47,406 nucleotides of DNA from Flavobacteriales bacterium (GTDB lineage Bacteria; Bacteroidota; Bacteroidia; Flavobacteriales_F; PHOS-HE28), in contig JADZAC010000092.1 in the NCBI GenBank assembly GCA_020852835.1, forward strand, positions 1 through 47,406, in the 5' to 3' direction. Of this stretch, positions 1 through 47,406 are shown one piece after another. Position numbers and translations under genes: made by a program. How positions within the stretch are numbered: the stretch's first letter is position 1; the number at the start of each line of letters is the position of its first letter. The notes below the pieces were generated by a model that worked only from the letters and a program-made list of their open reading frames with translations, was not told where the DNA came from and did not search any database.

Positions 1-622
1 GGTTGGCATATTCGATCTGCCTGTCGGTCCATTGGAAGCGTGATGGCCCGACGAATTCATTCACGACAAGGATCCCGCCGGGCCTGAGCCATGCATGGAT
101 CTTCGTGATGAAGGGCCGGAGGGGCGCGATATGGTGAAGCGCATCATCCAGGATCACGAGGTCGAAGGAGGCCGGTGGGAGGTCCAGCGCCCGAACATCG
201 GCCGCCGTGAAACGTGTGGAGGAACTCATCCCCGCCGACACCGCGAGCCGCTCCGCTTCGGCGATCCGTTTCTTCGAGATGTCGTACCCTTCCAGGAGTG
301 CGATGCCGCCGGCCGCGACCCACGCGAGTTCCTTCCTGCCCGTGCCGCAGCCGGGTGAGAGGGCGTGCCACCGCGCGTCCGGCGTACTGTACCGTTCGCG
401 CACATACGAAGCGATATTCTTTGACGGCGAACCGGTGATCGTGGTCCGCAACCTCTCCTGGATCAGCGGAATGGATGTCCACTGGCGCGGATACGTGTCG
501 GTCTGGTCCCACACCGCCTCGGTGCGGCTGGCACCGCCGCGGAGGAGCCCGGTGAACGCCACCGAGCCCCGTGAGCGGGCCTTTTCGAGAAGAAGTCGTA
601 TGTCGTGAGGATGCAGAAGCAC
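1..622 (-). CDS. Class I SAM-dependent methyltransferase, 3' end cut off by the window edge
   Basis: About 207 residues are visible before the gene runs off the left edge. The Rossmann-fold methyltransferase signature is clear: motif I GCGTGRKEL around residue 88, an acidic loop around ADVRALD, the motif-IV-like SFDLVILDDALHHI and the post-motif LRPGGILVVNEF. Substrate cannot be told; the HH after DDAL is common in small-molecule methyltransferases of the Methyltransf_11/25 type. The start chosen is a GTG that directly follows, in the same frame, the TAG stop of sdhB, so the gap is zero bases; no ATG occurs before motif I. Codon use differs from the sdh genes, with frequent CTT, CGA, ATA, CCT and AGG, which suggests an insert of different origin. 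The methyltransferase call is firm, the start less so. Confidence 0.8.
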   Translation of the reverse strand, partial: MLLHPHDIRLLLEKARSRGSVAFTGLLRGGASRTEAVWDQTDTYPRQWTSIPLIQERLRTTITGSPSKNIASYVRERYSTPDARWHALSPGCGTGRKELAWVAAGGIALLEGYDISKKRIAEAERLAVSAGMSSSTRFTAADVRALDLPPASFDLVILDDALHHIAPLRPFITKIHAWLRPGGILVVNEFVGPSRFQWTDRQIEYAN

Positions 623-1363
623 CTAGAGCGCCTTCGCCCGTACGAATTCCCGGTTCAACCGTGCAATATGTTCCACCGAGATCTGCTTCGGACATTCTGC
701 CTCGCACGCATACGTGTTGGAGCAGGCACCGAAGCCTTCTGTGTCCATTTGTGCCAGCATACGTTCCACGCGTTCCTTCCGCTCGGCGTGTCCCTGCGGC
801 AACAGCGCGAACTGGGAGACCTTCGCGGCGACGAAGAGCATGGCGGAGCCATTCGGGCAAGTTGCGACGCACGCGCCGCACCCGATGCATGCGGCCGCGT
901 CCATGGCTTCTTCGGCATGATGCTTGGGGACGGGGATCGCGTTGGCGTCGGGGGCCTGGCCGGTCTTCACCGATACGTAGCCGCCGGCCTGCATGATGCG
1001 GTCGAATGCGGTGCGGTCCACGACAAGGTCCTTGATCACCGGGAAGGGGCGTGCGCGCCACGGTTCCACCGTCAGGGTATCGCCGTCGGGGAAACTGCGC
1101 ATGCGCAATTCGCAGGTCGCTGCCTTCCGGTTCGGTCCGTGGGCACGCCCTTCGATCATGATCCCGCAGCTGCCGCAGATGCCTTCGCGGCAGTCGTGGT
1201 CGAAGGCCACCGGCTCCTGGCCTTCGCGCACCAGCCGGTCGTTGAGCACGTCCAGCATTTCCAGGAAGGACATGTCCTCGCTGATGCCCTCAACGGGGTA
1301 GTCCACTATTTGGCCCTTGGCCTTTGGGCCTGCTTGGCGCCAGATCTTGAGTGTGAGTTTCAT
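623..1363 (-). CDS. sdhB: Succinate dehydrogenase/fumarate reductase iron-sulfur subunit
   Basis: SdhB passes electrons from the flavoprotein SdhA to the membrane cytochrome b in complex II. The 246-residue length is normal. The N-terminal ferredoxin fold has the [2Fe-2S] ligands C58, C63, C66 and C84 (motif [10 protein letters not shown]). The C-terminal domain has [12 protein letters not shown] (C159, C162, C165, C169) and C214, C220, C224, the set expected for the [4Fe-4S] and [3Fe-4S] clusters. It is the last sdh gene, 52 bases after sdhA, and the gap contains a perfect stem-loop. The stop codon is followed immediately and in frame by the start of a methyltransferase. Function is secure from the complete cysteine set and the sdhC-A-B order. 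Confidence 0.97.
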
Positions 1364-1385
1364 GTTGCCGATCTGTTATGTCCGG

Positions 1386-1404
1386 GTCGACCCAATGGGT
1401 CGAC
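1386..1404. repeat. Perfect 8-bp stem-loop between sdhA and sdhB
   Basis: GTCGACCC, a three-base loop AAT, then GGGTCGAC form a perfect hairpin in the 52-base gap between sdhA and sdhB. There is no T-run on either strand, so it is not a typical terminator. It may set an mRNA processing or stability boundary, or be a small interspersed repeat. The role is inference. Confidence 0.6.
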
Positions 1405-1415
1405 GTTACATCATC

Positions 1416-3419
<2,004 letters not shown>

Positions 3420-3456
3420 GAAAGATGAGGGTTGGGCCGTTGCGGGTTGGCCGGTT

Positions 3457-3486
3457 GCGGGTTACGGGTTACGGATTGGGTGGTTG
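3457..3486. repeat. Left flanking repeat block of the four-helix-bundle gene
   Basis: It contains GCGGGTTACGGGTT (3457-3470) and TTGGGTGGTTG (3476-3486). Both recur exactly on the other side of the gene, at 3940-3953 and 3922-3932, in the same orientation but in swapped order. Related GTTGCGGGTT units continue to about 3430. The stop codon of the four-helix gene (3469-3471) lies inside this block, so its last residues are repeat-encoded. Confidence 0.8.
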
Positions 3487-3903
3487 CGGGTTCCGCCGGC
3501 CCTGCACCGTGTTCCTGGTCGCGTTGCCGGGCAAGCGTTGATAGGCTTCGAGGTGATCCATCAGTTTCCCGATCCGTTGGCCAAGGAGTTTTGCTTCATC
3601 ACGCAACGGCGCGATCTCGTGCTGGGAAATGCATTCCGCATCCCGGCATGTATATAGCTGGGAGCGCACTTCGCCTGCAGAGCCTTTGGCAGTGCGCAGG
3701 AATTGAATGAAGAAATTGTTGTTGTTCCGTTCGAAACCTTCGGCAATGTTGGACATGGCGGAAACCGAGGCGCGCCTGATCTGCCAACGGAGGTCCCGGT
3801 CTTCATCAAAGATCTTCCGTTTGGTCGCCTGCTGGACCTTCTTGTTCATGGCACGTGCGTCCTTCCAGATCTCCAGGTCCTCGAAGTCGGTGATGGATGC
3901 CAT
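3469..3903 (-). CDS. Four-helix-bundle protein (23S rRNA intervening-sequence / S23 type)
   Basis: A 144-residue protein of the four-helix-bundle family often annotated from its relation to open reading frames in 23S rRNA intervening sequences. Typical features are FEDLEIWKDAR near the N-terminus, RDLRWQIRRASVSAMSNIAEG in the second helix, and FIQFLRTAKGSAGEVRSQLY in the third. The molecular role of the family is unclear; the related Avd protein of diversity-generating retroelements binds nucleic acid. The gene sits between sdhC and sdhA, where complex II operons normally have nothing, and is bracketed by exact direct repeats. Its last residues, ending PQPPNP, and its stop are encoded by the flanking repeat. 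This suggests a small mobile or repeat-associated cassette that inserted without breaking operon orientation. Family firm, function unknown. Confidence 0.88.
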   Translation of the reverse strand: MASITDFEDLEIWKDARAMNKKVQQATKRKIFDEDRDLRWQIRRASVSAMSNIAEGFERNNNNFFIQFLRTAKGSAGEVRSQLYTCRDAECISQHEIAPLRDEAKLLGQRIGKLMDHLEAYQRLPGNATRNTVQGRRNPQPPNP

Positions 3904-3921
3904 TGGTGAAACAATTGCAGG

Positions 3922-3989
3922 TTGGGTGGTTGATCGATCGCGGGTTACGGGTTGCGAGTTAAAGGTTCGACGAAACTCGTAACCCGTAA
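3922..3989. repeat. Right flanking repeat block with long stem-loop
   Basis: It holds second exact copies of TTGGGTGGTTG (3922-3932) and GCGGGTTACGGGTT (3940-3953). In addition 3945-3960 pairs with 3974-3989 (16 bp, one mismatch, 13-base loop), giving a strong hairpin in the leader of the four-helix gene. Further AACTCGTAAC and CTGTAACGG units follow to about 4040. The block lies between sdhC and the four-helix gene. Confidence 0.8.
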
Positions 3990-4077
3990 CGGATTTCCCA
4001 ACCTGTAACGGACTCCTCCAACTCGTAACTGCATTTCGTTACCGCTTTCATCTCCTCCGCAAGCTTTCAGTCCACGT

Positions 4078-4767
4078 TCACCGCACCCAGCCCAAGTACA
4101 TGGCCACGGGCATGGAGGCGAAGAGGGTGGGAACAATGATCGAGAAGGCCTCACCGCAAAGAGTGATCAGGCCGTTGTACTGGCGGTGGTTGAGGCCCAA
4201 GCTCTGGAACGCACTGCGGAACCCGTGCAGCAGGTGCCAGAACAGGGCGAAGCAGCCCAATACGTAGATCACTACGGGGATGGGGTTGGAGAACACGAGC
4301 AGCATCAACGCGTAGAGGTTGGCCTGGCCTGCGGCATCCACGCCGTAGGGCTCCAGGTTGCCCACGATGTGGCGGCTGGGCACCCAGAAGTGCCACAAGT
4401 GAACGATGAGGAACAAAAGGATGAGGATGCCCAGGATGCCCATGCTGCGCGAGTACCACTTGCTGTTGGCGCCATGCTGGGCGTAGGCGTAGTTCACCGG
4501 GCGGGCGGCGCGGTTTTGGCGGGTGATCAGGATGCCGTCCACCACGTGGAGGATCAAGCCCAGGAACAGGCCGATCTCCATGGTGCGGATGATGAGGTTG
4601 CTGCCCATGAAGTGCGCCCACTTGTTGAAGGTGACCCCGCCATCGTTGAAGTAGATCATGGCGTTGATGGCGGCGTGCACCACCAGGAACGAGACAAGGA
4701 AAAGGCCCGTCAGGGCCATCCAGTACTTCTTGATCAGGGCTGAACCAAAGATTCCTTGTCGTGCCAT
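4078..4767 (-). CDS. sdhC: Succinate dehydrogenase cytochrome b558 subunit
   Basis: Membrane anchor of complex II: one protein of 229 residues with five predicted membrane helices, binding two hemes and exchanging electrons with quinone. It replaces the SdhC/SdhD pair of proteobacteria. Visible heme-ligand candidates are the histidines in LVVHAAINAM, LILHVVDG, IVHLWHFW and WHLLHGFRSAFQSLG, the pattern of the b558 family. The start ATG at 4767 gives MARQGIFGSALIKKYWMALTG; an in-frame ATG six codons upstream (4785) is possible. An exact TAnnTTTG box lies 38 bases upstream, so this is the first gene of the sdh operon. The gap to sdhA is enlarged by the inserted four-helix cassette. Confidence 0.93.
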   Translation of the reverse strand: MARQGIFGSALIKKYWMALTGLFLVSFLVVHAAINAMIYFNDGGVTFNKWAHFMGSNLIIRTMEIGLFLGLILHVVDGILITRQNRAARPVNYAYAQHGANSKWYSRSMGILGILILLFLIVHLWHFWVPSRHIVGNLEPYGVDAAGQANLYALMLLVFSNPIPVVIYVLGCFALFWHLLHGFRSAFQSLGLNHRQYNGLITLCGEAFSIIVPTLFASMPVAMYLGWVR

Positions 4768-4804
4768 GCGGGTAGGTGGCGGCATGCCGCCGATTGGTAC
4801 GCGG

Positions 4805-4812
4805 CAAAAGTA
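4805..4812 (-). promoter_or_regulatory. Bacteroidetes -7 box for the sdh operon
   Basis: TACTTTTG on the minus strand matches TAnnTTTG exactly and lies 38 bases before the sdhC ATG, placing the transcript start some 30 bases ahead of the gene. No convincing -33 TTTG was found at the usual distance. Confidence 0.6.
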
Positions 4813-4966
4813 GCAGCCGACGAATTGGACCTGCCCTGCCATGGCAAGGGGCTGCTTATCTGGAATGATTCCACATAACGGTCGGCCGGCCCCGGCCCAA
4901 GCCATACCGGCAGGGCCAGCTGCCCCGGCCCGAACGGCGGGCGCCTGGGATCCACCGGCCGAAGGC

Positions 4967-4974
4967 GATCTTTG
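4967..4974 (+). promoter_or_regulatory. -7 box directly in front of the Sua5-type gene
   Basis: GATCTTTG, one mismatch from TAnnTTTG, ends four bases before the ATG at 4979. If functional, transcription would begin at or next to the start codon, giving an almost leaderless mRNA. Confidence 0.4.
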
Positions 4975-4978
4975 CACC

Positions 4979-5950
4979 ATGCCCATCGACACCGATCTGG
5001 CTTGGGCCGCCCAACTGCTCCGCGAGGGAGAGCTGGTGGCCATCCCCACCGAGACCGTGTACGGCCTGGCGGCGAACGCGTTTGATGCTGAGGCCGTGCT
5101 GAAGGTCTTCGAGGCCAAGCAACGCCCGGCCTTCGATCCGCTGATCGTGCATGTGCACAGTGCTGTTCAAGCTGCGGCCGTGGCCGCACTAGAACAGGCG
5201 GCGCCCGAATTGCGCACACAGGCCGAAGCACTGATGGACCGCTTTTGGCCGGGGCCGCTCACCTTGGTGCTGCCGAAAACACCCCGCATACCCGACCTGG
5301 TGACCAGCGGGCTGGACACCGTGGCCGTGCGCATGCCCGACCACCCGGTCACGCTGGCCTTATTGCACATGCTGCCCTTTCCGCTGGCCGCACCCAGCGC
5401 CAATCCCTTCGGCTACGTCAGCCCTACCACCGCGCAGCATGTAGCGGACCAGCTCGGCGGCAAGGTGCCCTACATCCTGGACGGCGGGCCCTGCACCGTG
5501 GGTGTGGAAAGCACCATCATCGGCTGGGAGGCCACAGTAGAACAATGGGTGCTGTACCGGCACGGCGGCTTGCCCTTGGAAGAAGTGGAAGCGGTGATCG
5601 GGGGGGTGGGCCGTGCCAGCAAGCGCGTCTTGCCCGCTTCGCCCGGTATGCTGGACAGCCACTACGCGCCGCTCAGGCCCCTGCTCATCGGCTCGGTGCC
5701 TGTGCTCGCGGGCGAGCTCGCCGGCAAGCGCTTCGGGGTGATCAGCTTTCGCAACCGGCATGTGGCGCACCGCTGTGAAGTGCTTTCACCGGGCGGCGAC
5801 CTGGCCGAGGCCGCCCGCAACCTCTTCGCCGCCATGCGCCGCTTGGACCAGGGCGCCGTGGACGTCATCCTGGCCGAGCACTTTCCCGAGGAAGGCCTGG
5901 GCCGGGCCATCAACGACCGCCTGATGCGGGCGGCCGCCAAGCGCGGCTGA
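4979..5950 (+). CDS. L-threonylcarbamoyladenylate synthase, Sua5 type
   Basis: Makes threonylcarbamoyl-AMP from threonine, bicarbonate and ATP, the first step of t6A formation at position 37 of ANN-decoding tRNAs. The 323-residue protein has the YrdC domain (VAIPTETVYGLAANAFD near residue 20, a KQRPAFDPLIVHV stretch near 50 and APSANPFGYVSPT near 140) plus the extra C-terminal Sua5 domain introduced by SPGMLDSHYAPLRPL near 220. It is therefore Sua5 rather than the short TsaC form. The start ATG gives MPIDTDLAWAAQLL; a longer in-frame extension upstream looks non-coding and crosses the promoter box. It is divergent from sdhC. dxr follows 49 bases later with its own promoter-like box. Confidence 0.95.
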   Translation: MPIDTDLAWAAQLLREGELVAIPTETVYGLAANAFDAEAVLKVFEAKQRPAFDPLIVHVHSAVQAAAVAALEQAAPELRTQAEALMDRFWPGPLTLVLPKTPRIPDLVTSGLDTVAVRMPDHPVTLALLHMLPFPLAAPSANPFGYVSPTTAQHVADQLGGKVPYILDGGPCTVGVESTIIGWEATVEQWVLYRHGGLPLEEVEAVIGGVGRASKRVLPASPGMLDSHYAPLRPLLIGSVPVLAGELAGKRFGVISFRNRHVAHRCEVLSPGGDLAEAARNLFAAMRRLDQGAVDVILAEHFPEEGLGRAINDRLMRAAAKRG

Positions 5951-5972
5951 TCCGCGATAGCGGCGGAATTGC

Positions 5973-5980
5973 GACCTTTG
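5973..5980 (+). promoter_or_regulatory. -7 box upstream of dxr
   Basis: GACCTTTG, one mismatch from TAnnTTTG, lies 19 bases before the GTG start of dxr, leaving room for a leader of about ten bases. No clear -33 element. Confidence 0.4.
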
Positions 5981-5999
5981 CACCTTTCACCCCACGCCC

Positions 6000-7187
6000 G
6001 TGGCCCGCTCCGATCTTCCGCCCAAGCGCATCGCCATCCTCGGCAGTACCGGATCCATTGGCACCCAAGCCTTGGAGGTGGTGCGTGAACAACCCGCACG
6101 TTTTGAAGTGGAACTGCTGGTGGCCGGCCGTAATGCCGGGCTGCTCATCAGCCAAGCGCAGGAGTTCCGGCCCAATGCCGTGGTGATCGGCGATGAAAGC
6201 CGCCATGCCGAAGTGCGCGATGCCCTGTTTCCCTTGGGGGTGAAGGTGTATGCAGGGGCGGAGGCCGTGGTGCAGGCCATGCACATGGACAGCATCGACA
6301 TGGTGCTCACCGCCATGGTGGGTTTTGCGGGGTTGCGGCCCACCTTGGCCGCCATCGAAGCAGGCAAGCCCATCGCGTTGGCCAACAAGGAAACCCTGGT
6401 GGTGGCCGGCGACCTGGTGACCCGGCTGGCCAAGGCCAAGGGCGTGAACATCTATCCGGTGGACAGCGAGCATTCGGCCATCTTCCAGTGCCTGGCCGGG
6501 GAATGGGACAACCCCATCGAAAAGATCATCCTCACGGCCAGCGGCGGCCCGTTCCGCGGCTGGCCCAAAGCTGAATTGGCCACGGTGACCAAGGCCCAGG
6601 CGCTCAAGCACCCCAACTGGGCCATGGGTGCCAAGATCACCATCGACAGTGCCAGCCTGATGAACAAGGGCCTGGAGGCCATCGAGGCCAAATGGCTCTT
6701 CGGCCTGCGCCCCGAACAGGTGGAGATCGTGGTGCACGCCCAAAGCATCATCCACAGCCTGGTGCAGTTCCGTGATGGCAGCATCAAGGCACAACTGGGC
6801 CTGCCCGACATGAAGCTGCCCATCCAGTATGCACTGGCCTTCCCGCAGCGGCTGCCCACCGCGTGGCCCCGCTTCAACTTCAACACCTGCTCCAGCTTCA
6901 CCTTCGAACAGCCCGACCTGGAAGCCTTCCCCAACCTGCGCCTGGCCTTGGAGGCCATGAAGCGCGGCGGCAATGCGCCCTGTGTGCTCAATGCCGCCAA
7001 TGAAGAAGCCGTGGAAGCCTTTCTGCAGGAGCGCATCGGCTTCCTGGAAATGAGCGACCTGATCGCCGACCGCTTGGCCAAGGCGACCTTTGTACCCGCC
7101 CCTGACCTCGACGCGCTCGTGGCGAGCGATGAAGAAACTCGCCGCGCCGTCCGCGAAGCCCTCAATACCCCCGAATGGAGATCCTGA
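6000..7187 (+). CDS. dxr: 1-deoxy-D-xylulose 5-phosphate reductoisomerase
   Basis: Converts DXP to 2-C-methyl-D-erythritol 4-phosphate with NADPH, the committed step of the MEP isoprenoid pathway. The 395-residue length is typical. The NADPH-binding motif ILGSTGSIGTQALEVV lies near residue 13. The catalytic and metal site is visible as VDSEHSAIFQCL, TASGGPFRGW and SLMNKGLEAIEAKWLFGL. The C-terminal domain includes CVLNAANEEAVEAFL. The start is a GTG giving MARSDLPPKRIAILG; no ATG is available before the nucleotide-binding motif. The 3' end overlaps rseP by 13 bases, so the two are probably translated together, an arrangement that recurs in Bacteroidetes. Confidence 0.97.
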   Translation: MARSDLPPKRIAILGSTGSIGTQALEVVREQPARFEVELLVAGRNAGLLISQAQEFRPNAVVIGDESRHAEVRDALFPLGVKVYAGAEAVVQAMHMDSIDMVLTAMVGFAGLRPTLAAIEAGKPIALANKETLVVAGDLVTRLAKAKGVNIYPVDSEHSAIFQCLAGEWDNPIEKIILTASGGPFRGWPKAELATVTKAQALKHPNWAMGAKITIDSASLMNKGLEAIEAKWLFGLRPEQVEIVVHAQSIIHSLVQFRDGSIKAQLGLPDMKLPIQYALAFPQRLPTAWPRFNFNTCSSFTFEQPDLEAFPNLRLALEAMKRGGNAPCVLNAANEEAVEAFLQERIGFLEMSDLIADRLAKATFVPAPDLDALVASDEETRRAVREALNTPEWRS

Positions 7188-8527
7188 TCTATGCCGGCCA
7201 ACTGATCCTCGGCCTGTCCATCCTGGTGGCCCTGCATGAATTCGGCCACTTCCTGCCCGCCAAGCTCTTCGGCATGCGCGTGGACAAGTTCTTCCTCTTC
7301 TTCGATGCGCCGTATGCCCTGGTGAAGAAGAAGATCGGCGAAACCGTCTACGGCATCGGCTGCCTGCCGTTCGGCGGCTACGTGAAGATCGCCGGCATGG
7401 TGGATGAAAGCCTGGATGCTGAGCAGAAGGCGCGCATGCAGCGGCCGCCCGAGCCCTGGGAATTCCGCGCCAAACCGGTATGGCAACGCCTGGTCGTGAT
7501 GGTGGGCGGAGTATCAGTGAACGTGCTGCTCGGCTTCGCCATTTACGCCATGGTGCTCTTCGTGTGGGGGCGCGAGTACCTGCCCGTGAAGAACCTGGTT
7601 TACGGCGTATCGCCCGGCAAACTGATGGCAGCAGAAGGGTTCCGTGATGGCGACAAGATCCTCGATGTGGAAGGCCGCACGCCGAAAACCCTGGGCGACG
7701 TGTCTTTGGCCATCCTCATCGACGGGGCCAAGCACATTACCGTGGAACGTGAAGTGGAAGGGGGGGCGCCCGAGCGGAAAACCATTGAGTTGAGCGCCAA
7801 CATCCAGGAGCGCATCCTGGAGAGCGACGACAAAACCCTGTTCAATCCCCGGTTCCCGTTCTATGTGGATTCCGTGCTGGCCGGCCACAATGCCAACGAA
7901 ACCGGAAGCTTCCGCAAGGGCGACCGCATCATTGCCGTGAACGGCCAACCCACCCGCTACTTCCAGGATTTTGTGGAGGCGGTGAAGGACCGCAAGGACC
8001 AGCATGTGGAGGTGACCCTGCTGCGAAGCGGCCACCAGGTGCGCATTCCCGTGGAGGTGGATGCCAACGGCATTGTAGGCTTGCAACCGCGCTCTCCGGC
8101 GGAATACTTCACCTTCGCCACCGAGCGCTTCACGTTCTGGGGCAGCATCCCGGCAGGCATCGCCTACGGTTGGCAGCGCCTGAAGGACAATGTGGCCTCC
8201 TTCAAGCTGCTGGGCAGCACTGCGGGCATGAAACAGATGGGCGGCCTGATCGCCATGAGCAAGGCCTACGGACCCCAATGGGTGTGGCAGCGCTTTTGGG
8301 AAATGACGGCCTTCCTTTCGCTGGCCTTGGCCGTGCTCAACATCCTGCCCATCCCTGCGCTCGACGGAGGCCACGTGGTGTTCCTGCTCTACGAGGCCGT
8401 GGCCCGCAAACCCGCACCCGCCAAAGTGCTCGAGTATGCACAAGTGGCCGGCATGGTCTTCCTGCTCACGGTGATCATCGCAGTGAACGGGCATGACCTT
8501 ATCAAGCTGGTGACCGGGAAACTGTAG
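7175..8527 (+). CDS. rseP: Site-2 intramembrane zinc metalloprotease
   Basis: Family M50B protease that cuts transmembrane substrates, classically anti-sigma factors after a first periplasmic cut. The 450-residue protein shows the zinc motif HEFGH (H21, E22, H25) in the first membrane helix, two PDZ-like regions (about 140-200 and 230-300; GDRIIAVNGQPTRYFQDF is recognisable) and the third ligand in NILPIPALDGGHVVF near residue 400. The product MEILIYAGQLILGLSI starts inside the dxr 3' end. A substrate cannot be named, but the window holds an ECF sigma factor with a single-span membrane partner (14284-15904) that could be the sort of protein RseP cuts; that link is speculation. Confidence 0.95.
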   Translation: MEILIYAGQLILGLSILVALHEFGHFLPAKLFGMRVDKFFLFFDAPYALVKKKIGETVYGIGCLPFGGYVKIAGMVDESLDAEQKARMQRPPEPWEFRAKPVWQRLVVMVGGVSVNVLLGFAIYAMVLFVWGREYLPVKNLVYGVSPGKLMAAEGFRDGDKILDVEGRTPKTLGDVSLAILIDGAKHITVEREVEGGAPERKTIELSANIQERILESDDKTLFNPRFPFYVDSVLAGHNANETGSFRKGDRIIAVNGQPTRYFQDFVEAVKDRKDQHVEVTLLRSGHQVRIPVEVDANGIVGLQPRSPAEYFTFATERFTFWGSIPAGIAYGWQRLKDNVASFKLLGSTAGMKQMGGLIAMSKAYGPQWVWQRFWEMTAFLSLALAVLNILPIPALDGGHVVFLLYEAVARKPAPAKVLEYAQVAGMVFLLTVIIAVNGHDLIKLVTGKL

Positions 8528-8604
8528 TTTCCGGGGCGGCCCGCTCCCCGTCCTGCGGAACCTTTCCGGCACCGGTGCGTTGCAACGTGCAAAGCACGTG
8601 GACC

Positions 8605-8964
8605 ATGCCGCACGTTATGATCGTTGAGGATGATGCCCTGGCTTGCCGTTCCATGGCATTCCGCGCCATGGATGCCCACTGGCGCGTGACCACCTTGGCC
8701 GATGGCCGTGAACTGGAGCGCATGCTGCACGACGAACCCGCCGACCTGCTGCTGATCGACCTCGGGCTGCCCCATGTGGACGGCCTCACCTTGGTGGAAG
8801 ACCTGCGGGCCCACGGCATCACCGTGCCCGTGCTCATCATCACGGCGCACGAACTGCCCTGCCTGCGCGAAACCGTGCTGGGCGCCGGCGCCAACGACCT
8901 GCTGCAAAAGCCGCTCGACCCCGATGACCTGATGGAGCGCATGCAGCGCTTGTTGGCGGCATAA
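8605..8964 (+). CDS. Stand-alone response regulator receiver domain
   Basis: A 119-residue single CheY-like domain with no output domain. The acidic pocket is EDD at residues 8-10 (VMIVEDD), the phosphoacceptor is D52 (LLLIDLGLP), the conserved hydroxyl residue is the threonine in VLIITAHE, and the lysine is in LLQKPLDP. All key residues for phosphorylation are present. The ATG at 8605 gives MPHVMIVEDD; an upstream in-frame start would add ten unconvincing residues. No histidine kinase is next to it, so its partner is elsewhere. It may act as a phosphorelay shuttle or by protein-protein contact. Confidence 0.88.
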   Translation: MPHVMIVEDDALACRSMAFRAMDAHWRVTTLADGRELERMLHDEPADLLLIDLGLPHVDGLTLVEDLRAHGITVPVLIITAHELPCLRETVLGAGANDLLQKPLDPDDLMERMQRLLAA

Positions 8965-9308
8965 CCGCACGCACCGCACCTCCATACCGGTTGCCGCTGT
9001 TGATCCGCGACGGCATTCGCGCCCCATTGGGGTGTACCGGATTTGAACAGGGCACGCTGACCAGTGCATGGCCATTGGTTGCCCGGGGCGAACGCCATGG
9101 CCGCAGCTAGCATACCACCTGCGGGCCAAGTGATCAACCGCTCCGCAGGGAGGTCGTCTTCTGCCACTGGCGCATTGAACCATTGGCTCATTCGCCCCTT
9201 GCTGGCGATGGCGTGCAATACGGTTGGTCGCAGACACGCCGGCCTGGTGATGATCCTCACCGGCGGCCACTTTTGCCCGCGCCATCTTTGTGCCATAAGC
9301 TCTTCACC
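8965..9308. other. 344-base stretch without a convincing gene
   Basis: No open frame here looks like a real protein on either strand, and no tRNA-like or riboswitch-like structure was recognised. Near its end a weak -7 box, CATCTTTG (9283-9290, one mismatch from TAnnTTTG), lies 18 bases before the next gene. Confidence 0.5.
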
Positions 9309-9521
9309 ATGAAACCGAACATGGGCACCTTGGACCGTTTGGTCCGCACGGGGATTGCAGTTGTTTTCGCCGCACTCTATTTCACGGGCACGGTGCACGG
9401 GGCATTGGGTACCGTGATCCTGGTGCTGGGCGTGGTGTTCCTGCTTACCAGTGCGATCAGTTTCTGTCCATTGTACACCCTCTTCGGGTGGCGTACCCGG
9501 AAAGCCGGGGAAACACCATGA
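9309..9521 (+). CDS. Small inner-membrane protein, DUF2892 (YgaP membrane domain) family
   Basis: 70 residues with two membrane helices, GIAVVFAALYFTGTV and ALGTVILVLGVVFLLTSAI, followed by the family signature FCPLYTLFGWRT. The N-terminus MGTLDRLVRTGIA also matches DUF2892. The family is the C-terminal membrane domain of the E. coli rhodanese YgaP and often stands near genes for sulfide or persulfide handling. Here no rhodanese domain is attached. The start ATG is chosen because upstream sequence in the same frame looks non-coding. A second tiny membrane protein and a convergent Crp/Fnr regulator follow, suggesting one functional group. Confidence 0.8.
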   Translation: MKPNMGTLDRLVRTGIAVVFAALYFTGTVHGALGTVILVLGVVFLLTSAISFCPLYTLFGWRTRKAGETP

Positions 9522-9745
9522 GGCGCGTTCGGGCGATCTCCGCGTTGGGCATTGCGGAAGGTGCTGCTGCGCGCTGGGCGTATTGGTGGGTTCCGGGATG
9601 CACCAACGGCAAGGCCCTCACCGTTGACCCGCTGAACAGTTCCCCTTGCAGGGCACTCACGTACGGAGCGTTGTGCCATGCGTTCAAACGGGAACGGCCC
9701 TCTCCCCGAATGCGCGTACGGCGCCCTAGCAGCACCTGACCCGGC

Positions 9746-10051
9746 ATGCCACAACGATCCCCCGTGGACCTGCGAGCAGCGTCATTCCGCAACTGGGGGC
9801 CGGTGCGGAGCATTCGTGCGGCCTTGGCCTTTGCGCTGCTGGTCGCTGGCGTGCTCACGAAACTGGATGCGGTCTACGCCCTTGCCGCGCTGCTCGGTGC
9901 ACAAGCGCTGTTCAACTTCGGCTGTTGCGAGGCGGCCTGCGGATCGGACCTCGCGCGGGGCCGGCCCGTGGATCAACCGGCCACCGGTACGGGGTGCACC
10001 TCCACCGAGCCGCGCCCCAATGAAACACGGCCGGAGGCGCGCAACTGCTGA
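9746..10051 (+). CDS. Small membrane protein with CC-x3-C motif, DUF2892-like
   Basis: About 101 residues. SIRAALAFALLVAGVLTKLDAVYALAALLGAQALFN would form two short membrane helices, followed by FGCCEAACGSD, a cysteine cluster reminiscent of small Bacteroidetes proteins ending in NxGCCG-type motifs. It resembles the DUF2892 protein just upstream in design but lacks the FCPLY signature. The last 26 codons run antisense into the 3' end of the crp-like gene (overlap 9973-10051), and that tail looks low-complexity, so the functional part is probably the first 70 residues. The coding call is moderate; the function is not known. Confidence 0.55.
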   Translation: MPQRSPVDLRAASFRNWGPVRSIRAALAFALLVAGVLTKLDAVYALAALLGAQALFNFGCCEAACGSDLARGRPVDQPATGTGCTSTEPRPNETRPEARNC

Positions 10052-10584
10052 AGCAGCCGCGTGATCACCTCGCGGGGCGAACCCAGTTCATCGGCGATCT
10101 GCTGGTGGGTGAGCTGCAACGTCCGGTCGCCGCCGGCTTGGGCGCGTTTCACCAGATAGTTCCACAATTGTTCATCGAGCTTATGGAAGGCCACCACCTC
10201 GAACGCTTCCAGCAGCTCCTCGAAGCGTTGCGCCTGCACCTCGTTCACGTATTTGCGCCATTCCGGATGGGCCATCCACGCATCCACGTAGCGCACGGGG
10301 ATCATCAGCAGTTCGGCATCCTCCTCCACCACCGCACGCACGCTGCTCACCCGCTTGGCCACGCAGCAGGTCAGCGATGTTGCGCATGACTCGCCGGGCA
10401 ATATGTGGTAGAGGTAACGCTCGCGTCCTTCACCGTCCTGCGCCAAAATGCGCAGACTGCCCTTGCGCACGATGGGGATGTGCGTGATGGCATCGCCCGC
10501 CTGCATGAGCACCGTGCCGGCGGGCACGCTGCGCTGCACTGCCACACCCTCAAATTCCCACTTCAACTGTGGATCCGTGAACAT
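9973..10584 (-). CDS. Crp/Fnr-family transcriptional regulator
   Basis: A 203-residue regulator with an N-terminal cyclic-nucleotide-binding-like beta barrel (GTVLMQAGDAITHIPIVRKGSLRILAQDGEGRERYLYHILPGESC) and a C-terminal winged helix-turn-helix whose recognition region is LTHQQIADELGSPREVITRLLQQLRASG. There is no Fnr-type N-terminal cysteine cluster, but CATSLTCC places three cysteines in the region where Crp would bind the cAMP phosphate, suggesting a thiol-based or metal signal. The start ATG gives MFTDPQLKWEFEG. A -7-like box, TACCTTCG, ends four bases upstream. It is convergent with the two small membrane protein genes, whose regulation it may control; that is inference. Confidence 0.88.
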   Translation of the reverse strand: MFTDPQLKWEFEGVAVQRSVPAGTVLMQAGDAITHIPIVRKGSLRILAQDGEGRERYLYHILPGESCATSLTCCVAKRVSSVRAVVEEDAELLMIPVRYVDAWMAHPEWRKYVNEVQAQRFEELLEAFEVVAFHKLDEQLWNYLVKRAQAGGDRTLQLTHQQIADELGSPREVITRLLQQLRASGRVSLGRGSVEVHPVPVAG

Positions 10585-10588
10585 GGCC

Positions 10589-10596
10589 CGAAGGTA
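10589..10596 (-). promoter_or_regulatory. -7 box directly in front of the crp-like gene
   Basis: TACCTTCG on the minus strand, one mismatch from TAnnTTTG, ends four bases before the ATG at 10584, so the transcript would be nearly leaderless. Confidence 0.4.
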
Positions 10597-10761
10597 GCGG
10601 CTGGCGCACCGTGATCTTGCAGAGGGGCGATCTGCCCTTCCAGCACTCTTCCTGGTGCCCGGAAGCACATGGGCGCAAACGCAGGCGCTCAAGCTTGAAA
10701 TGGGCCCCAAGGGGGGCTTCCCGGAGCTTGCAGCCCGGGCGCCAAGGCAGCCCCAAAGGCA

Positions 10762-12102
10762 TTACTCGCTTCCCTGGGAGAGGCGGGTGCGGCGCCCTCG
10801 CGGACTGCCCCCGGCGCTTTTGGGCGCCGGCTTGAGCTGCTGCAACCACACTACCTCTTTATCTTCCAGGTGGCGCCAATGGCCGCGCGGCAGGTCCTTC
10901 TTGGTGAGCCCTGCGAACATCACGCGGTCCAGCTTCACCACTTCGGCGCCCAACGCGCTGAACATGCGCCGCACCACGCGGTTGCGGCCCATGTGGATCG
11001 ACAGGCCCACCTCGCGCTTGGAATCCCCGGCGAAACTGGCTTCATCGGCCTGGGCCAGGCCGTCCTCCAGCATCACGCCGTCCACCAGCTTGTGCAGCTC
11101 CTCCACGGTCAGCGACCGGTCCAGCGTGGCGTGGTAAAGCTTTTGCGCACCGTGGGATGGGTGGGTGAGCTTTTTGGCGAGGTCGCCGTCGTTGGTGAGC
11201 AGCAACACGCCGGTGGTGTTGCGGTCCAACCGGCCTACGGGGTACAAGCGCTCGGTACAGGCTTTGGCGATCAACGACATTACCGTGTGCCGCTCCCGGG
11301 GATCATCGGTGGTGGTGATGGTGTCCTTGGGCTTGTTGAGCAGCACGTAGCGCTTTTGCTCCATGCGCAGCTTGTCGCCGCCAAAATGCACCACATCATC
11401 GGGCCTCACCTTGGCACCGAGCTCGGTGATCACCTTGCCGTTGACGGTCACCGCGCCGGCAGCGATCAACTGGTCGGCCTCCCGGCGGCTGCCCACACCG
11501 GCATGGGCCAAATACTTGTTCAAGCGCACCAGGCCCTCATTGGCCGGATTGGGCAGGCTGAAGCGGTTGCTGCGCTCGCCCTTGCGGAAGGGCCTTCTCG
11601 CCAGGGGGTCTCCCTCCCGGAACTCGCGTTCATCGCGGCTTTGCCGCTGCCATGGCTTGGCCGGCCCGCGGCCCGTGCCTTCCGCGCGGCCATCGCGCGG
11701 TGGCTTGCCTGCATGGCCCGTCTTTCCCGGTCCCCGTCCTGTTCCGCGTGGGGCATGACCCCGGCCGGCCCCGGCATCGAGGCCTTGGGAAGGGCGGCCT
11801 GCGGCCTTGGGGCGGCGGGGCCGTCCTTCGGTGCGATCCTCCCGGCGGCGCCGGTCAAAGGCTCCGGCCGCTTTGCTCCTGCCTGCCGGGCCGGCCGACC
11901 GGTGCGGTCTTCCACCGGCCTCGTCGTCCCGCTTCCATGCCGGGCGATCTGCGGCGGCCGTTCGCCTGGGGGGCCGCTCATTGGTACGGCCGTCACGATC
12001 TTGGGCTCTCTCGCTGCCGGCCGCACGCGATCGTGCAGGTGGTTTGCCGGTGCGTGCCGGGCGCGCCGCTTTTGGTGGCCGGCCGGTGGTGCGTTTGCTC
12101 AT
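10762..12102 (-). CDS. rluB: 23S rRNA pseudouridine synthase, RluB/RsuA family, with long basic N-terminal tail
   Basis: Isomerises a uridine in 23S rRNA, most likely the RluB position in helix 89-92. Residues 191-235 form an S4 RNA-binding domain (LVRLNKYLAHAGVGSRREADQLI). The catalytic domain follows with the active aspartate D293 in PVGRLDRNTTGVLLL and the late motif IHMGRNRVVRRMFSALG. The first 190 residues are unusual: almost only R, G, P, A, K, D and E, hence disordered and basic, a feature known in Bacteroidetes RluB-like proteins. The gene overlaps yraN by four bases (ATGA), so the pair is translationally coupled. Exact rRNA target is inference. Confidence 0.92.
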   Translation of the reverse strand: MSKRTTGRPPKAARPARTGKPPARSRAAGSERAQDRDGRTNERPPRRTAAADRPAWKRDDEAGGRPHRSAGPAGRSKAAGAFDRRRREDRTEGRPRRPKAAGRPSQGLDAGAGRGHAPRGTGRGPGKTGHAGKPPRDGRAEGTGRGPAKPWQRQSRDEREFREGDPLARRPFRKGERSNRFSLPNPANEGLVRLNKYLAHAGVGSRREADQLIAAGAVTVNGKVITELGAKVRPDDVVHFGGDKLRMEQKRYVLLNKPKDTITTTDDPRERHTVMSLIAKACTERLYPVGRLDRNTTGVLLLTNDGDLAKKLTHPSHGAQKLYHATLDRSLTVEELHKLVDGVMLEDGLAQADEASFAGDSKREVGLSIHMGRNRVVRRMFSALGAEVVKLDRVMFAGLTKKDLPRGHWRHLEDKEVVWLQQLKPAPKSAGGSPRGRRTRLSQGSE

Positions 12103-12461
12103 AGGGTGGGATAGAATGCGTTGGGGATGTGGACGAACTCCGGTCCGTGCGGAGTGTGGGTGATGCTCAACACGTCGAAGCGCAGTTCCACATCCTCCGG
12201 AAAGGTATGCAGCAGTTCGTTGGCCGCCCGCAGCAGGTGCCGTCGTTTGGCCGGCCCGACGGCCAGCTCGGGTTCGCCCCAGCGCCCACTGCTCCGGGTC
12301 TTCACCTCCACCACCACCAGCATGCCGCCCTCGCGTGCCACAATGTCAATCTCGTCACGGCCGGTACGCCAGTTCCGATGGAGTATGTCCAAGCCTTTGG
12401 CCATCAACCATTGGCAAGCCAGGTCTTCTCCTTCGCTCCCGATCCGGTTGTGCTTGGCCAT
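12099..12461 (-). CDS. YraN family (UPF0102) endonuclease-like protein
   Basis: A 120-residue protein of the restriction-endonuclease-like fold. Visible motifs are IGSEGEDLACQWL near residue 7, RNWRTGRDEIDIVAREGG near 30 and VVVEVKTRSSGRWGEP near 50; the E, D and E-x-K positions form the PD-(D/E)xK-type site. The family is widespread and its role is unsettled, with suggested links to recombination or DNA processing. The start ATG gives MAKHNRIGSEGED; an upstream extension looks non-coding. It is followed by rluB with a four-base overlap. A -7-like box, TAAATTTA, ends three bases before the ATG. Confidence 0.92.
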   Translation of the reverse strand: MAKHNRIGSEGEDLACQWLMAKGLDILHRNWRTGRDEIDIVAREGGMLVVVEVKTRSSGRWGEPELAVGPAKRRHLLRAANELLHTFPEDVELRFDVLSITHTPHGPEFVHIPNAFYPTL

Positions 12462-12464
12462 GGC

Positions 12465-12472
12465 TAAATTTA
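12465..12472 (-). promoter_or_regulatory. -7-like box in front of yraN-rluB
   Basis: TAAATTTA on the minus strand differs from TAnnTTTG only at the last base and ends three bases before the yraN ATG, another case pointing to a near-leaderless transcript. Its AT-rich sequence stands out in this GC-rich region. Confidence 0.4.
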
Positions 12473-12562
12473 CCGCTGCTTGTAACCCGGCGGACCCGGC
12501 CGCGTAGGAAAGGGCAAAGTTCAGCATCTTTCGCTCCTAGCCACCGATCGAAAAACATACCT

Positions 12563-13204
12563 ATGAAAGGATCGCTCCGCACCTTGGCCATGGCGGGTGG
12601 CATTGCCGCCACCGTGGTCGCCCTTCAGGCACAAAGCTTTGAAGGTACCATTGAGTTCACCAAGACCACCGGGCCCGTGGTGACCAATTACAAGTACTTC
12701 ATCAAGGGTGACCATGTGCGCATCGAGGAGCTCAGCTCCCGCGGCAACGTACAAGGCATCATGCTGGTGGACAACCACGACCGGACGGTGACCGCGCTAA
12801 GCCCGGACCGCAAACTGTACATGGACGTGCCCAACATGCGCCTGCCGAAGGATTTCAAGGCCGAGGTGAAGAAGACCGGTGAAATGAAGGACATGGCCGG
12901 GTACAAATGCGAGAAATGGACGGTGAAGAGCCCGGCAGAAGACCGCCAGCTCACCTACTGGGTGGCCCAGGATGCCTTCAACTTCTTTGTGCCGATGCTG
13001 GAAACCTTGAACCGCAAGGACGAACAGGCGCTCTTCTTCCTGAAGATCGAAGGGGCCAAGGGCGTGTTCCCCATGCTGGGCGTGGAGCAGAAGCTGGACG
13101 GCAGCGAGGTGAGCCGCCTGGAGGTGACCAAGGTGACCCGCGGAGCACAAAAGGCCGACCTGTTCCAAGTGCCGGCAGGCTTTACCAAGTTCGAGCGGAA
13201 CTAA
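12563..13204 (+). CDS. Exported DUF4412-domain protein
   Basis: A 213-residue protein with an N-terminal signal peptide (MKGSLRTLAMAGGIAATVVALQAQ) and then a beta-rich body: SFEGTIEFTKTTGP, YKYFIKGDHVRIEE, MLVDNHDRTVTALSPDRKLYMDVP and DMAGYKCEKWTVKS. These match the DUF4412 pattern of Bacteroidetes periplasmic or outer-membrane proteins with a lipoprotein-carrier-like fold. No lipobox cysteine is present. Function is unknown. It is divergent from yraN and convergent with the LD-carboxypeptidase; the two stop codons overlap in CTAA, and a perfect hairpin beyond the stop probably ends transcription. Confidence 0.82.
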   Translation: MKGSLRTLAMAGGIAATVVALQAQSFEGTIEFTKTTGPVVTNYKYFIKGDHVRIEELSSRGNVQGIMLVDNHDRTVTALSPDRKLYMDVPNMRLPKDFKAEVKKTGEMKDMAGYKCEKWTVKSPAEDRQLTYWVAQDAFNFFVPMLETLNRKDEQALFFLKIEGAKGVFPMLGVEQKLDGSEVSRLEVTKVTRGAQKADLFQVPAGFTKFERN

Positions 13205-14124
13205 GCCGGGGTGCGATCCCCCTCGAAGCTCAGTGTGGCACCGGTGGCTGCCACACTGAGCTTCACCTTTTGGCCCAACACCAATGCCCGGTTGTCGTGG
13301 ATGTGGCCGGCAGGCATGCCATAGCACACCGGAAAACGGGCCCCTTCCAAGGCACGGGCAATGATGGCTTCGGCCGGCATGCCGAACGGGTCGGCGGGGT
13401 CCTTGTCGCGCATGTCGCTCATGCCGCCCACCACTAGGCCCGCCAGCCCGGCGAACAGTCCGCCGAGCTTCAGGTTCATCACCATGCGGTCCAAGTGGTA
13501 GAGCAGTTCATCCAGGTCCTCGATGAAGAGCACCTTGCCCCGGGTGTCCAGGTCATATGGCGTGCCGCGCAGGGCATAGAGGATGGACAGATTGCCGCCG
13601 ACCAACGCTCCCCGTGCCACGCCGGCCACATCCAGCGGATGGGCTCCGGGCCGCTCCACGGGGCCGCACCCGCCGAACAAGGCACGCTTCAAGGAAGTGG
13701 CGCACGCCTCGCTTTTCGCGCCGATGTGGAACGGCATCTGGGCGTGCAAGGAGGCCACTCCCAAGCGGTTCAACGCGGCGTGCAGCACGGTGATATCGCT
13801 GAAGCCCGCGATCCACTTGGGCTTGCGTACAAGCATGGAGAGGTCGAGCAGTTCCAGCAGGTGCACGGTACCGTACCCGCCCCGCGCACACCACACCGCT
13901 TTCACCTGGTCGTCCGTCAAGGCTTGCCGCAGGTCGTCGGCGCGTTCCTCCGCCGTGCCGGCCTGTTGGAAATGCCGGCGTCCCACGCCGCTCCCAAGGC
14001 GCACCTGCAGCCCCCAGCTTTCGGCAAGGGCGATGCCCGGCCGCAGTTCTTCCAACGAAATGGCCCGGGCCGTGGGGATGATGGCGATGGTATCACCGGG
14101 TTGCAGCGGGGGAGGGATGATCAT
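13201..14124 (-). CDS. ldcA: LD-carboxypeptidase (peptidase family S66)
   Basis: Cuts the L,D bond that links the terminal D-alanine in tetrapeptides, a step of peptidoglycan recycling. The 307-residue protein starts MIIPPPLQPGDTIAIIPTARA, the family N-terminus. The nucleophile is S109 in KWIAGFSDITVLH, preceded by WCARGGYGTVHLL. The Glu-His dyad is expected in the C-terminal half, where VLFIEDLDE and the histidines of YGMPAGHIHDNRAL are visible. The 3' end is convergent with the DUF4412 gene, sharing four bases, and codes through a perfect 15-bp inverted repeat. Whether it acts in the cytoplasm is inferred from the lack of a signal peptide. Confidence 0.92.
   Translation of the reverse strand: MIIPPPLQPGDTIAIIPTARAISLEELRPGIALAESWGLQVRLGSGVGRRHFQQAGTAEERADDLRQALTDDQVKAVWCARGGYGTVHLLELLDLSMLVRKPKWIAGFSDITVLHAALNRLGVASLHAQMPFHIGAKSEACATSLKRALFGGCGPVERPGAHPLDVAGVARGALVGGNLSILYALRGTPYDLDTRGKVLFIEDLDELLYHLDRMVMNLKLGGLFAGLAGLVVGGMSDMRDKDPADPFGMPAEAIIARALEGARFPVCYGMPAGHIHDNRALVLGQKVKLSVAATGATLSFEGDRTPA
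13226..13263 (+). terminator. Perfect 15-bp stem-loop at the convergent DUF4412/ldcA boundary
   Basis: 13226-13240 (AAGCTCAGTGTGGCA) pairs perfectly with 13249-13263, with an eight-base loop. It begins 21 bases after the DUF4412 stop, followed by CACCTTTTGG. It lies inside the ldcA coding sequence, in the codons for KLSVAATGATLSF, so the repeat serves as a probable terminator for one gene while coding for the other. Confidence 0.65.
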
Positions 14125-14209
14125 GGTGCGAAGGTCGCATTTCACCCTTGTCCCGGGTTGGGTCTTGGAGGATGGGCCCGGGATGGGCCCGCCGTTCGGC
14201 GTGAAAAGT

Positions 14210-14217
14210 GGATCTTT
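14210..14217 (+). promoter_or_regulatory. -7 box of the sigma-factor operon
   Basis: GATCTTTG, one mismatch from TAnnTTTG, lies 66 bases before the sigma-factor ATG, giving a leader of roughly 60 bases. No clear -33 box is visible at the standard spacing. Confidence 0.35.
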
Positions 14218-14283
14218 GCGTGGAACAACAGGGGCCCGGGCAACTTCCGGTCCCTGGATCGCATCATAGCCCAAGCGAAGGTC

Positions 14284-14829
14284 ATGACGGATGAGCAACT
14301 GGTTGCCGGATGCCTGAAAGGGGACCCGATCGCCCAAAAGGCGCTCTATCAGACCTATGCGCGCAAGATGATGAGCATCTGCATGCGATATGCTCCCGGG
14401 AGGGAACAAGCGCAGGACATCCTCCAGGATGGTTTTGTGAAGGTGTTCCAGAAAATGGACCACTACCGGGGCGAGGGCCCGCTGGGCGGCTGGATCGCCC
14501 GCACCATGGTGAACACGGCCTTGGACCACATCCGGCGCAACAAGCCCTTTGAACACAGCTTGGACCTCACCGAGGCCGAGCACCTGCATGCCATCGATGA
14601 ACAGGTGTTGGCCAGCATGGGGGCCGATGAGCTCCTGGCATTGATCCAGGCCTTGCCCCCGGGCTACCGCACCGTGTTCAACCTCTTTGTCATCGAGGGC
14701 TATCCCCACAAAGAGATCGGTGCGATGCTGAACATCTCGGAGAACACCTCCAAATCCCAATTCATGAAAGCGCGGGCCTTCCTGCGCAAACTATTGCCCA
14801 AGGAAACCGTGGACCTGCACGGAAATTGA
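14284..14829 (+). CDS. ECF-type RNA polymerase sigma-70 factor
   Basis: A 181-residue sigma factor. Region 2 is MTDEQLVAGCLKGDPIAQKALYQTYARKMMSICMRY... followed by REQAQDILQDGFVKVFQKMDHYRGEGPLGGWIARTMVNTALDHIR; region 4 is LIQALPPGYRTVFNLFVIEGYPHKEIGAMLNISENTSKSQ. Region 3 is absent, as in ECF factors. The start ATG follows directly on AAGGTC. The next gene begins one base after its stop and encodes a single-span membrane protein with two short repeats typical of Bacteroidetes ECF-linked membrane proteins, so it is the likely anti-sigma factor. Targets are unknown; the adjacent secreted proteins are natural candidates. Confidence 0.93.
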   Translation: MTDEQLVAGCLKGDPIAQKALYQTYARKMMSICMRYAPGREQAQDILQDGFVKVFQKMDHYRGEGPLGGWIARTMVNTALDHIRRNKPFEHSLDLTEAEHLHAIDEQVLASMGADELLALIQALPPGYRTVFNLFVIEGYPHKEIGAMLNISENTSKSQFMKARAFLRKLLPKETVDLHGN

Positions 14830-14830
14830 C

Positions 14831-15904
14831 ATGAACGAACCGCTCCAGAACGTGTTCCGTGAACGCTTGGCCGGCCATGAAATGGACGTGCCCGGTGGTG
14901 CATGGGAGCAGATCCAAGGCCAGTTGGCCGCAGAGGCCGGCAGCCAGGCCCTGCGGGAAAGCATGCAGCACAAGTTCCAAGGCCATGAGCTGCCCGTGGA
15001 CCCCTCCGCCTGGTCCAACATCAGCACCCAGCTGGGGCATGGCATGGCCGCCGGCTCCACCTTCGGTACCGCCTGGATCGCAGCAGGCGTTGGCGCTGTT
15101 GCCCTCACCGCCGGGCTGCTGTGGTGGAACCGGCCGGAACAAATGCCTTCTTCGGCCGCCCAACCGGCACTGGTGGTCTTGGAACTGCCTCCTACAGCGT
15201 CCAATACAGATCCTGCGGTGGCGGTGGCACCTGCAGAGGCAGACCGGCAAAACACGGAAGCAGCGGCTGTTCCACTGCCGCAACAACTACCCACGGCCCT
15301 GCGCAGCAGCACGGAAGAGCCTGACCTGACCAAAGTGGCCGAAGTGGGCCCGGTGGTGCGCAAGGAAGCAGGAAACGCTCCTAAAACCCAAGCCGTGCAT
15401 ACCGTGATCGAGCGGGATGCACCAATGCAGCAGCAAGAGGCGCAACCGCTTGCCGTGAACAGGGTGCAGCAACAAACGGCCTCCGCTTCCCCGGCACGGA
15501 CGACCTCACCTTCCGGCGACGACCAAGTGACCAAAGAGGCACCTCCAAGCTCTGTGGCAACGGACCGAACCGCCCAAGACAATGGGGAAGCACCGGCACT
15601 GGACCCGTTCACCAGCGAAGTGGCCAGCGGCATCTTCATACCCAATGTCTTCAGCCCGCAAGGCGACGGCGTGAACGACACGCTCAAGGTGGTGGCCAGC
15701 GGCTATGAACGGGCGGAAGTGCGCGTGATCTCCGCCAAAACGGGCAACTTGGTGTTTGAAAGCAACAACCTGGGCCACATGTGGACCGGACGCCTGGCCA
15801 ACGGCGACATCGCCGAGGAGGGCTACTACCGCTGCGTGGTAGTGCTCACGGATCCCAACGGACAGACCCGGATCAAAACAGAAGTTGTTCGCTTGTACCG
15901 CTGA
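14831..15904 (+). CDS. Putative membrane anti-sigma factor with a T9SS type B-like C-terminal domain
   Basis: 357 residues with an unusual build. Residues 9-32 and 49-68 are two copies of a short module (GHEMDVPGGAWEQIQGQL and GHELPVDPSAWSNISTQL), which resembles the cytoplasmic start of Bacteroidetes proteins encoded after ECF sigma genes. One membrane helix follows at about 80-99 (AWIAAGVGAVALTAGLLWW). Then comes a 150-residue linker rich in A, P, E, Q and T, and from about 265 a gliding-motility-type C-terminal domain: IFIPNVFSPQGDGVNDTLKV, then a truncated beta sandwich ending VVRLYR. There is no signal peptide, so the domain would sit in the periplasm on an inner-membrane anchor. Sigma binding is inferred from position and the module; the C-terminal domain is clear. 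Confidence 0.72.
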   Translation: MNEPLQNVFRERLAGHEMDVPGGAWEQIQGQLAAEAGSQALRESMQHKFQGHELPVDPSAWSNISTQLGHGMAAGSTFGTAWIAAGVGAVALTAGLLWWNRPEQMPSSAAQPALVVLELPPTASNTDPAVAVAPAEADRQNTEAAAVPLPQQLPTALRSSTEEPDLTKVAEVGPVVRKEAGNAPKTQAVHTVIERDAPMQQQEAQPLAVNRVQQQTASASPARTTSPSGDDQVTKEAPPSSVATDRTAQDNGEAPALDPFTSEVASGIFIPNVFSPQGDGVNDTLKVVASGYERAEVRVISAKTGNLVFESNNLGHMWTGRLANGDIAEEGYYRCVVVLTDPNGQTRIKTEVVRLYR

Positions 15905-15905
15905 G

Positions 15906-18845
15906 ATGAAAAGATTTCTCCCGCTTGGGGCACTCGCATGCATGGTTGCAACGGCCGTGGCGCAGGTACCGCCGGCGCACATCACCGATGCGGCAGGCTA
16001 TGCGGCGTGGAAAGCAGAACTGGCGGCGCAAACCCCGGTGATCCCGCCCGCCCATCCCTCCCAACCACCCGGGTCTGCGCGGGACAGCATACCCACCTGC
16101 GAATGTTGGATCAGCCCCGATGCGTCGTACACCACCATCGACAACAACACCCAGTGGAACGCCAGCGGTTGGGGCAATGGCGATGACGGCTCCTACGGAC
16201 CGGTGAACCTGCCGTTCGGGTTCGACCTGTACGGCCAAACCTACACCGTGGCCTACATCAACATCAACGGCAACATCTCCTTCGGGCCCGGCAACTTCAT
16301 CACCACGTGGTCCCCCACGGGTTTCCCGGCCACCGGCCCTTCCATGGTGGCCCCCTTTTGGGCCGATGTGGACCTGCGGCCCGTTGGCCCCAATTTGAAT
16401 TTGGTGCAATACAAGGTGACCCCAACGGCCCTGTATGTGAATTGGACCAATGTGGGCTACTACAACATGCAGACGGACAAGCTGAACAGCTTTCAGGTGA
16501 TCATTACCGATGGCAACGACCCGGTGGTTCCCAACGGAGCGAACGTATCCTTCTGCTACGGAACCATGGAATGGACCACGGGCAGCGCCTCCGGGGGCTC
16601 CGGCGGATTCGGAGGCAGCCCTGCCTCGGTAGGTGCCAACAAAGGGGATGGGATCAACTACATCCAGTTTGGCCGTTTCGACCATCCGGGCACGGACTAC
16701 GACGGGCCTTTCGGTGCGGCGGACGGCATCGGCTGGCTCACTGGAAAGCACTTCACCTTCCTTACGGACCAAACCACGGGCAACGTGCCGCCGGTGATCA
16801 CCGGGCAGTCCGTGTGCGATTCCATCACCGTATGCACCGATCAGCTCACCCAGTTGAGCGTGGATTTCCTTTCCCCCGAACCCGGGCAGATCACCACCCC
16901 GACCTCCTCCGCCGCCACCCTGCCCAATTACTCGGTGGTGAGCGCCACCCCGGGACTGAACGCCAACATCATCACAGAGTTCCTGCCCACGGCAGCGGAC
17001 ACGGGCTACCATGACGTGTATTTCTACGGCACCGACGATGGCACCCCCGTGATGACCTCCACGCTCCACATTGTGGTGCAGGTGCTGCTCTCACCCCAGC
17101 TACAGTCGAGCAGCTTGCTGGTTTGTGACAACGGCCCGCCGTTCAACATGCTCTCCGTGCTGGGCGGGAGTGCTCCGGCCGGGGGCACTTGGACTGCACC
17201 CGGCGGAACGGCGCACGACTCGTTGTTCATACCGGGGGTGGACGTGAACGGAGGGTATCTCTACACCGTGGGCACCGGTACGGTCTGTGCCGCCACCGGG
17301 GTGGCCACCATCACCAACGTGCCGCATGCCTTTGCAGGTGCGGATACGGCCTTGGCCTTTTGCTCTTGGGACTATCCCGAGCCGCTCTTTCCGCTCCTGC
17401 CCGGCGGTGCGCAAACCGGCGGTACCTGGTACAACCCGGCCGGCAACTCCTTCAACGGCACGTTGGACCCGGGCGCGGATTCCAGCGGTGTGTTCAAGTA
17501 CGTCGTATGGGGCAGCACCCCTTGCCCGAATGACACGGCGTTGCTCTCCGTTTCCATACCGCAGGCCGTGAGCGCCGGCAGCAATACGTCCATTGCCCTA
17601 TGCCGGGATGCCGCACCCTTCAGCATGCGCGGCCGCCTCTTGGGCATGCCGGACAGCACCGGCACTTGGGCCGACGTGAACGGCGCAACCGTGTCCGACC
17701 TCTTTGATCCGGCCACAGGCACCATTGGCGTGTACACCTACACGGTGCCGGCAGTGCTGCCCTGCCCCGATCAAAGCGCCACCCTCACCATCAACCTTGA
17801 TCCCATCCCTGTGGCGGGCGCGGACAGCTCCTTGGTGATCTGCGCCAACGGGGGTAACACCCCGCTCTTCGGGTTGCTGGGCGGCACCCCCGACCTGGGC
17901 GGGCATTGGCTCACCCCCACGGGTGCACTGCTGGACAACGGGCTGTTGGACCCCAGCTTGGAACTTTCCGGCGATTACCGCTACGTGGCGATCGGCCCGG
18001 GCACCTGCGCCCACCTCTCGGACACGGCCGTGATCAACGTGCACATCGATCCCTTGCCGGTGATCACCTTCACCGCCGACCCGGACAGTGGTTGCAGTCC
18101 ACTGGAGGTGGATTTCTTCAACACTACGGACACGATCTACGTGGGGAACTCCTGCCTGTGGGATTTCGGCGACGGAACGGACCCCGTGGAAGCCTGCAGT
18201 TCGATCACGCACACCTATGCCCAGCCAGGTTGGTACCATGTGAAGCTGCGCATCACCACCCCGGAAGGCTGCACCGACCAGTTGATCGCTCCCGGTGCCG
18301 TGCTGGTGGATCCACCCCCGCAGGCCAACTTTGTTTTCACGCCCGACCCGGCCACGCCGGGCAACAACACCGTGGTGTTCACCGCCACGGACCCGCATGC
18401 CACCGAACACCTCTGGTACTTCCACGATGGCAGCTACCAATCCACTCCTCAAGCCTTCTTCTCCTTTCCGGATGAGCTGGCCGGGCAATACCCCGTGTGC
18501 TTGTATGTACGTGACCGCTACCACTGCGCCGATACCTTGTGCGACACCCTTTCGGTGCTGGTTCCCAACCTGTGGGTGCCTACGGCGTTCACTCCTGACG
18601 GCAATGGGGTGAATGACGTGTTCAAGCCCGTTCTGCTGGACATGGACCTGAGCGCCTATCGGTTCCTGGTGTACGACCGCTGGGGGCAGTTGGTACTGGA
18701 AACCACCGACCCGGAGCAAGGCTGGGACGGCAGGCAAAACGGGAAACTTTCACCGGCAGGAGTGTACGTGTACCGGATCCTCTACCGGCCGATGCTGGCA
18801 CCGGATGCCTTGGAGCGGTTTGGCACCATTACCCTGCAACGATGA
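15906..18845 (+). CDS. Large secreted nidogen-like, PKD and T9SS type B sorting-domain protein
   Basis: 979 residues with signal peptide MKRFLPLGALACMVATAVAQ. After a CECWISPDASYTT motif near 65, residues about 95-250 form a nidogen-like domain (FDLYGQTYTVAYININGN, MVAPFWADVDLR, ALYVNWTNVGYY, YIQFGRFDHPG). A second conserved block carries SVCDSITVCTDQL and DFLSPEPGQITT. About four Ig-like repeats of 75-80 residues follow, each with a GGTW-type core and paired cysteines, then a PKD domain (LWDFGDGTDPVEAC) and the C-terminal sorting domain with AFTPDGNGVNDVFKP and VYDRWGQLV. It is expected to be exported by Sec and T9SS to the cell surface. It begins one base after the previous stop and is a paralogue of the next gene. 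Confidence 0.85.
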   Translation: MKRFLPLGALACMVATAVAQVPPAHITDAAGYAAWKAELAAQTPVIPPAHPSQPPGSARDSIPTCECWISPDASYTTIDNNTQWNASGWGNGDDGSYGPVNLPFGFDLYGQTYTVAYININGNISFGPGNFITTWSPTGFPATGPSMVAPFWADVDLRPVGPNLNLVQYKVTPTALYVNWTNVGYYNMQTDKLNSFQVIITDGNDPVVPNGANVSFCYGTMEWTTGSASGGSGGFGGSPASVGANKGDGINYIQFGRFDHPGTDYDGPFGAADGIGWLTGKHFTFLTDQTTGNVPPVITGQSVCDSITVCTDQLTQLSVDFLSPEPGQITTPTSSAATLPNYSVVSATPGLNANIITEFLPTAADTGYHDVYFYGTDDGTPVMTSTLHIVVQVLLSPQLQSSSLLVCDNGPPFNMLSVLGGSAPAGGTWTAPGGTAHDSLFIPGVDVNGGYLYTVGTGTVCAATGVATITNVPHAFAGADTALAFCSWDYPEPLFPLLPGGAQTGGTWYNPAGNSFNGTLDPGADSSGVFKYVVWGSTPCPNDTALLSVSIPQAVSAGSNTSIALCRDAAPFSMRGRLLGMPDSTGTWADVNGATVSDLFDPATGTIGVYTYTVPAVLPCPDQSATLTINLDPIPVAGADSSLVICANGGNTPLFGLLGGTPDLGGHWLTPTGALLDNGLLDPSLELSGDYRYVAIGPGTCAHLSDTAVINVHIDPLPVITFTADPDSGCSPLEVDFFNTTDTIYVGNSCLWDFGDGTDPVEACSSITHTYAQPGWYHVKLRITTPEGCTDQLIAPGAVLVDPPPQANFVFTPDPATPGNNTVVFTATDPHATEHLWYFHDGSYQSTPQAFFSFPDELAGQYPVCLYVRDRYHCADTLCDTLSVLVPNLWVPTAFTPDGNGVNDVFKPVLLDMDLSAYRFLVYDRWGQLVLETTDPEQGWDGRQNGKLSPAGVYVYRILYRPMLAPDALERFGTITLQR

Positions 18846-18948
18846 ACACCCCGCACCCGGCCGCAGCAGATCCAATGATGGCCGATCGCCGTTCTTGAGT
18901 TAATTTGGCAACCCCTGTCCCCGAAACATGGAGCCTTTCCTACCCAAC

Positions 18949-21054
18949 ATGAAAAAAGTCCTTTCCACCTTGATCATCGCCATGGCCGGCATCGGAGCCG
19001 CCCATGCCCAAATGGTCGAGCTGACCGTGGAACAGTATCAGCAAATGAAGCTGACCGGCACGCTCCCGGCGGAATACCACGTGAGCTACACCACCCTGCC
19101 TCCACCGGAAGTGCAGGCCGTGAACCAAGCCAAGGGCGGCGGCGGCACCGGCGGAAGCTGCAATTGCTGGATAGAACCGGATGCCACCTACACATTGGCC
19201 CTGCAGCCCAATGACGACGGCTCTTCGAGCATGATCACCCTGCCGTTCCAGTTCAACCTCTATGGTGAGCTCTACAGCACTTGCTATGTGAACAACAACG
19301 GCAATGTATCCTTCGTCACCCCCTTCGGCACCTATTCATCCGCTGCCTTTCCCAACACCCAGTTCAAGATGGTGGCCCCTTTCTGGGCCGACGTGGACAC
19401 GCGCAACAACGGCGGAACCGTGAAGTACAAACTGACTTCCAACGCGCTCTACGTGAATTGGACCGACGTGGGCTACTACAGCCAACAGACGGACAAGCTC
19501 AACAGCTTCCAGCTGATCATCAGCGACGGTACCAACACCGACGTGGGTGTCGGCAGCACAGTTTCCTTCTGCTACAAGGATATGCAGTGGACCACCGGCA
19601 GCGCCTCCGGCGGAGTGGGCGGCTTCGGCGGAACACCGGCCACCGTTGGTGCCAATCGGGGCAATGGCATCGATTATATCCAATTTGGCCGCTTCGACCA
19701 TGCAGGTGTGGACTATGACGGCCCGTTCGGCATCAATGATGGCATCAGCTGGCTGGATCAAAAGAACTTCGTGTTCACCACCGCGGTAAGCACGCAGAAC
19801 ATTCCGCCCATCGCCAGCAGCACTTCGCTGTGCGACACGGTGGACGTGTGCGTGAACGAACTGGTGGACCTGGACGTGAACTTCCTTTCACCCGAGCCGG
19901 GCCAGCTCACTACAGCGGGCTACACCATCACCCCGCCGCTCAATGCTACGGTCACGGAGACCAATTCGGGCCCGGCCAATACGGCCAACCTGCACCTGCA
20001 GTTCATCCCCACCGTGGCCGACACGGTCAATGGCGGCATTCACGTGATCACTTACACGGCCACCGATGATGGCGCCCAACCCCTGACCGCCAGCGTAACC
20101 GTGGTGATCCGCGTGTTCTACGTGGCCGCGCCTCCGCCAACGATCAGCGGCGATAGCGTGGCCTGCGCCATGCAGGGCGTGGTGCTTACGGCAAGCGGGG
20201 GCTATGAAAACTATGAGTGGTCCAATGGTTGGAACGGCGAAACCGTGTTGGTCGGACCGGGCACCTACTATGTGGAAGCCAGCACCGGCGCATGCATCCT
20301 GGTGTCCAACTACATCACGGTCACGGAGGCGCCCAACCCCACCCCGGTCATTACGGGGGTGCTGTACAACTGCGGCGGGGAGCCGGCCGTGCTCACCACG
20401 GACAGTGCCTACGCCACCTATGCCTGGAGCAATGGCAGCACCGACCCGAGCATCAGCGTGGGCACGGGCACCTATACGGTGGCGGTGACCGATGAAAACG
20501 GCTGCCCGGGCACCTCGCCTGCAGTGAACGTGCTGAGCGCCAACGCCCCAACAGCCATGTTCTTGGGAAATCCCAACGGGGAGATCTTCCCCGGCACCAC
20601 CGTGGTATACACCGACCAGTCCAACGGAAACGGCTCACCGATCGTGGATTGGCAATGGACCGTGGACACCCTGGCCAGCGGTAGCGGCACCACCTTCACT
20701 GTGCCATTCGATACCCCAGGCATCTACCCGGTGACCCTCACGGTGACCACGGCGGACGGCTGCACGCATACCTACGTGTACGAGCAGATCGTGGTGCCCA
20801 CGGAGATCGTGGTGCCCAACGTGTTCAGCCCCAACAACGACGGGCATAACGATGCCTTGGTGTTCGCCGGGGTGCAGTTCTACCCCAACACCTCGCTGAA
20901 GGTGATCAACCGCTGGGGCAAGGAAGTGTATACCAGCACCAATTACAAAAACACCTGGAGGCCGGGCAGCGATGTGCCGGACGGCACCTATTACTACATC
21001 CTGAAGATGGCCAGCGGCAAGGAGTACACCGGCAACGTCACGTTGCTGCGCTAA
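18949..21054 (+). CDS. Secreted nidogen-like and T9SS type B sorting-domain protein, paralogue of the preceding gene
   Basis: 701 residues with signal peptide MKKVLSTLIIAMAGIGAAHAQ; an in-frame ATG at 18928 would add seven residues. The CNCWIEPDATYT motif and the nidogen-like domain (FNLYGELYSTCYVNNNGN, MVAPFWADVDTR, ALYVNWTDVGYY, YIQFGRFDHAG) are very close to the upstream protein, as is SLCDTVDVCVNEL followed by NFLSPEPGQLTT. The middle is shorter: two Ig-like repeats with YEWSNG and YAWSNG and one PKD-like domain. The C-terminus has NVFSPNNDGHNDALVF and VINRWGKEVY, the T9SS type B pattern. The pair arose by tandem duplication, with loss or gain of central repeats. A strong terminator follows. 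Confidence 0.86.
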   Translation: MKKVLSTLIIAMAGIGAAHAQMVELTVEQYQQMKLTGTLPAEYHVSYTTLPPPEVQAVNQAKGGGGTGGSCNCWIEPDATYTLALQPNDDGSSSMITLPFQFNLYGELYSTCYVNNNGNVSFVTPFGTYSSAAFPNTQFKMVAPFWADVDTRNNGGTVKYKLTSNALYVNWTDVGYYSQQTDKLNSFQLIISDGTNTDVGVGSTVSFCYKDMQWTTGSASGGVGGFGGTPATVGANRGNGIDYIQFGRFDHAGVDYDGPFGINDGISWLDQKNFVFTTAVSTQNIPPIASSTSLCDTVDVCVNELVDLDVNFLSPEPGQLTTAGYTITPPLNATVTETNSGPANTANLHLQFIPTVADTVNGGIHVITYTATDDGAQPLTASVTVVIRVFYVAAPPPTISGDSVACAMQGVVLTASGGYENYEWSNGWNGETVLVGPGTYYVEASTGACILVSNYITVTEAPNPTPVITGVLYNCGGEPAVLTTDSAYATYAWSNGSTDPSISVGTGTYTVAVTDENGCPGTSPAVNVLSANAPTAMFLGNPNGEIFPGTTVVYTDQSNGNGSPIVDWQWTVDTLASGSGTTFTVPFDTPGIYPVTLTVTTADGCTHTYVYEQIVVPTEIVVPNVFSPNNDGHNDALVFAGVQFYPNTSLKVINRWGKEVYTSTNYKNTWRPGSDVPDGTYYYILKMASGKEYTGNVTLLR

Positions 21055-21072
21055 CCCTCCGGAACCGTACCC

Positions 21073-21107
21073 AGGAAGCCCCGGCAACAGCGGGGCTTCC
21101 TTTATTT
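21073..21107 (+). terminator. Intrinsic terminator after the nidogen-like pair
   Basis: AGGAAGCCCCG (21073-21083) and CGGGGCTTCCT (21091-21101) form an 11-bp perfect stem with a seven-base loop, followed by TTATTT. It lies 19 bases after the stop and 9 bases before metF, separating the surface-protein operon from metF. Confidence 0.88.
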
Positions 21108-21115
21108 CGCACCCC

Positions 21116-22069
21116 ATGAAGGTCATCGATCACTTGCGCCGGAGCAAGCATACCTTGTTCTCCTTCGAGATCCTGCCGCCGCTCAAGGGCAAGGACATCC
21201 ATTCCATCTATGCCGGGATCGATCCGCTGATGGAGTTCAAGCCCAGCTTCATCAACGTGACCTACCACCGCGAGGAGGTGATCTACAAGGAACGCGGGCA
21301 GGGCCTGCTGCAGAAGATCCGCCTGCGCAAGCGCCCGGGCACCGTGGGCATCTGCGCCATGATCAAGGCCAAGTACGACGTGGACACCGTGCCCCACCTG
21401 ATCTGCGGCGGCTTCAGCCGGGAGGACACCGAGGACGCCTTGATCGAGCTCAACTTCCTGGGCATCGACAACGTGCTGGCCCTGCGCGGCGATGCGGTGA
21501 AGAACGAACCCCACTTCATCCCGGAGCGCGATGGCCATGCCCATGCGGAAGAGCTCATCCGCCAGATCAGCGGGCTCAACCAAGGCAAATACCTCTACGA
21601 AGAAGAACAGGAAGCGGCACCCACCGACCTGTGCATCGGTGCCGCCTGCTACCCGGAGAAACACCAGGAAGCCTTGAACCTGGGCACCGACATTGCCTAC
21701 CTGAAGCGCAAGGTGGACGCCGGCGCGGAATACCTCGTCACCCAAATGTTCTTCGACAACCGGCGCTATTTCGACTTTGTGGACCGCTGCCGCGCCGAGG
21801 GCATCCAAGTGCCCATCATCCCGGGCCTGAAGCCGCTCACCAACTTCCGCCACGTGGCGTTCATCCCCAAGACCTTCCACATCGACCTGCCCGACGACTA
21901 CGCCCGTGAGCTGGTGAAATGCGCCACCAACGACGCCGTAAAGGCGCTGGGCATTGAGTGGACCGTGCAACAAGCCAGGGAATTGCAAGCCCGCGGCGTG
22001 CCCAGCCTGCATTTCTATACCATGGGCAGGTCCGAGGCGGTGCAAGCCATTGCCGCGAAGCTCTATTGA
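21116..22069 (+). CDS. metF: Methylenetetrahydrofolate reductase
   Basis: Reduces 5,10-methylene-THF to 5-methyl-THF with FAD and NADH, supplying the methyl group for methionine. The 317-residue length is typical for Bacteroidetes MetF. Family motifs are LFSFEILPPLKG near residue 14, SFINVTYHREE near 44, LGIDNVLALRGDAVKN near 115 and EYLVTQMFFDNRRYFDFVDRCR near 205, followed by PIIPGLKPLTN. The start ATG comes just after the terminator of the upstream operon, so its own promoter must overlap the terminator or lie within it. The aminopeptidase gene that follows begins after 60 bases and is unrelated in function. Confidence 0.96.
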   Translation: MKVIDHLRRSKHTLFSFEILPPLKGKDIHSIYAGIDPLMEFKPSFINVTYHREEVIYKERGQGLLQKIRLRKRPGTVGICAMIKAKYDVDTVPHLICGGFSREDTEDALIELNFLGIDNVLALRGDAVKNEPHFIPERDGHAHAEELIRQISGLNQGKYLYEEEQEAAPTDLCIGAACYPEKHQEALNLGTDIAYLKRKVDAGAEYLVTQMFFDNRRYFDFVDRCRAEGIQVPIIPGLKPLTNFRHVAFIPKTFHIDLPDDYARELVKCATNDAVKALGIEWTVQQARELQARGVPSLHFYTMGRSEAVQAIAAKLY

Positions 22070-22129
22070 GCAACCCGGAAGGGCATTGGGGGCGTCAACC
22101 TACCGCCCTTGCACCATACCTTGCCGCTC

Positions 22130-24049
22130 ATGCGCCACCTCCTGCTATTGCTGATGACCTTGGCGGCCCTGCCTGCCGCTGCACAGTTGGAATACGACCG
22201 CCACGCCTTGGAAGAGCTCATCACTGCGGAAAAGGGCAGGGGCATTGCGCCCCGTTTGCGCAGCGGAGGCCCGCCTACCCGCGGCTTCGACATGAAGTAC
22301 CTGCGCTGCGCTTGGACGTTGGACCCGGCCGTGCATTACATCAGCGGCACGGTCACCTCTTGGTTCGCTGCAACGCAGCCCATAGACCAGGTCACCTTCG
22401 ACCTCAGCGACAACTTGGCCGTGAACAGCGTGACCATGCACGGCAATGCCCTCACCTATACGCACACGGCGCAGGGCCTGCTGATCGTGGACCTGCCGGG
22501 CACCCTGGACAGCGGACAACTGGATTCACTCACCATCAGCTACCAGGGAGCACCTCCCAATACCGGTTTCGGCAGCTTCATTACCGATGAGCACCAGGGC
22601 GACCCCGTGCTGTGGACCTTGAGCGAGCCCTATGGCGCCAAGGACTGGTGGCCCTGCAAGGACGACCTCAACGACAAGATCGACTCGCTGGACTGCTTCG
22701 TGACCACGCCCCTGGGACAACGCGCCGCCGGCCACGGCCTGCTGGTGGGGGCGGACACCACGGGCAACCAAGTTACCTGGCATTGGCGGCACCGCTACCC
22801 CATAGACACCTATCTGGTGGCTGTGGCCGTGACCAATTACCAAGTGGATGAACAGTACGCGCAACTGGCCAACGACAGCTTGCTGATGCTGACCTATGCC
22901 TACCCGGAGGATCTTCCCGGAGCCGCTGCGGCAGCCACCGAACTGCTGCCGGTGATCACCCTGTTCGACAGCCTGTTCGGTGCCTACCCTTTCGCCAATG
23001 AAAAGTACGGGCATGCCCAGTTCGGTTGGGGGGGCGGCATGGAACACCAAACCATGAGCTTCATGGGCACCTTCCACCCGGAGATCATGAGCCACGAGCT
23101 GGCCCACCAGTGGTTCGGCGACAAGGTGACCTGCGGGAGCTGGGAGGACATCTGGCTGAACGAAGGGTTCGCCACCTACCTCAGCGGCCTGGACTATGAA
23201 TTCCTGGGTCCGGTGTATTGGCCCGGCTGGAAACAAGGCAAGGTGGACCACATTACCAGCCTGCCCGATGGCAGCGTGTTCTGCGATGACACCAGCACCA
23301 CGGACCGCATCTTCAGCAGCCGCCTTACCTATAGCAAAGGGGCGATGGTGCTGCACATGCTGCGCTGGGTGTGCGGCGACAGCGCCTTCTTCCAAGGCGT
23401 GCGCAACTACCTGAACGATCCCGGCCTAGCCTATGGCACGGCCCTCACCGATGACCTGAAGGGGCACTTGGAGGCATCCTCCGGCCTGGACCTCACAGGT
23501 TTCTTTGCCGATTGGTACACCGGCCAAGGCTATCCGTCGTACACCGTTATCTGGTCGCAGGGGCCGGGCGGCACAGTGAGCGTGAACCTCTCCCAGACCA
23601 CCTCGCACCCCAGCGTAGATTTCTTCGAGATGCCCGTGCCAGTCCGGTTCAGTGGTGGTGGCCAAGACAGCACGGTGGTGCTGCAGCATACCGCCAACGA
23701 TCAAGAATTCACCTTTGACCTGCCGTTCACCGTGGAACAGGTGGTCTTTGATCCGGAGATCTGGCTGGTGAGCGCCCAGAACCTGGTGACGCGCGTGGCA
23801 GAACTGGCCGGAGGCCGGGAACTGCTGCGCCTGCGCCCCAACCCGGCAACGGACCGCATCCAATGGCAGGGCGGCAGCGCATGGGCCAACAGCAGCGCCG
23901 TGCTGCGCGATGCCATGGGCCGCGCGGTGAGGCAGGTTGCGGCCCGAACAGGGAGCATGGACCTTGCGGGCCTTGCCCCCGGCCAATATACCCTGGAGAT
24001 GATCACCGCCTTGGGACCGATGCGTGCCCGGTTCATCAAAGAGCAGTAG
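22130..24049 (+). CDS. Secreted M1-family zinc aminopeptidase with T9SS type A-like sorting domain
   Basis: 639 residues with signal peptide MRHLLLLLMTLAALPAAAQ. The substrate-binding loop is GGGMEHQT (301-308) in place of the usual GAMEN. The zinc site is HELAHQWFGD (H322, E323, H326) with the third ligand E345 in WLNEGFATY, the classic HExxH-18-E spacing, so the enzyme should be active. The last 90 residues begin LRLRPNPATDRIQW and end with GLAPGQYTLEMITALG, the form of a T9SS type A sorting domain, pointing to secretion or surface attachment. The ATG at 22130 is preferred to an upstream TTG at 22109. The 3' end overlaps ribE by 14 bases, convergently, and a stem-loop follows the stop. Confidence 0.93.
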   Translation: MRHLLLLLMTLAALPAAAQLEYDRHALEELITAEKGRGIAPRLRSGGPPTRGFDMKYLRCAWTLDPAVHYISGTVTSWFAATQPIDQVTFDLSDNLAVNSVTMHGNALTYTHTAQGLLIVDLPGTLDSGQLDSLTISYQGAPPNTGFGSFITDEHQGDPVLWTLSEPYGAKDWWPCKDDLNDKIDSLDCFVTTPLGQRAAGHGLLVGADTTGNQVTWHWRHRYPIDTYLVAVAVTNYQVDEQYAQLANDSLLMLTYAYPEDLPGAAAAATELLPVITLFDSLFGAYPFANEKYGHAQFGWGGGMEHQTMSFMGTFHPEIMSHELAHQWFGDKVTCGSWEDIWLNEGFATYLSGLDYEFLGPVYWPGWKQGKVDHITSLPDGSVFCDDTSTTDRIFSSRLTYSKGAMVLHMLRWVCGDSAFFQGVRNYLNDPGLAYGTALTDDLKGHLEASSGLDLTGFFADWYTGQGYPSYTVIWSQGPGGTVSVNLSQTTSHPSVDFFEMPVPVRFSGGGQDSTVVLQHTANDQEFTFDLPFTVEQVVFDPEIWLVSAQNLVTRVAELAGGRELLRLRPNPATDRIQWQGGSAWANSSAVLRDAMGRAVRQVAARTGSMDLAGLAPGQYTLEMITALGPMRARFIKEQ

Positions 24050-24644
24050 GGCTCCCGGACATCCGGTGAGCCATCATGCGCTGCACGTACTTGCCCAGCA
24101 CATCCAGCTCCACGTTCACCCGTGAGCCTGCGGCCAGCGTGCGGAAAGTGGTGTGCTCATGGGTATATGGGATCACGGCCACGCTGAAACTGCCGCGGCC
24201 CAATGCCGCAATGGTCAGGCTTACACCATTGAGGCAGATGGAACCCTTCTCCACCAGCAGTTCAGGTTGCTGCGGCAGGCTGAAGGTGAACCACCAGCTG
24301 CCTTCCCGCTCTTCCACGGCGGTACAATCCACGGTGGCATCCACGTGGCCCTGCACCAAGTGCCCGTCCAGCCGGTCGCCCACCCGCAAGCTGCGCTCCA
24401 GGTTCACGCCATCACCCGGTTTCAAGCCGCCCAGGTTGCTGCGTTGCAGTGTCTCCTCCACGGCCGTCACGCGGTAGCGCAGGCCTTTGCGCTCCACCAC
24501 GGTGAGGCACACCCCGTTGTGCGCCACGCTTTGGTCGATGCGCAACTCCGGCGCCATGGCCGCTTCCAACACGATCTCCCTGTTGCTGCCGACCGGGGTG
24601 ACTTCCACCACCGTGCCCACCTGCTCCACAATTCCGGTGAACAT
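24036..24644 (-). CDS. ribE: Riboflavin synthase alpha chain
   Basis: Dismutates two molecules of 6,7-dimethyl-8-ribityllumazine into riboflavin and a pyrimidine. The 202-residue protein has two similar lumazine-binding barrels: MFTGIVEQVGTVVEV... with AHNGVCLTVVER near 42, and GHLVQGHVDATVDC near 94 with SICLNGVSLTIAAL near 133. The start ATG overlaps the stop of the upstream T9SS gene by one base, so translation may be coupled, although the two proteins have no obvious common role. The 3' end is convergent with the M1 aminopeptidase. No FMN riboswitch is visible. Confidence 0.96.
   Translation of the reverse strand: MFTGIVEQVGTVVEVTPVGSNREIVLEAAMAPELRIDQSVAHNGVCLTVVERKGLRYRVTAVEETLQRSNLGGLKPGDGVNLERSLRVGDRLDGHLVQGHVDATVDCTAVEEREGSWWFTFSLPQQPELLVEKGSICLNGVSLTIAALGRGSFSVAVIPYTHEHTTFRTLAAGSRVNVELDVLGKYVQRMMAHRMSGSPTAL
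24050..24072 (+). terminator. Stem-loop just after the aminopeptidase stop, inside ribE
   Basis: GGCTCCCGGA (24050-24059) pairs with TCCGGTGAGCC (24062-24072) as a ten-base-pair stem with one bulge and a two-base apex that must open in practice. It starts one base after the TAG of the aminopeptidase and lies within the ribE coding sequence. There is no T-run, so termination is tentative. Confidence 0.4.
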
Positions 24645-27304
24645 CAGTTCTGCTGCACTTGGTTGCCGCCCAACAGGTGCACCGAGCCTTTGAGGACCAT
24701 CGGCTCCGCGCCAGCCAACCGTTTGATGAAGACCGTGCAGACATAGAAGTACACGCCGTCCGGAACGGGCTCGCCCGCGTTGTTGAGCGTGCCATCCCAG
24801 CGGATGTCCGGGTCGTTGGTGGCGAACACCACCTGCCCCCAGCGGTTGAACACCTCCAGGTCGATCTCCTTCACCCCGCGGTAGGGGAACGGTATGAACA
24901 GGTCGTTGACACGGTCATTGTTCGGGGTGAAGACGTTGGGCAGGGTGTAGTCCGGGCAGTTGTCACCGCACGCTTGGTTGCTGAAGGCGCTCTCGTTGCC
25001 CACCGAGTCGATGGCGGTGACCACGTAACAGCCAGCCACCGAAGCACCGTCCACGTGGGTGAAAACGGTATCACCGGCACCGGTGATGGTGTGGATCAGC
25101 AGTGGTGTTCCACCAAGGCTTTCGCTGAAATAAATGTTGTAGCGCCAGGTGTCGTCCGCGCAGCTGTTGTTGGGATCGTTCCAAGTGAGCGTGTTCAGCG
25201 GCAGCTCACAATCATTCACTAGGGCCAGCGTGGGCGGGCAGGGCGGAGTGAGGTCCACCGGGCTTGCGCACGCTTCTTGGCTGAAGTTGATCAGCGGCGA
25301 AACGATCGCGGGGTCATCATAGGCACCAATGGACTTCACATAATAGCAGTAGCTCTCGCCGTTCACCAGTCCGGTGTCCACGTAAACCGGTCCGGCCGTG
25401 GTGCCGATGGAAGTGAACACCCCGCTGATGAGCCGGAACACCTCAAACTGCGTGTTCACCCACGGGGTGTTGTAGTTGATGTGCAGGGTGATCTGCTCGT
25501 CGTTGGGTTCAGGCACCAGGAACACCGATGAGGCCGTGTTGCCGGATCCGACCAGTGTATTGCCTCCTTCGCTGAGGAGTTCCACGCGGTAGGTATGCGC
25601 CACGCTGCGCGTATCCAGCCCGGCATCGGTGAAGGCCGTATCGGGATGGGCCAGGAAAGGGGAGTTCGACGAAGTGAACACCAGTTCGGTGGCAGTGGCA
25701 GATCCGGTACCGCGATAGAGCTTGAAGCGGTAGGGGCCGGGGTATTGCAGCGTGTCCAGGTCGTAGGCGTTGCTCCAGCGCACGGTATCCACCCCGGAAG
25801 CATTGTCGGTAATGCCCACGCTCACGTGCGTCATGATGGGCACATCACGCTCCAGCATGTTGCAGAACTCCACGCTGGCATAGCTCTCCGCCCCATCGGC
25901 AAAGGTGGCCGTTACCAGGTAGCAATAGGTGACGCCGAAGGCCAGGCCCGCGTCGGTATATGCCGTGCCGTTCAGCCCGCCGGTGCTGCCGATGAGCTGG
26001 TAGCCGGTGTATCCGGGCACGCCGGTTTCGCAGTGGCCGTGCGTCCAGCCGGTGCTCCCCTGGTGACGGTAGATGCGGTAGCCCGTGGCATTGGCGCAGG
26101 TGCTGGGCTCCCAAGCCAGTTCCATCACGCCGCCGTTGGGGCTGGCAGCGGGGTTCTGCGGTGCCGGGGCCACCACGGTGATATTCATGGTTTGGTAATC
26201 CTGTAATTGCACCGGGCTGGAATTGTCGCGGGCATTGAATACCACTTGCCAGGGCTGCTGCCGCACATGGGAACAATCGGTGCCCCAGGAGAAGTTGCCG
26301 TTGACCACGTTCTGCGCCGGGCTGGAGGTGAACACTGCCGGAGAGCTGGCCACCAGGAAGGGTGCGCCGAAAGCATCCAAGGTGATGGTCTGGCCCGCAT
26401 CGGGGTCGGTGGCCTGTACACTGAAGGCCAAGAGCGTTCCGGCCTCCACGCAGGTATCCTGCAACTGGGCGATCACCGGTGGTTGGTTGTTGCAAGGGCC
26501 CACGATCACCTGCATGTCGCGTTCCACCCAGCCGATGCTCACCCATTGGCCGTTGATCTTGCGCCACTCGCGCACAATGAAGGCGATGTTGTAAATGCCT
26601 GAAAGCTGCGGTGACTCCCACGTGATGGTGCCGCTGGTGGGGTCGACGGCATACTGGTTGTTCGCGCCAGGCATCACCTGATCGGGGAATTGATACCCGG
26701 GAATGGGGTTTCCCAGTCCATCCTCCGGTATGTTCAAGTCACCGCCCAAGCACACCATGGGTTCAAAGGAGAGGCTGTCGCCGTCGGTATCGTATGCGCC
26801 GGGGTTGTGCACCCAGGGCTGGCCCAAGCAGGCATTTTGGATGGGCGGGTTGAGAAAGCGCGGACTGCAATTGTTGCCGGCCACGCTGATCACCAGTTGC
26901 GTTTGCACGCACATGGGCACGTTCACCGAACCGGGGATGTTCACCACATCGGCCACGCGGTTGGGGTCGATGTACTGCAGCAGGTACACCCCGGGACCCG
27001 GGTATACATGTTGCTGGATGTACAGGTTGCGCTGTGTGGACACACCTGCAACGGTGATCACGTCGGAGGCATCACGGTCGATGGTGTCCAGCGGGGTATT
27101 GTCGCCCCAATCCAAGATGAACTCCGGCCGGTCTGCCGGAGAGTTCGGGTTGGTGTAAGTGATGATGGTAACCTCGTAAGTGAGGCTGCCCGCGTCGCCC
27201 ACGTGGCACACCAGGATCTCGCCCGCCTCATTGTGGGTGGCATGGGCAACCAAGGCGCAAGCCACCAGCAACCCGGCCCAGAACGTGCGGAGATATGCGC
27301 CCAT
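24644..27304 (-). CDS. Large secreted surface protein with T9SS type B sorting domain
   Basis: 886 residues with signal peptide MGAYLRTFWAGLLVACALVAHA followed at once by THNEAGEI, a mature N-terminus frequent in gliding-motility-type Bacteroidetes adhesins. The first 300 residues form two beta domains (VTIITYTNPNSPADRPEF, LDWGDNTPLDTIDRD). The centre holds several fibronectin type III-like repeats (LAWEPSTCANATGYRIYRH, RFKLYRGTG, WRYNIYFSE). The C-terminus has NVFTPNNDRVNDLFIPFPY and VFNRWGQVVF, the T9SS type B signature. A longer in-frame start 20 codons upstream would bury the signal peptide. The stop overlaps the ribE start by one base. An adhesive or matrix role is inferred from architecture only. 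Confidence 0.87.
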   Translation of the reverse strand: MGAYLRTFWAGLLVACALVAHATHNEAGEILVCHVGDAGSLTYEVTIITYTNPNSPADRPEFILDWGDNTPLDTIDRDASDVITVAGVSTQRNLYIQQHVYPGPGVYLLQYIDPNRVADVVNIPGSVNVPMCVQTQLVISVAGNNCSPRFLNPPIQNACLGQPWVHNPGAYDTDGDSLSFEPMVCLGGDLNIPEDGLGNPIPGYQFPDQVMPGANNQYAVDPTSGTITWESPQLSGIYNIAFIVREWRKINGQWVSIGWVERDMQVIVGPCNNQPPVIAQLQDTCVEAGTLLAFSVQATDPDAGQTITLDAFGAPFLVASSPAVFTSSPAQNVVNGNFSWGTDCSHVRQQPWQVVFNARDNSSPVQLQDYQTMNITVVAPAPQNPAASPNGGVMELAWEPSTCANATGYRIYRHQGSTGWTHGHCETGVPGYTGYQLIGSTGGLNGTAYTDAGLAFGVTYCYLVTATFADGAESYASVEFCNMLERDVPIMTHVSVGITDNASGVDTVRWSNAYDLDTLQYPGPYRFKLYRGTGSATATELVFTSSNSPFLAHPDTAFTDAGLDTRSVAHTYRVELLSEGGNTLVGSGNTASSVFLVPEPNDEQITLHINYNTPWVNTQFEVFRLISGVFTSIGTTAGPVYVDTGLVNGESYCYYVKSIGAYDDPAIVSPLINFSQEACASPVDLTPPCPPTLALVNDCELPLNTLTWNDPNNSCADDTWRYNIYFSESLGGTPLLIHTITGAGDTVFTHVDGASVAGCYVVTAIDSVGNESAFSNQACGDNCPDYTLPNVFTPNNDRVNDLFIPFPYRGVKEIDLEVFNRWGQVVFATNDPDIRWDGTLNNAGEPVPDGVYFYVCTVFIKRLAGAEPMVLKGSVHLLGGNQVQQN

Positions 27305-27583
27305 GGAATGCCCAAAGTTCGGCAATATCGGATCAGCCACCGTTGCAGCGGCCTGCCGTTCCATGGACGCAAGCCACCGTTCGTCGGTTTACCGGGGCGC
27401 CGGGGTTGCATCAAGTACCGGACCGGCCCGAACGGATCGTGTTCGCTGCAATGCAGGAGTACCGGCAAGAAGGGCAGCGAAGCAGTGCTGGCAGGGCTGC
27501 CGTTCCGCCGCAGGCCAAGTGCTGCCCCATGGCGAGCCCTATCTTCGGCCGATCTTTCCAAGTGTTACAAGATCCGACACCTT
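27305..27583. promoter_or_regulatory. Divergent promoter region
   Basis: 279 bases separate two divergent genes. On the minus strand GAACTTTG (27313-27320), one mismatch from TAnnTTTG, lies nine bases before the T9SS gene. On the plus strand no good box was found; GATCTTTC at 27561-27568 is a weak candidate for the aminopeptidase. Open frames through this stretch look non-coding. Confidence 0.4.
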
Positions 27584-29020
27584 ATGCTTCAGATCACCAA
27601 GAGCAACCGACCTGCCGGCGCCAAGGACCTGCTGGTGGTGCTTAACGATACCGCCCAGCTCCGAGCAGTGGACCTGGAGCGCAACGACCGGCAGTACCTG
27701 CTGGAACAACTCAAGGATGGCCGCCCGGTGGCCGTATGCGACATCAGCGGGAGGCTGGTGATGGTGCACCAGACCGCCAAGGCCGGTGATACCCCGGCGC
27801 GGTTGGAGAAAGCCCGTCGTGCAGGAAATGAAATGGCCTTGAAACTGATCGCCGCCAAACGGGAAGAAGCCCAACTGGTCAGCCTGCAGGCTGACGCTTC
27901 CGCCGCGTTGGCGCTGCTGGAAGGCGCGGTGCTTGGGGCCTACACCTTTACGCGCCACAAAACGGTGGACCTGCCGCGCCCCCTGAAGAGGCTGGCCGTG
28001 TATGCCCCCGAGCTGAAGCCCGCCGACCTGGAGGAGCTGATGGCCGTATGCGGTGCCGTATACACCGCTCGCGACCTGGTGAATGAGCCCGCTTCGCACC
28101 TCAGCGCCGTGCAGCTGGGCGAAGCCGCGCAGCGCCTGGGCAAGGCCCAGGGGTTCAGTGTGAAGGTGCTGAACAAAAAGCAGATCGAGGCCGAAGGCAT
28201 GGGCGGCCTGCTTGCGGTGAACCAAGGGAGCATCGACCCCCCCGCCTTCATCATCATGGAGTGGAAACCCAAAGGCGCGGTGAACAACAAGCCGGTGGTG
28301 CTGGTGGGCAAGGGTGTGGTGTACGACACCGGCGGCCTGAGCCTGAAGCCCACGCCCAACAGCATGGACGCCATGAAGTGCGACATGGCCGGTGCCGCCG
28401 CCATGATCGGCACCATGGTGGCCACGGCCCAGTGCAAGTTGCCCGTGCACGTGGTAGCCTTGGTGCCCAGCACGGACAACCGGCCCGGAGGGAGGGCCTT
28501 TGCCCCTGGCGACGTGCTGCGCATGCACAACGGGCTCACCGTGGAAAATTTGAACTCCGACGCAGAGGGCCGGCTGATCCTGGCGGATGCCCTCAGCTAC
28601 GGCGAGCGGTACGATGCGGAGACCATTTTCACGGCGGCCACCCTCACCGGGGCGGCTTCGCGCGCCATCGGCACCCAAGGCTCGGTGCTCATGGGCACCG
28701 CGCCGGAGGAAGACTTCGCCCTGCTCCAGCAAGCTGCCCACCACACCTTTGAGCGCCTGGCCCGCATGCCCTTCTGGGAGGAATATGCCGAGGAGCTCAA
28801 AAGCGACATCGCCGACTTGAAGAACATCGGGGGCGCACTGGCCGGCCAGATCACCGCCGGCAAGTTCCTGGCGCGTTTCACCACCAAGCCGTACATCCAC
28901 CTGGACATTGCGGGCACCGCATTCCTGGACAAGCGCGACCACTACCGGCCCAAGGGCGCCACCGGCGTGGGTGTGCGCCTGCTCTTTGAATACCTCAAAC
29001 GCCGCGCGGCGGCCAAGTAA
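27584..29020 (+). CDS. Leucyl aminopeptidase-type M17 peptidase
   Basis: 478 residues, a cytosolic two-metal aminopeptidase that releases N-terminal residues during peptide turnover. The C-terminal catalytic domain holds LVGKGVVYDTGGLSLKP (metal-binding lysine and aspartate), MKCDMAGAAAMIGTM and NLNSDAEGRLILADAL, which supplies the remaining aspartate and glutamate ligands and the arginine. The last is the family signature NTDAEGRL with serine instead of threonine, an accepted change. The N-terminal half is diverged, as usual. The ATG at 27584 gives MLQITKSNRPAGAKDLLVVL; the frame is open far upstream but not protein-like. The stop overlaps the pdxA start by one base (TAATG). Confidence 0.93.
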   Translation: MLQITKSNRPAGAKDLLVVLNDTAQLRAVDLERNDRQYLLEQLKDGRPVAVCDISGRLVMVHQTAKAGDTPARLEKARRAGNEMALKLIAAKREEAQLVSLQADASAALALLEGAVLGAYTFTRHKTVDLPRPLKRLAVYAPELKPADLEELMAVCGAVYTARDLVNEPASHLSAVQLGEAAQRLGKAQGFSVKVLNKKQIEAEGMGGLLAVNQGSIDPPAFIIMEWKPKGAVNNKPVVLVGKGVVYDTGGLSLKPTPNSMDAMKCDMAGAAAMIGTMVATAQCKLPVHVVALVPSTDNRPGGRAFAPGDVLRMHNGLTVENLNSDAEGRLILADALSYGERYDAETIFTAATLTGAASRAIGTQGSVLMGTAPEEDFALLQQAAHHTFERLARMPFWEEYAEELKSDIADLKNIGGALAGQITAGKFLARFTTKPYIHLDIAGTAFLDKRDHYRPKGATGVGVRLLFEYLKRRAAAK

Positions 29021-30108
29021 TGGCCACCATGAACGAAGGACCCCTGCGCGTGGGCATCAGTTGCGGCGACCTCAACGGCATCGGCTTGGAGGTGGTGCTG
29101 AAGACCTTCGAGGACCCGCGGATGATGCAGGACCTCATACCGGTGCTTTACTGCGGCGCCAAGGCGGTGAACCACTACCGCCGTACCGTGCCCGGCGGCG
29201 AGCAGATGCAGATCAACGGCATAGCACATGCCCAAGATGCCTTAGCGAAGAAGCTCAATGTGGTGCATGTGTGGGATGAGGAGGCCCCGATCGAGCCGGG
29301 CATGCCTTCAGGCCAAAACGCGGGCTTCGCCATCCGCAGCCTGGAAGCCGCTGCCCAAGACCTGGCCACGGGCAAGGTGGATGTGCTGGTCACCGCCCCC
29401 ATCGACAAGCACAGCATGGAACAGGCGGGGTTCGCCTTTCCGGGGCACACCGAGTATTTGGCGCACCTGGCCGGGGGCGATGCCGAAGTGCTGATGCTGC
29501 TGGTGGGGGAAGGCTTGCGTGTGGGCACCGTTACCGGACACATTCCGCTCAAGGACGTTCCCCAGGCCATCACCACCGAGCGTATCCTGGCCAAGGCCCG
29601 CCTGATGCATCAGAGCCTGGAACGCGATTTTGGCATCGACGGCCCCAAACTGGCCATACTCGGCCTCAACCCGCATGCGGGCGATGGGGGCACCTTGGGC
29701 ACGGAGGACAAGGAGCGGATTCTGCCGGCCGTGCGCAAGTTGAATGAGGAGGGCATTACGGCGCTGGGGCCTTATCCGGCCGACGGATTCTTCGGCAATG
29801 GCACCTACACCCATTTCGACGGAGTGTTGGCCATGTACCACGACCAAGGCTTGGCCCCCTTCAAAGCGCTCAACTTCGGCCATGGGGTGAACTACACCGC
29901 CGGCCTGCCCGTGGTACGCACCAGCCCCGATCATGGCACCGCATTGGATATTGCCGGCAAGGGGGTGGCCGATGAAGGGTCCTTCCGCCATGCTGTTTGG
30001 CTGGCGTGCGATATACTGCGGCGCCGGGAAGCATACAAGGCAATGACGGCCAACCCGTTGCAGCCCCAAAAGCGCGATAAGGAAAAGAAGGGGCCGCCAG
30101 TCCGCTGA
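29020..30108 (+). CDS. pdxA: 4-hydroxythreonine-4-phosphate dehydrogenase
   Basis: NAD-dependent oxidation of 4-phosphohydroxy-threonine in the DXP-dependent pyridoxal phosphate pathway. The 362-residue protein starts with RVGISCGDLNGIGLEVVLKTF, matching the family GDPxGIGPE region. Metal and substrate residues lie in VTAPIDKHSM, FPGHTEYLAHL, LNPHAGDGGTLGTED and VLAMYHDQGLAPFK; the C-terminal stretch VVRTSPDHGTALDIAGKG is diagnostic. A second ATG three codons downstream is also possible. It is coupled to the M17 gene by a one-base overlap. Downstream, a perfect -7 box restarts transcription for the lipid-synthesis genes. Confidence 0.96.
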   Translation: MATMNEGPLRVGISCGDLNGIGLEVVLKTFEDPRMMQDLIPVLYCGAKAVNHYRRTVPGGEQMQINGIAHAQDALAKKLNVVHVWDEEAPIEPGMPSGQNAGFAIRSLEAAAQDLATGKVDVLVTAPIDKHSMEQAGFAFPGHTEYLAHLAGGDAEVLMLLVGEGLRVGTVTGHIPLKDVPQAITTERILAKARLMHQSLERDFGIDGPKLAILGLNPHAGDGGTLGTEDKERILPAVRKLNEEGITALGPYPADGFFGNGTYTHFDGVLAMYHDQGLAPFKALNFGHGVNYTAGLPVVRTSPDHGTALDIAGKGVADEGSFRHAVWLACDILRRREAYKAMTANPLQPQKRDKEKKGPPVR

Positions 30109-30138
30109 ACCCCGTCCCCATGCGGAGCTGCACCGCTA

Positions 30139-30172
30139 TTTGACGCAGTTCGGCCCGGCAGCATTACATTTG
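30139..30172 (+). promoter_or_regulatory. Full Bacteroidetes promoter for yceD-rpmF-plsX-fabH-accBC
   Basis: TTTG at 30139-30142 (-33 box) and TACATTTG at 30165-30172 (an exact TAnnTTTG) are 22 bases apart, close to the known 19-21 spacing. The ATG lies 33 bases beyond the -7 box. This is the most complete promoter seen in the window and heads the lipid gene block. Confidence 0.7.
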
Positions 30173-30204
30173 CCGGTCCATTTTCCGGGGTGGGCCTGGT
30201 CCAC

Positions 30205-30717
30205 ATGGAAGCGCTGCAAGAACATACCATACTTTTTACCGGCTTGAAGGACGGTTCCCACGGCTTCGACTACAAGCTGGGTGCGGCCTTTTTCAAGGCT
30301 TGCGGTGATGAGGAGTTTTTGGGCGGCGACGTGGAGGTGCACATTGACCTGGACAAGAACAGTCACCTGCTGGTGGCCACCATCCACGTGGAGGGCCACG
30401 TGGACATGCTGTGCGACCATTGCAACGCGCCCATGCACCAGCGGGTGCAGGGCGACCAGCGACAGATCTTCAAGCTTACCGGGGAAGAGGAAACGGACGA
30501 GGACGAACTGGTGGGCTTGGACCCCCACGCCCACGAAGTGAACCTCACGCATTATATCTACGAGTGCATCACCCTGCACCTGCCCATTCGGCACATACAC
30601 CCGGCGGGCGAATGTGACCCGGCCGTGACCGATGCCTTGGAACAAGTGATGGTGAACCACGAACCGGACCCGCGTTGGGCCAAACTGAACGAACTGAAAA
30701 AGAACAAAGGCGCTTAA
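30205..30717 (+). CDS. YceD/DUF177 family protein
   Basis: A 170-residue protein of the DUF177 family, which in most bacteria lies directly upstream of rpmF, as here; YceD is linked to 23S rRNA accumulation in chloroplasts and bacteria. Visible are HTILFTGLKDGSHGFDYKLG at the N-terminus, VEGHVDMLCDHCNAPMHQRV near 65 with a CxxC pair, and HYIYECITLHLPIRHIHP near 115, followed by WAKLNELKKNK at the end, the usual C-terminal pattern. The ATG at 30205 is favoured over a GTG at 30190 because the family begins a few residues before the first strand. Confidence 0.9.
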   Translation: MEALQEHTILFTGLKDGSHGFDYKLGAAFFKACGDEEFLGGDVEVHIDLDKNSHLLVATIHVEGHVDMLCDHCNAPMHQRVQGDQRQIFKLTGEEETDEDELVGLDPHAHEVNLTHYIYECITLHLPIRHIHPAGECDPAVTDALEQVMVNHEPDPRWAKLNELKKNKGA

Positions 30718-30739
30718 AACGCTTTTCATTCCTGACACG

Positions 30740-30931
30740 ATGCCAAATCCAAAACGCCGATTTTCGAAGACCCGCACCGCCAAGCGCCGTACGCACCAAG
30801 GTGCCGCCACTGCCACGCTGAGCACGTGCAGCACCACCGGTGAGACGCACCTGCGCCACCGCGCCTACAAAGTGGGCGACGACCTGATGTACCGCGGAAA
30901 GGTGCTGAGCACCAAATCTACGGAGGCATAA
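30740..30931 (+). CDS. rpmF: 50S ribosomal protein L32
   Basis: 63 residues starting MPNPKRRFSKTRTAKRRTHQGA, the unmistakable L32 N-terminus. Of the zinc-ribbon cysteines only one remains (LSTCSTTGETHLRHRAY), so this is a zinc-independent form, as is common in Bacteroidetes. It sits 22 bases after the DUF177 gene and 31 bases before plsX, the conserved yceD-rpmF-plsX order that couples ribosome and lipid synthesis. Confidence 0.97.
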   Translation: MPNPKRRFSKTRTAKRRTHQGAATATLSTCSTTGETHLRHRAYKVGDDLMYRGKVLSTKSTEA

Positions 30932-30962
30932 CCCGGGCCGCGTGACCACCCCGCAAACCGGA

Positions 30963-31901
30963 ATGCGGATCGGTTTGGACATCATGGGCAGCGACCACGG
31001 CCCCATGGTTCCCGTCCGTGCATCCATCCTGGCGGCCCAAGAGCTGCCGGAGCATGTGCGCTTGGTGCTGATCGGCAATGAACAGGCCATCCGGGACGGC
31101 CTGCATGCCGAAGGTGCTGATGCGGACGACTTCGATATTGTGCCCAGCCAGGACGACATCACCATGGGCGACCATGCGAGCAAGGCACTGGTGAACAAAC
31201 CCGCCAGCAGCATTGCCTTGGGCTTCCGCATGCTGAAGGGGGGCCAGCTGGACGCCTTCGCCAGCACGGGCAACACCGGTGCCATGCTGGTGGGCAGCGT
31301 AATGGTGCTCAAACCCCTGCCCGGGGTCTTGCGGCCGTGCATCACCAGCATCCTGCCCAAGGCGGACGGCAGCTTCGGGCTGATGGTGGACGTGGGGGCC
31401 AATGCCGATTGCAAACCGGAAATGCTGTTCCAGTTCGGCCTGCTGGGCTCCCTCTATGCCCAACATGTTTATGGCATTGCCCAACCCAAGGTGGGCCTGC
31501 TGAGCATTGGCGAAGAAGAAAAGAAAGGCAACGCCCTGACCCTGGCCGCCCACGCCCTGATGAAGGCCACCGGTGAGTTCAACTTCATCGGAAATGTGGA
31601 AGGCCGGGACCTGTTCTTGGACAAGGCCGACGTGGTGGTGTGCGACGGCTTCACCGGCAACGTGGTGCTGAAGGCGTTGGAAGGATTCCACGGCCTGGTG
31701 AAGGACCGCGGCGGGAACGACCCCTTCCTGGAGCGCTTCGACTACCAGAACTACGGCGGCACGCCGGTGCTGGGCGTGGACGGCACGGTGATGATCGGCC
31801 ACGGCATCAGCAATGAAGCCACCGTGAAGAACATGCTGCTGTTGACAAACAAGGTTGCCCAAAGCAAATTGCACCGGCGTATCGGCGAGGCATTCCAATA
31901 A
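30963..31901 (+). CDS. plsX: Phosphate acyltransferase
   Basis: Makes acyl-phosphate from acyl-ACP for the PlsY step of phospholipid synthesis. The 312-residue protein begins MRIGLDIMGSDHGPMVPVRA, the PlsX start, with MGSDHGP replacing the more common MGGDHAP. Other family blocks are FASTGNTGAMLVGS near 102, LMVDVGANADCKPEMLFQFG near 142, GLLSIGEEEKKGNAL near 180 and VCDGFTGNVVLKALEG near 225. A GTG seven codons upstream (30942) is an alternative start. It lies between rpmF and fabH in the conserved lipid operon. Confidence 0.95.
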   Translation: MRIGLDIMGSDHGPMVPVRASILAAQELPEHVRLVLIGNEQAIRDGLHAEGADADDFDIVPSQDDITMGDHASKALVNKPASSIALGFRMLKGGQLDAFASTGNTGAMLVGSVMVLKPLPGVLRPCITSILPKADGSFGLMVDVGANADCKPEMLFQFGLLGSLYAQHVYGIAQPKVGLLSIGEEEKKGNALTLAAHALMKATGEFNFIGNVEGRDLFLDKADVVVCDGFTGNVVLKALEGFHGLVKDRGGNDPFLERFDYQNYGGTPVLGVDGTVMIGHGISNEATVKNMLLLTNKVAQSKLHRRIGEAFQ

Positions 31902-31945
31902 CCGCACAGCGCAATACACCCGGGCCGCCCAAGGCCCGCCCCTCC

Positions 31946-32938
31946 ATGAAGACCACAGCCGCCATCACCGCCGTCAACGGCCATGTGCCCGAGTTCGTAC
32001 TGAGCAATGCGATCCTGGAAACCATGGTGGACACCAACGACGCCTGGATCACCGAGCGCACGGGCATCAAGGAGCGGCGCATCCTCAAGGGCAAGGACCA
32101 AGGCGTGAGCGTCATGGCGGCAGAAGCCGTGAAGGGCCTGTGCGCCAAGCGCGGCATGGACCCCATGGAGATCGACCTGCTGATCTGCTGCACGGTCACC
32201 CCGGACATGCAGTTCCCGGCCACGGCCAACATCATCTGCGACAAGGTGGGGGCCCGGAACGCTTGGGGTTACGACCTCAACGCGGCCTGTTCAAGCTTCA
32301 TCTTCGGCCTGACCACCGGCGCCCAGTTCATCGAAACGGGGAAGTACAAAAAAGTGGTGGTGGTGGGTGCCGACAAGATGAGCAGCATCATCGACTATAC
32401 CGACCGGGCCACTTGCATCATTTTCGGTGACGGTGCCGGGGCGGTGCTGCTGGAACCCGACCACCAGGGATACGGCGTGATGGACAGCATCCTGCGGTCG
32501 GACGGCAGCGGCTGCCAATACCTGCACCAAAAGGCCGGCGGCTCCATGCGACCGGCCAGCCTGCAAACGGTGGAAGCCCGTGAGCACTTCGTATACCAGG
32601 AGGGCAAGGCGGTGTTCAAATTCGCCGTGACCAACATGGCCGATGTGAGCGCGGAGATCATGGAGCGCAACAAGCTCACCGCCCAGGATGTGGCTTGGCT
32701 GGTGCCCCACCAGGCGAACAAGCGCATCATCGACGCCACCGCCCACCGCATGGGCCTGGATGACAGCAAGGTGATGCTCAACATACACAAGTACGGAAAC
32801 ACCACCTCGGGCACCATACCCCTGTGCCTGTGGGAATGGGAGAGCCGCTTGAAAAAGGGCGACAACCTCATCCTGGCCGCTTTCGGGGGCGGCTTCACCT
32901 GGGGTTCGGTCTACATCAAGTGGGCCTACGGTTCGTGA
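31946..32938 (+). CDS. fabH: Beta-ketoacyl-ACP synthase III
   Basis: Starts fatty-acid synthesis by condensing an acyl-CoA primer with malonyl-ACP. The 330-residue protein has the catalytic triad C115 (NAACSSFIFG), H255 (PHQANKRI) and N285 (KYGNTTSGTIP). TNDAWITERTGIKERRI near residue 30 is the family's CoA-binding stretch. The primer preference, acetyl or branched, cannot be read safely. It follows plsX by 44 bases and precedes accB by 46, consistent with one transcript making the initiating enzymes of lipid synthesis. Confidence 0.97.
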   Translation: MKTTAAITAVNGHVPEFVLSNAILETMVDTNDAWITERTGIKERRILKGKDQGVSVMAAEAVKGLCAKRGMDPMEIDLLICCTVTPDMQFPATANIICDKVGARNAWGYDLNAACSSFIFGLTTGAQFIETGKYKKVVVVGADKMSSIIDYTDRATCIIFGDGAGAVLLEPDHQGYGVMDSILRSDGSGCQYLHQKAGGSMRPASLQTVEAREHFVYQEGKAVFKFAVTNMADVSAEIMERNKLTAQDVAWLVPHQANKRIIDATAHRMGLDDSKVMLNIHKYGNTTSGTIPLCLWEWESRLKKGDNLILAAFGGGFTWGSVYIKWAYGS

Positions 32939-32984
32939 ACCGTTTGCTTTTCTACCTTGGCCCTCCGCGGCCGGAACCAATCCC

Positions 32985-33479
32985 ATGGAACCCATGAACA
33001 TCACACAGATCCAGGACCTGATCAAATTCGTTGCCAAGAGCGGCGTGAGCGAAGTAGAGATCGAGCAGAAGGACTTCAAGCTTACGATCAAGACCGCCGC
33101 CAGCAAGAAGGAAGTGCAGGTGATCACGGCGGCTCCACCGGTGTACGCCCCGGCCCCCCTGCCGGGACCCGCACCGGCCGCACCGGCTGCTGCCGCACCT
33201 CCGCCAGCCCAGGCGGCGGCACCGGCGGCAGAAAGCAAATACATCACCGTGAAGGCACCGATGATCGGCACCTTTTACCGTGCCGCCGGTCCGGGCAAAC
33301 CCGTGTTCGTCAATGTGGGCGACGAGATCAAGCCGGGCAAAACCCTGTGCATCATCGAGGCCATGAAGCTCTTCAACGAGATCGAGAGCGAGGTGAGCGG
33401 CAAGATCGTGAAGGTGCTGGTGGACGACGCCAAGCCCGTGGAGTACGACCAGCCCCTGTTCTTGGTGGACCCCGCATAG
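32985..33479 (+). CDS. accB: Biotin carboxyl carrier protein of acetyl-CoA carboxylase
   Basis: 164 residues. The N-terminal part (ITQIQDLIKFVAKSGVSEVEI) serves subunit contact, a 35-residue A/P-rich linker (51-83) follows, and the C-terminal biotinyl domain starts at ITVKAPMIGTFYRAAGP. The biotin-accepting lysine is K128 in EAMKLFNEIE, and the thumb region of the domain is present. It works with the biotin carboxylase encoded next, across a 144-base gap that contains a long imperfect inverted repeat; such a gap is large for the usually tight accB-accC pair. Confidence 0.97.
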   Translation: MEPMNITQIQDLIKFVAKSGVSEVEIEQKDFKLTIKTAASKKEVQVITAAPPVYAPAPLPGPAPAAPAAAAPPPAQAAAPAAESKYITVKAPMIGTFYRAAGPGKPVFVNVGDEIKPGKTLCIIEAMKLFNEIESEVSGKIVKVLVDDAKPVEYDQPLFLVDPA

Positions 33480-33483
33480 CCCA

Positions 33484-33605
33484 TTCACCACAGAGGCACA
33501 GAGAGCACAGAGGAATGCTTGATAGGCACGCAAGCGATCTCCCCGGCCCGAATGCCCTAGTGGAACTTTCCTTCTTCCCTGTGTCCTCAGTGCCTCTGTG
33601 GTGAA
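33484..33605. repeat. Interspersed inverted-repeat element between accB and accC
   Basis: TTCACCACAGAGGCACAGAG (33484-33503) and its inverted copy at 33586-33605 match at 19 of 20 bases, with weaker pairing continuing inward (AGCACAGAGGAA against CACAGGGAAGAAGG). The 82-base interior has no open frame. The CACAGAGGCACAGAG terminus is a motif seen at many dispersed loci in environmental Bacteroidetes and other phyla, so this resembles a miniature repeat element (recognised from memory, not searched). It adds about 120 bases to the accB-accC gap without breaking either gene. Confidence 0.8.
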
Positions 33606-33623
33606 CCAGACCGGAAGTCTCCC

Positions 33624-34967
33624 ATGTTCAAGAAGATCCTCATAGCCAACCGCGGTGAGATCGCGCTGCGCGTGATCCGCACTGCCCGCGAAATGGGCAT
33701 CAAAACGGTGGCCGTGTACAGCACCGCCGACCGTGACAGCCTGCACGTGCGCTTTGCCGACGAGGCCGTGTGCATCGGCCCGCCGCCCAGCAAGGACAGC
33801 TACCTGAACATGAGCCGGATCATTGCTGCGGCGGAGATCACCAATGCGGACGCCATCCATCCCGGCTACGGCTTTTTGAGCGAGAACGCCAAGTTCAGCC
33901 GCATTTGCCAGGAGCACGGCATCAAGTTCATCGGCGCGCTGCCCGAGCAGATCGAGGCCATGGGCGACAAAGCCACCGCCAAGGCCACCATGATCAAGGC
34001 CGGCGTGCCGGTAGTGCCCGGCACCGAGGGGCTCATTACCGACGTGGACCTGGCCAAGAAGGAGGCCAAGCGCATCGGTTACCCGGTGATCCTGAAGGCC
34101 ACGGCGGGCGGGGGCGGCAAGGGCATGCGCCTGGTGTGGAAGGAGGAGGAGTTCGAGGAGGCCTTTGAGAAGGCCAGCCAAGAGGCGGGCGCCGCTTTCG
34201 GCAATCCGGGCATGTACATGGAGAAATACGTGCTGGAGCCGCGCCACATCGAGATCCAGGTGGCCGGGGACCAGTACGGCACCTTCTGCCACATGAGCGA
34301 GCGCGACTGCAGCATCCAGCGCCGCCACCAGAAGCTCGTGGAGGAGACCCCCAGCCCGTTCATGACCAAGGCGCTGCGCAAGAAGATGGGCGAGGCCGCG
34401 ATCAAAGCCGCCGCCAGCGTGAACTACGAAGGCGTGGGCACCGTGGAGTTCCTGGTGGACAAGGACCGCAACTTCTACTTCATGGAAATGAACACGCGGA
34501 TCCAGGTGGAGCACACCATCACCGAGGAAGTGATCGACTTCGACCTGGTGCGCGAACAGATCAAGATCGCGGCGGGCATCCCCATCAGCGGCCTCAACTA
34601 CGAACCCACCCGGCACAGCATCCAGTGCCGCATCAACGCCGAGGACCCGTTCAACGATTTCCGCCCCAGCCCCGGCAAGATCCAGAGCTACCACAGCCCG
34701 GGCGGCCACGGCGTGCGCATCGATACGCACACCTATGCCGGCTACACCATACCGCCCAACTACGACAGCATGATCGGCAAGCTGATCGTGAGCGCGCAAA
34801 CCCGCGAGGAAGCCCTTGCCAAGATGGAGCGCGCCCTGAACGAGTACGTGATCGAAGGGGTGCACACCACCATCCCCTTCCACCTGCAGCTGATGCAGAA
34901 CGAGAAATTCCGCGCCGGGGATTTCACCACCAAGTTCCTGGAGAATTTTGAGCTTAAGAAACCGTAG
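33624..34967 (+). CDS. accC: Biotin carboxylase subunit of acetyl-CoA carboxylase
   Basis: ATP-dependent carboxylation of the biotin on AccB. The 447-residue protein begins [25 protein letters not shown], the family start. ATP-grasp motifs are visible: [14 protein letters not shown] near 155 (glycine-rich loop), [16 protein letters not shown] near 198, and the catalytic region [20 protein letters not shown] near 288, including the conserved R and E residues. The C-terminal domain has [12 protein letters not shown]. The carboxyltransferase subunits are not in this window. The start lies 18 bases after the interspersed repeat. Confidence 0.97.
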
Positions 34968-35018
34968 GCCCCGGGCACGCGGCGTACTTGGCCCTTGGGG
35001 CGAAGATCATTCGTTGGC

Positions 35019-35390
35019 ATGAAGTGGTATTGGAAGTTGCTGTTGCTGGTGGTACTGGTGCTGGCCTGCGCAGGCTGGGTCCGCTACGGCTGGGTGTTCG
35101 GGGAAGGCGCCAAGGCCGGCCAGTTGAACTACGTGGTGCGCAAGGGCTATCTGTTCAAGACCTATGAGGGCAAGCTGATCCAAACGGGCCTGCGGGCCCA
35201 GGGCGCCACCCTGAGCTCCTACGAGTTTGAATTCTCCGTGGCCGATGAACGCATCGCCCGGGAGCTCATGGCCCGCAGCGGCGACCAGTTCACAATGCAC
35301 TACCGGGAGTATCTGGGAGCGCTGCCTTGGCGCGGGCACTCGGTCTACGTGGTGGACAGCATCATTGCGGCCGAGGAGGTGCAGCATTGA
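35019..35390 (+). CDS. Small membrane-anchored protein of unknown function
   Basis: 123 residues: one N-terminal membrane helix (WKLLLLVVLVLACAGWVRYGW) and a beta-rich outside part with AGQLNYVVRKGYLFKTYEGKLIQTG and later PWRGHSVYVVDSIIA. Short Bacteroidetes proteins with GEL-x-KG-x-FKTYEG and PWRG patterns look alike and are sometimes mislabelled 6-phosphogluconate dehydrogenase; there is no dehydrogenase domain here. The ATG at 35019 gives MKWYWKLL. It follows accC by 51 bases and precedes the nuo promoter. No function can be assigned. Confidence 0.8.
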   Translation: MKWYWKLLLLVVLVLACAGWVRYGWVFGEGAKAGQLNYVVRKGYLFKTYEGKLIQTGLRAQGATLSSYEFEFSVADERIARELMARSGDQFTMHYREYLGALPWRGHSVYVVDSIIAAEEVQH

Positions 35391-35454
35391 TCAGCTGCAC
35401 GGGCAGGGCGGGTTTTCGGGCGTTTATGCCCCGCAAGGGCCGGTTCCTGCCGTT

Positions 35455-35462
35455 TACCTTTG
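35455..35462 (+). promoter_or_regulatory. Exact Bacteroidetes -7 box for the nuo operon
   Basis: TACCTTTG matches TAnnTTTG and lies 47 bases before the nuoA ATG. No -33 box was seen at the expected distance. It marks the probable start of the nuoABCDEF transcript. Confidence 0.6.
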
Positions 35463-35509
35463 CAGGACCCGCCAAACTCCCGTACGTTCGCACGGAATTT
35501 CCACACCGC

Positions 35510-35872
35510 ATGAGCACCCCCCATGATTTCCTTCCGGTGATCCTCCAAGTGGCCATTGCCGCAGGCTTCGTGGGCGTGGCCTTGGCTGCGGCCGCCTGGC
35601 TGGGGCCCAAGCGCGGGGGGCGCCGCAAGCTGGAGAGCTTCGAGTGCGGCATAGAACAGCACGGCAACGCCCGGGCACCCTTCTCGGTGAAGTACTTCTT
35701 GATCGCCATCCTCTTCGTGCTGTTCGACGTGGAGGTGATCTTCATGTACCCCTGGGCGGTCAACTTCAAGGCGTTGGGCTGGTTCGGCCTGATGGAAATG
35801 CTGGTATTCCTGGGCTTTGTGCTGGCAGGGTTCTTCTATGTGATCAAAAAAGGCGCCCTGAAGTGGGAATGA
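35510..35872 (+). CDS. nuoA: NADH-quinone oxidoreductase subunit A
   Basis: Small membrane subunit of complex I, 120 residues with three helices: LPVILQVAIAAGFVGVALAAAAWL, FLIAILFVLFDVEVIFMYPWAV and LMEMLVFLGFVLAGFFYVI. The loop between the first two holds ESFECGIEQHGNARAPFSVKYF and the acidic DVE of helix 2, both diagnostic. The ATG at 35510 gives MSTPHDFLPV; upstream codons in frame are non-coding in appearance. First gene of the nuo operon, 31 bases ahead of nuoB. Confidence 0.96.
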   Translation: MSTPHDFLPVILQVAIAAGFVGVALAAAAWLGPKRGGRRKLESFECGIEQHGNARAPFSVKYFLIAILFVLFDVEVIFMYPWAVNFKALGWFGLMEMLVFLGFVLAGFFYVIKKGALKWE

Positions 35873-35903
35873 ACGCTGCCGGCCCGTTCGGCCGCACTAC
35901 ACC

Positions 35904-36485
35904 ATGAGCAACAACAAACTCCAACCGGTACAGGCCCCCGACCGCGGGAAGCCGAGCATCGTGGAAGCTCCCCCGGGCTACACCGGTACCGGATTCTTTA
36001 CCACCAGTGCAGACAAGGCCATCGGCCTGGCCCGCAAGAACAGCCTGTGGCCGCTGCCCTTCGCCACCAGCTGCTGCGGCATTGAGTTCATGAGCCTGAT
36101 GAGCTCGCACTATGACCTGGCCCGTTTCGGCATGGAGCGCCTCAGCTTCAGCCCGCGCCAAAGCGACCTGCTGATGGTGATGGGCACGATCGCCAAGAAG
36201 ATGGCCCCCGTGCTGCGGGAAGTGTACATGCAGATGGCCGAGCCCAAATGGGTGCTGAGCATGGGCGCCTGCGCGAGCAGCGGCGGCATTTTCGACAGCT
36301 ACAGCGTGCTGCAAGGCATCGACCGTGTGATCCCCGTGGACGTGTATGTGCCGGGCTGCCCTCCGCGCCCCGAACAGGTGATCGACGGCATCATGAAGAT
36401 CCAGGAACTCGCCGAGAACGAAAGCCTGCGCCGCCGCTACAGCAAGGAATACGAGGACCTGCTCAACAAGTACAAGATCGACTAA
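35904..36485 (+). CDS. nuoB: NADH-quinone oxidoreductase subunit B
   Basis: Carries the terminal N2 [4Fe-4S] cluster that reduces quinone in complex I. The 193-residue protein shows all four ligands: C57 and C58 (FATSCCGIEFM), C123 (GACASSGGIF) and C152 (VPGCPPRPEQ). ARFGMERLSFSPRQSDLL is the family block between them. The start ATG gives MSNNKLQPVQ, with about 35 extra residues before the core. It is followed by nuoC after three bases. Confidence 0.97.
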   Translation: MSNNKLQPVQAPDRGKPSIVEAPPGYTGTGFFTTSADKAIGLARKNSLWPLPFATSCCGIEFMSLMSSHYDLARFGMERLSFSPRQSDLLMVMGTIAKKMAPVLREVYMQMAEPKWVLSMGACASSGGIFDSYSVLQGIDRVIPVDVYVPGCPPRPEQVIDGIMKIQELAENESLRRRYSKEYEDLLNKYKID

Positions 36486-36488
36486 GCC

Positions 36489-37001
36489 GTGCCTGCCTTC
36501 ACCATCAAAGCCGAACGTGACCAGTTGGTCACCGACCGCCTCACCGGGCTGCTCGGTGCGGACGGTTTCACCCACGAACGCCTTTACGACACCCTCTGCT
36601 TCACGGTGCCCAAGGAGAAGATCCACAGCACGTTGGCCTACCTGCGCGACGAGCTGGACTTCAACTTCCTCACCTCGCTGTGCGGCATGCACTTCCCCGG
36701 CCTGGAAAAAGAGCTGGGCGCGGTGTACTTCCTGCACAGCATGCGCAACGGGCACCGGATCCGCGTGAAGACCTACGTGACCCTGCAGGAGGCCAAGCTG
36801 CCCACGGTGACCGACCTGTGGCCCACGGCCAATTGGATGGAGCGCGAAACCTGGGATTTCTTCGGCATCCAGTTCACCGGCCACCCCAACCTCAAGCGCA
36901 TCCTCAACATGGAAGACTTCCCCGCCTTTCCCATGCGCAAGGACTACCCCTTGGAAGATCCCACCCGCGAGGACAAGGACAACACCTTCTTCGGACGATG
37001 A
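36489..37001 (+). CDS. nuoC: NADH-quinone oxidoreductase subunit C
   Basis: Peripheral-arm subunit, 170 residues, with the 30-kDa-subunit signature ERETWDFFGIQFTGHPNLKRIL and the end motif FPMRKDYPLED. The start is a GTG three bases after the nuoB stop (MPAFTIKAERDQLV). The stop overlaps the nuoD ATG (ATGA), so nuoC and nuoD are separate but coupled, unlike the fused nuoCD of E. coli. Confidence 0.96.
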   Translation: MPAFTIKAERDQLVTDRLTGLLGADGFTHERLYDTLCFTVPKEKIHSTLAYLRDELDFNFLTSLCGMHFPGLEKELGAVYFLHSMRNGHRIRVKTYVTLQEAKLPTVTDLWPTANWMERETWDFFGIQFTGHPNLKRILNMEDFPAFPMRKDYPLEDPTREDKDNTFFGR

Positions 37002-38236
37002 GCGATACCACCACGCGACCGGACCTGTGGAAGGAGGACCTCGTGGCCGGCGAGGGCCTCAAGGAGCTCACCACCCTCAACCTGGGCCCCACGCACCCGG
37101 CCACCCACGGCATCTTCCAGAACGTGCTCACCATGGACGGGGAGATCATCCTGGAAACCGAGCAGACCATCGGCTACATCCACCGGGCCTTCGAGAAGAT
37201 CTGCGAACGCCGGCCGTTCTACCAGATCACCACGCTCACCGACCGGATGAACTACTGCAGCGCCCCCATCAACAACATGGGTTGGCACATGGCGGTGGAA
37301 AAGCTCCTAGGCATCGACCTGCCCAAGCGCGTGGAGTACATGCGCGTGATCATCATGGAGCTGTCGCGCATCACCGACCACATCATCTGCAACACCATCA
37401 TCAGCCAGGATGCGGGCGCCACCACCCCCTTCCTGTACGTGTACCAGTGGCGCGAAAAGATCTACGAGATCTACGAGGAGATCTGCGGAGCACGCCTCAC
37501 CACCAACATGGGCCGCATCGGCGGCTTCGAGCGCAACTTCAGCGAGCTGGCCTGGCAGCGCATCCGCGGCATCGTGAAGGACCTGCCTGCGGTGCTCGAT
37601 GAATTCGACGCCCTGCTGGTGCGCAACCGCATCTTCATGGACCGCACCATCAACTGCGGGCCCATTGCCGGGGAGCGCGCGCTGCAATACGGTTTCACCG
37701 GGCCCAACCTGCGGGCCGCAGGGGTGGACTACGACGTGCGCGTGGCCGACCCGTACAGTTCCTACCAGGACTTCGACTTCGCCATTCCCGTGGGCAAGAG
37801 CGGCGATGTGTACGACCGGTTCACCGTACGCCAGGAAGAAATGCGCCAGAGCCTTTCCATCATCCGCCAGGCGTTGGAAAAATTGGACAAGATCAGCGAC
37901 AAGACCACCTTCCGCGCCGACGTGCCCGACTGGGTGCTGCCGCCCAAGGAAGAAGTGTACAACGACATGGAGGCGCTGATCTACCACTTCAAGGTGGTGA
38001 TGGGCGAGGTGGAGGTGCCCGTGGGCGAGATCTACCACTGCGTGGAAGGCGGCAACGGCGAACTGGGCTTCTACATCGTGAGCGACGGCGGGCGCAACCC
38101 CTTCCGCGTGCACCTGCGCCGGCCTTGCTTCATCTATTACCAAGCTTATCCGGAGATCATCAAGGGCGGCATGCTCAGCGACGCCATCCTCACCATGAGC
38201 AGCATGAACGTGATCGCCGGGGAACTCGATGCCTGA
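36998..38236 (+). CDS. nuoD: NADH-quinone oxidoreductase subunit D
   Basis: 49-kDa subunit that forms the quinone cavity with NuoB. The 412-residue protein has NLGPTHPATHGIFQNVLTMDGE near residue 28 (the quinone-head histidine region), IGYIHRAFEKICERR near 60, and DRMNYCSAPINNMGW near 85. The C-terminal part has GEIYHCVEGGNGELGFYIVSDGG and RRPCFIYYQAYPEIIKGGMLSD. The ATG overlaps the nuoC stop. A 45-base gap with a tandem nine-base repeat leads to nuoE. Confidence 0.97.
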   Translation: MSDTTTRPDLWKEDLVAGEGLKELTTLNLGPTHPATHGIFQNVLTMDGEIILETEQTIGYIHRAFEKICERRPFYQITTLTDRMNYCSAPINNMGWHMAVEKLLGIDLPKRVEYMRVIIMELSRITDHIICNTIISQDAGATTPFLYVYQWREKIYEIYEEICGARLTTNMGRIGGFERNFSELAWQRIRGIVKDLPAVLDEFDALLVRNRIFMDRTINCGPIAGERALQYGFTGPNLRAAGVDYDVRVADPYSSYQDFDFAIPVGKSGDVYDRFTVRQEEMRQSLSIIRQALEKLDKISDKTTFRADVPDWVLPPKEEVYNDMEALIYHFKVVMGEVEVPVGEIYHCVEGGNGELGFYIVSDGGRNPFRVHLRRPCFIYYQAYPEIIKGGMLSDAILTMSSMNVIAGELDA

Positions 38237-38254
38237 GCCCATGTACTGCAACGC

Positions 38255-38272
38255 CCTTGTATCCCTTGTATC
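38255..38272. repeat. Two tandem copies of CCTTGTATC between nuoD and nuoE
   Basis: Nine bases repeated exactly twice ten bases before the nuoE ATG, in an otherwise tight operon. No function is evident; slippage could change the spacing in front of nuoE. Confidence 0.6.
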
Positions 38273-38281
38273 GCCTTTCTG

Positions 38282-38869
38282 ATGGAACGATCCACAACGA
38301 ACCACACCGGCATTAAACCGTTCGCGTTCAGCGAGCAGGGCTTGGCGGAATGCCGGGCCATCATGGCACGCTATCCGGAGCAGTTCCGCAAGAGCGCCCT
38401 GATCCCCATCCTGCACGTGGCGCAATCTGAGCATGACGGCTGGCTCAGCGTGCCCGTCATGAACACCGTGGCCGACCTGCTGGGCATCCAGTACATCGAA
38501 GTGTATGAAGTGGCCACCTTCTACAGCATGTTCCACCTGCACCCGGTGGGCAAGCACGTGCTGGAGGTATGCCACACCGCGCCGTGCATGCTGCGCGGCA
38601 GCGACGACCTCATTGAGCACATCGGCAAAAGGCTGGGCATCAAGCCCGGCGAAACCACCAAGGACGGCCTGTTCACCCTGAAGGCAGCCGAATGTTTGGG
38701 CAGTTGCGGTTCCGCGCCCATGCTGCAATGCGGCGCCAAGTACCACGAGCACCTTACCATTGAAAAGGTGGACCAACTGATCGAGGAGCTCGGCAGCAAG
38801 GCCGAACGCTCCAACTATACCGACCACTTAGATACGCCAGCCGGAAATGGGACGACAGCTTCTGCTTGA
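38282..38869 (+). CDS. nuoE: NADH-quinone oxidoreductase subunit E
   Basis: 24-kDa subunit with the N1a [2Fe-2S] cluster of the NADH-oxidising module. The 195-residue protein has the ligands C97 and C102 (VCHTAPCML) and C138 and C142 (ECLGSCGSAP). The family block YEVATFYSMFHLHPVGKH lies just before. Its last 23 bases overlap the nuoF start, and the final dozen residues look non-conserved. Confidence 0.96.
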   Translation: MERSTTNHTGIKPFAFSEQGLAECRAIMARYPEQFRKSALIPILHVAQSEHDGWLSVPVMNTVADLLGIQYIEVYEVATFYSMFHLHPVGKHVLEVCHTAPCMLRGSDDLIEHIGKRLGIKPGETTKDGLFTLKAAECLGSCGSAPMLQCGAKYHEHLTIEKVDQLIEELGSKAERSNYTDHLDTPAGNGTTASA

Positions 38870-40205
38870 GCACATCAACAAGCCGGGCATACGCGGGCTG
38901 GAGGCCTACCGCGCCAATGGCGGCTACCGCAGCGTGGAGAAGGCCTTGAAGACCATGAGCCCCGAAGCCGTGTTGGAAGAGGTGAAGAAGAGCGGCCTGC
39001 GCGGGCGCGGAGGCGCCGGCTTCCCTGCTGGCATGAAGTGGAGCTTCCTGGCCAAGCCCGAGGGCGTACCGCGCCATTTGGTGGTGAATGCCGACGAGAG
39101 CGAACCGGGCACCTTCAAAGACCGCTACCTGATGGAGCGGATCCCCCACTTGTTGATCGAAGGCATCATTCCCAGTTGCTTCGCCATGGGGGTGAACACG
39201 GCCTACATCTATATCCGCGGGGAGTATTTCTACGTGGCGCGCATCCTGGAGCAGGCCATCGGTGAAGCACGTGCGGCCGGCTGGCTGGGCCGGAACATCC
39301 TGGGCAGCGGCTTCGACCTGGACGTACATGTGCATGTGGGCGCAGGCGCCTACATCTGCGGCGAGGAAACGGCCTTGTTGGAGAGCCTCGAGGGCAAGCG
39401 CGGCAACCCGCGCATCAAGCCGCCCTTCCCTGCGGTGAAGGGCCTGTGGCAGCGGCCCACCGTGGTGAACAACGTGGAGACGATCTGCGCCGTGGTGCCC
39501 ATCGTGAACGACGGCGGGGAGGAGTACGCCAAGATCGGCATCGGCAAAAGCACCGGCACGAAGCTGATCAGCGCCAGCGGCCACATCAAGAAACCCGGCG
39601 TGTACGAGATCGAGCTGGGCGTACCCGTGGAGGAGTTCATCAACAGTGATGAATACTGCGGCGGCATCAGTGGCGGAAGGCCCCTGAAGGCCTGCATCCC
39701 CGGCGGCTCCTCGGTGCCCATCCTGCCTGCTGAACTGATCTACCGTACGGCCAAGTTCGAAACGCGCCTGATGACCTATGAGAGCCTCAGCGACGGCGGC
39801 TTCCAAACGGGCAGCATGCTGGGCTCAGGCGGCTTCTATGTGTTCAACGACACCGCTTGCATCGTGCGTGCCACCTGGAACCACTCGCGCTTCTACCACC
39901 ACGAGAGCTGCGGCCAGTGCAGCCCTTGCCGCGAGGGCACCGGTTGGATGGAGAAGATCCTCTACCGCTTCGAGCACGGTCTCGCGCGCACCGACGACAT
40001 CGACCTGCTGTGGGACGTACAGCGCCGCATCGAGGGCAACACCATCTGCCCCTTCGGCGATGCCGCCGCCTGGCCGGTGGCCGCCTCCATCCGCCACTTC
40101 CGCCACGAGTTCGAGTACCACGCCACCCACCCCACCAAGGTGAAGGACCCCAAGCACTGCGAGAAGGAACCGATCCCCTTCCCCGAGCGGTCCTACGCCG
40201 GGTAG
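38847..40205 (+). CDS. nuoF: NADH-quinone oxidoreductase subunit F
   Basis: 51-kDa subunit that binds NADH and FMN and holds the N3 [4Fe-4S] cluster. The 452-residue protein shows GLRGRGGAGFPAGMKWSF near 50 (FMN site), VVNADESEPGTFKDR near 78, GAGAYICGEETALLESLEG near 170, and the cluster motif ESCGQCSPCREGT near 350 with a fourth cysteine in NTICPFGDAAAWP. The start lies inside the end of nuoE. It is the last nuo gene here: instead of nuoG, a convergent surface-protein gene follows 53 bases later. Confidence 0.97.
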   Translation: MGRQLLLEHINKPGIRGLEAYRANGGYRSVEKALKTMSPEAVLEEVKKSGLRGRGGAGFPAGMKWSFLAKPEGVPRHLVVNADESEPGTFKDRYLMERIPHLLIEGIIPSCFAMGVNTAYIYIRGEYFYVARILEQAIGEARAAGWLGRNILGSGFDLDVHVHVGAGAYICGEETALLESLEGKRGNPRIKPPFPAVKGLWQRPTVVNNVETICAVVPIVNDGGEEYAKIGIGKSTGTKLISASGHIKKPGVYEIELGVPVEEFINSDEYCGGISGGRPLKACIPGGSSVPILPAELIYRTAKFETRLMTYESLSDGGFQTGSMLGSGGFYVFNDTACIVRATWNHSRFYHHESCGQCSPCREGTGWMEKILYRFEHGLARTDDIDLLWDVQRRIEGNTICPFGDAAAWPVAASIRHFRHEFEYHATHPTKVKDPKHCEKEPIPFPERSYAG

Positions 40206-40218
40206 CCCGAGAGGCGAC

Positions 40219-40262
40219 GTGACCGGGATGTCGATCCTTGACCGGCTCTTTGGCCCGGTCAC
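40219..40262. terminator. Stem-loops between nuoF and the convergent surface-protein gene
   Basis: GTGACCGGG (40219-40227) and CCCGGTCAC (40254-40262) are perfect inverted copies; an inner alternative pairs TGACCGG (40239-40245) with CCGGTCA (40255-40261) over a nine-base loop. The structure ends on the stop codon of the minus-strand gene. It could act as a two-way terminator, although no T-run is present. Confidence 0.45.
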
Positions 40263-42850
40263 AGCCGGTGCGCCAGCACCACCGCCTTACGGTACTTCTC
40301 CACGTTGCCGTCCAGGTCGTAAGCTTCCATGGAAATGATGTACGGCCCGATGCGCGCCAGCTCGTTGCCGTCCATCAGGCCATCCCATGAAACGGCGCCG
40401 CCGGTGCCCAGCAGCTCGTTGTTCATCAGGGTGCGCACCTCGCGGCCCGCGATGTCAAAAACCTTCATGGTGCCCACGAAGCCCGGCTCATCGAATTGGT
40501 AAGTGATGGTGAGCACGTCCTGGTAGCCATCGTTGTCCGGTGAAAAGATCGCCGGGTCGATGGTGATCTCGCCGTGCGCGGCGGGTGCCGGTGCGTACTG
40601 CGAATTCCGGTAGCCGGGCGTGGCGAAGCCGACCGCTTCCGCAGCGCTGTGCCAGTTGCTGTTGTCGCTGGTGAGGCGGTCGGGGTCCACGCGCTCCAGG
40701 CTCACGCCGTCCACGTCATCCAGCAAGGCGAAGTGCATATCGTCATTGTAACTGAACAGGTCGAGCGTATCGCCCAAAGTTCCCAGGAAGATCACCGTGC
40801 CGCTGCCGTTGTTGTAGGTGGGGAGCGCGGTTTGCAGCATGCGGTCCGCATGGCCCAAGGGATAGTTCATCAGCACGTTCGCCACATCGCTGGCCACGGC
40901 CGCATATTGCCCGGGCAGCAGCAGCCAGGCGTCTCCGGTGATCAGTTTAACGCTGCCGGAGCCGTTGGCCAGTTGCAGGCCCGCGAGGCTCACCACCTTC
41001 TGCGAGCGGTTGTACAATTCAATAAGATCACTGCCGCTGCCGCGCGGATCGTAGAGCACCTCGTTGATCACCACGTCGCCCGGGGCAATGGCTTGCGGAA
41101 GCGCGAACGTGGCCGTGTTGCCATTGCCGATGGCATTGCCTGGGCAATCGTACACCCCGCTAACGGAGATGGTGTGCAGTGCGCCCGCTTCCAGCGCGGC
41201 GGAAAGCGTGAGCTGCACGCGGTCCGGCGTGGTCACCGCAACATTGGCAATGCTGACGGTCGGTTCAATGGTGTACGTCCCTGCAATCAGCGAGGCCTGG
41301 TCCATCGGCTCGTTGAACAGCAGGTCCAAGTGCACGCTGTCCGTAACGAAGACCTGTGCCAACAGGGGCGGCACCGTGTCATTGATGATGGCGAAGACGC
41401 TGTTCTGCGCACCGGGCGTGCCGCCCAATGTGGTATTGGAAGCTGTCCAATTGGCCGCGCTGGAGCAGGGCGTGAAAGGGTCCATGCGCTCCAGGCTCCA
41501 GCCGCCGTCGGCCTTGCCGGCATCGTTGTACCAGCCGGATGTGTAGGTCACCTCGTCGATCTCGGCATTGGTCGCATCCCACAGTTGCACGGGGTCGCCA
41601 TCGTTGTTCAGGGAGGGGAACGAGGGCACGCCCAGCACCGTGCCGAAGCCGGTGAACAGCGCGGCGTTTGCGGTGCTGGTGAGGACCATGAAACCGCCAG
41701 GCGGCAGTTGCGCAGCCGGTAGCGTGCCGGTGGAGCTGCCGTCGGTGATCTTCCAGCCGGTAAGGTCGAAGGTCTGGTCCGTAGTGGTGTTGAAGAGCTC
41801 CACGTACTCGGCGTTGGGCAGGCCCACGGGCGGGTCCGGATCGGGCATCAGCTCGTTGATCACTACCTCACCGGGCAATGCGGGCACGGCCACGGACCAC
41901 GCAAAATCGGTGTTGCTGGATGCCGCTGAATTTCCGGCAAGGTCGTTCGCAGCACTGGCTAACAGTGAATAGGTAACATTCGCCGCGAGCGGGCTGGCCG
42001 GGGTGAGGTGTACCAAGGCGGGGTTCGTGCCATCCTGCGCTGCTGTGCCCACACCGATGAAAGGCAGGATGTCGTAGCTGCCGATGAAGGCCGGGTCCAA
42101 CGGCTCGCTCCACAGCACATCCACGTTGGTGGCGCTGGTGGCCGTAATGCTCACCACCACTGGCGGTGTGGTGTCCAGGATGATCGGCCCGGCATAGAGA
42201 TCATCGAAGAAGTGGTTGTTCACGGCGGATGCCGCGGTGCTCTGCACGATGCGGATCCCGGACCAGGCGCAGGCGGTGATGTCGGCGTCCGTGGCATTGC
42301 CGGCGCTCACATAGGTGCCGGTGGCGCCGTCGTCGTAAAGGAGGGCCCAGCTGTTTGCGGCATCGCGTGTCACTTTGATGCGGAAGGGATTGTCGGTGCT
42401 GCTGTTCACAATGCCATCCGGGCTGGTGACGAGCAGCGTGGAGGTCCCGGAAGCCAACTTGTTCAGTACCACATGGTCGGCGGTTTCGCCGATGCGCACA
42501 AAATAGCCGTTGGCGGGTGTGGTGAGGTCCTGCATATCGCTCATCAGGTACACGTCCACGTAGTTTGCACCGGAAGTGGCGAACTTCAAGTTGAAGAAAA
42601 ACTCCCACTGCCCGGAAGCCTGCGCAGATGGGGTGCTGAGGTAGTAGGTGGCCGCACTGGGGCTGTTGGAGCGCAATTGGTTGTTTCCTTGCCCATCGGC
42701 CACCACCGTGAACAAGGCATCATTGCCGCCCCAAGTGGGATCGGCGGTGAAGTTGCCATCGGAAAAATCATCGGTGAACTGGGCCTGAACGAGCGTGCCC
42801 CAAAGCAGGGCTGCCGCCAGTGGTGGCAGGAGGCGGAGGGCGTTGCACAT
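40259..42850 (-). CDS. Secreted lamin-tail-domain surface protein with Ig-like and FlgD-like C-terminal domains
   Basis: 863 residues with signal peptide MCNALRLLPPLAAALLWGTLVQA and mature start QFTDDFSDGNF. Residues about 25-225 resemble a concanavalin/laminin-G-like beta domain. Two Ig-like SbsA-type domains (TTPPVVVSITATSATNVDVLW; VPPLLAQVFVTDSVHLDLLF) alternate with two lamin-tail domains (VVINELMPDPDPPVG with YVELFNTT; VVINEVLYDPRGSGSDLIEL). The C-terminus, IDPAIFSPDNDGYQDVLTITY and VFDIAGREVRTL, resembles FlgD-Ig or T9SS-type sorting domains. A longer start 23 codons upstream would hide the signal peptide. Surface location is likely; the sorting type is uncertain. Confidence 0.82.
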   Translation of the reverse strand: MCNALRLLPPLAAALLWGTLVQAQFTDDFSDGNFTADPTWGGNDALFTVVADGQGNNQLRSNSPSAATYYLSTPSAQASGQWEFFFNLKFATSGANYVDVYLMSDMQDLTTPANGYFVRIGETADHVVLNKLASGTSTLLVTSPDGIVNSSTDNPFRIKVTRDAANSWALLYDDGATGTYVSAGNATDADITACAWSGIRIVQSTAASAVNNHFFDDLYAGPIILDTTPPVVVSITATSATNVDVLWSEPLDPAFIGSYDILPFIGVGTAAQDGTNPALVHLTPASPLAANVTYSLLASAANDLAGNSAASSNTDFAWSVAVPALPGEVVINELMPDPDPPVGLPNAEYVELFNTTTDQTFDLTGWKITDGSSTGTLPAAQLPPGGFMVLTSTANAALFTGFGTVLGVPSFPSLNNDGDPVQLWDATNAEIDEVTYTSGWYNDAGKADGGWSLERMDPFTPCSSAANWTASNTTLGGTPGAQNSVFAIINDTVPPLLAQVFVTDSVHLDLLFNEPMDQASLIAGTYTIEPTVSIANVAVTTPDRVQLTLSAALEAGALHTISVSGVYDCPGNAIGNGNTATFALPQAIAPGDVVINEVLYDPRGSGSDLIELYNRSQKVVSLAGLQLANGSGSVKLITGDAWLLLPGQYAAVASDVANVLMNYPLGHADRMLQTALPTYNNGSGTVIFLGTLGDTLDLFSYNDDMHFALLDDVDGVSLERVDPDRLTSDNSNWHSAAEAVGFATPGYRNSQYAPAPAAHGEITIDPAIFSPDNDGYQDVLTITYQFDEPGFVGTMKVFDIAGREVRTLMNNELLGTGGAVSWDGLMDGNELARIGPYIISMEAYDLDGNVEKYRKAVVLAHRL

Positions 42851-42866
42851 GCTGTAGTAGCGGAAG

Positions 42867-42883
42867 GAAAGGTAGTAGTTTTG
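42867..42883. promoter_or_regulatory. Abutting divergent -7 boxes
   Basis: TAGTTTTG (42876-42883, plus) is an exact TAnnTTTG 23 bases before asd. TACCTTTC (42867-42874, minus, one mismatch) lies 16 bases before the surface-protein ATG. The two boxes are one base apart, so RNA polymerase could probably serve only one direction at a time. Confidence 0.5.
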
Positions 42884-42906
42884 GCGGGCCGAAAAAGCCA
42901 TTGAAG

Positions 42907-43926
42907 ATGAAGGTTGCAATTGCAGGCGCCACTGGCATGGTGGGCGGGGTGATGTTGCAGGTGCTGGAAGAACGCATGGGCGCCCTGGTGGACGTGCTGC
43001 TTCCGGTGGCGACCGAAAAAAGCATCGGGAAAACGGTCCGCTTCAAAGGGAAGGACATCGCCGTGATCGGCATGGAGGATGCCGTTCGCGAAAGGCCTGA
43101 CTTGGCTTTGTTCTCTGCAGGCGGGGCCACTTCGCTGGAGTGGGCGCCCCGGTTTGCGGCGGCAGGCACCATCGTTATCGACAACAGCAGTGCTTGGCGC
43201 ATGGACCCGGAGAAATTGCTGGTGGTGCCCGAGATCAATGGCAAGTTGCTGGCCGCCACGGACCTTTCCCGGGGAGGCATCATTGCCAACCCCAACTGCA
43301 GCACCATCCAGCTGGTGATGGCATTGGCTCCGCTGCACGCCAAGTATGGCGTGGAACGCGTGGTGGTGAGCACGTACCAGAGCGTAACGGGCACCGGCGT
43401 GAAGGCGGTGCAGCAGTTGGAAGATGAGCGCCACGGCAGGGACGGTGAAAAAGCCTATCCCTACCGGATCGACAAGAACGTGCTGGCCCGCTGTGACGAC
43501 TACACCGCCAACGGCTATACCAAGGAGGAGATGAAGCTGGTGAACGAAACGAAGAAGATCCTGGACCCCTCCATCCGGGTGACCGCCACGGCGGTGCGCG
43601 TGCCGGTGACCGGTGGGCACAGCGAGGCGGTGAACGTGCAGTTCGCCACGGACTATGACCTGGCCGACGTGCGCAGTTTGTTGCGGGCAGCCCCGGGCAT
43701 TGAACTCGTTGACGATCCCTCAGCGGACGCCTATCCCATGCCGTTGCACGCCCAGGGCAAGGATGCCGTTTACGTGGGGCGTTTGCGGCGGGATGAAAGC
43801 CAGGCCAATAGCCTCAACCTCTGGGTGGTGGCGGATAACCTGCGCAAAGGGGCGGCCACCAATGCGGTGCAGATCGCGCAGTTGCTGGTAGGCCAAGGCA
43901 TCATGGCCCCTGCCCGGCCGGCCTGA
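42907..43926 (+). CDS. asd: Aspartate-semialdehyde dehydrogenase
   Basis: NADPH-dependent formation of aspartate semialdehyde, the branch point to lysine/diaminopimelate, threonine and methionine. The 339-residue protein starts MKVAIAGATGMVGGVMLQVLEER, the nucleotide-binding fold. The catalytic cysteine is C131 in IIANPNCSTIQLVMAL, and VRVPVTGGHSEAVNVQF includes the conserved histidine and glutamate of the active site. An upstream in-frame extension crosses the promoter and is rejected. It is divergent from the lamin-tail gene and convergent with lspA, 26 bases apart. Confidence 0.97.
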   Translation: MKVAIAGATGMVGGVMLQVLEERMGALVDVLLPVATEKSIGKTVRFKGKDIAVIGMEDAVRERPDLALFSAGGATSLEWAPRFAAAGTIVIDNSSAWRMDPEKLLVVPEINGKLLAATDLSRGGIIANPNCSTIQLVMALAPLHAKYGVERVVVSTYQSVTGTGVKAVQQLEDERHGRDGEKAYPYRIDKNVLARCDDYTANGYTKEEMKLVNETKKILDPSIRVTATAVRVPVTGGHSEAVNVQFATDYDLADVRSLLRAAPGIELVDDPSADAYPMPLHAQGKDAVYVGRLRRDESQANSLNLWVVADNLRKGAATNAVQIAQLLVGQGIMAPARPA

Positions 43927-43952
43927 TCGGGCTCCGGCCCGGAGATAGGCGG

Positions 43953-44612
43953 TCACCGCCCGGGGTGTGTCCCGCTGTCCGCAGGTGGGGCGGTATTGTC
44001 GGCTTGCGGGGTAGGCACCGCGTGGCGCTGCAGCAGGATCACCATTACAATGCCCACGCTGATGGCCGCGTCCGCGATATTGAACACCGGCCGAAAGAAT
44101 TCAAACTCCTGGCCGCCCCAAATGGGAAGCCATTGCGGGAGTTGCCCTTGCACCAGGGGGAAATAGAACATGTCCACTACCGCACCGTGCAGGAACGAGG
44201 CGTAACCGCCGGCTTCGGGAAACAGCACGGCTTTCTGGAACGGGGTGCTGGCATCGAAGATCAAGCCGTAGAATGCACTGTCGATGATGTTGCCCAAGGC
44301 GCCGGCAAATACCAGGGCCAAGCTGGTCACCATGGCCGGCCGGTGTTTTTCACGCACGGCCTTCCTGAGCAAATATCCGATCCCCACCAGGGCGATCATG
44401 CGGAACAGGGTGAGCGCCACCTTGCCAAGTTTGCCACCGAACTCCAGCCCGAAAGCCATGCCCCGGTTCTCCACGAACTGCAGGTAGGCCCACGTATGGC
44501 CTTCACCGAACAGCGGAACCGATTCCCCCAGGAAGAAGCTGAGCTTCACCCAGAATTTCAGCAGCTGGTCCGCCAGGAGGACCGCCAATATGATCAGGAT
44601 GGGGCGCTTCAC
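43953..44612 (-). CDS. lspA: Lipoprotein signal peptidase (signal peptidase II)
   Basis: Membrane aspartic protease that removes signal peptides from diacylglyceryl-modified prolipoproteins. The 219-residue protein has four membrane helices and the conserved blocks ENRGMAFGLEFGG, GALGNIIDSAFYG and VFNIADAAISVGIVMV, the last two with the catalytic aspartates. VVDMFYFPLVQGQLP is the usual loop in Bacteroidetes LspA. The last 25 residues are a non-conserved tail. It lies 16 bases after the dksA-like gene, in an ileS-dksA-lspA order. Confidence 0.95.
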   Translation of the reverse strand: MKRPILIILAVLLADQLLKFWVKLSFFLGESVPLFGEGHTWAYLQFVENRGMAFGLEFGGKLGKVALTLFRMIALVGIGYLLRKAVREKHRPAMVTSLALVFAGALGNIIDSAFYGLIFDASTPFQKAVLFPEAGGYASFLHGAVVDMFYFPLVQGQLPQWLPIWGGQEFEFFRPVFNIADAAISVGIVMVILLQRHAVPTPQADNTAPPADSGTHPGR

Positions 44613-44628
44613 GGCAAATTCAGGCCGA

Positions 44629-45630
44629 TCAGTTGCTCATCTGCTGCTTGGCCTCAATGCTCAGCGTGGCATGGGGCACCAGCCGGAGGCGTTCCTTGCT
44701 GATGAGCTTGCCGGTGACCCGGCAGATGCCGTAGGTCTTGTTGCGGATGCGCAGCAAGGCATCTTCCAAGTGCTTGATGAATTTCTCCTGGCGGCCGGCC
44801 AGCTGTGCCGTTTCCTCACGGCCCAGGGTCTCACTGCCGTCCTCGATCATCTTGAAGGAGGGGCTGGTGTCTTCGGTGCCGTTGCTATCGTTGTTGGCCA
44901 AGGTCTGCTTCAACAGGTCATAGTCCTTGCGGGCCTCATCCAATTTGGCGTTGATGATCGCGCGGAACTCTTCCAGCTCTTGATCGGAATAACGTGCCTT
45001 GTCGCCAGCTTCCAAGGTGCTCACCTGCACTTTTACCATGGGGGTGACGCGGGGCATGCTGGGTCCGCTGCCTTGGGTAACGAGCGGTTTGGACGAGATT
45101 TTGGGATCGGGGGCTTGTTCCACGGTCTTCTTGGCTTTTTTTGCTTTCGGCTTGGGGGGCGCAGCCACCTTTTCCGGGGCTGTTTTGGGCGCAACCGCCG
45201 GTTTGGCGGACTTTACTGCCTGCTTTGCCACAGGTGCTGGCGCTTGCTTTGGCGCCTGTTTCCGGGCAGGTTTGTTCACCGGCTTTGCTCCGGCCGGCGA
45301 TTTTACGGGTTTGGCCGGCGCCTTCTTGGCCACCGGCTTTACGGTCTTCTTGGTCACGGACTTTACAGATTGTTTGGCCGGGGCAACCTTCTTCTTGGCT
45401 ACGGGCTTGGCCGGTGCAGCTTTCTTGGCCGGGGCTTTTACCACTGGTTTGGGTTTTGCCACCGCTTTCTTTACTGCGGTTTTTGCCACGGATTTCTTCG
45501 GGGCGGCTTTGTTGGAGGAGGGTTTGGCAACGACCTTCTTTGCCACGGCTTTCTGCACGGATTTCTTGGCTGCCGGTTTTTTCCCAGCTGCCTTTTTGAC
45601 CGGGTTCGATGTGATCTTCTTCGCTGCCAT
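44629..45630 (-). CDS. TraR/DksA-family protein with a histone-H1-like lysine/alanine/proline-rich N-terminal tail
   Basis: 333 residues in two parts. Residues 1 to about 185 are nearly all K, A, P and V in short repeats (KKAAPAKPVAKKK, KPVAKKAPAKPVK), like histone H1 or bacterial Hc1/AlgP-type tails. Residues 200-333 form a DksA/TraR domain: a coiled coil (YSDQELEEFRAIINAKLDEARKDYDLL) and the finger region IRNKTYGICRVTGKLISKERLRLVPHATLSIEA. Of the four zinc cysteines only C303 remains, the only cysteine in the protein, so the finger is metal-free, as is frequent in Bacteroidetes. The role is probably RNA polymerase secondary-channel regulation; the tail could add DNA binding. It lies between ileS and lspA. 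Confidence 0.9.
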   Translation of the reverse strand: MAAKKITSNPVKKAAGKKPAAKKSVQKAVAKKVVAKPSSNKAAPKKSVAKTAVKKAVAKPKPVVKAPAKKAAPAKPVAKKKVAPAKQSVKSVTKKTVKPVAKKAPAKPVKSPAGAKPVNKPARKQAPKQAPAPVAKQAVKSAKPAVAPKTAPEKVAAPPKPKAKKAKKTVEQAPDPKISSKPLVTQGSGPSMPRVTPMVKVQVSTLEAGDKARYSDQELEEFRAIINAKLDEARKDYDLLKQTLANNDSNGTEDTSPSFKMIEDGSETLGREETAQLAGRQEKFIKHLEDALLRIRNKTYGICRVTGKLISKERLRLVPHATLSIEAKQQMSN

Positions 45631-45654
45631 GTAGCCCCCCCTTTTAATGGTCCG

Positions 45655-45662
45655 CGAATATA
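45655..45662 (-). promoter_or_regulatory. -7-like box in front of the dksA-like gene
   Basis: TATATTCG on the minus strand, one mismatch from TAnnTTTG, lies 24 bases before the ATG. Between the two stands a run of seven G (45635-45641), five bases ahead of the ATG, which may help ribosome binding or be prone to slippage. Confidence 0.4.
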
Positions 45663-45676
45663 GGTAAATCCGCACC

Positions 45677-47406
45677 TCAGGAAAGGGCTTTGGTCAGGGC
45701 CAAAAGGCACTTGCCGGCCCCTCCAAGCTCCAGATCGGCCGGTTGGCCATGTTTCGGATCAAATTCATTCACAAGAATTTGATCCTCAGGGGTTATTGCC
45801 AGGGTTTCCGAGCGGATATGGGCGGCAAAGCGATCCACTGCCTGCTCGAAGAGGCCGCCCCCATTCCGCAAGACGTGCAGTTCGATCCGGTCAGTGACCT
45901 CCAAACCGCGCTCTTTACGCAAGGTTTGGATACGGCTAACCACCTCACGGGCAATGCCTTCGAGTTGCAGTTCAGCACTCAAGGTGATGTCCAGCGCCAC
46001 GGTGAGGGCCCCATCGCTGGCCACGCTCAGGCCTGGCACCGCATCGGCGGTGATCTCCACGTCGTCGCGCAAGAGTTCCACCTCCTGGCCATCGATGGTG
46101 AGCCTCATGCTGCCCTTGGCCTCCAGTTCGGCGATCCGGGCTTGATCGAACGCGGAAACGGCGGCGGCCACGCTCTTCATCAGCTTGCCCATGCGCGCAC
46201 CGAGCTTTTTGAAATCGGGCTTGATCTTTTTGGTGAGCTTGCTCTCGTTGGCGTCGAGGATCACCAGCTCCTTCACGTTCACTTCGCTCAACACCAGATC
46301 GCTGACCGCCTCCAGGCGTGAGCGCATTGCGGCGTCCGTCACGGGCACCATCATCTTCTGCAATGGCTGGCGCACCCGATGGCCTTCTTTCTTGCGGATG
46401 CTCAGCACCAGGGAGGTGAGCTTTTGGGCAAGCGCGGTGCGTTGCTCCAGTTCCAGATCGATGGCTTGTTCATCGTGCTTGGGCCAGTCGCTCAGGTGAA
46501 CCCCCTCGGCTCCGCTCGGGGTTCCAGCATGAAGGTCGCGATACAAGCGATCGCTGAAGAAGGGTGCGATCGGCGCACTTAACATCGCCACCACCTCCAG
46601 GCAGCGGTGCAAGGTTTGGTAGGCCGCGTTCTTGTCGCCCCCTCGAGCGGAGCCGAGGGCGTCGCCCTTCCAGAAGCGGCGGCGGTTGAGGCGCACGTAC
46701 CAGTTGCTCAGGTCCTCCACCACGAAGTCCTGGATGGTGCGCGCGGCGATGGTGGGCTCGTAGTCGCCGTAGTTCGTATCGGCCACCTTCATCACACTGT
46801 TGAGGCGCGAGAGGACCCAGCGATCGCTTTCCGTGAGCGTGGCTTCGCCCTTACCATCGTACCCATCGATGTTGGCGTACAGTGCGAAGAAGTTGTAGGT
46901 GTTGAAGAGCGCACGGAAGAACTTGCGCTGCACTTCGGTGATGCCTTCGGCGTCGAACTTCAGGTTGTCCCACGGCGACGCGTTGCTGATCATGTACCAG
47001 CGCACGGCATCGGCACCGTACTGGTCCAGGGTGGTGAACGGATCCACGGCGTTGCCTAGGCGTTTGCTCATCTTCTGGCCCACCTTGTCCAGCACCAGGC
47101 CGTTGCTCACCACGGTCTTGTAGGCCACCTGATCAAAGACCAAGGTGCTGATGGCGTGCAGGGTATAGAACCAGCCGCGCGTTTGATCCACGCCTTCCGC
47201 AATGAAGGCGGCCGGGAACTTCTCCTTGAAGGTGGCCTCGTTCTCGAAGGGGTAGTGCCATTGCGCGTAGGGCATCGCACCACTGTCGAACCACACCTCG
47301 ATCAGGTCGGTCTCTCGCTTCATCGGCTTGCCGCTTGGGGAGACGAGCACGATGTGGTCCACGAATGGGCGGTGGATGTCCACGCGGTCGTAGTTGGCAT
47401 CGCTCA
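45677..47406 (-). CDS. ileS: Isoleucyl-tRNA synthetase, C-terminal part; 5' end outside the window
   Basis: About 576 residues of the C-terminal half are present. The class I KMSKR signature appears in LDKVGQKMSKRLGNAVDP, preceded by ETDLIEVWFDSGAMPYAQWHYPF and GVDQTRGWFYTLH, both typical of IleRS. The anticodon-binding domain follows with DRWVLSRLNSVMKVADTNYGDYEPT and LSNWYVRLNRRRFWKGD. The C-terminal region lacks the zinc-finger cysteines of E. coli IleRS and carries the longer extension of the eukaryote-like type 2 enzymes. It heads an apparent ileS-dksA-lspA group; the gap to the dksA-like gene is 46 bases and includes a promoter-like box. Confidence 0.96.
   Translation of the reverse strand, partial: SDANYDRVDIHRPFVDHIVLVSPSGKPMKRETDLIEVWFDSGAMPYAQWHYPFENEATFKEKFPAAFIAEGVDQTRGWFYTLHAISTLVFDQVAYKTVVSNGLVLDKVGQKMSKRLGNAVDPFTTLDQYGADAVRWYMISNASPWDNLKFDAEGITEVQRKFFRALFNTYNFFALYANIDGYDGKGEATLTESDRWVLSRLNSVMKVADTNYGDYEPTIAARTIQDFVVEDLSNWYVRLNRRRFWKGDALGSARGGDKNAAYQTLHRCLEVVAMLSAPIAPFFSDRLYRDLHAGTPSGAEGVHLSDWPKHDEQAIDLELEQRTALAQKLTSLVLSIRKKEGHRVRQPLQKMMVPVTDAAMRSRLEAVSDLVLSEVNVKELVILDANESKLTKKIKPDFKKLGARMGKLMKSVAAAVSAFDQARIAELEAKGSMRLTIDGQEVELLRDDVEITADAVPGLSVASDGALTVALDITLSAELQLEGIAREVVSRIQTLRKERGLEVTDRIELHVLRNGGGLFEQAVDRFAAHIRSETLAITPEDQILVNEFDPKHGQPADLELGGAGKCLLALTKALS

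Follow-up and report, generated by a model that had tools for sequence, protein, structure and literature searches.

A putative autoregulated ECF sigma/anti-sigma switch with a T9SS tag-like sensor domain in a Flavobacteriales bacterium

A 47,406 nucleotide stretch of DNA from a Flavobacteriales bacterium, hereafter the window, contains an operon in which the genes for an ECF sigma factor, a membrane protein with a T9SS tag-like outer domain and two secreted surface proteins follow one another. The sigma factor and the membrane protein form a widespread pair. We consider it fairly probable that the operon acts as an autoregulated ECF sigma/anti-sigma switch, with the tag-like domain serving as a decoy sensor and T9SS surface cargo as targets.

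The operon and the architecture of its membrane protein

The following elements were found, all on the plus strand:

14239 to 14267, plus strand: promoter-like element GGCAAC-N16-GCATCAT, a putative autoregulatory ECF promoter (motif found in the genus loci)
14284 to 14829, plus strand: ECF sigma factor, 181 aa (Sigma70_r2 3e-16, Sigma70_r4_2 2e-15)
14831 to 15904, plus strand: putative membrane anti-sigma factor, 357 aa (Pfam CHU_C, alignment, AlphaFold model)
15906 to 18845, plus strand: NIDO1, secreted NIDO-PKD-CHU_C protein, T9SS type-B cargo (Pfam NIDO, PKD_4 and CHU_C; TIGR04131)
18928 to 21054, plus strand: NIDO2, secreted NIDO-PKD-CHU_C protein, T9SS type-B cargo (Pfam NIDO, CHU_C and PKD_4; TIGR04131)
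21073 to 21101, plus strand: intrinsic terminator, 11-pair stem followed by TTTATTT (terminator scan)

The original prediction of four plus-strand genes running into a terminator at 21073 is confirmed in its positions, with the domains assigned by Pfam and the hairpin found by the scan. This hairpin has the longest stem among six scan matches, a number of matches that is no higher than in shuffled sequences. The first three genes are indeed spaced by one base each (gaps of 1 and 1 bp), and the last gap is 82 bp, or 103 bp if NIDO2 begins at a possible alternative start at 18949. The sigma factor consists of sigma-70 regions 2 and 4 only, both scoring above their cut-offs, which identifies it as an ECF sigma factor. 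NIDO1 and NIDO2 are paralogues, as had been proposed, with 51% identity over approximately 330 residues, and score 45.3 and 48.1 bits against TIGR04131 (cut-off 35). A promoter scan with the E. coli consensus, which is not of the Bacteroidota type, detected no vegetative sigma-70-type promoter in the operon, and Pfam detected no PorP/SprF gene between 14284 and 21054.

The membrane protein contains two N-terminal modules (approximately residues 5-33 and 35-66), a single transmembrane helix (approximately 83-99), a linker (103-264) and a CHU_C-like domain (266-357). Both the single span and the two short sigma-linked modules had been described from the sequence, and the modules are a real repeat of about 35 residues with the form LFRERFxGHExxVDPxxWxxIxxQL; W25, F49, H52, E53 and W61 are invariant in an alignment of 32 orthologues. 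Most members of the genus have two copies and about six have three, and proteins from other genera mostly have one or two. The AlphaFold model, calculated from a nine-row alignment, predicts a helix-loop-helix for the modules with modest confidence, a transmembrane helix at 83-99, disorder from 103 to 264 (pLDDT under 50) and a CHU_C sandwich from 266 to 357 (pLDDT above 90). A Sec signal peptide was not found on the membrane protein, the N-terminus of which is hydrophilic and in which 83-99 is the only hydrophobic segment; 65 of 69 CHU-type proteins likewise have one such segment. The linker between membrane helix and CHU_C domain has a median length of 166 residues (n=52 proteins) and about 160 residues in the window's protein, and would, if extended, be long enough to cross the periplasm.

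The sigma factor and the membrane protein form a widespread pair

In the genus set of 45 genomes, which comprises every genome of the order in the sample, 39 encode a full-length orthologue of the membrane protein and two more have fragments at contig edges. The sigma gene adjoins the gene for the membrane protein in all 38 genus loci read, the sigma factors of sampled orthologues being 75-91% identical, and CHU_C cargo lies downstream of the pair in almost all of these loci. A class-wide search with a profile of the N-terminal modules gave matches in 101 of 296 genomes and 64 of 164 genera. The sigma gene is located directly 5' of the membrane protein gene in 40 of 40 loci read from other genera; these are among the best-scoring matches, and the proportions describe the nearer relatives and not the whole class. 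The C-terminus in this set is CHU_C in 33 loci, OMP_b-brl_2 in L245, L261 and L270, PorP/SprF in L256 and a sub-threshold CHU_C in L249, and two are unclassified, all on the same N-terminal module. Thus, the linkage is never lost in 78 loci, although the other neighbours vary, and conserved co-occurrence in relatives, which was the main check on the original prediction, was observed within the genus and in numerous genera beyond it. SprA_N is present in 287 of the 296 class genomes, so that co-occurrence with SprA is uninformative about T9SS dependence.

The closest published system is Dma/Das of Bacteroides (Dma1-3, ECF21), a group of dual membrane-spanning anti-sigma systems (PMC13088901). 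The layout described there shares with our pair an adjacent ECF sigma, an N-terminal cytoplasmic domain, one transmembrane helix, a long disordered tether and a C-terminal envelope domain. This last domain is a beta-barrel in Dma/Das, whereas the window's protein has no barrel and ends in CHU_C; the targets reported for Dma are OMV/PUL genes, in contrast to the T9SS cargo found here (PMC13088901).

The window's genome encodes another operon, on contig C65, that is built like the one in the window, with genes for a sigma factor, a 424-residue protein and a 1106-residue CHU_C protein. Read from its sequence, the 424-residue protein has one module, a transmembrane helix, PKD-like repeats and a CHU_C-like end, and GGCAACC...GCGTCTT lies upstream of the sigma gene. 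Contig C12 encodes a sigma factor together with a module-transmembrane protein that has a barrel-like C-terminal sequence. Both CHU_C-type and Dma-like versions therefore seem to be present in this genome.

These data bear on whether the membrane protein is an anti-sigma factor at all. It could instead have an accessory or structural role in the T9SS and simply share a transcript with the sigma gene, and it has no match to a known anti-sigma family: Pfam, searched up to an E value of 1, yields CHU_C alone, with FecR and zf-HC2/ASD domains absent. A linkage kept in 78 loci among varying neighbours argues against this explanation, as does the occurrence of the same module on Dma-like barrel proteins, and we consider it highly improbable.

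Outer domain, promoter element and target genes

The T9SS-type outer domain claimed for the membrane protein is upheld in part. The domain matches Pfam CHU_C with 9.4e-12 and 45.3 bits (cut-off 27), but reaches only 23.0 bits against TIGR04131, below the cut-off of 35 that defines type B. In common with T9SS type-B CTD substrates (TIGR04131/CHU_C; SprB, PG1035) it has the CHU_C fold and the PNxFTPNGDG, W-G and GxY motifs; unlike these substrates, the protein has an inner-membrane anchor and lacks a signal peptide. The RWG motif is absent from the CHU_C domains of the membrane-protein family (0 of 41 in the genus, 0 of 37 in the class) and present in 93% and 65%, respectively, of the cargo tags. 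Judged by these motifs and scores, the outer domain amounts to a T9SS type-B tag only in part. When the locus itself is disregarded, the domain is closest to another protein of the same family in 36 of 37 cases from the class and in 37 of 41 from the genus; it therefore forms a lineage of its own and was not borrowed from the neighbouring cargo.

Since the RWG motif is missing, the domain is probably a sensor or decoy rather than a normal export tag. Type-B tags bind to or pair with PorP/SprF shuttle proteins (PMC9143113; PMC12618676), and in F. johnsoniae secretion was lost upon mutation of any one of five conserved type-B motifs (PMC12618676). RWG may be among the five. The absence of RWG and the need for these five motifs make docking on the normal tag reader uncertain. 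The loss of RWG would also agree with an anti-sigma whose Ig-like periplasmic sensor has nothing to do with T9SS traffic and responds, for instance, to envelope stress or a misfolded periplasmic protein, with a CHU_C match at the level of the fold only; a Foldseek search with the domain indeed returned Ig-like domains of a general kind, and PorZ and PorU of the T9SS were among the matches. We regard such a sensor as unlikely, because the target genes are T9SS cargo, PorP/SprF occurs as an alternative C-terminus and the PNxFTPNGDG and W-G..GxY motifs are retained.

Of the 38 genus loci, 36 have the element GGCAAC-N16-GCATCAT 5' of the sigma gene at a nearly fixed distance, and 200 rounds of shuffling gave none; in the window the element ends 16 bp ahead of the start codon. 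A looser form, GCAAC-N17/18-[AG]TC, precedes the sigma gene in 31 of 43 other loci (shuffle mean 0.2). The element carries both AAC and xTC, which are hallmarks of ECF promoters. The exact element occurs once in the window's genome, at the sigma operon, and a 20-base extended version with up to three mismatches still yields this single site. That the operon is self-contained is supported for the genus by the unique promoter-like element in front of it, and in the best reading the regulon has contracted in this genus to the sigma operon alone. Additional matches that recur in other members of the genus appear coding-like, with a repeated codon-like pattern as judged by eye.

In loci from other genera, CHU_C cargo is encoded immediately 3' of the pair in 11 of 39 cases, compared with a background of approximately 1.3%, calculated as about 40 CHU_C genes per genome over a gene number estimated from genome size; the resulting p of ~2e-12 is too small owing to the kinship of the genomes, and the 11 loci span at least six families. 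About two thirds of the non-genus loci are without directly adjacent cargo. A target scan of 24 class genomes with CAACYTTTT-N11-GCATCT, allowing up to one mismatch, identified element sites with CHU_C cargo downstream in G105, G139, G103, G072 and G135, with 20 sites in G105 versus 0 in a reversed-pattern control. Five of the 12 exact sites that are not 5' of a family sigma directly precede CHU_C genes (L368, L386, L389, L392 and L394; p ~3e-7), which at L368 is a CHU_C gene with SprB repeats followed by PorP/SprF, and two of the 12 precede GEVED adhesins, with the adhesin end lying beyond the contig. One-mismatch sites in G105 lie upstream of a PKD-CHU_C protein with a NIDO-CHU_C protein after it (L425), of a CHU_C gene pair (L424) and of two type-A-tagged proteins (L379). 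Some scan sites precede other genes or fall inside coding sequence. At L396 the element precedes a second, paralogous sigma gene with a barrel-type partner, which makes the assignment of sites to one paralogue uncertain, and the cargo sites of some genomes may be under the control of this paralogue. Going by these predicted sites, other genera have the element in front of scattered cargo genes, so that the self-contained layout originally put forward is supported for the genus and is not general.

The proposed nidogen-like cargoes are real, NIDO being present in both window proteins, but NIDO is not the conserved part elsewhere. Cargo in the genus is either NIDO-PKD-CHU_C or CUB/P-domain-PKD-CHU_C, and overall the cargo domains vary (NIDO, CUB/PKD, SprB repeats, Ig, GEVED), the type IX tag being constant. 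The nidogen domain as signal was rejected as a general mechanism for this reason. The interpretation as a signalling operon is partly supported, the co-occurrence of the pair being strong.

A tethered decoy as a possible gauge of secretion

The proposed model takes its architecture, linkage, promoter element and type of target gene from sequence; sigma binding, docking partner, signal, direction of response and release step we infer. The N-terminal modules would hold the sigma factor at the inner membrane, as suggested by the invariable linkage and by the same modules on Dma-like proteins. The single transmembrane helix and the disordered linker would present the CHU_C domain across the periplasm as a tethered decoy, which would most probably dock on the reader of type-B tags, either a PorP/SprF-type shuttle or the translocon. 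With little cargo present, the docking site would be free, and docking or pulling might lead by proteolysis or a conformational change to release of the sigma factor. The released sigma would transcribe its own operon from GGCAAC-N16-GCATCAT and thereby raise the amount of cargo, until cargo becomes plentiful enough to outcompete the decoy, which would close the switch.

We favour this switch because of the invariant linkage, the PorP/SprF and barrel C-termini of relatives, the conserved element, the CHU_C regulon, the separate lineage of the CHU_C domain, the long linker and the second such operon on C65. It is weakened by the absence of RWG, the many non-genus loci without adjacent cargo and the paralogue at L396. 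In a different explanation, to which we give a minor though real chance, the CHU_C domain passes through the T9SS and is held on the cell surface by a PorP/SprF-type protein. The anti-sigma would then, like Dma1, traverse the inner and the outer membrane, and would respond to surface mechanics or a ligand outside the cell instead of secretion load. Module and linker are laid out as in the Dma proteins (PMC13088901), the linker is of sufficient length, and the barrel and PorP/SprF C-termini of relatives would sit in the outer membrane; export is harder to reconcile with the loss of RWG, the TIGR04131 score below cut-off, the lack of a signal peptide and an operon without a PorP/SprF gene.

If the switch operates with a decoy, it would resemble FlgM/sigma-28 of flagella, in which the anti-sigma factor carries a secretion signal and transcription follows secretion status. 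Soluble FlgM is exported in full through a type III system; the membrane protein likewise combines a putative anti-sigma with a secretion tag but is tethered, and its tag looks degenerate. We tentatively suggest, at somewhat less than even chances, a tethered FlgM-like principle in which a decoy tag gauges the occupancy of shuttle or translocon and adjusts cargo transcription to the capacity for export; the principle would be conserved in much of the class, each cargo set having its own version. In FecI/FecR, too, a single-span anti-sigma relays an envelope signal to an ECF sigma, but here a FecR domain and a TonB-dependent transducer are lacking. PorXY-SigP with PorA of P. gingivalis (PMC7712824) is similar in combining a T9SS-tied ECF sigma with a CTD-bearing protein that affects it; it differs in that SigP is activated by a two-component system, that the CTD protein is separate and on the surface, and that the targets are T9SS machine genes (PMC7712824). 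A literature search with incomplete journal coverage found no published anti-sigma factor that bears a CHU_C domain or a T9SS tag.

In Bacteroidota the regulation of T9SS cargo is largely open, the regulator that is known, PorXY-SigP, acting on machine genes. Our data suggest that these bacteria adjust the output of surface proteins to the state of the secretion machinery, and a sensor imitating the tag together with a readable promoter element would be a direct, testable link from secretion status to surface-protein expression. If true, the Dma class would comprise not only barrels but also T9SS-linked sensors (CHU_C, PorP/SprF), all on a shared sigma-linked module.

Sigma operons and a further CHU_C gene in the genome of the window

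The genome of the window carries a second operon (contig C65, 30356-35655, locus L100), which encodes a sigma factor, a module-TM-PKD-CHU_C-like protein and a 1106-aa CHU_C cargo, and its promoter element resembles that of the window operon. On contig C12 (locus L099, 4513-5985) a sigma paralogue is followed by a module-TM protein, whose barrel-like C-terminus is reminiscent of the Bacteroides dual membrane-spanning anti-sigma Dma; this protein has no Pfam match. The window itself contains another CHU_C gene near the operon, adjoining a riboflavin-synthase-like gene:

24644-27364, minus strand, large CHU_C protein

The promoter element is absent before this gene.

Module variants and genes beside the pair of sigma and putative anti-sigma

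Three N-terminal modules instead of two were found in L081, L088, L089, L091, L095 and L103. In locus L256 (4422-6347), an N-terminal module and TM like those of the putative anti-sigma in the window are fused with a barrel of the PorP/SprF type, and PorP/SprF proteins are known to pair with type-B tags.

A gene of ~430 aa lies directly 3′ of the CHU_C anti-sigma in the Bacteroidales loci L112, L140 and L150. A domain scan of L112 and L150 identified it as an M16 peptidase; the gene could be part of the proposed sigma release step. In family f15 (L240, L241, L246, L269) a second sigma gene follows the pair, as does, in L269, an additional weak module match.

Dispersed promoter-like sites outside the genus

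The class genome G105 contains a large dispersed set of ~20 promoter-like sites (L366-L383), many of them upstream of T9SS cargo. This genome is well suited to regulon work.
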